From NCBI GenBank assembly GCA_964023275.1, contig OZ029927.1, forward strand, positions 13,554,222 through 13,618,221: a stretch of DNA of 64,000 nt, read 5' to 3'. Source of the stretch: Norana najaformis. Its lineage: Eukaryota > Annelida > Clitellata > Crassiclitellata > Hormogastridae. The notes beneath the pieces are model-generated. The model was not told the origin of the DNA. It saw nothing but the letters and a program-made list of their open reading frames with translations, and searched no databases. Shown here piece by piece: positions 1 through 64,000 of the stretch; positions within the stretch are counted from its first letter, which is position 1, and every line of letters begins with the position of its first letter. The position numbers and the translations under genes are program-made.

Positions 1-288
1 TTAATTAAATCCTGAGTCGTTAATTTAATACATTAAATCCCTCATCAATGCATTCACCAAGCCAGTCAAAAGTTACAAAAACTGTAAATGTAACTTATGA
101 AACCAAAAACTCAATTTGTGAGAAAGGGTATGCCTACATGCAGATACAAACAAAAATCCATTCTTGCAATAAATAAGTCACAGTATTAACAACAAAATAA
201 GATCTGTGGTATTAGTAAAGCAGGCACAAAAATGACAGTTACAACAATAAAAATAACTATTAGAAAAACAATAAGAATAATGGAATAC

Positions 289-3200
289 TTGCATCAAAGC
301 TGTTAGACATAATTAGTGCTAGATCTGGCTTGATGATCTTCTTCGATGGCTTCGGAGTTGAATCTGTTTCGTCAAGTTTTGTTCTTGAAGTCTCGACTGG
401 AAAAACAAATGTACATAAAATATAACAGGTGAACAGAAATAACATTAGCTGCAGCTCAATATGATAACAGGAAAAAGCTGAAAACTTGCCTGTACCGATG
501 TTGATGTCTTCTGCTGCCTAGCTTTAACGTGCACTTCTGAACTTTGCAGAAGGGGGCATTATCAAATTTCATTGTATAACATCGACTGCATGCACAAACT
601 GTTTGGTAACTCAGTAATAGTCATAGAGAGCTTCTAAAAGACACTGAGTTGCCATTAATAAGCATAACAGCGGATTCTCCCAAGAGACGATGTCCCTCAC
701 CAATTCTGCCAGGTGTCGGCTTCAGGCGTGGTTCGGATCTTATTGCTTCCATAAGCTGTTCTCTGATATCCGGTGATTTAACTGGTGGCGACAACAGCCT
801 GCGATTGTTCACCTAGAAAAAACACAGAACTTTCCTCCTTGTAACTGTACAAATTACCCTCATTAAATCATCAGCAAGTAGCAGCTGTCCAAGCAGCCTC
901 ACAAAATGCGATGTTATAATAATGTAATGCATTTCTAGTAATTGAAGGTGAAAGAAGTGCATGATAAATGCGGTCTTGTGCTTTAAGGGTGCTGTGTTGT
1001 TCGGCCAGCAATTAAGGTTACATCAAATTCCAAGGAGTCAGTGTGATATTATTTATAAAGGCAATGCATGATGCCTGATTATGATTCTACTTCAAAGCAA
1101 TGATCACTTGTCACCAAGTGCATTAAAAAGCAGTGCTTTGAAGTCTCTATTTTAATCCCTATGAGGCTCGGGGTAGGCATTATCTGCAGGACAACCATGA
1201 CTTATAAAAAGAAACACAACCATCCTTCATCTTTTGCACTGCTCACGTAATCCGTGAGTAGCCCAACTTAACCACCAAATGCCTTTGGAAACTCATAGAC
1301 AAATGGTAAATGTTGCAAAATTAATTTTTATGAACAATTTTGAGCACTATTTTTGTTTTTTCTCGAAACACCTTTTGAGAACTGTTTGCTTACAGGATGA
1401 AGTGGAGGACGAGATCGAATGAATTCCAAAATTATGGCATGCACGTCTTTCTTCACTTTCTGTGGCATCAAATCTTCATTCAACTGAAAATCCAGACAGT
1501 CATTCATTTATTTACTGCACTTACTATGTGCTCAAGCTCAGTAAATCTGAATTTGATGCACGAGATGAGCGTGCGCAGACAATTTGTCCAGGGTTGGTAC
1601 TCAAAGCCTGTTCGCGGTCTCAAACCCACAATTGTTGATTTTTACACCCAGCCCCCCACTGAACAGATCACTATGCCACACAAACATACTAAGTTGTACC
1701 ATTGTAGAAAAAAACAGTAATAATGAACAGGATTTAAAGTAATCTTTTCCATGCTTGTTTATAAAACTAATCACATTTACACTAAAAATGCATCACTAGG
1801 TCATTGTTTAATTACGGACAACAGCTAAATAAACAATTTGAAATTAGAAGTTCAAAGATTGATGTACAAGACATGGCTGAAAGAGCAGCTTTTGCAAGTA
1901 CTTACTGGCACCTTGTTCAACGTGTAACGACGGTATCTTAAGTCATCCATGAGTATTTCGTAAGGAGTCAGTTCATATTCAACCGGGTGTGTCACTGTCG
2001 TCTGAACCTTCTTCAGCTTCACTCCCTGTCGTAACTCCTTCATTATCTGAATCCAAAGACGAGCCTAAAAACAATTCACACAGTCTCCAGTTGCTAAGTA
2101 TAACGTCATGCCATCTCTTCCTTCCCCTCACTATGCACTTCATTTCACCACTTTAGGTTGTGGAAAGCTTTTAAAACATATCCATCACAGTTTAATTCTG
2201 CAGGGTACCCCAGAGTACCAACTACTTTATTGTTGTGGTTCCTCACAAGTGGCCGTTGATGCAACATTAGCTTAGCAAAGTAGTTTAGGCAGATATAAGA
2301 GATTTTCTCGTGGAAGTTTAATGTTTTTAGAGATGAAGGCAAGAACTCTGACCACATGTAGCAAAAAGACATTGCCAGCTGTGTGGTAGTTCAAAGGCTT
2401 ACGAAATAGACTGAGGCATTTGTAGCAGTTAGCTATGGGGATGCTGAAGTATTGCTACAGAAGTATTGGAAGACACATATATAAGAGATTTTCTCATAGA
2501 ACACTCACATTTATTACTTATGCCTACGATTCCTCACTCAGTCGACAAACATATGGCATGTTAATTAACAAATGCATTACTTACTTACTTACTTATGTAT
2601 TTAATAAATTAAGACATACACTTGGACCACACTATGGGTCAATATTGATAGCAGTGTAATCTGATGGCACATAGGCACATGACAGATAATACGGCATGTG
2701 TAGCAGTTATCATTGGAGTTTTTAACCATAACAATTAACAAAAAGAATATTAAAAGTAATTATAAACTAATACAAATAAAACTTGAAAATCTTTTACCCA
2801 GTCAGTCCTCTTCAGGGCTTCTAGATGATGCAGAGGGCTTTCTGTTGATTCATCTTGAATCACTTGAAGCCTCTGCAAAAAACAGACAGACACATCACAA
2901 TTCCATCAGATTATTATAATACAACTGTTGCAGTAATATATCTCAATGAGTAATCTAATCAAATCTAATCTAAAGACTTCTACAGCCCCATTATCATAAT
3001 GCGCAAGGCATCAGTTGATGCTCACTTCACATCAAAATTGCAGTCCAAAATCATAATCCATTGAAGAAGCCGGGTCGAATTCTGATAGGTCAGAGAAACC
3101 AGATGCCAGGCTGTGGTGGGTAAACAAGTTGAAAGTGATGCATAATCAGTAATTCTCCTATTGTACAACGTTTTTGAACCCAGAGTAGGAAACCTGCTAC

Positions 3201-5399
3201 TGAAGTAAGAATTAGAAAATCTAAAAAGCCTAGTTTTCGAATAACACATAATTTTCTGTCACCTTACCTCATTCAGTGCATTTTATAAATGTTAATCGAA
3301 ACAACAAGAAAGGAAACTCACTTCTCTTTCATCATAAATTTTTTCAAGGAATGTGCTTAGTTCTACCGCTTCAGCCACCAATGCCCGGCAGACGGCCTTG
3401 TAGTGACTGGCAGCATCAACGCTGTTCTCCACCTGGTCTACACAGATCTATAAATAGTGGCAAGACGTGCAGTAGTAACAAAGGCGCTATATAAATTGTC
3501 TTATCATTATTATTATTATTAAAGTAGCAACACAAAAACGTACGTTTTCATCCAAACATTTATTCAACACCTTTCTGGACCTCTCCAAAGTCACTGGGCA
3601 ATGATGCATAAAAAAGGCTCACTTGTGCCATCATGAGAATTTCAGCACAGCTGAGGTGGATCGAAATTCCTGGAATGTTGCCTAGCAAAGCAACCTGCGA
3701 TATGAACTCCTTGGCCTCTTTTCCCTAAGCACTTGATAACTATTCTACTCAGTTGTGATTCTGTTTTGTCAGGTCGGGGCGCCTCTGATGAATTTCTTTC
3801 AAAATGGTGCTGTATAAATTTGCGATTAAAATAACAAAAAAAATTACAAATGCATATGTACAAACAGAAAGCAAGTATAAGTAACAAGTGCATGTGAGAA
3901 ATTCTTTAAACTACATAAATAAATATATAAATATATAAATGTCAGGACAGATCTACAGAAATGAATCCACACCTTAACGACTTGACTGAGGCTGACAAAC
4001 TTGTCGCCATTTTCTTTGTCGTCTGTGTCATCTTCGATTCCTTCGTCACCCTCGACGTCTCGATCAACAGGTTGCTCGTCAGCACCACCGTTTGTCATCT
4101 GCTCAATCAGCTGCTCTAGAGCAGGGGTCAATCTCTGCTCCTCTGTCTCGCTTAGGCCATAGTCAAGCGCTTGAAAGATCATCACACCCAGAGCTCTGAC
4201 CAACTGTCACAGAAAACACAAACATCATCTTAAAACAGTTTACATATTATTATCTTTATTGTTTATACCTGAAGTAAATAGATTCTATCAGAAGAGACAA
4301 AAGTTTTAGTAGTTTATTCCAAAAAGTACATAAACTATCCACGTGCATCTGACAGCAACCAATTTTTACCAGTAACCCTCCACCAAAATGGTCCCTGCAT
4401 GCACACCTTAATGCACAATTATTGCTCTGCAACATCAACTAATGTCTTGTGTACAAGGCAGTGGTACTACGTACATGCAAGTAAGAAATTAATACAAAAT
4501 TTAAATAATCCTACAACTGCTGTCTGATAGCAGAATGATATTAGATGGTATACATCTAGAATCATTCTACCCATACCATACTACTTTCCACTATTCACTT
4601 ATTAAAAAATTAGTGTACTGTATATACCTGTTTCTCTGCTTCTGCTGAATCCAGAACTGCAAAAGCATGAAAATGCGACCATAAGATTCATGAAACGCAT
4701 AATTTCTAAAACACTAAAAGAAGCAAAAACGACATTTGCCAACAATCAAATATTTTGTCAGCAGCAGTCAGTGCATATTAACAACTAAGGTGTTTCACTG
4801 AAGTAGTTCTTGAAACATGTTCTACTGCATCTATAACACTCAGAAACTGACCTCTGCATAACAGTACAACTCTTGCACCAAACAGTAGGAAACAATACAC
4901 ATCTGGCATTGTAAGGACCACCTCAATTTCATTAGGTTTTTTAAACACAAAGATTAAGAAATGAGTTGTTAAATTCCAAACGGCTCTTACTAGAGCTGGT
5001 GTAACCATTGACGGAGAAAATGTTGCCATCCGGGCCCAGCAGAACTGACTGCGGACAGACCATTTCGGACATAGTGCCTTTCAAGTTGGCGTCTGAAGCA
5101 TGAGGTAAGGGTAATATAGCATCGTTGTTAGCTTTACTGTTTAAGGCCTCATACATCTGGTCGCCATCATCGCCATCATCGCCATCCGACAAAACCGAAC
5201 TATTTATGAAGGAGTTTGTTCCACCGCCCGTCGATAAAATATCGGCAGTATTTTGATCAGCCGACCGATCGATAACGCTGCTACCAGTTGGGCCTCTAAG
5301 GTACTTCGCGCACTGATAGCAGACGGCCCACGCCTGTTCTTCACTAATTGGTGCATTAAAAGCTTCGAGAATCTTTTGTAGAGATAGATTTTCCATCAT
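289..5399 (-). CDS. SPIRE: Spire-type actin nucleator, N-terminal half (partial)
   Basis: Nine minus-strand exons splice in one frame with GT-AG borders: 5399-4991, 4656-4628, 4203-3973, 3432-3322, 2872-2798, 2064-1906, 1483-1394, 812-701, 396-289, about 441 residues, continuing off the left edge. Spire nucleates actin on vesicles together with formins. The first exon opens the KIND domain ([11 protein letters not shown]), which continues in exon 3 ([16 protein letters not shown]) and exon 4 (HYKAVCRAL). Exon 6 carries WH2-A ([13 protein letters not shown]) and WH2-B ([15 protein letters not shown]); exon 7 carries WH2-C ([12 protein letters not shown]); exon 8 carries WH2-D ([15 protein letters not shown]). 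All four WH2 motifs are thus present. The Spir-box and FYVE-like zinc finger expected downstream lie outside. The start is one of two adjacent ATGs at 5399/5396. The KIND domain contains an acidic, Ser/Asn/Gly-rich insert (DGDDGDDGD). Family assignment is firm; paralog not resolvable. Confidence 0.95.
2938..3130 (-). mobile_element. SINE-like element with TTAGATTAG tail
   Basis: On the minus strand this reads through ACTTGAAGTGA-like, CATCAACTGATGCCTTGCGC and TAATGGGGCTGTAGAAGTC into a TTAGATTAGATTTGATTAG tail. It aligns by eye with 38510-38665, 56880-57030 and 59095-59185. It sits in a Spire intron. Confidence 0.6.
3755..3832 (+). mobile_element. LINE family 2 3' tail fragment
   Basis: GTCGGGGCGCCTCTGATGA followed by TGGTGCTGTATAAATTTGCG matches the 3' UTR of the LINE at 20960-21960. 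Non-coding relic in a Spire intron. Confidence 0.55.
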
Positions 5400-6653
5400 T
5401 TTGGCTGTTTAAACACGAGATCGTTATGAAATTCCGTGATTTTTCGACGTTTATCACACTTTCCACAGATCCATGGCCGCCTTCTTGTATCGCCAACTAT
5501 GAATAATTGATTTGTAGCACAGACTATATGTTTCTACTCAGATTCAACGACTAATCAAACGAGACATGCATATTCTAATTTACGATTGAACTAATTATTC
5601 GTGTTGGCATAAAAAAAGTAGCGTCACTGTATCATATTTCCACTTAATCCCATTTGCAGGTAGTCTAAACTGATGCAAAGTCATAAAAACTATTCTTAGT
5701 ATAGAATGACCGCGTGAAAGCGATTATTCGTATTTAGTCAACTCCTAGATAGCGTGACTGCAAAATATGTAATAAAGTAGTGTTAACTCTAACATGTCCT
5801 TAAAGTGTGCTTAAAGAGTCTAAACAGAGAGATTGTAGTAAATTTCAAACTTCAGCTTTGTAAAGACAGAGTCTAAAATTATATACCAGCTTGTAACTTT
5901 TGCGTTTTTAGCGTATCAAGACAAAATGTATAAAAATAGATTAAGGTGGCATTGTTATAGACAACAGCACACTATGAAGAAATGTATATGACCATATAAA
6001 AATTACAGGGATTCTAATATTAGTATCTTTTGATTCACCAATATAAACTCTTGTATGTTGTGTTATGTTATTTGAGTAAAATTCGGGAACAGCTAGCCTT
6101 GTGTCAAACTGAGACATGAATAAGAAAAAGATCGAATGCACAAATTTCGCCGAGGCTTGTAAATTATATTTCCTATATTATTGTATAGTGTATTGGTGTA
6201 AATCATACAATGCTGTAGAACATCACCAGGTTCGTACTTATTGTGCATAAACTAATTTTTACTCCCTATAGGTCTAGAATATTCACAGTGCTAGTATGAT
6301 TGACATTTTTCTTCAGTTTTCTTCTTTGTGGGTGCTGAATATGTTGCTTTCAATGCTTTGATTTTATTGTTGACGAGGTCCTTGATTCACAACGAATGAA
6401 TAATTTATACTTGGATTTTCACTTCAAATAATAGCGTTATTGTAATTAAATGTGGTGGGTAGATTTAATATTGCGCTTAAGGATCAATATCATGGATAAG
6501 CTCTAGCGCTAAAGTATCGCCACCCATCGCCATCTGCTTTTGGCCCCAGCAACAAAAATGGCGCGATGTAAACACAGTCGTTATGCGGGTTTCTGTTAAT
6601 AAGGGACAGTAAACAACTTTCTGTTAAAGGAACATATATGTATAACTTTCGTC
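5400..6653. promoter_or_regulatory. divergent intergenic region between Spire and CNBD1-like genes
   Basis: About 1.25 kb separates the Spire start codon (minus strand) from the CNBD1-like start codon (plus strand), so the two promoters must lie here or in unseen 5' UTR exons. The sequence is AT-rich with no convincing ORF, TATA box or CpG cluster that I can point to. Calling it a shared promoter is inference from the head-to-head arrangement. Confidence 0.4.
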
Positions 6654-9600
6654 ATGGCACTTGTCAGAATTGATGACTCCCTGCGCAAGTCAACATGGAG
6701 CGAGAGAGATAAAAGAGCGCCACGACATAAAAGTAAATAGTTCAGAAGTAGAAATCTCGAGATTACGATTGCGATAGTTCAGAAGTTCTGGTTTGACGTA
6801 AGCTCTAGCAGGGATCTAAGGCTTGAACTAGTGCAATGGCAGTATAATATATTTGACGCTTAACTGTAGTCTCATTCTGACTTTTAGCATTTTACACATG
6901 ATTTTCCTGATTTAAGCAATTTGTCTTTTTATTATCTTCAGTCATGTTGTGACACCAGTAACTAGTTGAAGGCTGATTGTCATTCAGTTAATTTGAACGT
7001 ATATCAGTTGTTATCTGGCGCTTTCTTAAATGAAGCAGTGCCAGTACGTAATAAGTGAAAGCCCTACATGGGTTTTATTGTATTTTTTTACAGTTGGTGA
7101 AGTATGTCCACTGAGCGCTATCAATTATGAAAACTTACAACAACTCTGCTCCATTGAAGGCCTGGGTGATGTGTAAGTGTTCTGTTTTGTAGATGTGCAA
7201 GTTATTCCTATAAGCATTGATTTGTTTATTATATACATAAATAAATGTATGTCAAAGTTTATAACCCATTTACATTCTGTGCATAAAATAAACGTATGTC
7301 AAAGTTTATAACCCATTTACATTAATCTATTAATAATTTTATATCATGCTTTAAAGTAGAACACAGCCTCAGTGCACAGATTTTTTGAAGTGTGAACCCG
7401 TTTTGCCCACATTATTTTTCTGGCTATTTCGCAGTATTATTAATCTGGCATTTTTCTTTTCAAAGTCTATAAGCAGTGGCGTCGATCCTATGGGTGCCCC
7501 TGGGGCCCGGGCCCTGGCAATATTTTGAGCCTGGGGGCCCGGCCATTGCTTGGGCCCCGGCAACATTTTAACTGTAAAATCGGTACAAGGCAGCTCTGGA
7601 CTGACTAAAGTTGTCATTCTTCACTTTAAGACTTTAGTAAACAATCCCAGTCCGTAATTTCCGATTGTACGTACCTCTCTAGGTATTGCTGTCTATGCCT
7701 ACTTTTGCTTAGGTAGACAAACGGACAGACAGAAAGACAGATACATGAATATGTACTACAACAGTACATAATTATATGCAGGTCGACCAAGCGAAGTGAG
7801 TCACAAGCAGTTGGACATACAGACTTTAAGCCACACAGGTCGCCGGGGGCACAGATCTATAGCAATGTTTGACACAACCCTGAAAAATTAATGGAATGCA
7901 GGTCATACAACTTGCTCTCACATCAAGGCTATCACCATCTGGATGTCATCTTCGACTAGTCAGGCAGTACAGATGCAAGCCGACCCGCTAAATTAGTCTC
8001 TTCAGTCACAAAACCATATACATGTACCTTATGTACATATGGTTTTGTAATTATGGGGTGGATACATATATACCCGTATTCGTATAGTCGCCCTTTATAA
8101 TTATAATCCCCACACAGTCTCTGCATCGCTAGCGAAGAAAGCGCCCTCTGTTAAGTATATGGATATAAGATTTCGTTAATTTTGAACAAGTCAATATTGA
8201 TGGTGAAATTGCACTTGTGGAGGTAGGCTCATCAGCTTTTCATCACTGTTTGGTGTAGATGCAATGAAGTGAAATTGAAAGCCAGTTACTTAATTTCCCA
8301 AGGTTCAACTGCAGGTATAGAAAATTTTCCTAGTTCACTCAACTATCCGTCCCATCTGTAGAGGTACAAGAAAAGAATCACGTAAGCGGATTATATAATG
8401 TGCTGACATCCGGTTATAAATAAGTATTTAATAAATTTAGAGCGTTTTTGAGAGGTTATGCGAGGCGCTTTACAAATGCTGTATTACAACAATATGAAAT
8501 GTAAAATATGAATTTGTTTTCATTTACACAGTCTGCATTTAAGGCAGGTGATTCAACTCTGTTCTGACACTAGAGTCTTAAACCAAGTTCAGTCATGGAT
8601 GACAGAAAATGGATTGCTCTTAAACCCATCCAAAACTGAGTTTCTCCTTTTTGGAACCTCAGAGCAACTGACTAAATTTAATTCTTTGACTTCTGTCCAT
8701 CTAGGCATCTGTGTCGTACAACGCAACTGTTCAACCCACAATTTGGGTGTTGTATTTGACTCCAACCTGTCATTCAATGAACGTATTAATTCTATATGTA
8801 GGTCTGCCCACTACCACATCCGTGATATCCGTAAAATCAGCCACCACATTCCCTTCTCTGCCCTGGTTTGTTTGGCTAATGCTCTAGTCTCCAGCCGTCT
8901 TGACTACTGCAACTCGCTTCTTACTGGCATTTCTAAAGCTAATTTGTTGAAGCTTCAAAGAGTCCAAAATACATTGGCAAGAGCTATCACTAAAACTCCA
9001 AAATATGAGCATACATCACCAATCTTAAATCGTTGCATTGGTTGCCCATAGAAAAGCGCATATTTTTCAAGACTGGACTAATTGTATTCAAGACTCTACA
9101 TTTCAGCCAACCTCGCTATCTTCGCTCTTTTCTGACTCCCAAGACTTATCTCTACTTGACCAGGTCTTCTAGCTGTGTAAATCTGACTATTCCGTGGACA
9201 AGAACAGCTCTTGGAAGGCGTGCCTTTTCTGTCGCTGGTCCTAGGCTGTCTCTGTGTCTTCTGGACTCCTCTTAGGCTTTTCGACCCGGACTCACCATGG
9301 AATTTGACTTGGACAATGATTTTTTTAGCAGCGACCATCGAATGATGACTTGAGCATTATTGCATTGACGCTATAGAAGTTCTTAGATTAGATTAGAGTG
9401 ATAAAAACTGAAGTAGATGACAGGCAATCTGAAACCTACAATAGCGGCTAAGTTTGCTATAAGAAGCACAATCAGGAAGAACATTTTGGGCAAGTTCATT
9501 TTCGAATAAATAATTATGTGCTTATATTGCGCTGCCTTAGCATTACTGCCATATAACTGCTGTGTATAGGCCTACTTAAGTTGACATTCCATTGTAAATA

Positions 9601-12600
9601 ATATCAGCGACATTTCTCATTGTTTGTCTTCCGAGCTTTGGGCTTTGCGTCTGTCTGCATTAGGCCTACTTCGATCTTGACCCCCATACCAGGGTCTTTG
9701 TCCCTGAAGCCCAATAGGGCTTCGCATCCAGACCCCATTATTGGCCTCCTCCCCCCAATGTTTACGACGGATCGACACCTCTGGGAACAATCATTCCACC
9801 CCGAAGACATGGGCGGCGGGCCAGACCCGAAACAAAGCTCGTCTAAGTAGGCCGGCTGTCATCACCAGACCCGCAATAATATCTTTTAAAAGTATTGTGT
9901 GGGATGGGCAGTCAGTGAAGTAGACACACGTGCATGCAAAGGATACTGCTAAATTTAGAAATACAGCCAACAAGGCTTTTACACTTGCATAAAGGCATAC
10001 GTTCCAGCTGCCTAATCTGCCATAAACATAGATAAACAGACAGACAAACACAGAGACAGACAGACATCCAATCAGAGAAGCAACGAAAAGGAGTAGTCAA
10101 TAGCTTACGTGTTTGGAATTCGTGTTGAAACTGCCAGCTCAATGGGCTTTTGAAACCGTGCTCCCACCTAGCGAATGCAAATGAACCATTTTCAATAGGC
10201 ATGCGTCTTTTCACAATCAATGTAGAAGACGCTGTTTAATTTCTACTTATTTTCGAAGATATTTCTTTTTGCTAAACCATGTTTTTATTAGTAAAATATT
10301 AGGGCATAACATCAGTTAAAGTAATTTTATAAGATGCGAAAGTGGTAAAGAACAAACTTGTTCATTCCATGTCGGATACACGCCGACACCTCTTTTTTAA
10401 GTAAGTTAGCTGACCTCCCCACGCATATTTTGTGTAAACGCATGACTTTAATGGTAAAGTAAGGTAAAGGTCGACATCAACGACCCTGGCAGCCATAAGA
10501 TGTTAAACACTGGAAGCTACTGCAATAAGGCTACCATGTCCAACATTAGGACGCAGGGGACACGTTCATTCCAGCTCCGTTGATCCTCTTGAGCCGGCAA
10601 TGGATGAATCCCAAGGTCCTAGACACGGGCTCATTTACTTTCCAGCATAAATCGTTACCAAATTTGACTGCCTGGTGACAAAGTTGTAATCGTAATCGTA
10701 ATTCTGAGATTTCTACAGCGCCCAACGAAAGCCGCGCCGCGAGTACCAGCTTATTCACAGGCGCTCAATCAAAACAAAATCGATAGGCAAAAGGGTTCAG
10801 TTCCAAGTCAAGATCCAAAAGTCAGATGGAGAGACAGGGTGGCAGCTACGGGTGGTGGTGTTTGGGGTTGAAGAGGAGAGAGAGATGAGGAAGAACGGGT
10901 GTCAGGGTACAATCTGTGAAAGAGGAATGTTTTGAGCTTTCAATGAAAGGCCGAAGCAGAAATTGCAAGCGGTGGAGCATCGATGAGTTTGTATGATGGG
11001 TCAGAAAACTGTGGCAATTCTGGGGGGAGTTTATTCCAGAGTGGTGTGGCACGTGAAAAGGGCGCTGTTCAGGCTTTTCCCATTTAATAAGGGATCGGTG
11101 ACCAGCCAGATCCGAGAAAGGGCGGCAAAACTATTTTAAGTAGGCAGGTGTATTACGTATGGATCTGGCAACGCCACACTCACAGCGAAACCTTTAAAAG
11201 CATCTGCTCAGCGGGATGGGCAGGAAATAACATACATGGCTAATTATATGCAAACAAAGAAATCAAGCGTCCGAAATGTAGTAATAACGTCAACAATCCT
11301 TCTCGTATCTGCAGGCAGCACACTTTCCAGCTGCCTAATCCGCCATAAACACAGACAGGCCGACAGACAAGCACAGGGACAGCCAAACGTACAGTCCGAA
11401 GGAATGTGAAGGAGTGGTCAACACGTGCATAGGATTCGTGTAACCAGCGCGCGATTTGATCTAATGGTCTTTTTCAAAACCGTGCTGTCACCTAGCGAAT
11501 ATAACTGACATTAATGAACCTGTACTGCCATCTTGCTAATGCAATTTAAACATTTTTGAAAAGAATTATGGTTTTACTTTTGTCTATGCTCAAAGAATTG
11601 TCTTTAGGTCCAATTCAAGGAATCTATATGGGTCCAATCCAGTCTTTATTAACGAAAAATTTGGGATCTAGAATTAAATAAGTAATTTTATTAGAGGAAG
11701 TAGAAAGGAAAAATGTGTTCACTAAATGTGGCCTATAGTTCGACACCTCTATTTGGGAAGCAGTTACGCTGGTCTTTCTGATGCAATTTTTTTTCTTGCG
11801 GTGCTACTTCACAGATTTACATTGACACCAATATTCCCAGAGGCGTCAATCATATGGGAACCCGGGCTCAGGCAATATTTTGAGCATGAGAGCTCGGCCA
11901 TTGGTTGGCCAGCAATATTTTACCTGTAAAATCAGTAAAAGGCAGCTATGTACTGATAAAGTTCTCATTCTTCCTGTATTAGGCCTATTCTTGACCCCCA
12001 TACTAAGGGCTTTGCCTCTGGAACCCGACAGGGGCTATGCGTCCAGACCCCCACTTTAGGCCCGGACCCCTCCAATGTTTACTACGGATTGACGCCTCTG
12101 TCTATAAGATAATATTTTTGAGGGAAACTTTCGAAATACCTATAATATTTCACAATGATGCCCTAGGATGAGGTTTATTTAAAATATGTTTTTATTTACT
12201 TTAAAAGGGAAAATGAAATCTCATCCAAGGAAGCTCATGATATCTTTATGAAGAACTATCAAAGCATTTTCCAGATCAATGAAACTTCCAAAAAGTCATC
12301 CACTGAAGCAAATCTGAGGTGAATTTTTAAAATGGTGGATTATTATTAATTTATTTATGTGTACAGTTTTTTCTGATCAGATTTAACATAATTATGACTT
12401 TGTCTGTCATTCTGGATAATGACATTTGGTATGACACCTTTAAATGGTTATTTATTATCATTATCGTTATCCTTATTATTAGAAAAATTTGTAGCATGCT
12501 CAGTCACACAGAAATGTGGAACTGAGGCTCGGAAATATGAATCTGAAGCTCGGCCAAGTTAATGTGCTAAATGGAATGCTAGATTGGATTATGTTTAGCA

Positions 12601-15600
12601 TATAGTTTGTCTTAGGTAATGTTGTTTAACATATCAAGGTGAGTGATAACTGTTGTAACATAATATGGCGTTATGTCTTGTTTCCTTTTCAGACTTCACA
12701 AAGGCTTGCCTTCGTCTTCTGCTGATGAATTAACACACAGACCATCTCGTTCTAAATGCAAGTAATTCCCTGTATCCACAGTTTTCCTAGCTCTTCTTGT
12801 TAGTAATTAATTAATTAATTATTACACAGCCTTTTAATATGTTTGCTTTACACCATTGTCCCTTATCTGATTAGCTACATTCTGTGTGTGAGGATTCTGG
12901 TTTGCATTTCGGTCGTGGCTTATGACATGATTAGGATTTTAATCACGGGCTAGCACATTCAGTACATTGGGACCTTAAGTGGCATGGTGCCCATTCAAAC
13001 GGGCAGTGGTGGTGAAGCATCTCACCCAATTAATTAATTGAAAAATGTGCAGGGTCAAGGCCACGTGGTCCCTATAGAAAAACTTGTACATTTGCATTTT
13101 ACTCGGCACTTTCCGCCATTGTTTTGCTTGTTGCTAGAGTTTTGATTTCCTCTCAGGTTCAAAAGGCTGCACTGCTGCTGCTGCAAATGTTCAAGAGTCA
13201 CACAACATTAATGATCATTTATCTCATCTTCATCGACAACATGTCAAAGTTGACCCAAGTTTGGTCAAGGAAAACAACATGGCTTCCCTCCGAAAGCTGT
13301 TAAGAAAGTTGTAAGTTTACCTGAGCAGGTTTTCACATTTCAATTTACTCTGCACCGATTTTTGTTTTGCTTCTGTTTTCTAGTCTGCACAGTACACATT
13401 GCTTGCTAACTTCAGCATTTCATTATCTGAATGTAATTCTTAGTCAAAGCAGTATAAAGTGAAAAACTGATGCCAAAGAGACAAATTCTAAATAATTATT
13501 TAAAGTTAAAAAATGTAAAGGCAAATTATTGATTGCCAGAGTTTCTTTTTGCCAGTAGAGTTACGCAATGTCTACAGAAAATCAAGTGTTGGGGAACTTT
13601 CTCAAAATTAAACATGATGAGTAATTACCATAACTTCATTTTCTCATTGATGCCATAATCTAAGTGCTTCGTTTTTAAATGTCCACTTTGCCAAAATCTG
13701 CTCAGAAATCCTAAAAATAACAAAATTCTAAGCAATATTTGTAGGTGTCACATTACACTTTCATGATTTTCTTAGCTTAGGAGGTTTATAGCTAAGCTTT
13801 CAGATTTTCAGATTTAAGATGACATTTATTGAGATTGCAGGAATTATAGAGATGTAAGCAAATACAACTTGACAGAGGCCTTTGAATGGATATATTTCCC
13901 GAACCACATTGAACCCCGTTTTATTTTATGTCAGGCCATTTGAGAGAACTCGAGAAGAGAATGAATCTATTTATCATCTGGTGAAAATGTTTGACACTCT
14001 TACCACACAAGTGGAGCCACACATTCTTAAAGAACTCTGTTCAGTGGCAATACTTGATGTGTGGGATGAAAAAGGAATTACGGGCAAGTCTTAATCTCTG
14101 AAGGTCTCCTAGATCTATAGAAAAATCTTGTATTTGTATTTGCTTCTTCAGCTGCACTAATTTTTGTAGCACCTGCTTGTGGCTTGTGAACAGTTTTTCA
14201 CCTACGTGCCAATGATCTGTGATTGTAGGTTAGCACAACTTTGTAATGATCTTGAACTAGTTTTTTTCGTATAGTCTTTTTGTAATTGTAATCATAAACT
14301 CCACAGTTCAAAAGCGTTACTTAAAAGCTAATTGCAAGGCACCAGCTTATCCACGAGGGCTACGTCAAGTCACTGGGGTTATCCAAAGATATTTTATGTC
14401 GATCTAGTACCAGATCTGGTTGCCAGAATGTCAGAGAGAGAAGGGGGAAAGGAGTTGTTAGAGTGGGTTGTGTTTAAGCTGAGAGAAATGGGAAGGCAGC
14501 AGATTGGATGGATCAGGGCGGGATTCCTTAAGACTTCTTTTCTGTTTCTTAGCCAGAAATGTTGCTCAATGATGGCACGTGCTGCAAAATAAATTCCAAA
14601 TCTGTAACTTGGGAATTCCTTGCTTGGGTTCAGAAGTATTAAAAATAACATCTCCACTATCTCTACTTAGAGTACATGGGTATTAGGTATTAGTACCCAT
14701 AAATTATGTAAGTATTATTCTGCCTTTCTGCTTATGTGTTATCACTGTTATGTCAGTTATGGTGCAGATGATGTGAATTTAATTCATCCATAAGTTGTGG
14801 ACAGTGGATCTTCACTTTGCTGTTTTGAGCTTATTGCCCATAATAATTTGTAGCATAATTTGCTACATATTTTGTATATACGTTTTTTCTTTTATTCTTC
14901 TACCTTCATTGAATTGTACGCACATTACATTCTGTTCACATAATTGTATGCCCTTCCATCTCTAAGATAGGGAAATTGATTCATTTTGCCCTATTTAACA
15001 TTTGGCTATCTGTCATTTAAATCTGAAAGCTGGAGGCTCCACTTACACCTCCTTGCCAAATGAGCTGTAATGAGTGCATTGACATACACTGTATGAGGAT
15101 CAGGTGGCAAGGGAGAGGGCTGCCTGCCTGCCCTCATATGCTGAGGCTGAGCAATATGAAGTCGCTAAAGCTTAATCCCCATGGCTGCCTCTAGGAGATA
15201 GCATAAAGGACTTCTCTTCTTCTGTGTTTCAGTTCAGTTAAAGAATTTTATATCGATCGTAATGTTTAAGTAATGCATAACTAGACTTCAAATTTAATAA
15301 TTGAACTGTCTTTCAGCAAGTATGTATGTATGTGGCTATTTATATAGCGCCTTTTAAGAACCTAACAAAGTTGTTAAAGCATGGGTAACAATAACAGTAT
15401 TACCATTTTAAAATCTGCTGCTAATTTCAGTCTTTGGAAACAGGGGCTTCTATGTAATTCTTGTCGGTCAAGTGAAAGCATCAGTGCCTTATCTCAAGTT
15501 GGTGAACACGGAAGTTAAAGTAAGAAGCCCGACGCCTGAACTGGATGACACATCGCCAACTGTAAGCTCCTTTGAATGTCAGCTCAAGAAATCATAAACT

Positions 15601-18600
15601 TCTGTTGCTATAACATTGCATGTCGTAATTTAGTCTGCCAGTGTATTCAGGTCAAGATCCAAGGGTCTGGCAGGCAGACAGTCAGACGGATATGGTGGAT
15701 GGTGTTTGGAATTGGACACTTTCTTTCTCGAGATTTTTAATGGGGACTGATGACAGACTTTCAAGGTGTAAACATTTCTGATGACATTTCTACCCACAAG
15801 TCTCTCTGCAACTTCTTCTAGCTCACAAATAGCACCTTGTTTACACCTTTTTTTGTCTTGGTCTTCAGCTGAAGGTTGGTGACTGCTTTGGTACGTTTGA
15901 GCCGATTGATGGCAAGGCTGAAAACAGCAGGTCAGTTCAACTCATTCACTCTTTCTTTGACCCATTCAAAGTTTTCAGGCAGTAGGATAACGACAACATG
16001 AGAAGGAGGAGTGGAAAATTATTGATGTTATATTGATTTGTTAATCCATATCATTTATTGACCGCTGAGTGACTTGAATATATTTAATTTTCAATTTCTT
16101 GAAGTCATGGTAACGTGTCCTTCGCATTTGTCTTTGTCATGCTTATTTTTAGGATTCTGTCTGTGTCAACGTTTGATTCACGCTGTGAATTTCTGCTTAT
16201 AACTGCATCAGACTATACCAGAATTACTCAGGTAGAACTGCATCTTGTGTCATTCTGATATTTATTCACTAGCATTAGTCATCATAATTTATACCCTGAC
16301 TGTTGTCAGTTTTTATTATGTCTTCTTGTGATCTTTGCTGAGATTTAGTTATTTTCTTTTATTCTTTCTTATTGCTGTTTTACTTCTGACTGAATTCATA
16401 CTTATAACTTTATAATTACAAAACCACCGACCCATGTTCACACACACGCACTCATGCGCACACACATAACTGGTTTTATCTTGGTCAATCTGGTTTCCTA
16501 AAAACTCCAAAAATTCAGTAGATTGATTTTCCAAGAAGCACACAATCTGTGAGCAAGTAAAATAAATGCCCCGTCTTGCCGTAATTCTGTCAAAGGGTGA
16601 ACACCATTTTGTATAGTGTTTCATAGTGGTTACAGCACCTTTTAATAATCTCTTAAAAGTGCTATACATACCAATGAGTGATGGGGTTCTTTCATGGGTT
16701 GCAAACTCCACTGGGCAGTTTCCTTGAAGCAGGGCTCTGTATATCTCGGATTTTCTCTAAAAACTGATGAACAGCAAGTTGTGCATGAAATTACAAGAAA
16801 TTCTGTTTGTTTTTTTTCTGAAAGGGGATTCGTTCGAAAGAGGAGAGTCGAAGGATTAGTCTTTTGCAGTCTTGCAAGAACTACAAGCACTGGTCAAGAC
16901 AATCTCTCCTAATCATTGCTAATCTAATCAAGTGGGTTAAATATATTCCAAATACAGGTAAGATTCAGAATGTGTGGTTATGATTATGAATATTTTATTC
17001 AGTTTAAGTCTGCACGTTTTAGACTTGCTAAAAGCAGTGAATATAGCTAGAAATTTATTTATTAAGAACATTTATCATGAACATTTAAATGAGTTATATT
17101 TAAGAAAGATCTTGTCAAATATGATTTTTCCTGCTTTAGTTATCATTCATATGAAATATAACCCGGCTTTGAAACTATGTTAAATTCAGTCATACATCTG
17201 TCACTTTCTATATCGCTTGTTTGCTAGCATATTCTGATATACAGAGTTTTTGCTACAGTTCTTGTGCTAGAGGGTTCAAAGGCCCCATTCATGGCCATCA
17301 TCAAGTCAGGAGAATGCAAAGTTACACGCAAAGTTGGCACGCTTGTCACGCTCCCGAATTTAAAACAGGTAAAGGCTTCTTGTTTTGCCTCTTTCTGCTT
17401 TGGTGTCTGAATGATTGCATAATATGGTATGACTTAATATTAGAATTTATGTAGCACCACATAAAACCTGAAACAGCAGAATCCTCTATTCTTTTCTATA
17501 TTCTTCTTTCTCCTTCCGTTCATAGTGTGCAAAGCTGACCATGCCTTTGAGAGTTTCTTAATTTGTGCTGTTTCTTAACATGTTCAGAGGTGTACATGCA
17601 TGTATTCATACATACATAGATACATACGTACACACACATGTAATGTAATCAAAAATTTATGAAGCGCCACTTCAAGGTAAACTCCTCAGAGGCGCTTCCG
17701 GCCCTACAACCCAGAAGCACTAGGGAATAAGAAGGTCTTCAAGCGCTTGCGGAAAAGAGCAGGAGATAGACTAAGAAGTTCCTGGCGTAGGTCATTAGGA
17801 AGCCCATTCCAGAAAGCGGGACATACATACTTAACACCACTGGCACAATGAAGGCCAGCTCTGTACCTACTGAACATGGCGGTATGGGTTGGTAATTGTG
17901 TTTGTTCCCTTGTTGCTATTTTTTCTTCCATTTTGATTCACCAAGCCTGGCTAAATTGTTCAGGAAAAACGAACCAAAGATGTTTTCATTGGAAAACTGA
18001 GTCAGTTTGAATCCTTTGGAGAAATCAACATCCTGTCTGATGTGCCAATGTCCTGTTCTATTACGACACGAACTCCAGTTGAGCTGGCAGTTGTAAATCC
18101 TCAGGACATCAAAGGTAACCTACCTGTAGTTTAGTGCTTTGTGCATCATCAGACTTCCTGCCTGCCCGACTCTTGGATCTCGAACTGGAACCAAACCCTT
18201 CTAATGATTTGGTTTTGACTGAGCGCCTGTAAATGAGCTGGCTCCTGCAACTTAGCTATTGTTGGGCACTGTATAAATCTAGAGTTTACGATTATTATTA
18301 CAGTTTACAGTATTCACAGTCAATGCACTCTTTTTATAGCGAGTTTGTTACATGATGCTGTTGGTTCAGAAAGGTTTAAAAATCTTTCTTTCTTGGAGGG
18401 TATTTGAACCTCTGAACGAACCAAGGGTTGACCTTTTCACATGCTAACCACTAGACTGTCATGCTCTAGATTTAACTAACAGCCATCCCTTTGGGATACA
18501 GAGATCTCAAGATTCAGCAGTGCCCCCTTGCAGACTCTTCTATAAAATGAGTTCACTTACTGTACATTGTAGGTGGTAATATTAGAAGACGCTTGCCCCC

Positions 18601-19347
18601 GTGTTGCAAAGTCCTGATATTTTGTACTCGTGGCTGCATCTCGGATTAGTTTAAGGGACTGCTGTTCTTACAAGTACTTTAGCCATTGTCGAAAATGTTT
18701 AAAATATAAAATGTTTCTGTATTTGCTTGATTTTGTTTAAGGCATTGATACTGTGACAAAACAGTTGATAAAGCAGTCATGTGGCAGAGTTTTTGGCGAT
18801 GTTTCCGAGGTAAATGTTAATTTGTACGCTTATGAACATACACACGTGCACGCATGCGCACGCACACACACACAAACCACAAACCAGTTAAAATTTTCGT
18901 AGGTGGATTGGAATTAGCCTCAACTGCCTTGGAAAGTCTTTGGACATATTCATACAAACAGATCTGCTCTTCCTTGAAATCCTGGTAAACATGTAATGGC
19001 TGTTATGCTAGTGGCCCATTACTCTGCATGTCTTAATTTTATTTCGCTACTTACCAATTTTCAAAAACATTTGTTCGGATTCTCTTCTTTGATGTCTCTT
19101 AGCCAATATTGTTGTCAGTTGTTATTTAATCAGACATTCATTAATTGTTCAGGTTGTAGCTGAGTTTTTATTGGTTATCATTGATTTACCAACGCTGCTT
19201 TCTAATTTTCTTTCTTAGGATGACATTCATAATGAATATATGAAACGAGAATTGAATCGCCAGTGGACTTCCTTTAAAAGAGGTGTGTTGCACGAAGCCA
19301 TTGATGCATCAGGAATCCATCCAGGACATGGAAAATGGGCTAAATGA
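6654..19347 (+). CDS. CNBD1: CNBD1-like cyclic nucleotide-binding-fold protein, complete
   Basis: Fourteen exons join in frame: 6654-6732, 7094-7172, 12208-12318, 12693-12757, 13157-13310, 13935-14083, 15431-15561, 15869-15930, 16153-16231, 16825-16957, 17259-17368, 17964-18114, 18742-18809, 19219-19347; 1500 nt, 499 residues. Landmarks follow vertebrate CNBD1: an INYENLQQLC segment, EAHDIFMKNY, LPFERTREEN, then a first cNMP-like beta roll starting VFGNRGFYVILVGQVK (about 213) and a second (about 348-430) with LVLEGSKAPFMAIIKSGECK and ESFGEINILSDVP (FGE at about 402-404). The arginine of the classical phosphate-binding cassette is absent (PMSCSITT), so cyclic-nucleotide binding is doubtful. 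A basic C-terminal tail of about 65 residues extends beyond the second roll. The function of this family is poorly known. The introns after exons 4 and 6 need GC donors. Start ATG sits in GTCATGG. Intron 2 (5 kb) is packed with retroelement debris. Confidence 0.9.
7233..7324. repeat. tandem duplication, about 45 bp x 2
   Basis: Two copies of an AT-rich unit ending GTTTATAACCCATTTACATT lie head to tail in CNBD1-like intron 2. Confidence 0.8.
7480..7617. repeat. dispersed repeat block A, copy 1
   Basis: A GC-rich stretch (gggcccggg, CAATATTTTGAGCCTG, TGTAAAATCGGTA, AAGGCAGC) recurs in diverged form at 11838-11952. Both copies lie in the same intron. No coding frame is supported. It looks like a decayed mobile element. 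Confidence 0.65.
8010..8053. repeat. short inverted repeat (hairpin)
   Basis: ACAAAACCATAT and ATATGGTTTTGT flank a palindromic core around TACATGTAC/GTACAT. It could form a stem of about 17 bp. No function is evident. Confidence 0.6.
8521..9400 (+). mobile_element. 5'-truncated L2/CR1-type LINE, family 1 (3' end of RT plus tail)
   Basis: The C-terminal third of a non-LTR reverse transcriptase is readable, with marks such as NPSKTEFLLFG, LGVVFDSNLSF, SSRLDYCNSLLTGI and LKLQRVQNTLARAITKT at 8548-9051. A frameshift near 9030 moves the continuation (LHWLPIEKRI, FKTLHFSQPRYL, RTALGRRAFSVAGPRL) into another frame, which ends at a stop near 9275. The catalytic YADD box is not present, so the copy is dead. 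The 3' UTR (about 9330-9400) ends in a TTAGATTAGATTAGA tail shared with several SINE-like copies elsewhere in the window. It lies within CNBD1-like intron 2 and contributes nothing to that gene. Confidence 0.85.
9664..9845. repeat. dispersed repeat block B, copy 1
   Basis: The segment TTGACCCCCATACCAGGGTC through the AATGTTTACGACGGATCGAC motif recurs at about 11984-12110 with moderate divergence, next to the second copy of block A. Blocks A and B probably belong to one mobile element broken by later insertions. Confidence 0.65.
9950..10220. repeat. dispersed repeat block C, copy 1
   Basis: CTGCCTAATCTGCCATAAACA, a CAGACAGACA-rich run and AAACCGTGCTCCCACCTAGC match a diverged second copy at about 11325-11520. 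No coding potential is supported. Confidence 0.65.
10676..11080 (-). mobile_element. LINE 3' end, minus orientation
   Basis: On the minus strand the segment reads as a decayed reverse transcriptase C-terminus (phrases resembling TPLWNKLPPEL and KLKTFLFHRLY across broken frames). It is followed by a 3' UTR ending GGCGCTGTAGAAATCTCAG and a (ATTACG)n tail. Copies of the same 3' region occur at 24109-24178, 33030-33340 and 63731-63880. Confidence 0.6.
11325..11520. repeat. dispersed repeat block C, copy 2
   Basis: Diverged partner of 9950-10220, sharing the TGCCTAATC-GCCATAAACA start, the CAGACAG-rich run and the AAACCGTGCT-CACCTAGCGAAT end. Confidence 0.6.
11838..12110. repeat. dispersed repeat blocks A and B, copy 2
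   Basis: Blocks A (11838-11952) and B (11984-12110) lie almost adjacent here, in the same order as at 7480 and 9664. At the latter, about 2 kb containing the family 1 LINE separates them. This suggests the LINE inserted into an older composite element. Confidence 0.6.
12758..12759 (+). other. GC splice donor, CNBD1-like intron 4
   Basis: The frame of exon 4 (12693) and that of exon 5 (13157, fixed by its junction to exon 6) only match if exon 4 ends at 12757, with donor GCAAGTA. The GT four bases later (12762) leaves the two exons out of phase. Confidence 0.75.
12900..13045. repeat. dispersed repeat, family D
   Basis: The motif TTAAGTGGCATGGTGCCCAT, followed by CAAACGGGCAGTGGTGGTGA and ATCTCACCC, recurs at 32875-32945 (same strand) and, inverted, at 59645-59700. 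It is a short interspersed element without coding capacity, here in CNBD1-like intron 4. Confidence 0.6.
14084..14085 (+). other. GC splice donor, CNBD1-like intron 6
   Basis: Exon 6 ends ATT ACG G and exon 7 begins TC TTT GGA, giving the family-conserved ITVFGNRGF only if the donor is GCAAGTC at 14084. The neighbouring GT (14088) breaks the frame. Confidence 0.85.
17640..17931 (-). mobile_element. LINE family 2 fragment (RT C-terminus and 3' tail)
   Basis: The minus strand encodes a typical non-LTR reverse transcriptase end (FWNGLPNDLRQEL, FRKRLKTFLF), then a 3' UTR with AAGCGCCTCTGAGGAG and GGCGCTTCATAAAT, matching the tail of the LINE at 20960-21960. It is a 5'-truncated dead copy in CNBD1-like intron 11. 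Confidence 0.8.
18405..18480 (-). repeat. tRNA-derived SINE head (decayed)
   Basis: On the minus strand, GCATGACAGTCTAGTGGTTA resembles a tRNA A-box region and GGTTCAAAT a B-box. Spacing suits a tRNA-related SINE head, but the body is diverged. Confidence 0.4.
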
Positions 19348-20184
19348 AACACATTTGTCATATATACCTTCTTTATGTGCCATTACCCATAATATGTCAT
19401 AATTAAGTTTATGTTGAATTCTGTACCATTTATAATTTTAAACCTCTTATTTATCAATTCTTGTTTTTTTACAATTAGACAGGTGATTTTATTTGTAATT
19501 ACTTAATTACTTTAAAGTTGTGATTGTTGCTGTTTCCCTCCTTGTTTACTCTATCAATCAGTGTTTACATTATTTTAACATCATTGTTTTGTTGCATGCT
19601 AAACCTTGAAGCGTTATTGCAATTATTTTATTAGCATCAGCTGTAACTATCAGGATTGACTCTTTAAAAATACAATCGTGGAAGGCTTACATTACTGCGT
19701 TTTGTAATTAAATTATTGTCAGATTTGACTTTCTTGTAAATGTACTTTGTTTCACCCATGACAGCCATGTGCATTTGGGCCCATAGCTGACAACTTGTTG
19801 CAACAAGTGGCTGGCTTACTACAGACCCAACAAATGGGGCTTTCTGGAATATTCACTTTAGAAAGTATGTTTTTAGTAAGTGACACTGCTACATTCTTGA
19901 AAGTCTGAAAGTACATTACAGTCCAGCCAATTGTTGACTTTTGGCAATCGTGTACTGTTTATCGTGAAAGAAATATAAAATTATAAAAGCTTGTAGTTAT
20001 TTTCCTTCCAGTATCTGTGCTGAAGCATTGATATTTACGAGGCATGCATTTACTTGGTAAATTTCTGATGGTTTGGACTTCAGGATCCAACAGTCGAAGG
20101 GGTTGTCCAAAGATGCCAAGTGAAAAACCAAGTCCGTTTGCCAGAAGACCAGAGAGAGAAGGGGGAAAAGAATCTATAACGATT

Positions 20185-20256
20185 TTGCTTGGCAACGACC
20201 ATCGACTGATGTCTTGAGCCTTATTACAGTGGGTGTTATAGAAGTTCTTAAGATTA
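20185..20256 (+). mobile_element. SINE/LINE family 1 tail fragment
   Basis: CGACCATCGACTGATGTCTT, TATAGAAGTTCTTAAGATTA matches the 3' end of the LINE at 9335-9400. Confidence 0.55.
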
Positions 20257-20280
20257 AATTGAGCCCGTTTTCGGCTTGCA

Positions 20281-20520
20281 AACTTAAGACTCGTCAGTTT
20301 CATCTTGCCTAACTTAAGACTCGTCAGTTTCATCTTGCCTAACTTAAGACTTGTCAGTTTCATCTTGCCTAACTTAAGACTCGTCAGTTTCATCTTGCCT
20401 AACTTAAGACTAGTCAGTTTCATCTTGCCTAACTTAAGACTGGTCTGTTTCATCTTGCCTAACTTAAGACTCGTCAGTTTCATCTTGCCTAACTTAAGAC
20501 TCGTCAGTTTTATCTTGCCT
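20281..20520. repeat. 30-bp minisatellite, 8 copies
   Basis: Eight head-to-tail copies of a 30-bp unit (AACTTAAGACTCGTCAGTTT then CATCTTGCCT) with only a few substitutions. Because 30 is divisible by three and no unit carries a stop in some frames, long repetitive ORFs run through it on both strands. I regard these as non-coding by-products. Confidence 0.95.
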
Positions 20521-20632
20521 AACCTGTGGTTTCTCTGACCCAGCTGTTCTCAAACTGTTTAATCTCAGGACCCCCTTACACTCTTAAAAATTATTGAAGT
20601 TATTAAAAATTAGTAGCTTTTGTCTATGTGGG

Positions 20633-20788
<156 letters not shown>

Positions 20789-20959
20789 TTTTACCGTGTT
20801 AGAAATTAAAAGTGAGAAATTCGTGTATTAATTCAGAACAAAAAGGCAACAATAAACCCTTTACATGTCAACATAGATAAAAAATTTATATGAAAAGTAA
20901 CTATATTTTTCAAAACAAAAAATAACGTCTTAGTGTTTTTATGAAAATAGTCTAGCCTT

Positions 20960-21965
20960 GTACACTACCGACCTGGCATGGCACGGGTTCTCCTTCCCAT
21001 GGGGGTTGCTGTCCATCAGTATATGCAGATGACACTCGGGTCTTTGCTCATGGCCCAGCGGAAGCGGCTTCCTCTCTGGTTGAGAGTATTCTTGACGCAA
21101 CATCTGCCCTTGGTCTCTGGATGTCCTCTAATCGCCTCCGACTGAACTCTGCTAAGACCCAGTACATCTGGCTTGGTGGTCGTGCTCAGCTTGCAAAGAT
21201 TGATTCATCATCCTTACGCCAGAGGTTTCCGGACATTCTATTCTGTTCCAAAGTCCGTGACCTTGGGGTTCTGGACCGGGAACTCTCCTTGACCGATCAT
21301 GTTAACAGTGTCTCCCGCTCATGCTTTTACCACCTTCGTCAGCTTCGTACCACCCGCCGCTCCCTCTCCTTTCATGCCGTTACTACTCTAATTCATGCCC
21401 TTATATGCACCAGGGTGGACTTTGGAAACGCTATCTTTGCTGGACTCTCACTTGCTAATATTTCCAAGCTTCAGTCTGTTCTCAATGCTGCTGCCGCCCG
21501 TCTTATTGGAGGCGTCCCCAGGTATGGCCATATAACTTCCTTTATGCGGGACACTCTGCACTGTCTTCCCATTCAGCAGCGTATCCAGTTCAAGATCCTA
21601 ACGCTTATGCGTAATTGTCTCGTTGGCTCTGCCCCATCATATCTTAGGGACTTCTGCATTTTGGTCTCCTTGGTTCCAGGCCGTAGCACTCTCCGGTAGG
21701 CCTCCCTTGGACTTCTGACTGTCCCTCGTATGCGCACTGCTACAGCGCAGTCTAGAAGCTTTGCCTATGTTGGACCTAATAGCTGGAATCGCCTTTCCCG
21801 AGAGCTCCGACTTGAATTCCTCAGTTTGTCCCTTCCGCAGTTTCGCAAGCGCCTGAAGTCTATTATTTGACGTTGGTCTCACTGGTTCGGGTCGGGAGCG
21901 CCTCTGATGAGTCTATTCTTGAAACGGCGCTTTATAAATATCAGATTACAATTACAATTGGCGGA
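20960..21965 (+). mobile_element. 5'-truncated L2/CR1-type LINE, family 2, with YADD box
   Basis: The reverse transcriptase reads from a YADD catalytic motif encoded at 21022-21033 in one frame through LWMSSNRLRLNSAKTQYIW, VRDLGVLDRELSL, LIHALICTRVDFGNAIF and LQSVLNAAAARLIGG. A single in-frame stop falls at about 21697. The same frame then continues to FRKRLKSII and a stop near 21870. The 3' UTR carries GTCGGGAGCGCCTCTGATGA, GGCGCTTTATAAAT and an ATTACAATTACAATT tail. Everything upstream of the palm domain is missing, so it is non-autonomous. It is the best preserved LINE copy here and the reference for the tails at 3755, 17640, 49370 and others. Confidence 0.9.
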
Positions 21966-22453
21966 CTCCCTGAAATGGTATCAGGACCCCAGCGGTCCCT
22001 GGAACACACTTTGAGAACCGCGACCCACCTTGTAAATTAGATACCGTCGCGATATAGAAGTTACTAATTACAATTACAATTACCTTTGAAATGTTAAAAA
22101 CCACGATTATCTGTGACGTAACCATAAAATCTGCCTTGTATAAACTTGCTGTCTAGAAATAGGCTTTTACAGAGCCTTGGATCTAATGCGCGAGTCGATG
22201 TTGGGCTAGATTTGTGCTACTTTACATCGACCGTTTGTGCTTTTTTATTTCAGCTATTCCAAAGACTAATTTGCATGAATGACCCTGCGCTCGGTTGGTT
22301 GCACGTTGTATTTCGAGTGATTGGAGTTTGTTTTCAACAAAGTTTAGTTTGTTAAGTTTCGTTTGTTTGGGAATTACAAAAAAAAACTCACAGAATAATC
22401 AGCCGGATTACTGACAGAAGTTTGTCTGTAAGCGGAATTCGTTGAGCTGTAAA

Positions 22454-25400
22454 ATGGAGGACGAATATGAGAGCCTGCCAGAAACGAGTACAATGTCAAC
22501 GCATATGGTGGCTGGAGCAGCTGCCGGAATTATGGAACACTGTCTTATGTATCCACTTGACTGTGTCAAGGTTCGTCGTCTTGCCGTTTACTTTCGATAT
22601 AAAACTAATTTCTGATGCTCGTATGGAGACACCTTAACGTGAAGTAAGGTAACTGTCCTGCATGTCTGGTTTACCGAAGCACTGTGCAGAGTCGGTTTTT
22701 GCGTTGTGGAAACGGTGATATAGACTATTACTGTTCCTATTGGCAGTGTAACAAGCTTCTTAGAGATGTGCATACAGAATGTTGCAGAGTTTAACTTAAG
22801 ATGATTCATGCAAGGCTGGTCCTTTGGCAATGTCCGTAAACCTTTATAATGCTTGCCAATCAGTAGTATGTAAAAGTAACAAATAAGTTACTTGCTTTTT
22901 GATTATCATAACTGAATTTTTTTACGATTTCAGTTTGTAGGATGAGTAATAGTCTGTGAGCCAGCTTGCTGTACTGTACACCCAGAAGTTGGATTTCAAA
23001 TTACCACCAGAAAAATAGTTTGGGAGTTCATGTTAAGAAAATAAAGTTGCTAAAACTTCTTACACATTGTAGCCTCTCAAAGTTGGCTGAAAAGAATAAT
23101 TTCTTTGTCAGTTTGTAGGCAATAATTTTTATAAGCTGTCTGTATAGCGACCCTATAAAAAACCTACTGACCTTGTGTTGATAAAATTAGTCTTCACAAA
23201 TTCCTTCAACTGACTACTCTCTAATATAATACAGATCGTGCAAATGGTTGTTTTGTTGAAGCATAGGAAAGAGTACAAATACTGTGAAAATTCAAAAGCA
23301 GCAGCTGTTGTATGAACTTATTCAGCTGCTGCATCAGTGATAACTAGTTCACTGATGTGTGCTTTTGGAAGTAATATGCATTTGAGTGGGTCACGTTAGC
23401 CAAATGTTTAGAGCTCTTGGATCATAACACAGAGAGTGGATCTGAGCCTCCACTAGGGCAGTTATTGTGTAGGGACCTGGAACAAGTCCTTTGCTTACAA
23501 TTGCTCAGTGCCATCAACTGATGCTTAGTGGTGCTGAGTAAATCAAGGTGTAATAATAATAATTTCATTTGAGGTGTTTGTGGCTGAATAGCCTTGCATT
23601 ATAGCAAAGTGTTGCAGCTTTTGCTGCAGGGGAATTTTTTATCTACTCCATTGAGAATTTTTGTAGCTCATTCTCTTTTTAGACAAGTCTCCTTCCATGC
23701 TTTGTAAATTATTCTTAGCTCAATCTTCTCTCCATGTGAAGTATTTGTAGCTGCATCTCCATGCTGTGTGCGATCTTTATAGCTCATTACTGGAGTAATA
23801 TTACAGTTGCATTATAGAAGTTCCTATCTTTGGACATTCATGTTTGCAACATTATTGCTTGGTGCTATGTAAATTTCCAGAACTTTATCTAATATTAGGT
23901 ATGAATCGCATATGGTAATGATGTTAAGGTACATTAGTTACGCATTCTGATAGAGTAAGAAAGTGAGATATGAACTTCAGCAAGTGTCATTCAGCAAAAC
24001 ACAATGCAGAACTTTTCTGCAAACAGATGAATAGCTTTAGGATTGTCAAATTTTAAATAAGCATGCCTGTAATCATAAGAAAAAGTGGCAGTACATTTCT
24101 ATTGTCTAATCGTAATTTCGAGATTTCTACAGCGCCCAACGAAAGCCGCACCACGGGGACCAGCTTATTCACAGTCTAGGTCATTGTTTGGTGTGCAGTA
24201 CCATTGTGGTTATGACTTAGTTTAAGGAAACTTTGATCTCAGACAATCAGCTAGGTTACTGAAGCTCTTGTCTTTGTCTGAATGAAAAACTAAACAGAAC
24301 AGTTGTGAATGGCATGCTGGTGAAGGCTGGTGAAGGCTGCTTTATGCTCTGACTTGACCTTTACTACTGTCGGCTTCTGCAATTGTTGAAATGTCTGAAC
24401 AGTTTCAATTGTTCTTTAGAGAAGGCATTGTTCTGCTTCAGCTAGAAAAGTGATTAAGGGCAAGGGTGTGATCATGGACTTTCTTGCTCTGTATTCATGT
24501 GTAAATTGATATCTACCACTGCACTTTAACAACACTTTAACTTGATGTAAAATTAATCAATATTGAACTGTGTTTCTGTCTTCAATTATTATACGTACTG
24601 CATCATTTAATCCTCAATTTTCTGGTAATTACTCATATTTTTTATAATAGAGAATGTGGTCTGTATGAAATGGATACCTTAGTATTACCAATATCAGTAT
24701 ATTTCTTTTTTATTACCATGTAATTAAAGTGTTAAAGAAAATGTCTTCCTGATTTTCAGACTCGAATGCAGATCCTAGTTCCTGACCCAAGGGCAAACTA
24801 CCGGAACGTCGTGCACGCATTGTATCGAATTGTTCGATACGAGGGCCTTGCAAAGACTGTTCGAGGCATTAATGTCATGGCATATGGAGCCGGTCCAGCA
24901 CATGCCATGTATTTCGCATGCTATGAGAAACTAAAAGGAACTCTAAGCAGCAGAAATCATAGCAATCATTTGGCACATGGTTAGTCTTGTCATTCATGTC
25001 TTGTTTCTTACTGGCCTTTTTGTATTTTCCAATCAGGTTTAACTGTGTTTAGCTTAATTCATGTTGTTCTGCTAATAATATCAAGTTTCTAATAATATTT
25101 TTACTTGCAAGCCCTCCAAGTTAATTAAATTGAACTATTCAATAATTTTGCCTCCTGAGTAATGTTTTCTTCCAAATAAGTGCAGTAGAGTAGACAGAAT
25201 ATCTGTGTGCTTGTACAAAAAGTGCATTTTTGATGATATATCTTGATTAGTCTTTATTTTGTTTTTACAATCAGAAGTTATGTGTTCAATTTTCAGTTTC
25301 ACTTGTGGGTAACAAGTGACCTGTTCCTAGCAAACAACACCTGATAACTTATAGGCTTTGAAATTAGGTCATGTGAACGGGTCATCTGTTCAGCTGTATT

Positions 25401-27324
25401 TGCCATTTTAACTCACTTTGTACAGGAGAAGTCCTTTGTATTGCTGAATTAGTAAATTTCTAGCATTTTTATCAATTATTACAAATAAATCCATGCTAAA
25501 GTGAAATTTAGACTATTTCAAAAGCACCATTCATGTTAAACTAAATCTGAACCTGATCTGTTGATTATGTGAAAATAGTTGAACTTAACAAGAAAGTGAT
25601 GTAAGGTTTTGTTTCCTACTGTACTCTAGCTCTAGGATTACCTTGACTAGCTCTAGGATTACCTTGACTAGCTCTAGGATTACCTTGACTAGCTCTAGGA
25701 TTACCTTCACTAACAGACAATCTCTTTATTCATTAAGACAGTCCTTGATTGTGATAATGACATGCTTAAGATTGTGCTTTAAGTTATCTGAGGTTGAGGT
25801 CTCCGTCAGAAGAACCAAGTCCATTTTTTTCCAAAATTTAGCTAACTGTGTTACTAATTAGGGCATCTGATGGACTACATTATAGTAGTCTGATGTTCCA
25901 TGGAAGAAGACAAGAGGTCGGGTAAACTCTGTTATTAATTTCTTTGTACACTGGAAGAACCAACTAAATCCAAAAGTAGTTTCATGTTTGAGTTCCCTTT
26001 TAAACATTATATGTTGCTTTTGTTAATATTCATAATGTTGCAGCTACGGAAAATCATTACCTTACATTACAGCATCTAAGTAGTTAACCATTACCTTTAC
26101 ATTACATTCCTAAGTGCAGATGTATTTTGATTTCCAGGTGCTGCTGGTTCATGTGCAACTGTTCTTCATGATGCCGTAATGAATCCTGCTGATGGTTAGT
26201 AAAAACTGCTCAAATTCTTGATAAGAAATCCTGGCACAGAAACTGTTTTAAGGTATATGGATGTTTCAAGTAAAGAAACCTTAATTAACTCCGCCACTGC
26301 CTTGTTTGGGGGGTAGTGCCAGTCCCAAGCCTGGATAAAGGAGGAGGGCGATGTCAACAGCCTTTGATGCCAAAAGATGTCATCAAACTGAGAAACTACT
26401 ACTAAAGAAACCTTAATGGTGCTCTTGAGCACAGTTACAGCTTCCCAGTCCATTTAACAAGCTCAAAGGCTTGTTAACAATTATACAAAGTGAACTGATG
26501 TGGTTATTATTACGGTACATTCTGTCCTTTCCTGGATTTGAAACCATTATGCAGTAAAACCTCCATAAAGTACTGAAAGAGCTAATAGATCCTTACAAGT
26601 AGTGCCTTAACAAATACCAAACCAAACATACGTGGAAGTAATTAAAATCTAATTCCTTAAATCATAAACTTCATTAAATTTATATCTAGTTGTGCTGAAA
26701 ATAATAGTAATAGTTTAAACTTGAAATATGTGTATTGTTGGTGTTACAGTGATAAAACAGCGTATGCAGGTCTTTGGAAGTCCCTACAAAAACTGGCTGC
26801 ACTGCGTACGTGTCATCTACTCGAAAGAAGGTCTGATCGCCTTCTACCGCAGCTACGGCACTCAGCTCTCGATGAACATCCCATTTCAGAGTCTCCATTT
26901 TATAATGTACGAATTTAGCCAAGACATTCTCAACAAGGACCGCCACTACAACCCCAAGACGCACATGATTTCTGGCGCCATGGCCGGGGCAGCAGCTGCC
27001 GCAGCCACAACACCCCTCGACGTCTGCAAAACCCTCCTGAACACGCAGGAGAAGTGTGCACATATGACAAACTCTAATGCCATTTCAGGCTTCTTCGAGG
27101 CCTTTCGAACTGTTTACCAGTTTCGTGGTGTCAGAGGATTTTTCAACGGGATTAGCGCAAGAGTTATCTATCAGATGCCTTCCACAGCGATTTCATGGTC
27201 TGTCTATGAATTCTTCAAGTCATATATAACACAGCATAAGCATCATGCAACATCTGAGGACGAATTTGTGACTTCTTCAGCTCCGGTTGTTAAGGTCCAA
27301 GTTCATGCAGCTGTTACGGACTGA
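22454..27324 (+). CDS. SLC25A28/37: mitoferrin, mitochondrial iron carrier (SLC25A28/37 type), complete
   Basis: Four exons join in frame: 22454-22570, 24760-24979, 26138-26194, 26750-27324; 969 nt, 322 residues. Mitoferrins carry iron across the inner mitochondrial membrane for haem and Fe-S synthesis. The three carrier repeats are visible by their signatures PLDCVKTRMQ, PADVIKQRMQ and [10 protein letters not shown]. Mitoferrin-typical stretches include [18 protein letters not shown] at the start of repeat 1 and [19 protein letters not shown] in repeat 2. The ATG lies in AAAATGG. Donors are GT, but that of exon 1 (GTTCGT) is weak. The third exon encodes only 19 residues. The N-terminus is short compared with vertebrate paralogs, which fits an invertebrate single-copy mitoferrin. 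An AATAAA follows 60 bp after the stop. Very confident of family; vertebrate paralog equivalence is not meaningful. Confidence 0.97.
23400..23565 (+). mobile_element. tRNA-derived SINE, family A
   Basis: A decayed tRNA-like head (TAGCCAAATGTTTAGAGC, B-box-like GATCTGAGCCTCCAC) is followed by TTGTGTAGGGACCT, TTACAATTGCTCAGTGCCAT and a (TAA)n tail. Its body matches 57147-57338. It lies in mitoferrin intron 1. Confidence 0.7.
24109..24180 (-). mobile_element. LINE 3' tail fragment, minus orientation
   Basis: Matches the 3' end at 10676 (motif GATTTCTACAGCGCCCAACG on plus) but truncated to about 70 bp. In mitoferrin intron 1. Confidence 0.6.
25627..25710. repeat. 21-bp tandem repeat, 4 copies
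   Basis: Four near-identical copies of TAGCTCTAGGATTACCTTGA plus C in mitoferrin intron 2. Confidence 0.95.
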
Positions 27325-27383
27325 TCTCATCATCTCAAATTAATTGTGACATTTTCGAGAATTTCTAAATCAATTGCAATAGT

Positions 27384-27389
27384 AATAAA
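27384..27389 (+). other. polyadenylation signal of mitoferrin
   Basis: AATAAA 60 bp after the mitoferrin stop codon. Sequence-based only; longer 3' UTR forms are possible. Confidence 0.6.
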
Positions 27390-28170
27390 AGAGCTACATG
27401 TATAGAGAAACAATAGACATTTTTCCACCTGAGAAAATATGGCATTGTTTGATTTTCCATCTGACCAGTCTTTCAGTATGTCCGCGGCAACACCTGGATG
27501 CCATGATAATCAGACCTCAGCTTGAATAAGTTTTAATGCTTTGTGGCTTTGATCAGCTTGGTGTGCATGGCATCCTTGACATTGAATAACTTTCTCTTAA
27601 AGCTAAAAATGTCCTGGCTTAACTGTTGTTCTGGATAAAAATTTAACGAAGTTTATGATTTAATGAATTAGATTTTAGTTACTTCTGTGTATATTTGGTT
27701 TGGTATTTGTTGAGAAGACAAAAATTAAGCTTAAGGTTCAGAGCATAACAGAAGACTAGTTTTAGAGCTGAAAGGAAACAAGATCATTGAATTGATGTGT
27801 TGAATGAACTTGAGTTTAGCTAAATTACGATAAGCTGTTATTATAATCAGAAATTTCACCACTTCAATAGAAATTAATCAGAGGTGCTCTCTGCATTAGC
27901 CTTAATGATGTTAAATGACATACAAACAGAACAGTCATTCATTGTTTAACATTGCTGAGATAACTAAAAGAGTCACCAGTGGCAAGCTTGTGCACACACG
28001 CAAAGCCCAACCAAGAGATTCCCAGCTAGAGTTGAAAGATGATCACATGTTCAGAGTTCCTGAAGAATGTAGCATCGGGTTAAGTCAGCATGGTCCATGT
28101 GTCTAGACTGGAGTGAAAAAATGTGTGGAAAGGAACAAGTGTAACAAAATCAGAAGAAATTCTTACAATT

Positions 28171-28239
28171 ATCCGTATGCACTCGTTGCACTGGCTGTAC
28201 CTTGTATCCGTATGCACTCATTGCACTGGCTGTACCTTG
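28171..28239. repeat. 35-bp direct duplication
   Basis: Two copies of ATCCGTATGCACTCGTTGCA with CTGGCTGTACCTT, differing by one base in the shown core. Confidence 0.9.
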
Positions 28240-31200
28240 GGTGTGCAAATTAAAGTTTCAGTACCCTATGTTAAGTTAAATGAAGTAAGGTCACTGAGGT
28301 GAAGCTGAGAGTCTACCATATGTGTGACTGTGAACAGTGGGCAGACAGACTGTACTTGCCTGAATTTGCATATCCTTTTCTTGTTATTTTTTCTTGTTTG
28401 GGAAAAGCAGTTTTCTTTGATGAATTTATCAAAGACCGGCAGCACATTCCAACCTTTGCTGTAATCCAGACTTTTACTTGTCTGCTCTAAGTCTTGTAAC
28501 TGATGCAAAAGCTTTTGTTTATTCTTTCCAGATGTTCTTTGCAAAAGTTTTGCCCAAGAATTAAGCTTAAATGCAATGTGACTGTTTTTTGTCTTTTGTA
28601 TGATATTATGGGAGTCTGGTATTGCTGGGTCCTTGTGTACGGACTTATAAAAAGTTCAGTAACTGGTCAGTTTTCTTCAGACAAGTCTCATCATTTTGTA
28701 TAATAATTATAATAACGGTAAATATAGTTGCCAGGGAAACCTAAATTTAACTGGATTTTAATCTGTTAATCTCTGTGAACTCAGTTCAGGTGTCTGGTTG
28801 CCAACAGCTGAATTTTTTCATGTCTGGTTCCCTTGACCTATTTACTATCAGGTGTCTGACATGCGTTGCGGTGGGCATGTTGCATACGATGGTACCAAAG
28901 TCCTTGTTTGGAGATGAGTGTTTTCATCAAGGATTGTAAGCCGCTGTTGTTTTGCTCTTTTGTAGTCAAGAATATTTATGATGAAGTGTTCGGAATATTT
29001 TTCCATAAATGTTCAGAATATTTTATGATTTAAATTGTTCAGAATGTGTTATGGTAACGATTTTCAAATATTTTCATTAAGCACTACTACAGAACGGCTA
29101 GTCTGTCCATCTTTGCATTTGTGTTTCCATTGCCTGTAACTCCTGTTTTGAGAGGATTGCAGAACTTGCCTGTTTAAACAGTTACTTGAGTCACTCTTGC
29201 TGTAGTGGTTAAAAAGAGTAGGATTATGAGGTAATTTTGGAAAATGAGAAGTTGGTTTTTGCTGGAATAAGAAGTTTATTACAGTGACAAGATGGTAGCA
29301 ATACAGGGTAACATGACTGCTTGTGTTTTTTATTTAAGCAACTCTAAGACTTCAAAGAACGAATACTGAAACTAGTTGTAAACATTTAAAGCAATAATTT
29401 TGGTTCAAATGCCAAAAGAACTTTTGTCAGTATGCAAAACAACAAATAAGCAACTTAGACCCAAAGTTCTGGATTCTGTAAGCTGATGCTGGAACTAATT
29501 GGGTTAAAGTTATGGTTGTGGAAATCTAGGGGAGACTAAGACTGAACTGCCAAGATGGCTTGAGAAGCCATAATGATTTTGATAAATTGAGTCAAAGTCC
29601 ATGGTTTGGTGGTACTGTAGATATGTTGATTGTTTATGTGTACATAGGAATTATGTATTATGCAAAGATTGTTATTCTCATCTGAATTTGGGCAGATTTC
29701 ATAAGATGAGGGCTAGGATGGATGGATGCATGTTGGAAAATAGCACCATTTCTAGCGCTTTTCTTATGGCATTTTTGCCTTTGTTACAGCATGACTTGAC
29801 GGGTACCTAGGCGTATTTTGTCATGTTTTGCGCACAGATACAACATGAGCTTTTTTCAGGTCACTTCCTTGATTTTTTGTGGCATTTATCGAGCTGTTTA
29901 TGGTGTTATGTGGATATTGTATTGCTAATGATACATTGTATTAGTCTGTAAGAAAAATGGACCCTTTTAATAACTCGTTTTGGTCCATTTCAGTTACTAC
30001 TTTATAACAAGGTTCCTTTATGAGAAGGTCACATTCGGAAGTTGAATTAAATGTTTTATGAGAATCTGCATTATGGCAAAGCATGTCATAGGGAGTGTCC
30101 AGTGTAATTCTCGTGCATGGTGACGCAACTTATAAAGAGGATCCAGTGTAATTCTTGTGTTTGGCGAAACATGTCATAAGGAGGGTCATGTATAATTCTT
30201 GTGTAGTGAGCTAACACAAGCTAAAAATGATTACAGACGAGAGGTTGCAACAACATTTAACTAATTTGAATGCAGTTATTCAGGTTGCATTTTGTTTTTC
30301 ATATATTTGAATTTCAAAGATATCTGATAGATTTGAGTTATGCTTTTTTGTTAGTTATGATAAACCATTATATGATACAGATTTGTTTTAACCATAACAT
30401 GAGTCAAGTGAAGTTCAGAATAAGAAATGTTGAGATAATCTTGAGTGTTTTGGCTGATTGCAGGTTGTATTAGCTTTTGATTTATTACAAGGATGGAAGT
30501 AACTGATAAGTAAATTAATTAACTACACTGACTGATTTGTTATTGATTATACTTTATTCTATGCCTTGTTTCCTTCTGCAGGGTTTAAAATCTGTTGGTT
30601 ACTGATTCACGCTTAAAGCAGCATGATTGTATTGCGATTATGAGTTGAGTCATCTTTTTGGTTTGGTTATGTAAGTAATATTCCATGAAAGTTTATTTTA
30701 AACCTGGAACAGCATAATGGACAAAGATGCTTTCCATTTGAATGTGTCCCTGGCATAAACTTCTGTGAAGGCTTTTCTTGATTCCCACTCCCAGTATTAT
30801 AGGCACTAGGCTGCCGTGAATTTGGGCCTCTGTACTTTCAGGTACTGAAACTTAACAGTGCAGAGGTTATACGGAAAGGTGGGGAAGATAGGTTAAGTAA
30901 AGTAAGGGGAGGGCATTTTATTTGGAAAATTTTAAACAAGTTTATGTCAGTGAAATCACTTGGTGCCATTGAATTTTACAGGCTAATTTTCCATAAAGGA
31001 TGTCTGCAAAAAATGACCTACTTTGGAACCTTACCTCCCTACCTCCCTCTTTGCGGACGTCCTTATGGTGACCCCTATGTTTGCCATTCAGTGCAGTTTC
31101 AAACATTGGTTGATTAAATCGAAAAAGGTTAATGGAACCAACAAATAGTTTTGATTTGTTTCAGATTGTGTGCGAACTGTCCTGTTCGCAAACTGAGTGC

Positions 31201-32739
31201 TGTGCTTGACCTTTATTCGGTTGCAGTAGTTGCTAGTTTTCAGACAGCTTGTGCTCATGTAGTCCTGCTTTATGCACCTAAACATTTAGTCTTTTTGGTC
31301 CACTTAGCATGCATTAGTCTTTGCTAGCTTATAAAAATATACTTGCATTTGAAATTATCTTTGTCATGCTTACAGCACATACCAACAAGGTGGGAGTGTC
31401 TTCATTGTTGACAGCAGGTCTGGATTTCCAAATAGGTGAACCAGGCAGCTGCCTCGGGGGCCCCATAGCATCATGGGGCCTCATCTGACTGCACTTAAGA
31501 TTTTTTGTTTTTTTCACCAGTTTTTTCACCAGGTGTAGAGAGTTGACCTTATAATCTGGCACATTAACGCTGTTGGTGTGCAAGCTAATTGACTAATGCA
31601 GTGTGGCCCGTATGCTTAGAGGGGAGAACCCTATATTACCTTGGGCTTAGGGGCCCCTTTAGCCCTTAATCTGGGTCTGTTTGTTGGTAGGAATATTGAG
31701 ACTTACTTGTAAAGTAATTTTGTCAATATCCAGTATGGTAAGCATAGGCTATAAGCAACTGTGATGGGATGTTTGAAGTACAGAGTTAGAAATTGTAGTT
31801 GAACTAAAGTTTATAATGTGTTGGTATGTGCTGTGAGTAATGGATTTGTTCTATTCTTTGCTGTGACTGAATCACATGTGGGCAGAAGGGTCGGGTAGTT
31901 CATGTTATGGGAAGTTCAGCCACTTAGATCTTAGAAAATTGTTAGAAACACATGTATGTGGTACCGACAAAGAAGAGAATGGAGATTCCGTGTTAGAAAT
32001 ACAGGATACAGGCAGTTAGAAAGAATGGATATTCCTCTTACTGATTCAGTCACAGTTTTAATCATTTCTATACTTGTATCAGATTGCGATGGGTGTGTTT
32101 AAGCTTTACTTTAGCAAGCTTTTATGTTAGCAGTGCCATCAGCTCTTTTCACAAGGGACTTGTAAAAGAGCTCATGTTGGTAACTTTGTGCAAATAAACA
32201 TGGAAACGAATCCTTGTGTTCTTTTGACCACAATTTCATCAGGACTGTTTCTAACAGAAACTTCCTCAATTTAAATTACTTATAGAGGCCTAACAAACAT
32301 CTATAAAGTACCAAACGTATTTGATGTATCCAAAATAGAAGATATTAGACTAATAGGATCTTACAACTTCATTTTAATGCAACAGAGTAGGCCTATCAGT
32401 CAATGCAGCAACAAGGCCTACTCAATAAAATACATGTGTTCAGTCCCGTGATAACAAGAACCATTCTGGAACAAGTAGGGATATATTTAGACAGCTTGAA
32501 AATGATTTTATGTAAAGCTTTTCCGAATCTACCATGAATGCAACTCGAATGCGCAATGTGTTAATCATAGGCTTAACAAGTCTTTATAGGCTAAAGCACA
32601 GTCGCAACACAGCAAATAGCGAAAATGGGCAGACTGGCCTTTCCCTACTAATTTAGCATAACACAAGGTGTTTAAAGGTCACCGCACTTATCCCCAGTGT
32701 CCAGTTCGGCTGAACCTCAAGTTATACGTTAGAAAGCAA

Positions 32740-33460
32740 GCGAAATTGGAATCGCCATCTAGCGATTAAGAAGGGAATAATTTTCACACTGGGCTAATTG
32801 TATGTACTGACTTCCAAGACTTGTCTGTACTCGAACAGGTCTTCTGTCTTAGCACGCTCCGTACACGGGAACCTTAAACTGCATTGGCGCCCGTTCAAAC
32901 GGGCAGTGATGGTGAAGGATCTCACCCGATAAACAACGAAATTGAAAAGGTGTGGCGCCCATTAACGCGAAATTGAATTCGCCATCTAGCGATTAAGAAT
33001 CATTTTCAAGGGTGGGCTAGTTGTATGTAATCGTAATCTCAAGCTAAGTCGCAGGAACTAGCTTATTCACAGGCGCTCAGTCAAAACAAAATCGATAGGC
33101 AAAAGGGTTCGGTTCCAGGTCGAGATCCAGGCAGTCGGACGGCCACGGTGGATGGTGTTTGAAATTGAAGCGAGAAGAAAGATAAGGGGAAGAGGAAGAC
33201 TCAGGATAAGATTTTTGGAAATGTTTTCAGTTTTGAGTGAAAGACCAGCACAGAAACTGAAAGAGGTGAAGTGTTAGTGAGTTCGTTTGATGGATCAGAT
33301 AATAATTTTTGTCGTAATTCTGGCGGGAGTTTATTGTACAACGTATTTCACCAAACCCATACTATCTGCACTTTGTAATGACTCCCAATACTTGTCTCTA
33401 CCCGACCATGGCTTCTGACTTTTAATCTGACGGTTCCATGGACAAGCTTACAATTACACT
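32740..33460. repeat. nested LINE and family D relics
   Basis: A segment containing CGCCATCTAGCGATTAAGAA occurs twice (32750-32810 and 32970-33025). Between and after them are fragments of LINE family 1 (CTTGTCTGTACTCGAACAGG, compare 9140), a family D copy (32875-32945) and a minus-strand LINE tail (33030-33340). No intact gene. Confidence 0.6.
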
Positions 33461-33779
33461 GCTATATATGAATAAATAGGTGCATGTTTTTCATGTGTTC
33501 TGCACCAAACCTCAATTACTATCACCCACAACCATGGATGCCTTATCCATGTATATGTCAAATCAGTTGACGCCTTTCTTGGCGAGTCTCCTATTCGTCG
33601 ATTATCAGGACCAAACATCGGCCTAGAATAATACAGTACTTGTATTTCACAATCGCCAGCGCTGCTGTATACTAGTAATCGCGCATTGTTACCGTATTCT
33701 GCTCAATATGAGCCTGTTATTTTAAAGCGGTGAGCTTTACGGAGATCGTGGACGCATCTTTGCGCAAGTACGGTCCGCC

Positions 33780-34333
33780 TATCACACAATCACCCCCTTG
33801 TTTTGTCGCCAGCATGTTCTAAGCCAACTGTTCGTGTTGCCCTCAAGTCGGCCATTTGTTCACAGGGTTATTTTAGTTTGTTTTCTGCGTGAGGCAACAG
33901 CAGGGAATCCAATAATCTGTTGAAGATATTTTCATAGAAATATCCTGAGAAAAGTAGCCGAGCGGCTGCGCTAGTTTTTAATTGGCGGCGATTTCAGACA
34001 GGAAGGTTAGCCTAAAATAGCTTCGATAAGCGAGTACATTTTTGTTTAGAGAGGAACGTAGCAACACAAATATTTGATCGAGTGACGATTGATCGAGGAA
34101 AGCTACCGGTGGTGTCATTTGATTTAACACTACTAATCTGGTGTCCCTCAGTGAAGACGGCGGTTAAGTTACGATCGAACTTTGATGACGAATTTGAACA
34201 CTTCTCGCATGACTTCGTGAGAGGTGGACACTTGAGCGAAAGATTTCCACAGCCTACACGTGTTGTGGTAGGCTATGGTTCAGACTTTTCGTAGCCGGTG
34301 GGAGTTTATAGCTTCGTAGTTCGTTTGTGTGAG
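33780..34333 (+). promoter_or_regulatory. candidate promoter and 5'-UTR exon
   Basis: This stretch is less AT-rich, holds several CpGs and shows no repeat signature. It ends in a strong donor, TGTGAG|GTGAGT, at 34333/34334. A 70-residue frame within it ends before the donor and has no family signature. I infer a non-coding first exon. It could serve the P5B ATPase gene, whose first coding exon has an acceptor at 41206 and untranslated bases before the ATG. Alternatively it serves the small ORF at 35158. Confidence 0.4.
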
Positions 34334-35157
34334 GTGAGTAGTTGCTTATTTCTTTAAGAATTACAGTTTTACAGAATAACGTAGTTATGCATTTAACCGG
34401 TGTGTGCATGTGATTTACGGGTGGGATGGCGTTCTTGTGGAAGGGGTGATAGGGTAAACAGTTTTGCTTCAAACAGCTCGTGTTTTTCGTTAGAAATAGA
34501 CACATTTTTTAATCGTTTAATTTGCAGAAGGAAAGGGCAGTCCGCGTTTAAAGTCAATGACAAATTCAGTCGAAATCCAAAATTTGCCACTTGTACCCAT
34601 TGGATCTGACCCCACCGGTTGACTGTGGCCTTGTTCAAGATTTTAACATGCTTGTAATTCGAACATAATCAATTACGCTGGAACAGGGCCTGTGTGTAAC
34701 TCCCCAACTTTCCCCCAAACTACTCCAAACATAAACCTTTACATACAAGAACAGGACTATTCAATACAATGGCGAGTTTTTCAAAGAGTGCTTGGTTGTA
34801 ACCGCTCAACCATTGATACCTGACAGGGTAGGCCTACAGGTATGCACAGTATATCGTTCATATGGCACACCCCATTACGTTCATAATAACCCCTTTTCTT
34901 CAGCCAGAAATGCTAGTGAATTTGACACTGGCTTTGAGGCGGGCCCCACAGACCTTCAGAACAAATGATTCATGGCTCACGGGACTATAGCACTTCAGCT
35001 GATGACATGTATAAATATCACGTACACATGTATCTAAAATTATAGATCACATAATGCTGTGTAAATATTGCTTCATAAATGCATCTATTATACATACATG
35101 CATGTTGTATGGTCTTTTGACTTTGGTCCAGTAACTCTATGCAATTATTTCCTGCAG

Positions 35158-35848
35158 ATGCATTTATCATTCCCAGAGACACTGAAACCTACCCTAGGAG
35201 GGTTTAATTCCAGCCATAAGCAGAGAGAGATACTCAGAGATACACAGGGCTTCGATCCTGAGTAAGTATCTCTTCAAAAATAAATACAAAAGCCCAAAAA
35301 TTTCCATATTCTATACGATGGCTCAAGTGAGACAGTGGCAGCTACTAAAAGGGATAAGTTGAAATCCTATGTTGAAATAAGCAAGTGATTATTTAAATAA
35401 TTACGTTTTCAATTTATCACAGAGCAGTTGAAGCCAATGGAAATATTTATTGGAAAATTCCACTCTTCAGTCTGATCGCTGGAAAGGCATTCATTTAACT
35501 AATACAGATCAGGATGCTACATAAACCTTGCCATTATATATGAAATTTTATATTTATGTATATATATGTATGTATATATAATATCATTTATGTAGCGCCT
35601 CACTTAATGAAATGCTACGTACATGTTGCCACTATGTAAGGTGCAAAGTGTACTAATGTAAACAAATGCATCTGAGAAACCAGCCAACCTTATCTGGTTC
35701 TTTGGGCTTTGGCCCGGATTTTCCTTGGACTCACTTGAAATCCCGGCCAAGAAAGACATTCGACAGAATTCATGACCAACAAGGGTCATTGTTTAATTTC
35801 AAACAGGACGGACAAGACGAGGCTGAAGGTGGGTTTTTCCGTCAGTAA
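35158..35848 (+). CDS. short spliced ORF of unknown function (candidate)
   Basis: Exon 35158-35261 begins with ATG immediately after a good acceptor (TTTCCTGCAG) and ends at GTAAGT. A second exon from about 35677, preceded by a TACTAAT branch-like motif, continues in the same frame to a TAA at 35846-35848. The predicted product is about 91 residues: polar, no signal peptide or membrane segment, containing GFGPDFPWTHLKSRPRK and HDQQGSLFNFKQDG. A donor-like GGTGGGT at 35829 would allow further splicing, but joining to the ATPase exon at 41207 would hit a stop. I do not recognise the family. It could be a real small gene, an alternative 5' exon pair of the ATPase transcript, or chance. Confidence 0.3.
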
Positions 35849-35849
35849 A

Positions 35850-37200
35850 AACCGGTTGTTGTCTGTTGTCGTTTGGTTAAGTGGCACAGAAAAAAATGCC
35901 TTCTGATTTCCTTTTATAAACACTACAGTAGTTCTACAAATTTATGAGCCTCTTCTGGACCCAGCCAATCAGGAGCAAGGTTATGTCGGTTCCGTACCAG
36001 GTCAGAGAACAGAGCATCAGGCTCTCGGGGAACCACCACAAGACCGTGGCATTACAAGGGGTAGGCCTAAGACTTTCCAAACATCAGTTTCGCGGCACTT
36101 ATAGGCAACAGGACCCTTAAGGGGTGGTGGCCTTTGGTACCTGCATCAAGTCCCGAATCAGAGTATAAAGAACTTTGGAATATAACATGTTTGACCTTTG
36201 AATGTCAACGATAAACCCATGATTCACTCTCTACTGGTAATTCCTTCTTTCAGTATGTCATCTGACTTGATCACAATTGTCCAGTCACATATGCTCATGG
36301 TATCAGATATTTATAGATTTGGGCTCTTTCAGACAACAGTCTTCATTAATTAAGGCATAGTGAAGTAATGCTTCCGTGTCCCTGGGGGGACGTAGAAGAG
36401 GTGCTCATTTCCCATTCTTTGGACCTTAGCCGGCAATGGACGAATGCCAAGATCATGAACATGAGACCAGTGCATTGAATGTATTGCCGGTACCGAATTA
36501 CTTACAAATTACTTAAGCCAGTACTAACTTCTACTGCATGTGCATAAAAACTTCTTTCCCAGGGTCATTACACAGAGTCCACTCAGCAGACTCAAACCAG
36601 CAATCATTAGATCACAAACCAAGTGCACTATCAATAGACCTTTGTTTTTAAGTGTGGCTGCACTTTCTCATGTTTTTACTATTAGTAAGCATGTAGAAAG
36701 AAGTTCATTGTTCCCCGGAGACAATATCAAGCAATTACTCAACAGTCATCTCTTGGGCAACAACAGATAATCTAGTGACTGGGAAATTCAGCTGACAGCC
36801 AAGTGGTCATGCCCATCCTGTTTGTAATTCATTGCTACCCAATTAACTGTTGATAGTCATGCAATTTATTCCAATCTAATCTAATGACTTCTGTAGCAGC
36901 TTGGTTGCCATCATCTTACACAGATGTGGCTCCACATGCATAAGCAACACACGTGACCACCTTGTTATTTAATTAGCCAGGTGACAGTAAGGGTGGGGGT
37001 TAAACATCTTGTTCAGAAGGTGTATGAATTTGCAGGGGCACTGGTGTACACGCCTTCAAAGACCCATGACCACCTGTTGTCCTATTTATTAGCTTTAGGC
37101 AAATGTATGAATTCAAATGAGGCACGCATGTTGGGAAGATGGCTGCTGTGCATTCCTGGATGTTTATATAAAATATATAAACACTGTTTACAGCTCTGCT
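35850..37200. other. gene-free stretch
   Basis: No supported coding region. Fragmentary family 1 SINE tail on the minus strand near 36868-36925 (TCTAATCTAATGACTTCTGT). Confidence 0.55.
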
Positions 37201-37203
37201 TAA

Positions 37204-37760
37204 ATGGCTGATGATGGTGGCGGTGGTGGTGATGATGATGATGATTGTCAGTTGTTGTTGTTTCAGTTGTTGTTTCGGTTGTTGTTGTTTCAGTTGTTGT
37301 TGTTGTTTCAGTTGTTGTTGTTGTTTCAGTTGTTGTTGTTGTTTCAGTTGTTGTTGTTGGTGGTGGTAGTGGTAATGATGATGATGATGATTGTCAGTTG
37401 TTGTTGTTTTGGTTGTTGTTTAGGTTGTTGTTGTTGTTGTTTCAGTTGTTGTTGTTTCAGTTGTTGTTGTTTCAGTTGTTGTTGTTTCAGTTGTTGTTTC
37501 AGTTGTTGTTGTTTCAGTTGTTGTTGTTTCAGTTGTTGTTGTTTCAGTTGTTGTTGTTTCAGTTGTTGTTGTTTCAGTTGTTGTTGTTTCAGTTGTTGTT
37601 GTTTCAGTTGTTGTTGTTTCAGTTGTTGTTGTTTCAGTTGTTGTTGTTTCAGTTGTTGTTGTTTCAGTTGTTGTTGTTTCAGTTGTTGTTGTTTCAGTTG
37701 TTGTTGTTTCAGTTGTTGTTGTTTCAGTTGTTGTTGTTTCAGTTGTTGTTGTTTCAGTTG

Positions 37761-37792
<32 letters not shown>

Positions 37793-37860
37793 GGTGGTGG
37801 TGTGGTGGTGGTGGTGGTGGTGGTGGTGGTGGGTGGTGGTGGTGGTGGTGTTGTTGTTGA
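37204..37860. repeat. compound minisatellite: TTGTTGTTGTTTCAG array and (GGT)n
   Basis: A 15-bp unit TTGTTGTTGTTTCAG (with 12- and 18-bp variants) repeats about 21 times at 37427-37765. A similar shorter run lies at 37250-37350 and a (GGT)n tract at 37775-37855. Long low-complexity frames are open on both strands in several phases, as expected of a triplet-period repeat, so I call no protein. Every unit ends in TTTCAG behind a T-rich run, resembling a 3' splice site in plus orientation. Confidence 0.95.
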
Positions 37861-38509
37861 GGACTTACGTATATGAATGCATGTGTGTGGAAGTGTGGAT
37901 GTGTGCACGTGTATGTGTGCATGAGTGCTTGTGCCTGTAGACAGTATTCTGTCAACATGTACATGTGCCTCTTATCAAGATTTTGCCCTGCACTGACTGG
38001 CGTTTAGAACAAGAAGTCTACTTGTTTTATTGGCAGCTAATTTTTTGTGTGTGTTTTAATTAGCAACTTAAACCCAACTTACCATGCACTTGCACATATG
38101 GGTTTTACGGATCAAATGCTTGGGCATGTGATCTAAAACCAAGTGGCATCCAATCGTCAATCTTATCAAACTTTTGGTAAATTATTGTCATTCTGAAGGA
38201 TTTTCAAAATCTAATACACTCGGGTTATTGCAGTATTTGGTTGTGATATGTTCACGTAATGTTACTAACTTTATGGTCTCCATAAAATTATCTCAACCAA
38301 GAGATGGATATTGGATGGCAACTGGGGCTGTGGATATGACACTGGCAAGCACAGTGAAATTGAGCAGCTTTGAGACTTGTTGGTATTTGGAAGGACGACT
38401 ATAAATTGAATACCAGACTGTGTATCAAATCATCCTTTTAGAGTTTTGGCAAATGAGCACTAATGCAAGTACGAAGGTTAAAAATGTGTCCTGTTTTATG
38501 GAATCCCCG

Positions 38510-38665
38510 ACCTGTCAGATTTCCCTGGTTTCCATGACCTAACGGATTTCGACCAGGCTTCTGCAATGAATTATGATTCTTGACTACGATCCCACTTGAA
38601 GTGACCATCGACTGATGCTTTGTGCATTATGATAACGGTGCTACAGAAGCCATTAGATTAGAATT
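38510..38665 (+). mobile_element. SINE-like element with TTAGATTAG tail
   Basis: Contains GATTTCGACCAGGCTTCTGC, GTGACCATCGACTGATGCTT, GTGCTACAGAAGCCATTAGA. It is the most complete copy of this family and aligns with 2938-3130 (minus), 56880-57030 and 59095-59185. Confidence 0.65.
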
Positions 38666-39060
38666 CCTGTGGTCATGTTTGTGCGTCTGATCCTTCAGGA
38701 TTTTAGAAGAGGTGTTTAAGTGAGTGTGTTGGCCTGATCTCTTTCATTTATCAGGTATAACGACACTTGAAATCACCTGTCTCTGGATCATGTGGTTTGC
38801 CAAAATCGCGTCAGGTGGTCAGTCGTAAGTGGACTGGTGTCCATGACCTGGAAAAAAGCGAGTATTTGCACAGCGCATTTTCAAGCTAAGTCTGCATCGA
38901 TTGACCTAATAGCATGTAGTCGGGTAACTGAATTAACATAAGCATAGCAAAAATCTGGGGCAGGTAACAGGTGCTTGCCATTGATTTATTTATGTATAGG
39001 CACGGTAGAAGTTTTGAATTTCAGTTGTCCCCAAGCCTGCCCTTGTTCCTATTCACTTGA

Positions 39061-39180
39061 ATGACAGCTGTGGGAATAGCCAAACATTTTGACCTTCTTA
39101 CGGTAAATCGGTAAATCGGCTTTCTCCTTTCGATTCACCATAAGAAGGTTAAAACGTTGGGCTATTCCCACAGCTGTCAT
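39061..39180. repeat. 120-bp near-perfect palindrome
   Basis: Two 50-bp arms, ATGACAGCTGTGGGAATAGC... at 39061-39110 and ...GCTATTCCCACAGCTGTCAT at 39131-39180, are inverted copies with five mismatches, around a 20-bp loop. The outer 21 bp are perfect. Candidates are a MITE-like foldback element or a hairpin RNA precursor. No target-site duplication is obvious. Confidence 0.92.
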
Positions 39181-39324
39181 CGGGTCAACTTCAAACAATG
39201 CAGATGGAACGATTTTTGCATTTTCTGTGGATTCTTTTGATGACTTCATGTCACATTCTCATTTCTGACAAGAGAACCAGCAGCATGGGCTGCATATTCA
39301 GCTTATGTTAAGATGCAAGGACAT

Positions 39325-39330
39325 TATATA

Positions 39331-39418
<88 letters not shown>
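39325..39418. repeat. (TA)n microsatellite
   Basis: About 90 bp of TA dinucleotides with one early interruption. Confidence 0.97.
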
Positions 39419-39421
<3 letters not shown>

Positions 39422-40489
39422 GCATGAATAGAAGTGAATGAATAAGTAAACAAGCCTTTTAATATATAGCGGCTGCAGAAAAGTGTAAATCAGACAGGTG
39501 ATGAAAATGATCATTTTCTCATGCATTTTATAAAACTTGCACTTGGTTGCAACCCCTAAATCTGCTTCATGTGACCCATTTTCGAGCTTTGTTTACTAAC
39601 GAAAAGGAGCAGCAGTCTCTTAGGATAACCCAGTGATGGGTTCAAAGTGTAAGCGACACCACTTTCTTAGTCTTAGCATACGATGACTCTCTCTGTCGTT
39701 CTCTGTCTGTGTGTCTGTCTGTCTATCTGTCTTTGTGTGTGTGTGTCTGTCTGTCTGTCTCACTCATTCATTGTCTAATCAGTAACCACAAAATGAAAAA
39801 AATTCAGTTGTTGTGCCTTTCCTTTGTTAGGCTCCTAATGGTTGCTATATAAATATTGTGATACATGAATACATGATTACTTACGTACATCATGCACCTT
39901 GTCTCATAAAATTGACTAGAATCCAGTGTAGCTATTTCTGTTGACAGATTATGGGATACGAGTTTAGCTGGCAAAATTGACCTTTAAAAGCTGATGTAAA
40001 AACAAAGCATCAGTAACTGTTGTTCTAGAAAAATAATGATTGCTAAGGGCAAACCGTGATTTCAGTGGCTTTGTTTGAGTCATGTGAATCTGGCATGTTA
40101 GATCATTAAACGTAGGCGTTGTTATTGGGTATTTATCAACTACCACTTAGGAAATAACTCTCATGTGTGTGTGTGTGTTGGTTTAACCACAATTTCTGAA
40201 TAGATTAGGTAAAAATTACCGGCAGATTTGTAATAATAAGTTAACCGAACTTACTGTATGAACTTTGAGCCTCTGAGAAGTTTATTGTGTAAGAGGTTTG
40301 GAATAAATTGACTAATACAGTACAGTGTACCAACATTGGTGTGACCTTTGTTATATCACTCATCGTTGCCACTGTTACTTCATGCTTTTCCAAGACCTTC
40401 ACAGAGTCTGCCCTGTGCTTGACTTCAAAACTGCATGTACCGTCACCACATCAGTAGTCCATGCTAAACTACACTACTGCAGTAACTGA

Positions 40490-40840
40490 ATAAACACACA
40501 ACCCAAATAAATCTCCTTCAGGCTATCCAGAATGCTATCACTCATGCTATCACTCAAACCCTCAAAGCCCACCACATCACCCCTCCAATCACTTCATTGG
40601 CTTAAAATACCTGAAAAATAGAGTACAAAGTCCTATCACCTTCAGCACACTTCAATCCTCCCAACACACCTATCTAGGTCAGTTACTTGCAATCCAACCA
40701 CTGCATTCAACCCACTCCTCTACCCCTAACACTTCTCTGCCATCTTTTCACCTTGTACTTAATATTTGGAAATAGTTCCTTAGCCATAGCTACTTCACCC
40801 ATGTGGAATAAACTCCCACAAGAACTATGACAGTTTTCTT
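40490..40840 (+). mobile_element. heavily decayed LINE reverse transcriptase C-terminus
   Basis: Plus-strand reading gives LQAIQNAITHAITQT, HHITPPITSLHWLKIPEK and a WNKLP-like end broken by several stops. This order (QNxxxRAxT, LHWL) is that of L2/CR1 reverse transcriptases. Confidence 0.6.
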
Positions 40841-41262
40841 GCTTTCTTTTGGGTGCTGTAGAAAGCTCGTGTTTACTATTACTTCCGATTTGATTTGAAA
40901 TAACCGCAGCATGAGTTGTTTCGGTATTGATTTCTTGCCAGGATTTTGTTTGACAGCTATGATAAACTTCACAACAATGGATGTCAGAGTCTTTATACAA
41001 CTGACTTACTGATTGATCAATTCAAAGCACTCAATCAATCAGTGTGTTTATTTCTTATGAGTGAACATAGAGAGACCCGCGATACTTCACGATGCTGTCA
41101 CGTTGTTCGCTTGTCATGTTTTAAGTATTGTTTGTAGATAATAACAACCTAATTTAGACATACATAACCTAATTTAGACACTGGCTAGCCTCTGTTACTT
41201 TTGCAGAAATGAGATAACATTACACAGCCAAAAAGGCAACGGAAATGTTCGTTTTTTCTGCC

Positions 41263-44200
41263 ATGGACAACGGTACACAAAGGACAACCGATCGTGACAA
41301 TGAAGTGGTCACGCTGTGCAAGGGAACAGATGATGAATTGGTGAGCCTACATTCTGCACTTGGATTTTTTTCAATTTCACTTGTTTTTTGGTGTAATTTA
41401 GATGTAAATATTATAAACATACCATAAAAATATTTCTCTGTTATGGTAGTCTTAGTATTTTTCATGACATTCAAATATACGTGAGTAAAAATTTTTAAAA
41501 GAGAACGAAAAACGGTTCAACTAGAAGTTTAAAAGGAATGAAACTTTTATTACACTAGAAACCGCCATAAATCAAGCTGTCTTTTGAAGCCACTTCAAGA
41601 ACCACCTTATTATGCATTCATGTTGTTATGAGTTTATTTTCTGTAACTGAGCTAATTTTAGGTTCCTTGTTTGTGACCGTTTGATATCAGAATTTACAGT
41701 ATGATGAAGAGTGTTATATTGAATCCCTGGTGTAGTTTGTCAACCATGGGACCCAGTGAGCTGTTGGTGATCACTTATTCCAGGAGGTGGTGCTATACAA
41801 ATTTCTGATGGCACTTCATTTCAGTTGTGTATTGGGTATAGAAGAGCTCGATGGAAGGAAGTCTTGTTTTGGATCTTTGCTGTGCTCACGCTTGGTCTTC
41901 TGTTTCTCGTCACACGCTGGAAACCGGTTTGGCGTGTCATTCTCACCAGCACAAGATGTCGGCTCAGTTGTGCGGAGATGGTTGTTCTGAAGGTAACTTT
42001 ACAGATATTGAATATCTTTTCATCAAACTGTCACCTTCAAGGTCTAATTTTTTACTAGAAAGAATGCATCTGTTACCAGCTCAGTCCTCCATCCGTTTTC
42101 AAGTATGTTAAAACAAGTACCATAGTGAGTTGGGAGTCTGAACAGATGTCTGTTTGTTGGACTTCTGTGGTCCTGTTTGCATCTTGGTTGAATGATTCAT
42201 TGCCTTCTTGACCTCAGTTCTGAGGAGTTCTTTATCGGCCTGTAAACACGTGTTACATTTACCTTTTTCTCATATAAAGTGCTGTAATGTAATGGCATTC
42301 CTGTAATGGCATAGGTTGAGGACTCATCGTCGGCGGTGGCCTGACGGAGGAGAAGCAAAGAAGAAGAAGAATGTAATGGCATGTAATGTAAAGCAGAGAT
42401 AAGAAATTTGTGTACTTACATTGATGTGATGCTTTGGGCTTGACGACCAATAAGTACCACTGGATAAAAAAAGTTTTGTTTTAGACCTTCAAAAAGTTGA
42501 GTATGGCATTGAAATGTATTTGCTTCTCAATGACGAATTTTTGCTTTTTTTCCTGGTGTGCAGGATTCAAATTCATGCACTTTCATTGAAGAAGTTGTCG
42601 TCTGCGATCTCTCAGAGGAATCTTTGTGAGTATAACGTTGTAATTGTAAACTTTAAAATTCCTTAAGTGCGCCTTAAATGCCAAACTCTGGGCAAAACGA
42701 AAAAAAAGTACCATGACTCTGTTAAAGCTTTCCTTGTATCTTGTAACAGCTGTTTTATCAGTTAATTTGGATCAGCTAATTGCATGCTAATGAATTCTGC
42801 TGTTAATTATAATTTGGTCTATATTTACTTTATCTTTATATTTGCGTTATAATATTATTTACTCGGTCTTTATATTTACTTTATCAGAAATGCCAAGTAC
42901 TCGATGCTAGCCGGAGAGTCTGGTCAGAAAGATGTCAGGTTCATTTGCTGCTTTTTTGATGTTTATAAATAAGAAATTCAGAACAATGTAAGGTAATAAC
43001 TACTGTACATATATTTTATTATTACCGTATAGTAGATTCCAGGAGCGCATAGCATGACATAGGAAAGGCACTATTTCCTTGCTGTGGACCTTACCATGAA
43101 AATAGCTTACTAAATTCTGCTGTTGTTTGCAAACAGTTTGCCTGATGCCATTATTATTAGTTGAAGTTTAATTAGTTGTATTGGTGACATTAGAGCCACC
43201 TGCCCTTGACAAAAGATTCATGTTTTTATTGATTTCAATTTGCAAACATTTGATTAGGTTTGGCTCTGAATCGACATTCTCTGCCATGCTTGTTTTGGTA
43301 TGCTTATTGGACATATTCAGGTCATTTTATTAGGAAACGAAACGATAGTTACAGACACTACATCATCATTTTCAAAAGCTTTCTTCATCATTCTGCTTAT
43401 TCTCGCAGGTTACTTAACCCAGAATTCATTATTTGAATATCTGTACTGTCTGCCGTAAGCATCGTGATGCCTTTTCGAGTGCTTTCAGCATCTGTCCTGA
43501 GAGGCCTGAAAGAGAATGTATTTCTAAGCATTTTCACTTTAGGAATAAATTTATGAGCCGTCCACTTAAGGAATAAATTTATGAACCGTCCACTTAAGGA
43601 ATAAATTTATGAGCCGTCCACTTAAGGAATAAATTTATGAACCGTCCAATTAAGGAATAAATTTATGAACCGTCCAATTAAGGAATAAATTTATGAACCG
43701 TCCACTTAAGGAATAAATTTATGAACCGTCCAATTAAGGAATAAATTTATGAACCGTCCAGTTAAGGAATAAATTTATGAACCGTCCACTTAAGGAATAA
43801 ATTTATGAACCGTCCACTTAAGGAATAAATTTATGAACCGTCCAATTAAGGAATAAATTTATGAACCGTCCAATTAAGGAATAAATTTATGAACCGTCCA
43901 ATTAAGGAATAAATTTATGAACCGTCCAATTAAGGAATAAATTTATTGATCTGCTGTTGACAGCTTAGAGGGAATGGTGGAGTACGCTTACGTGAAGGAG
44001 GAAAGATTTATTGCCAGCTCTGATGATAGATCAACACTTACTTCAAAAGGAGTCAGTAAATTTAAAGTCTTTTTTGTTTCAAACTTTAAAAGTATTATAT
44101 GTTCTGCAGGTGGTTTGTGTTGAAGATTCTAACTGTCTGTAAAGTACTTAGAGCTTCGTAATTATCAATTTTGTAATTGTGTCAGAAATTTTTATTAGCT

Positions 44201-47200
44201 CTTGTAACTCAGTTGAATTCTTTGGCGTAGCAGTAGTGATTTTAATGTAAATATTATTATTGTGTTTCAAAGATATTAAAAGATATTAAAGATTTCAAAG
44301 ATATTAAAGATAAATATTATTATTGTGTTTCAAAGTAGAATCTAGTTATTTTTACTTGCTGTTGTTTTCCGAGACAGGCAAAGAATAGGTTGCAAACTGT
44401 TCCTTTTGCATCTGCAGATTTGTAAATGAAGCATAAATAGATACCAAAAAATCATCTTTGTGGGGTTTTTAAAAGGCGCTATATAAATGTTCAGATACTT
44501 TCACGTACATAAGTCAATGGTTGCTTGATTTGTGATGTCATGCACTATTTATAGCTGAAATCTTGCTCTGAATTTTCTAATTTATTATCGATACCTGTAG
44601 CAGGTTGCCATGTTTGTTTATTAATGTAGATTTTGATTAATTTTAGAGAATACTGCTCAGGTATTTCGATCATAAACATGTACGATTCGTATGGAAAGAG
44701 GATGCGAATGGCTTTGTGAAACTCAGGCAAGTTTATTAGTTTGTTTATGTAGATCCATTTTGTTTTATCATATCTTTAGCTTAAACTCAGGGTTCATACG
44801 GACCACTGCTGCAGAGTAATCTAATATCGTCTAGAAATTATAGTAATAACGATGCTGGTAACATTAACAGTTATGACATTGATGGGGACAACAGTGATAG
44901 CAACAACAGTTTGGTTGTTTACGATAATTTGAGCTAAACGTTGTTTCTTTTTCTTTTCTTAGTGGCCTTGACCATGGAGTTAAATGTCAGGAGATGTGTG
45001 AAAACTTCAATGGCTTAACTAGGCAAGAGAGAATCAACAAGTAAGTGCAAATCAGCTTTGACTTCTGCTGTTTTCTGTTACTTCATCATAGTACAATATG
45101 TGCTCTTCTGCCAGTGACTTGTGTTCTTACAAATGCCTATAACAAAACCTTTTTCCTTGTTTTTGTTTGTGTGTTTTAGGCAGTTAGACAGATAATTAGG
45201 CGCTGATTCTAATTAGCATAATCAATTTGGAAGTGAAGTGGTAACAGTTTTTAAGCATTTGAGGTTTGGAAAGTGTCGATTTTGTTTTGTTGCTGATTTT
45301 AACCCGACTTGCTACTGTATCTCATCAAGTATTTTAACTCTTTTGCTACAACATGTTGTCAAGTACTTTAATTCTCTTGCTAATGTGTTTCATCAAGTAC
45401 CAGCAGCATTGTTTCATCAAGTACCATTTTGCATTGTGTCTGATCAAGTAGGAGCAGGCAGGTAGACAGTCAGATGGCTGCAATGGAAAACGTAGAATGG
45501 AATTGGCAAGATAGATAAGGGAAGAGGAGGAATAAGAAGGTGGATCAGAATAAGATTTGTGGAAAAAGAGTGTTAGAAGAGAAGTGATGAGTTTGCTTTA
45601 TTTTGTTATTACATAATTATTTGTTCTCATATTTTGTATTTTCCTCTGATTTCTGACAACAGCTGTTTATTTTGATAGGTTGCTACTCTTTGGTCCAAAC
45701 AGCATCTTGGTTGAAGTGAAGTCATATTTTAAGCTATTTTTTGAGGAGGTAACTGTGTTGGGTTTCACTGCTTTGTGTGTTTATTCCTTCACTTGATGAT
45801 TGCTGTGTTGCGTAGTTCGTGTATGTTATTAGTCATGGATAATTATAGTAGCTACCAGACAATTGTGTAAAAATCATGATGTGACTAGAATTAAGCTGAT
45901 TTGTTTGTTTAATATGTTACTTTCATTTTGGCTGAGGTTTTGTCATTTGTCAGTTATGATGACAGCGATTGCACTAATCATCTCTGTGATCATATTTTCA
46001 TTTTTTGACATTCCTGTGATTTGTTTTAATTTTATTACTGTGTTATAAATATCACAGTGGATTTTTATGGAAGATGTTAAACTTTGAGTGTAATGTAACA
46101 CAAAATCCAATAAAAGTGCAAAAATTATAGTGGTTTTAAAACACAGGCTTTGAAAATATGTATTTCTGCATTTGAATATTTTCTGTTTACTTGCTTCCTT
46201 GGTTACTTATTGTTATTATTATTATTGTAATTATTATTATTATTATTTTATTGTTATTATTATTAATTTTATTATTATTATTATTATTTTATCGTTATTA
46301 TTATTAATTTTATTATTATTATTATTATTGATTCTATTAATATTTATTTACTATTGATTTAAAACTTCATTATACTGTTTCAAATTAAACATTGCTTGTG
46401 TATGTAAAGTGATATATCCCATGGCTATTCTTATGCAAATTGGCGGCTGTTCTTAATACTGCCTTCTTTTGTTGTTTCGTAGGTTCTGAATCCATTCTAC
46501 GTTTTCCAGATATTCAGTGTTGCCTTATGGTTCTCTGACAATTATTACATATATGCATCGTGCATTGTTCTCATATCAACTGTCTCTCTTGGTGTTGAGC
46601 TTTATGAAACACACAAAGTGAGTGGCTTCTGAACAAATGAGCACTTAACCACCTTTGTGTTCACGACTTTGTGCTTTAGTAGTGTAATATTGCCGTAATT
46701 GTAAACTCTGCTTTAGTTAAGTGCAAAAACAGACTGTGTGAAGGTGACCTGCTTATACTAAACTGAACCAATCTCTTTATTAGTCATCAATGGAATTCTT
46801 GTACGTTGATAGACAAAAGATCATTTTACATGTGTCAAAAAAAACTTGGAGGTTACTTGTACCGCTAACTGAGCTGCCCTATTTTGGTTGTATACACTTT
46901 TATAATTAACAACTATTAGAAACAAGTTCTTTTATTGACTGCAATAAACAATTGCAGTATTGCAGATGATAAAACAGCAGTTATTTCGGAAAATTAAGGA
47001 GTCTTAATACAGTTTTGAAGTGGTGCAAATGGGAGAAGTTTGTGATATTGGCGAGTAGCGAGTAGGGAATTCTGTTGTGGCTCACTCAATAGTTATGGGA
47101 GAATTTTCTAATATTTATGGGTGCAACGTTTCTGTGACATTTTCCTACAGATCCTGCTTGTATCCTGGTCATTCAGTCCTTTTTAAGTGTTTTCATACAT

Positions 47201-50200
47201 ACATAAATGCAGTTTTGCTGCATAGTGTAAGCTGCATCTTAGTTTTGCATTCAGTATTTAAAACATTCATTGGTGCCAAATCAGGACAAACTCATTTTAG
47301 CCGAGATTTGGCCGGAAAGTAGGCATGGTATACAGACCTTGTTTTCAATGTTCTCTTAGCAACGAGAGACCCTGAGAGACATGGTTGCATCTGCAGAAAC
47401 AACGGTGCATGTTGTTCAGCCGAATGGAGGTAATTATGGTGACAACGTGACTATGTTGTCATTATATGTTTTTGGAATCATCATTGAAATTGCAACCATC
47501 ATGTTTAGTGCTATGTTTGTTAGGTATTGATGCTTTATTGATATGTGAAATGAATGTTGTTGGCAAATTGAGGTTTGTTACTATTTTATAATCATGTTAG
47601 GAAACTACTTATTGCCCTTTGAAATAGTTAACATAAAATAAAAAGAAATTTATAGCTTAAATTACTCAAAAATTATATACGTTTTTAATACTTCTGTTAT
47701 TTTTGCAATTGTTTTTATTTACATTAAATTACATACAGTAAATTCGACTTCTAGCCATGAATTATAGCAGATAAAGAAATAAATTAAAACTGATATCTTA
47801 TGTAATGTTGTAAACCCTGTACTGATAATATTCTTCTGTAACCTATAACGGGCATTGCAACTTGTTATGATGTGTGTAGTATATCTTTGGTCATGTGTGG
47901 ATGTAACATGTCTTCTGTGAGATGTCTTATGTGAAACACATTTTAAACCTGATTGAAGCATTTTTATTTGTCAACTGTAGATATTGGTGACGTTGAGTCG
48001 CATCACTTGGTACCTGGCGACGTGATCGTTATTCCTGCTCATGGTTTCACGATGTCCTGTGACGCTGTTCTGATTGCGGGGAATGCCATTGTGGATGAAG
48101 GGATGCTAACAGGTACTGCTATTTGATACTTGGCATTACGTTGGGGTTTGAACCATCTACTTTTAAAATGGTATGTGTGCGCGACATGTACATGTGAAGG
48201 TTTGAATGTGATACATGACATACCATTTTATAAAATATTTTAAACTGGCGCTTATCATTCTAGGTGAGAGTGTTCCTGTAACAAAGACTCCTCTGACTGA
48301 AACTGATGCTGATGAATTGTACTCACCAGAGATTCACAAGAGGAACACACTTTTCTGTGGTACACACGTAATACAGACTCGCTACTATGGAGATGCCAAG
48401 GTGAAGGCCGTTGTCGTTCGAACTGGTAAGGAAGACTTTTTGGAATTAAAAATTTAAAAAAACACTACTTGTATCAGGCAGCATGCTGAGAGGTTGTGAA
48501 AGGTTTAAGATGAATGTCCACTTCAAAAACATTAATGATATAATCACTTTAAGTGCCTCTGAGGAGTTTATGTGCCTGTAATTAGGTTCTCTTGAAGTGG
48601 TGCTATACAAATTTCGTATTACAGCTACAAGTACAGTTATGCTGAGGTGTGTGTATGTTTGCTCGTATTGGTCTATCTGACTGTAACGCTTAGTTTTTGT
48701 TGGATAGCATGGCACTGTGGCAAAATTTGATTAGTAAAATCATTTTTCTTGTGACTTTGGGCTTTGTCTGAATTGTGATAACATTTTTGATAACATATTT
48801 AATTGACAACCACTGTATTCAGATTTGATTTTTGGAGTCTTTTTTATAGCACATTTATTTATTTTCAGGTTTTTCAACTGCAAAGGGAGAGCTTGTTCGT
48901 TCCATTCTTTATCCGAAGGAACTGATGTTCAAGTTTTATGCAGATGCCTTGAAATTTGTCGTATTCTTGGCATTTGTAGCAGCCATCGGAATGGTGTACA
49001 TATGTATAAACCTTATTATTCACAAGGTCAGTTTCTTGGAGAAGCGGTTATTAGTTGTCATGTTAACTAGAATTTCATCACCATCATCATCATCATCATC
49101 ATCTGCTGTACTACCCTTGAATTGGTGTTGGATTTCAGATCCACTTTTTATTGAATGGTATAGTGTTAACAGCATCTTTTTCATCAAATTGTTATTTTAA
49201 CAGTACATTTTGTATTGTGTCTTAAGAGTTTTTCTCCTAGTGCTCTGTACCACTGGCTTTCAGTCAGGTGGTAAAAGGCATGTCGCTGAAGCACTAGAGG
49301 ATGTAATGCTGTACACATTAATCGTAACAGAACAAATATTGGTGATTAACAGCGATTTTACTTTTTTGGGTCGGGAGCACCTCTGTTGAGTGTATCCTCT
49401 AAGAGGCACTTTATAAATCTCAAATTACAGTTACAAATTGGTGGAAGACTGTTTTATAAAGAATTTCCAGTACAAGGATCTTGCTGTCGGTTGAGGGCTG
49501 CTTCTGTTTTTGAGCATTTTGTTGTGTCTGATTGCATAAACTTGGCTTAAAACGTGACTTTAGCATAAACGATCTTGAATTTCTTACTCCAGTACCCGGC
49601 AAGGGTTGTCGTCATAAATATGTTGGACATCATTACTGTTGCTGTTCCGCCTGCTCTTCCTGCGGCTATGACAGTCGGAACGATCTTTGCTCAACGGAGG
49701 CTCAAGTTGGAAGGAGTCTTCTGCATCAGTCCGCAAAGGATCAACTTAGCTGGAAAAATTCAGTGCTTTTGCTTCGACAAGGTGTATAAGATATTGTCAT
49801 TCATTAAACTCAGTTCTTTTAATGATAAAGAAATAAACTTATTTGCATCTTACATGAAATGTCTGATGTTTTACACAAAGAAAAATAACTAGCATCATAA
49901 GAAAGATGTCCTGTTTAAACAATTCGATGTTCTTTGCTCCAGAGAGCTCATACAGCATAAATCTGATAATCTGATATATGACTGCTGCTAATATTAATAA
50001 TCCTATTTCAAAATACTGTATTTTATTCATAATAATGTTTTGGCATGCATGTAATTTTCAAAGAACTTGAAATTGAAGTAGCAAGAGATTAAGAATCTGT
50101 TTTTCACTTAACACTTTTCTTGACAGAAATGGTCATTAAAATTTTTTTCGTGATATAATATAGTAGCAGGATTGAAATATTCTTACAACGACTGGGTTGC

Positions 50201-53200
50201 ATGAAGGTGTCAAGCTGCTACTAAAGATGCATTCTTAAAGGCAATTTGGTTTTCAGAAGCCTTGCAAAGCTTTATCATTGCAGCCCAAAGAGAACCAAAA
50301 GAGTAGCTAAATGAATACTTCATCTAGCAAGGCCTATGCCTGCTATAGAGTGGTTTTGAGCAACAAATTGACATTTGAAAAGAAGAGCAGTCCACTTAAC
50401 TAACTCAGTAGGCAGCCATGGGTTTGAAGTACTAATGACTTAATTTTTCTTTGCCTCGGCATACGAGAGTGGGTGGCCAGAGGGTGCTAATGGAGCAGAA
50501 ATCTCGAAATGTCTTTCTCCCAGGGTGATATCAATGCCCAACCTCTGTGTTGACAGTCTATCTCACTAACCAAGCTTACCCAAGTTGGCATTTGATTGGA
50601 TTTAAATTATCAGTAATCTGATTTTATCATCATTAAAAGTTGTGTTGATATTAATAGACTGGTACCCTGACTGAAGAAGGTTTGGACCTATGGGCTGTAA
50701 TTCCAGTGAAGGATAAGAAATTTCTTCCAGCCGTCCAGGAACCTAGCGGTCTCCCACCTGACTCCAAGATGGTGGTCGGCATGGCAACCTGCCACTCCTT
50801 GACGATCATCAACAAAGAGCTGAGCGGGGATCCGCTGGATTTGAAAATGTTCAATTCAATCAACTGGGTAAGACCATAGTCATTTAACATTTGCCCTGAT
50901 GTTCTGGTTCCCTTTTGTTTTAAATTTGCATTTACGGGCAAATTATTCGCTTGTTCATTTTAATTCTTTTTACAGACAAATTTAGAATTATTATAAACTA
51001 GTACTTTTGTTGTAGGCTGTTTAATTTACAGAGTATTTTAGAAGTTAGTACTTCAAACCCATGAGGATGATAGGATGATAATAATGTAAGTTTTTTATTA
51101 AAAGAATTCAGAATAATTGTAAATTTTTATTTTCCTTTGCAATTTCTACAGTATTGCAGAATTGGAGGATATTAATTTAAGTGTTAAAAAAAAAGAATTC
51201 AGAATAATTGTAAATTATTAGTTTCTTTTTGGGATTTTTAATTTCTACAGTATTGTAGAAGTGGACGATGATAATTATTTCAGTTTTATCGAACTATACC
51301 ACTTTTGACTCAAGATAGCACTTGTGGTGTTGCTTAATCTGTTGTTAGGTTTTGGAAGAGGCAGGGCGAGAGTCCACGAAATTTGATGTTCTAATGCCCA
51401 CGATCGTCAAACCGATTATGATGGATGCTTACTGCATTGAGCAATTAGACGATAGCTCTGTAAGACACGGAGTAATAGTTATCTCAGTTACAATTGAATA
51501 GGCGCTATATAAATGTGTTATTATGATTATGATTGCAGGTACTGTTAGCTAGGTCTTAGCATTGTAAATTTCTGACATTTGTTCATAAGCCATAACTTCT
51601 TTATAGCACTCTTGATTAAAATGTCAGTTTTGGTATAAGACAGCAATATGGAATCAATTCCAGTAATTCAAGTTCCATGCCTCTAGTTTAACTAAGTGTG
51701 ATGTCTAGCACATTAATCTGTTACTACTACTACTACTACTACTACTACTATCAGTAGTAGTAGGCCATATTGTTATCCAAAATTTAATTCAACTTTAGAC
51801 TTGGACTTCGACTGTCTCATTTGTATCACTACATTATGTTGGAGTCCTATTTTGTTATTTTAAGATTGAGATACTGCCTCCATTTGAAATTGGAATTGTC
51901 CGGCAGTTTACGTTTTCGTCTGGACTTCAGCGGATGAGTGTGATTGTCCGAGTTCTGGGTTCGGATCATATGGATGTCTACGTTAAAGGAGCTCCGGAGA
52001 AAATTGCTGCCCTCTGCAATCCACAAACACGTGAGTGTCTCTTTTTGATGCCGTTGAGTCTCTATATACAAGAACTGTATAAATGCTACTTGCAGATGCT
52101 TTGGAAAATACAAGAAGCTTTTCAATGGCAGTAATGTAATCTAATTGTTTTAAAAGAGAGATGTGTACGGTCAGTTTGAAGTAAATGAAAATACGTTTGT
52201 AAATATCGTGTTACTAAGTGGCAAATTGGTTCTTGATATTTCAGTTCCTGATGACTTTCATGATGTCTTGCAAAATTATACGGCTCAAGGCCTAAGGGTG
52301 ATCGCCATTGCTTCGAAACCTCTAGACAGCAAGATCCCCTGGCACCAGATTCAACGTATATCAAGGTCAGAGGAGTCTTGATTGAACTGGAAAAATTTAT
52401 TATTTTGAAAAAAGTTGTTAATTTTAAATCAGTGTTTGGTGTATTTCAGATTTTGTCGTCTTAGTTTTGTAGCAACAAATATTATTTTAGCGACTACTTT
52501 ATATTTGATCGAAGTTAACCGGATGACAGAAGCAGCTTTATTATATCATGTTAAACTTAAAATCATTCAAATGGCACATGAAGTTTTATTTATTTTATTG
52601 TTGTAAATCTTTATTTGTTGCTTCACATTTACAAAATTTATTTTGTTGTTGTAAATCTTTAGTTGTTGCTTCACATAGCATACATATCGTTTAGACTATC
52701 AGTTTTCAAGTGTGAAGTTGAAAAGGTTTCTTCATTTACGATGGGGATCTTTAATTTTATTCCTTGAAAAACTTTATAGACATCACTAAAAGCAGCTGGC
52801 CTAATATAATTTGCAAGGTTAATTGGATTGAAAGTGTAGGCAAATAATTACCATAAGGTAAACTGTGCAGATGTCACACCGTAGTTATACTGTCATTACT
52901 GTCACTGTTTCATAAATAAGTGCTTTCCGAATGTACGCAACTTAAGCAAAAATTTAAAAATGAAAACAGCTTTTATGAGCAACGTCTACTGCGCCCCCAT
53001 CTGTGTTGTTTCGTATTTCAGCAGCCTAGCTAACAAAATGCCATGATTTGATACGACTGTTTTTCAGAAGGAAGCAAACAATTTCTGTGCATTGTGAATA
53101 ACTAACTGTTGTGCATTGACGACTAGCAGTTTCCTTTTCTACATTAATGGAGCAAGCAATGTACTGTGTGCACAGGGATGTTGTTGAGTCAGAGCTGTCG

Positions 53201-56200
53201 TTTGTTGGCCTGCTGATCATGGAAAACAAACTGAAGCCGGAGACTACTCCTGTGATAAAGCAGCTGAAAAATGCAGACATACCTACTGTGATGGTGACAG
53301 GTGAACGAAAATAGTGAATATCTGTCAAGCAAATAATCAATATCTGTTATGCGAAGTTATGTCAGAAAGATGCTTAGTGAGGGTTCGTTAATCTTTGTCG
53401 ATGGTTAGCTCCAAGACGGTGTTGTAGGCAGCTGCATGATAGTAATAATAACAGTATATAAGTGCTTTGTATACATCTTGTAGTAATGTAATATTGTTAT
53501 TACATCAGAACTTGTTACAACCCTGTCTTTGTGAGCCATATCAAGAACCACCTTATAATGACATCATATTGTAATGAGTTTACTGTCTATAAGTGAATTA
53601 AATTGGGTTCCATGGGATTCGATTGCATTACATCAGAGTTTGTGTTATAACAAAGCACATTATAATGAGTCTCCAGTGTACTTGAAATTATCATTAAGAT
53701 GTAATTCTGTTACATTTGCTGTTTAGATAATACATTTAGTCAGTTATCTTGATATTTCTATGGCAAATAATTAATTCATTAAGTGAGTGAGTAAGACATT
53801 TGTTAACCTGCCTTGTGTCCATTGCACCTTCAAAGACCTTATCAAGGTGCTCTATAAATGTACAGATAACCTAACTGAGATGGATTCGATAATTATTCAG
53901 AACATTTCGAAGAGTGTTCTATCTTAGTTTCTGACAAGCATGTTTATCGTTGGTGCTTTTTACCAAAAGGTGACAACATCTTAACGGCCATCAGTGTTGC
54001 ACGGCATTGTGGGATGATTCAGGAAGGAGAGAGGTTGGTAGTCGTCAATGCTCAACCTCCCGAGGGTGACGTGCCCGCTACGATTCAATGGGAGGAAGAT
54101 GTGCAGAAACAGGAATTGGCAGATTTTTCTATAAGTGAAAGCAGCACAAAAGTTAGTCATCCAGTTTTTATTTAATTTAGTTTTTATTCATTTTATTTAG
54201 TTTTGTTTATTGCATGTTTTTCCATGCACAAACAGTGAAACTAATCTGAGTATTTGAAGACATCCATTCCTATTAAAAATGTAGCATTTTGTAAAATCAG
54301 TCATGCTTTGTTTACATTTCGATGGCCATCTTACATTATCGACATTAATTGGCGACCCTATTTAAGCGGGACCCTGGTCTCTTTTGGTTTTGCCTTTTGT
54401 ATCCTGGCAAACTGTACGTTTTATGTGTAACCTAATATGTTGAATTTGGGATCAAAAAAAGAGTCAGTCAGTCATGATTCAGTGTTCCTGAACTCAACCA
54501 GCAGTCTTGAAATTGAAATCTGGACTGTGTGAATGTTAGCTTGTTGCAAAACTCTCTAATGGGCTCAGGAAGGTCAGCTGACATAATCCAACAGGTTTAG
54601 GTATAGGTTGAAGATCTTTACTTCCAATGCCTTTGTGAAATTCTTGAAGGACAGTGTTTAAATATGCCTACCGATAGATACATACATGCATGCTTATAGG
54701 TAACATTCTTGCAATATTTTATGGCATTTTTAAGCATTTATAATTGTTTCTTTCTAGTCTTACCAGTCGTCAACTGTCATCACTGATCTTAGCTTCAACT
54801 ACCGTTTGGCAGTGAGTGGTCGTAGCTTTGGAATAATCCACCAGTACTTTCCAGATCTCGTTCAGAAGGTGAGCATGTTTCGTGAGCTGTTCATAGTTTG
54901 TGGAGTTGTTCGAGGAAGGTATCTTTCAGAAAAGCTTGTTACTAACTGTAGGTTAGCTGCATTTGATGTGAGATGAATTTGTTTTTCCTTTTGAGTAATT
55001 TTCACTATATGAAGAAACGGACTGTGTTAATAGCACTTAATACTGTCTGTGTCCTGCAGCATTTTTGTGATGTATTTAAAAGGCCCTCATTAAATGTCTA
55101 GATGACTTACTACCTAATTAACTAACATAAGTTTGTTCTGTTTAAGGTCTTTCACTCTTAATTGACTACAGGACTGAGTTTTTATCATTTGTGGTGCAAA
55201 TTCTAGATTGCTCTTCATGGGGTCGTGTTTGCTCGAATGACCCCCGACCAGAAGAGCAGACTGATCGAAGATCTTCAAAACCTGGGGTATGCGTGTTCTT
55301 TATTCATGTGCTTCTTTATTTTTTGGGTTTGCAATACAGTATGAAGTACAACTGTAATGTGAAATGCCCTCCTTATCAAGTTCATACTGAAGCCGGACAA
55401 TTAGAAACATTAAGAACTGCAAACAGACTGGAAGAGGTAACCAAAAGTTTTCAGGTTAGAGCAAAGGATGGTCTTGGTTAGGCAGTTGTGAACGTGAATA
55501 TGTAGAGAGTTAATATATTTACATGAATAAAAATAGAATGCATTTGTTTGAAATTGTATATCTGTTATCATGTTAGTTTTTGCAGGTATGTTTTAAAATT
55601 ATAACTTAACACACTTTTGGCAGTGGGTTAAAATTTGTGGTGGGTGTGATGCCTTACTTAACTCAAACTTGATTTTTTTCTTCTGAGAAAAGCCTCCTTT
55701 TGTTATTGTGGGTTACAGCTGCAGAAGACTTGCCCTTAGCAGCTACAAGGGCTATGCTGAAACTCAAGATCTTTTTTTGCTTGGAAAAGTGTTCTTCAAC
55801 TCATGTTTGTGATTTGCACTTTGCAGCTTGTGTGTTGGCATGTGTGGTGATGGAGCCAACGACTGCGGTGCCCTGCGGATGGCAGACGTTGGAATATCGC
55901 TGTCAGAGGCAGAAGCTTCAGTTGCTTCACCATTCACTTCAAAGACCGCCAACATCTCCTGTGTTCCTACTGTCATAAGGTAGCAAAATGGGTATTGTTG
56001 CTGTGGGTGGATGCATTGTGAAGGATTGGGGCACAGTTCAACGTTGCATCTCAATCCTTCACAGCATTTATGTGAAACTTCTGCTTTCTGAAGTTTCATT
56101 CTAGTGCCATAAGGAAGCATTTAATTGTTTTAGTGCCATAATAATTGTTTAATGCCATAAAATGCTGGCATTTTCGTATCATTGTATCTCCTGTGAACAG

Positions 56201-59200
56201 TGAAACGGATGAACCAGAAAATAGGATGAACTGTGAAAAGTTTAGCATTTATCAGGGAGCCCTATGTCACGTATCTTACAACCCAATCTAATTTTTGCCT
56301 TTGCGATTTACCTTAATTAAATGCTGGTCCTTACAAACTGGTTATTGGTGCGGTATAGAAATCGTGAGTTCATAATTGCCATTAACGCTGTGATTAATGC
56401 CTTTGTGGATTAAAATCTCAGTATGATTTCCATTGCTGATTCTGATACATGATGTAATGTAACAGACATTTATAAAGTGCCTTTCAAGCACCCCCCAAAA
56501 GCGCTAAATGTATGTATTTCTCTTGCAGAGAGGGTAGAGCCGCTCTGACAACGTCTTTTTCCGCCTTCCGTTTCATGGCTCTATACAGCATCATTCAGTT
56601 CATAACCGTGATCATTCTCATCTCGGTAAGTTTGCAACTTTTGTGTGCAGCAGATTTGGGTTAATTGATGCATGGCAGTTAGTTGAAACGTTTTGAAATA
56701 GCATTGCTTGTTTTGTTTATTAAAGTGAATTTGGTTCAGGTGTAATTTGTATATATTTACAGGTTATCATGGCTGGGTGGTTGTATACTGAATGAAACTG
56801 CGTGTGGTAGCTTCTGTTGTGTGATTTGCAGAATACTATAAATTTACCTACTTATTTACGCATTTGATTACTAGCTTGATCTCTGATTTTTCTGACCCAT
56901 CGGATTTCAGCTGAGCTTCTGCAGTAGATTACAATTTTTGAATATGGTTTTACTTGAAGCGACCACCAACGATGCCTTGTACACTATGATATTTATGTAC
57001 ATTATGGCACTATAGAAATCATTAGATAAAGCTACATTGACAAATTAATGCAAGCATATTGTAATATGCTAGCTCAGTCGGTAGAGCATGAGACTCTTAA
57101 TCTCAGGGTCGTGGGTTTGTGCCCCACGTTGGGCGCAAACGTTTGTGGGGCACGGTGGCGTATTGGATAGAGCGCTCGGCTTGTAACGTGGAGAATACGG
57201 GTTCGAGCCTTCTCCCTTGAGATGGTTACTGTGTAGGGACCTTGAGCAAGTCCTTAACTCACAATTGCTCGGCGCCATCGATTGATGCCTAGTCATTAGA
57301 TAGTGGCGCCTAATAAATGCAGAAATAATAATAATAATACATTGCAAAAATTTCTGTGCAGATAAAAATTATGGCCAAGTTTCTTTGTTTTATAGGACAA
57401 CAGTAAGCTGAGTGATTTCATGTTCCTGTATGCTGATCTATTGATAACAACAGTTCTTGCTGTTTTAAGTAAGTGGATGATTTTCACTTATGTGCATGTG
57501 TTTATCTGGCTATTTATATAGCACCTTTTCTTGTTGACCGATCTGTGTTTTGATGGTCTAGTTTTTGTTATATACATCACGCCTATGCCTAAGTAATTGT
57601 ATTATTATATTCCTAAATAATCACTATGCTGTATTTTGTTTTTTATAGTTATGCAAATAGGAAACTGAAAACAAATCCTGTAGTTTTTATTAAAGAATAA
57701 TTTACTTACTCCACCTTGTGGCCTATTTTAGTATCAGCCCCCAGTTAGTTTTGGCAAATGGTTCATCTACATTTAACACCTATGTTAGTGTAATATAAAT
57801 TTTAAAAACTACTTGGCAGCTGTGATTTTGCTGTGATGTTTAGATATTCAGATTATCACTGATCAGTTTTGCTGATTACTGACTTCTTGGATCTTAACTG
57901 GACCATTGTAACAGATTATATGGACTGGAGTTTCACTTTGAATTTGCATTTTGTGGTAACTGTGCTAAAAAGGTTCGCAGATTAGAATTGATTAAAAAGA
58001 ATATTAAGTTCAGTGAGCGATATTAATGATGTAGTGTTTTTTACATTTTAGTGGGACGAACTGCGTCTTATGGCCAACTCGTTGCAAAACGTCCAACAAG
58101 CAGTCTTGCGTCGGCAAATAACATCTTCGGAATTATAATTCATATCTTGTTCATTCTGTCATTCCAGCTTTTTGGCTTCTTCTATACACGTTTCCAGCCA
58201 TGGTATGTGATGGCCTTGCATTATACAGATTTATTTTCGGTTTGGACTGAATGATAGTAACTAAATGAAAGTTCACTCTGGTCGGATTGGTACTGTGTGA
58301 CAAATGTACATTTGATAGTCACTCTCTTGGGTTTGTATTCAAGAGGTGCTTGGCCAGTGCTTCCTGGTTTAGTGGAATGTTAGATCATTGAGTTCGATGT
58401 CTGTCATTTAAGGCATTCCACTGGGTGATCGGATAACAAGGCCCATCAAGTAACTTGTATGAAACAAATAAAAAAAAAACTTGTGAACTGGTACATCTGG
58501 TCTGTCAAGAACCGATGGCAAGAGACCTGACAGTCGGACCGTTATTCTATGGCCTTCAGGTCGCAGTCTACTCTGAACAACAAGCAAGCTCAAGGTCGTG
58601 GTCGTAGATACCGTGGCAACCTCCTACTTGTCCACAACCTCTGTGTTGGGCAGTGGATCTGCAGAACTTGCTGCTGGTGGAAAATGCGCAAAGGCAGCTT
58701 GACAGTGCATGCCCATCTTTTCGTTTCACCGACCTTTGAGACACTTGGCCCACTCAACAACAGTTGCATGGGTTTTCTCATGGACCCATGGCATCTCTCC
58801 CGCATTTGCCGTTACTCAAGAAATGCAAGCTATCTCATTCAACAGTCACTGAGTCAGTTTTTGCAAATGAGATGGTCATCCGGTTGCTTTTGCAACACCT
58901 TGTTCTGCCTTATATTGATGAGAGGTAGTTGTTTCAAATGCATTATCTCCTCCAGAATGATTGTACACAGCCCTTAGGTGTGTCACGCCTTAGGGACCAA
59001 AAAACTATGGTATACTTAATAGTTAGAGTGATCTACATTGGTAGGTTTGAAACTTGTAATTGATCTTTATAATGATAATCGTAATCATAACTGTGAGCTG
59101 TTGTATGTCACCTGAAGTGACCATCGATTGATGTCCTGTGCATTATGAAAATGATGCTGTTGAAGCCTTTAGATTAGATTAGATGAACTGTGCATTTTTC

Positions 59201-60248
59201 GTCAGCCCAGAACTAGAACTTACTAACAGAAATTCTTTCCTTTTTTGTTGAAAGGTACGAGACTCCAAAATGCGGTAATAACGATGGAGAGCCGTGCACC
59301 AAATCAATGGATACTACCTCCGTTTTCTACATCTCATCATTTCAGTATCTGATGTTGGCCTTTATTTTATCGAAAGGACCGCCATACCGGAAACATATCT
59401 GGACTAACAGTAAGGCTTCTTGCAGTTGAGTCTTCACAGTAAAAAATCCCGTGATAATCCTCAAACCCTCTTAATGATATGGGGAGAGTATAAATGGCTG
59501 GTACTACTTGCTGTTCCAGTTGAATGGTCCTTCAAGTCTCAGGACTTTGTCTCTGGGGGACTGTTCCTGATGAGGGTGAATAAATGAATGTAAATATACG
59601 TGTTTTTCTATAGTCTTGACCCTGCTGATTTTTCAAAGAATTAATCGGGTGAGATCCTTGCGTTTGAATGGGTGCCATGCCATTTAAGATCCCCATGTAT
59701 GGACTGTGCTAGCCCAAGATTAAAATCTCTGAAATAGTGGTAATAGCTTTATCTGATATTGTGGTCTGTTCAAGTCTAATTTTTCATGTGTGCATTTCCT
59801 TGCTAACCTTAGTCGCATCTTTCACAATCAGTTGCAAAGCCATATTATACAGATAATCTTTCTTATATATATATTTATATGTTATAATATAATCCTTTTA
59901 TATACATATTTGCATATATGGTATAAATCTTGCTTTATGATGTTTTAGTTCCATTTCTGATTTGGTTGGTGCTTATGACGGCCCTCACGCTGCTCCTGGT
60001 GTTGTATCCACCTCAGTTCCTGCAGAACATTTTCCTGGTATTTATTAGATGTTAATTTTGTTTAGTACATTTGCAGTGCATTGACAAAATGGTCAAAATA
60101 AAAAAGTCTGATTTAAAAATTAAGATTTATGAAGGTTTTCAAGAACAGAGTTTTTTAGACATTAGATTTTTATTTGCATTTTGGATTACATATGATAATG
60201 ATAGAAAAGTCACTATATGGGCCATGAATAAATTAGGTTGATTTGGTA

Positions 60249-60325
<77 letters not shown>

Positions 60326-61000
60326 GTATCTAAATTTGATTTATGACTTCTAGTCATTTTTGTGTTTGCAGCTTGTTGTATTCCCATCATTTGCATTCAG
60401 CTTGACGATGCTTGGCATATCAGCAATCAACTTTATGTGTGCGTTGTTGTTTGAAGTAAGTTACCGGCTTTTTCTCTTAATGTGAAACCCCTTTGATATT
60501 GCTTTCCATGTCTGCTATTTTAAAAAATTCTCGGCAACTCGAGTCAAAGTTTTCGGATGTATCAGACTTGAGTCAGTAAAATTTTTTACTTACAGAAAAA
60601 TATGGAAATGTTTGTTTTAGGATTTTATTATTCATAATCACATTAAAAGGCTGTTCCTTTTTTGTCTTAGTTTAAAACAACTTTGATATTAAAATCGTTG
60701 TTTGCAAGTTTAAAAATTATCAGTAAATCTTGAGTCAGTGTTACCAGATGTATTATTAAACAAGACTTGATCCAGTTTTTCACTTTAGCAATATCTGAAA
60801 TTTTGTTTTAGGAGTTTATTATTCACAATCACACATTTAAAGGCTGCACCAGAAAACTGTGCTGCACTAAGAAGAAGCAGAAACTTTACAAGACTCTGCG
60901 AAATGAAAGTTGTGTGGACAGTTCTTGGCCACCAGTTGGCGAAGTTACAACTGCCCGGGATAGTAATGCTATTTGGCACATTGGCCTTTACATTAGCTGA
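41263..61000 (+). CDS. ATP13A2/3: P5B-type ATPase, ATP13A2/ATP13A3 group, complete
   Basis: P5B ATPases export polyamines and cations from endolysosomes. 29 coding exons join in frame: 41263-41340, 41825-41992, 42564-42625, 42888-42938, 44661-44726, 44963-45040, 45679-45748, 46483-46617, 47360-47429, 47981-48112, 48264-48425, 48869-49026, 49593-49781, 50658-50867, 51349-51459, 51865-52030, 52245-52365, 53176-53300, 53970-54151, 54758-54868, 55207-55286, 55827-55979, 56529-56625, 57396-57468, 58052-58202, 59255-59409, 59949-60037, 60372-60455, 60812-61000; 1171 residues, normal length. Seen: N-terminal hydrophobic hairpin (exon 2), LTGES (about 302-306), the P5B signature PPALP (about 429-433), DKTGTLT with phospho-Asp472, KGAPE (about 621-625), TGDN (about 716-719), GDGAND (849-854), then C-terminal membrane segments. 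ATG 41263 (GCCATGG) preferred to in-frame ATG 41245; a stop lies upstream at 41215. One intron needs a GC donor. Paralog unresolved. Confidence 0.96.
43541..43946. repeat. 28-bp tandem repeat, about 14.5 copies
   Basis: Unit AGGAATAAATTTATGAACCG plus TCCACTTA, with few substitutions, in P5B ATPase intron 4. Every unit contains a plus-strand AATAAA hexamer. Direct, contiguous copies without spacers. Confidence 0.97.
44727..44728 (+). other. GC splice donor, P5B ATPase intron 5
   Basis: The exon ends GTG AAA CTC AG and is followed by GCAAGT. Joining to the exon at 44963 gives VKLSGLDHG in frame. No GT donor nearby keeps the frame. Confidence 0.9.
46206..46345. repeat. (TTA)n-rich microsatellite
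   Basis: Imperfect TTA/ATT trinucleotide runs in P5B ATPase intron 7. Confidence 0.9.
48545..48640 (+). mobile_element. LINE family 2-like 3' tail
   Basis: AAGTGCCTCTGAGGAGTTTA and TGGTGCTATACAAATTTCGT with a TTACAGCTACAAG end match the family 2 LINE tail. In P5B ATPase intron 11. Confidence 0.5.
49370..49440 (+). mobile_element. LINE family 2 3' tail
   Basis: GGGTCGGGAGCACCTCTGTT through AGGCACTTTATAAATCTCAA and TTACAGTTACAA closely follows the tail of the LINE at 20960-21965. Confidence 0.7.
51098..51275. repeat. about 92-bp tandem duplication, diverged
   Basis: Two copies sharing AAAGAATTCAGAATAATTGT and AATTTCTACAGTATTG in the P5B ATPase intron before exon 51349. Confidence 0.85.
51721..51763. 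repeat. (CTA)n run ending in a hairpin
   Basis: CTACTACTACTA... runs into TATCAGTAGTAGTAG, its own inverse complement, so this trinucleotide run can fold back on itself. Confidence 0.8.
56007..56102. repeat. two adjacent short inverted repeats
   Basis: TGTGAAGGATTG pairs with CAATCCTTCACA around a 23-bp loop, followed closely by GAAACTTC/GAAGTTTC. Both stems are perfect. In the P5B ATPase intron directly after exon 55827-55979. Confidence 0.7.
56880..57030 (+). mobile_element. SINE-like element with TTAGAT tail
   Basis: CCCATCGGATTTCAGCTGAG, TTACTTGAAGCGACCACCAA, CACTATAGAAATCATTAGAT follow the copy at 38510-38665. In the P5B ATPase intron before exon 57396. Confidence 0.6.
57063..57135 (+). 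pseudogene. tRNA-Lys(CTT) relic
   Basis: From TAGCTCAGTCGGTAGAGCAT through anticodon loop CTCTTAA to the 3' acceptor strand GTTGGGCG this follows a eukaryotic tRNA-Lys(CTT). The 5' acceptor strand is replaced by aatatgc, which cannot pair with the 3' strand. The T-loop TTCGAGC is changed to TTTGTGC, damaging the B box. It is therefore a pseudogene or SINE head rather than a working tRNA gene. Confidence 0.8.
57147..57338 (+). mobile_element. tRNA-derived SINE, family A
   Basis: A tRNA-like head has an A-box-like TGGCGTATTGG, an anticodon-position CTTGTAA and an intact B box GGGTTCGAGCC. The body TTACTGTGTAGGGACCTTGA, AATTGCTCGGCGCCATCGAT and tail (AAT)n match 23400-23565. It follows the tRNA-Lys relic directly. 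Confidence 0.75.
59095..59185 (+). mobile_element. SINE-like element 3' part with TTAGATTAGATTAG tail
   Basis: AAGTGACCATCGATTGATGT, ATTATGAAAATGATGCTGTT, AAGCCTTTAGATTAGATTAG. Same family as 38510-38665, 5'-truncated. Confidence 0.65.
59640..59702 (-). repeat. dispersed repeat, family D, inverted copy
   Basis: Reverse complement of the CATGGTGCCCATTCAAACG ... ATCTCACCC motif seen at 12975 and 32880. Confidence 0.55.
60252..60321. repeat. (TA)n microsatellite
   Basis: About 70 bp TA run in the P5B ATPase intron before exon 60372. Confidence 0.97.
60491..60870 (+). repeat. about 190-bp tandem duplication spanning the terminal exon start
   Basis: CTTTGATATT begins both units (60491 and 60681). 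Each unit then shows GAGTCA-rich sequence, GATGTAT, ACTTGA, TTTGTTTTAGGA and TTTATTATTCA. Unit 1 contains an exon-like segment at 60621; unit 2 contains the acceptor and first part of the real terminal exon (60812). Confidence 0.8.
60621..60686 (+). pseudogene. truncated upstream copy of the P5B ATPase terminal exon, possible alternative last exon
   Basis: An acceptor TTTGTTTTAG is retained and the frame entering from exon 60372-60455 (phase 0) is open for 21 codons to a TGA at 60684-60686. It starts DFIIHNH, compared with EFIIHNH in the true exon. If used, it would replace the 62-residue C-terminus by a short hydrophobic tail. Either a dead duplicate or an alternative terminal exon. Confidence 0.6.
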
Positions 61001-62110
61001 TTTTTGATTTGTTTATAGTATTTTTTAATCAATTTTAAAGTTAATATAATTCACCACTGTGTATTATTTGTGAACAAAAAATGTTTTGATCCTTCTGAGT
61101 CAGAATTTGAGTCGTAAAACAGAAGTTGTTTGGTAGTTTTCAGGTTTAGTAGATTGTCATTTTCTTCCAATTCCAGTTGTCTCTGTGTAAAGTTCTGACT
61201 ATTCTGGTTTTAAACGTCTGGAGCTTTCGATATCATTTTGACTTTCCTGGTCGGTTTAGACTTCACCTGATGTACTGAACCATGTGGTTTGATTCCTAGT
61301 AATTTGTTACCTGACTTATTGATCCATGTGGTTTGGATGGTACCTGTCTTATTGAACCATTTGGTTTGTATATTACCTGACATACTGAACCTTTTGGAGA
61401 AAGTTTGAGTAATTTGGTTTGGATTTTCCTGGACTTTTGAAATTGTGAATTTGCTGCCAGGTAATTAGGTGCACGAATGTGATACATAACATAGTGCCTT
61501 TTAAAAATTGCTCATTTGTTACTAGGAAAATACATTTGTTTGTGCCACTGCAAGTATGATGTTGAAATGTCATCCACTTCTGTATGGATTTTGAAAAGTA
61601 GTTGCAGTTTCAACAACAGGCACATGTGCTGTTAGTTTTAGCCTAAAGGGTGCTACAGATTGCCTTCTGATAAGCTAATCTAAAGATTAGTAAAGATGGC
61701 TTGTGCACCAATGTTTATTCTAAAAATCCAAACTGCAAGGCCTGTATTGTGCATACCTGTAATTATCTACAGAGCGTTTGGTTGAACAGTTGCAGATGCC
61801 TTGTGTATTAGATACCAACTAGCCAGATTATACTGCATCTCATTAAGATGCTTTGTTCGTGGTTTTCAGTGCAAATCATGTTCCAGCGCTACGAACTATG
61901 CAGTAAATATCAACATCATTTTGTAAAGTACAGTATAACTGAAGCCCTACAGAAGGCTTTCTGCAAAGTACATATGAATTCCACAAATTGCTCAATTTAG
62001 TGATATTTTTGTGATACTCTTCTGCATTGTGGTAGTAAATGGATTAGCTAGACAGATTTACAAACAGTGCAGTTTGTTTAAACAATAAAAGCCTATATGT
62101 AAAGGCATAT
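61001..62110 (+). other. 3' UTR of the P5B ATPase with polyadenylation signal
   Basis: AATAAA at 62084-62089 is the first good plus-strand hexamer after the stop, giving a UTR of about 1.1 kb. A degenerate tandem repeat of about 39 bp (61275-61400: TACCTGACTTATTGAxCCATGTGGTTTG) lies inside. Confidence 0.5.
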
Positions 62111-62559
62111 GGCTCATGACAATGGTTGATTGAATCTGTTGTATATAATTCCGAGGCTTAGATATAAAGGTACTACATAAATATGCAGCTATATAACATA
62201 TTGTAAGTAGTGCAGATGTCATGTCTTTCTGTGTTTCGTCATCTCAGAGTAAACCACGTGGTTGATCCGCCATGACAGTTTTGCTTTCATGTGTACAAAT
62301 CTGTGTCGTTTAACAACATAAGTTGTCATTTAAAAAGCCTGCAGTATGTTATTAATTAATGTGTATTTATAAGCGAAAATGAAGTGTTCATAGTTGTTTT
62401 GTAATGTAAACGCAAAATAATATCGAGAGTAAACATTATCATTCCATACACGCTATGTAGCTAGTAAGTTGAAACTTAATTAGGATTTATATTTTGTAAT
62501 TGTAATTACGACAATTAATACAGCAACCTGAGTTGCAAGCTACTTCTAGGATGCTTTTA

Positions 62560-62715
62560 AAGTGTCATTTGTCTGCTCAAGAATTAAGAGTGCCTTGCCA
62601 TGTGGATTTTCAGTTTTGAAGGCCCGAATACTTTTGGCCTTCTGAACCGATGCCGGAAGGTTGTACCACGTGCGTGGGCTGGCCTCCCAAAAACGGCCTG
62701 ATAATTTGTTTTAGC
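62560..62715 (-). mobile_element. LINE reverse transcriptase C-terminal fragment
   Basis: The minus strand encodes FWEASPRTWYNLPASVQKAK followed by SIRAFKTE, typical of the end of an L2/CR1-type polyprotein. Short, 5'-truncated. Confidence 0.7.
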
Positions 62716-63057
62716 CTTAGCTGCGTGCTCGTAAACATCGGCAGATTTTGATGGGTAAATACAATATGAAAACTGAATTTTTGCAACTATAATCTATGGT
62801 TGTGATGGCATATAACATCGACTTATCAATTTTAATAAATGTTATATGTATTTAACGCAAACGAATTGGATTGAAACTCCGAAACGTAGATCTTGATATG
62901 TATTCTTGTGCCCAAGTCTTGTAACATACAAGTAAACATTGTTGATAACTGAAACTGGTTTTGGATGTAGTTGAACTTAACAAATGAATTTTCGAGACTG
63001 AAGGTTTTGTGGCCTGTGATGGTTCATATAATTATTTGGCAGTTACAGTTGTATTAA

Positions 63058-63140
63058 AATTGTTTATTATTCACAGTCACACATTTCAAGGTTGTGTCAG
63101 AAACACACTGTTGCATTCAGAAGAAGCAAAACATGATTGA
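63058..63140 (+). pseudogene. decayed downstream copy of the P5B ATPase terminal exon
   Basis: TTTATTATTCACAGTCACAC, ATTTCAAGGTTGTGTCAGAA and GAAGAAGCAAAACATGAT align with the start of exon 60812, with substitutions and a small insertion. The same frame ends at TGA 63138-63140. No matching acceptor precedes it. Confidence 0.65.
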
Positions 63141-63189
63141 CATAAGAGTTAATTCAAAAAGTCGTAATTGGTTCAGCACCCTAAGCATA

Positions 63190-63212
63190 TAAGTAAGTAA
63201 GTAAGTAAGTAT
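63190..63212. repeat. (AGTA)n microsatellite
   Basis: AAGTAAGTAAGTAAGTAAGT run. Confidence 0.9.
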
Positions 63213-63730
63213 ATTCTTTATTAACCAATAGCTAATCGCACATCGGTTTATAGCCAACTTATATAAACTTATGGCATGTGGACCAGTATGTATGTACGCA
63301 TGTAGACCTATAAAGACACTAGCTCGTTTTAAGTTCCTCTTAAAAGTCTCTCTAGCCTATAAATTAAGATTAGGCTATGAAGCAGAAGATGAATCCTCTT
63401 TGTTTGCAGATCTCGTCAAAACCGTAACTGTGTTGTTGGGAGCACTTGTTGATATCAGTTTGTACCATTCCTAAAAAATCAGAGCAGTTTAAAAATAAAA
63501 TATACATTTACAACAATAGATGCATTTAAAAGGAGTTTCAAAATAAACAAAACCAGTTTCAAAATAAACACTGATTCTCTCTCCGCTTAACCCACTCTGC
63601 AAATCGACCAGGATCAGGAAGTGATCCAACAACTGGCTTCTGGTGCTATATGATTTGATTTAGCCCTGCATGTTTCATTTGTTTAGCAACAAGGTATTTC
63701 CTAAGATACATTACAAGGTCTATATACTGA

Positions 63731-63880
63731 TCGTAATTGTAATCCTGAGATTTCTACAGCGCCCAACGAAAACCACATCACTGGGACCAGCTTATTCACA
63801 GGCGCTCAGTCAAAACAAAATCGATAGGCAAAAAGGTTCGGTTCCAGGTAAAGATTCAAAAGACAGTGACAGTCTATGCC
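63731..63880 (-). mobile_element. LINE 3' end, minus orientation
   Basis: GATTTCTACAGCGCCCAACG, CCAGCTTATTCACAGGCGCT and AATCGATAGGCAAAAAGGTT match 10676-10830 and 33040-33120. Tail-side ATCGTAATTGTAATCC lies at the left edge. Confidence 0.65.
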
Positions 63881-64000
63881 AGTATACGATTTATATGGGA
63901 GGGGACACGTCCCCCACTTTGTTCAGACTATCTCTAATTGAAGATACATTTTTGCCATACATTTGGCTTCTGTATATTTATAATTATATATGTCTTCTTC

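Follow-up and report, generated by a model that had tools for sequence, protein, structure and literature searches.

We analysed a window of 64,000 nucleotides from Norana najaformis, positions 13,554,222 to 13,618,221 of contig OZ029927.1 (GCA_964023275.1; genome of 608,420,607 bases in 17 contigs). Its forward strand carries what looks like an ATP13A2-like P5B ATPase gene, and by sequence the product looks like an animal polyamine pump. Pfam and ATP13A2 matches establish homology to P5B pumps in both the catalytic and the C-terminal regions. The Pfam P5-ATPase family was matched at 41771–42055 (E 7.7e-16), and exon-sized ATP13A2 matches of mixed strength, some strong and some weak, extend from about 48.0 kb to 59.4 kb. 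The DK-TGTLTE motif, which we take to be the phosphorylation motif, was found in the ATP13A2 match, spread across two exons. The upstream part of the gene region also holds a 28-nt minisatellite (43541–43946, 14.5 copies, 97% matches). Elsewhere in the window, there is a reading frame of a mitochondrial carrier protein at 26725–27324 (Pfam Mito_carr, E 5e-37), and on the minus strand, at 3844–5408, two reading frames correspond to consecutive portions of the KIND domain (E 2.8e-19 and 2.9e-13).

The features at the 3′ end of the gene are collected in Table 1. The real last exon has 189 nt and is spliced in phase 0 after the exon ending at 60455. The joined product of the last four exons was aligned with chain positions 1045–1174 of ATP13A2 (E 3.2e-20), an alignment that takes in the final membrane helices and, as far as the WPP motif, the C-terminal domain. 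Hence, the original prediction, which was made from the DNA sequence alone, had rightly chosen 60812–61000 as the true last exon. Downstream of it, an array of repeats of about 33 nt at 61265–61434 likely belongs to the 3′ untranslated region of the gene.

Table 1 Features at the 3′ end of the P5B ATPase gene, in window numbering
Feature	Coordinates	Strand	Basis
P5B ATPase exon, fourth from the end	59255–59409	+	Splice model; ATP13A2 homology
P5B ATPase exon, third from the end	59949–60037	+	Splice model; ATP13A2 alignment
P5B ATPase penultimate exon, phase 0 end (TTT GAA/GTAAGT)	60372–60455	+	Splice model; ATP13A2 alignment
Tandem unit 1: 5′ part of intron, acceptor, 33 nt of exon copy	60469–60653	+	Alignment; 0/500 shuffles
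Truncated exon copy with 2-nt deletion	60621–60653	+	Alignment
Junction and intron-derived end of the predicted alternative frame, stop 60684–60686	60654–60686	+	Alignment, translation
Tandem unit 2: intron, then nt 1–35 of the real exon	60659–60846	+	Alignment
Real last coding exon: C-terminal cytosolic domain, WPP motif, stop TGA	60812–61000	+	Splice model; ATP13A2 alignment
Separate short local duplication, copy at 64847–64899 (past the window end)	62843–62903	+	BLAST, genome search
Third, decayed exon fragment; acceptor AG absent at the aligned place, frame broken	63062–63131	+	BLAST, shuffles, alignment

A tandem duplication of about 190 bp has its breakpoints 13 nt into the last intron and 35 nt into the 189-nt exon. 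The significance of similarities was judged with 500 dinucleotide shuffles. Units 1 and 2 were aligned with 142 identities, 34 mismatches, and 21 gap columns, and their score of 168 was reached in none of the 500 shuffles (mean 39, maximum 63), which bears out the predicted duplication. The exon and its flanking intron are thus present as tandem copies, yet with just 35 of the 189 exon nucleotides. The true exon had been placed within unit 2; the unit reaches its first 35 nt, but the remaining exon lies outside.

In unit 1, the exon stub consists of 33 nt which match exon nucleotides 1–35 minus 2 nt, and this loss breaks the frame after seven codons. Spliced from 60455, the stub would read DFIIHNH and then leave the exon frame. 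The following 14 residues would be encoded by the last, frame-shifted part of the stub together with the junction and the unit-2 intron, and the stop also sits in sequence derived from that intron. Only seven residues of the 21-residue tail, one of them changed, are therefore in the exon frame; the residues past FIIHNH are not homologous, and owing to the 2-nt deletion, no homologous open frame was found in unit 1. Of the copy predicted at 60621–60686, the intact acceptor and the in-phase open frame with its stop stand, but the exon-derived part ends at 60653.

A third fragment lies about 2.2 kb downstream of the last exon, beyond both AATAAA motifs (62084 and 62834). BLAST matched it to 69 nt of the exon, 60814–60882, with 81.4% identity over 70 columns (E 6e-13 in the window), so that clear homology starts about 2 nt inside the exon. 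In the shuffle test, this similarity scored 105, which 0 of 500 shuffles reached (maximum 74). A separate global alignment counts 58 identities, 9 mismatches, and 5 gap columns. A decayed copy had been predicted at 63058–63140, and it is real and lies at the expected distance, but with clear homology limited to 63062–63131. A local alignment with lenient gaps stretches it to 62977–63165 at the cost of 38 gap columns, in T-rich sequence where the outer limits are uncertain and some intron may have been copied as well. Counted by eye, 8 of 11 positions of the acceptor stretch are alignable, with AG changed to AA and 2 nt inserted. A working last exon at this place is unlikely, given the AA at the aligned acceptor and the broken frame. 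Other AGs occur nearby at 63049 (score 6.5) and 63077 (score 3.8), and the resulting frames, inspected by eye, are not homologous.

The direct comparison of unit 1 with the third fragment was not significant (score reached in 19 of 500 shuffles), as expected, since their common exon part is at most about 33 nt. Chance similarity among AT-rich segments, named beforehand as the finding that would speak against the copies, is hence set aside for two of the pairs, unit 1/unit 2 and exon/third fragment, which outscored all 500 shuffles, but not for unit 1/third fragment.

When the whole genome was searched at the DNA level with 60491–61100, two places were returned, the query itself and the distal fragment (E 8.2e-9), and no further place for this exon and intron sequence; repeat counts from such searches are lower bounds. 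The third fragment as part of a dispersed repeat is not supported, as the genome searches returned one copy. Two repeat-like stretches were noted in its surroundings. About 50 nt downstream, 63182–63250 belongs to a very common interspersed repeat, of which it forms the (GTAA)n-headed end; this repeat has at least 37 other places among the 41 matches listed (93–100% identity; 40 of 1448 candidates scored). The segment 62495–62758 has matches of about 70% identity on two other contigs and is perhaps an old repeat. The claim that the exon has been duplicated more than once is upheld by the tandem pair together with the separate distal fragment, as seen in alignment, BLAST, and genome search. The wording that the last exon exists in three copies was overstated: there is one exon, of whose 189 nt the fragments cover 35 and 69.

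The intact unit-1 acceptor raises the question of use. On one reading, it serves the gene as an alternative 3′ splice site or as the start of an alternative last exon, giving a second isoform in which the 21-residue tail would replace the C-terminal domain. The acceptor is closer to the donor than the real one, and it scores no worse: with a matrix from 18 acceptors of the P5B gene, hand-picked at the edges of matched stretches, unit 1 scored 4.5 and the real site 0.4 (18 leave-one-out scores of −7.5 to 11.0, median 5.0). Of the 1283 AG sites in 41.1–64.0 kb, 10% equal or exceed the unit-1 score and 30% that of the real site. Both acceptors are outscored by four further AGs in the stretch from the donor to the real exon (60748, 60596, 60671, and 60789). 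Thus, the acceptor model neither supports nor excludes the use of unit 1. Folding of the intron and exon was likewise uninformative, as mean unpaired probability (0.29 for unit 1 vs 0.44 for the real site) and 8-mer accessibility (0.026 vs 0.012) point in opposite directions. A search of 59000–64000 against Rfam gave 0 matches at the gathering score.

Downstream of the unit-1 acceptor, the first AATAAA is at 62084, past the real exon, and none was found between the two acceptors. Hence, if used, the unit-1 site would most simply act as an alternative 3′ splice site with an extended last exon. A separate short terminal exon is possible, which would need one of the three ATTAAA motifs between the acceptors (60642, 60688, and 60755). 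These motifs, the in-phase frame that stays open until its stop, and the precedent of tandemly duplicated terminal exons in Drosophila pip, described in part of PMC9013439, favour a functional isoform. The lack of AATAAA, the small exon-derived share of the tail followed by frame-shifted stub and intron, a stub divergence as expected without constraint, and the lost C-terminal domain, whose truncation impairs expression of human ATP13A2 according to passages of PMC8564547, speak against it. We regard such an isoform as improbable.

Of the residues that the stub product has in common with the real tail, the last, H, is aligned to Q at ATP13A2 chain position 1140, a position that is approximate because of an alignment gap just before it, and a unit-1 isoform would lose the C-terminal domain from about this residue onward. 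In the sections of PMC8564547 on this domain, it is described as touching the P domain, and expression is stated to be largely impaired by truncations to 1155, 1160, and 1165 but not by the two mildest ones. The same sections report that the disease nonsense variant Q1135* (Q1140 in the numbering of that paper) has lost autophosphorylation and is impaired in expression. By homology with this distant relative, the predicted unit-1 product would probably be unstable. The duplicated acceptor could then act as a switch: choosing unit 1 would yield an unstable pump without the C-terminal domain, and splice choice would tune the level of the polyamine pump without nonsense-mediated decay, because the stop would lie in the last exon. 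We consider this highly improbable.

The intron halves of the tandem units, with 112 identities and 31 mismatches (31 of 143 positions differ), have a Jukes–Cantor (JC) distance of 0.256 (s.e. 0.048). In the stub, 3 mismatches were observed in 33 nt, and 3.9 are expected if the stub alone drifts while the real exon is fixed, a comparison of low power. For the third fragment and the exon, the JC distance is 0.148 (s.e. 0.051), to be set against 0.128 per lineage for the tandem duplication (half of 0.256); the ages of the two duplications are therefore indistinguishable. The divergence of the stub, within that low power, and of the third fragment fits neutral decay. An assembly artefact was also considered because of the AT tract (60253–60329, 39 repeats) just upstream, but about 20% of aligned positions differ between the tandem units, far above read error or allelic collapse, and the contig measures 25.3 Mb. 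This makes an artefact extremely improbable.

The third fragment might mark the edge of a single tandem duplication that spans roughly 2.2 kb, from about 60814 to 63061. The 61-nt segment 62843–62903 recurs 2.0 kb downstream with 52 of 53 ungapped positions identical and an 8-nt indel, and the genome search returned this pair nowhere else. A single large duplication would explain both pairs: they share orientation and order with offsets of 2248 and 2004, neither was returned elsewhere by the genome searches, and clear homology of the third fragment begins about 2 nt inside the exon. The second pair looks younger, however, as the probability of 0–1 differences is 0.0045 at the divergence of the third fragment and 0.00004 at that of the intron. 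There is also no other collinear match at E < 0.1, and with lenient gaps the third fragment may reach upstream of the exon start, which a single large duplication does not predict. On balance, we find it doubtful.

Local duplications are common here. When the window and the following 10 kb (74 kb in all) were compared with themselves, BLAST gave 19 same-strand pairs with starts at most 3 kb apart and E of 1e-6 or better. Three of these are the exon-copy pairs and the 62843–62903 pair, and several are repeated hits within the same minisatellites. Other worn direct repeats occur in the 74 kb, e.g., 65976–66301/66260–66589. A worn tandem duplication at 51070–51177/51161–51276 (offset 91 nt, 77% identity) lies in an intron of the P5B gene in the exon model. 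As such duplications are common, one clipping the edge of an exon needs no special explanation.

Very probably, then, the terminal exon was copied in part on two occasions, each time by a local duplication, and both fragments decay while the complete exon alone is under selection. A tandem duplication of about 190 bp, from just inside the last intron to about 35 nt inside the exon, would have produced a duplicated intron, acceptor, and exon stub. A second event would have placed the 69-nt fragment about 2.2 kb downstream, either as the margin of a larger tandem duplication or by templated patching in break repair. Selection would keep the complete exon, as its ATP13A2 homology suggests, and leave both fragments to decay; the upstream acceptor may be used at a low level as splicing noise. 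We infer the duplication mechanism and the fragments' lack of function from the DNA. An alternative terminal exon and neutral debris had both been offered as options, and debris is the better supported, given the frame-breaking deletion, a divergence that fits absence of constraint, and the missing C-terminal domain, which the human relative needs for stability. The exon fragments are real, but most likely they amount to harmless debris of the ordinary kind that partial exon duplication leaves.

Regarding known proteins, the last membrane helices and the C-terminal domain with WPP of ATP13A2, for which structures are solved (7m5v and others), can be aligned to the Norana protein. After WPP, 21 residues follow in Norana, compared with about seven in the 1180-residue ATP13A2 chain.

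Among the titles and abstract openings listed by a literature search, and in passages of PMC5837089, there was no report of exon copies in P5B genes, which is no proof of absence. Tandemly duplicated terminal exons with mutually exclusive choice are known, e.g., from Drosophila pip, as presented in part of PMC9013439. In pip, according to that part, exon sequence and adjacent intron are tandemly duplicated at the 3′ end of the gene and the acceptor is duplicated, as seen here. The P5B copy differs from pip, as described in the same part of PMC9013439, in being an incomplete stub with a broken frame and no separate AATAAA. The P5B gene is a clean example of a small tandem duplication that doubles a splice acceptor beside a terminal exon and so provides raw material for alternative C-termini; at present, this material appears to be decaying. 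Pseudo-exons are decayed exon copies or cryptic exons. The fragments resemble them without notable difference, as exon-like pieces in an intron or flank whose signals or frame are damaged.
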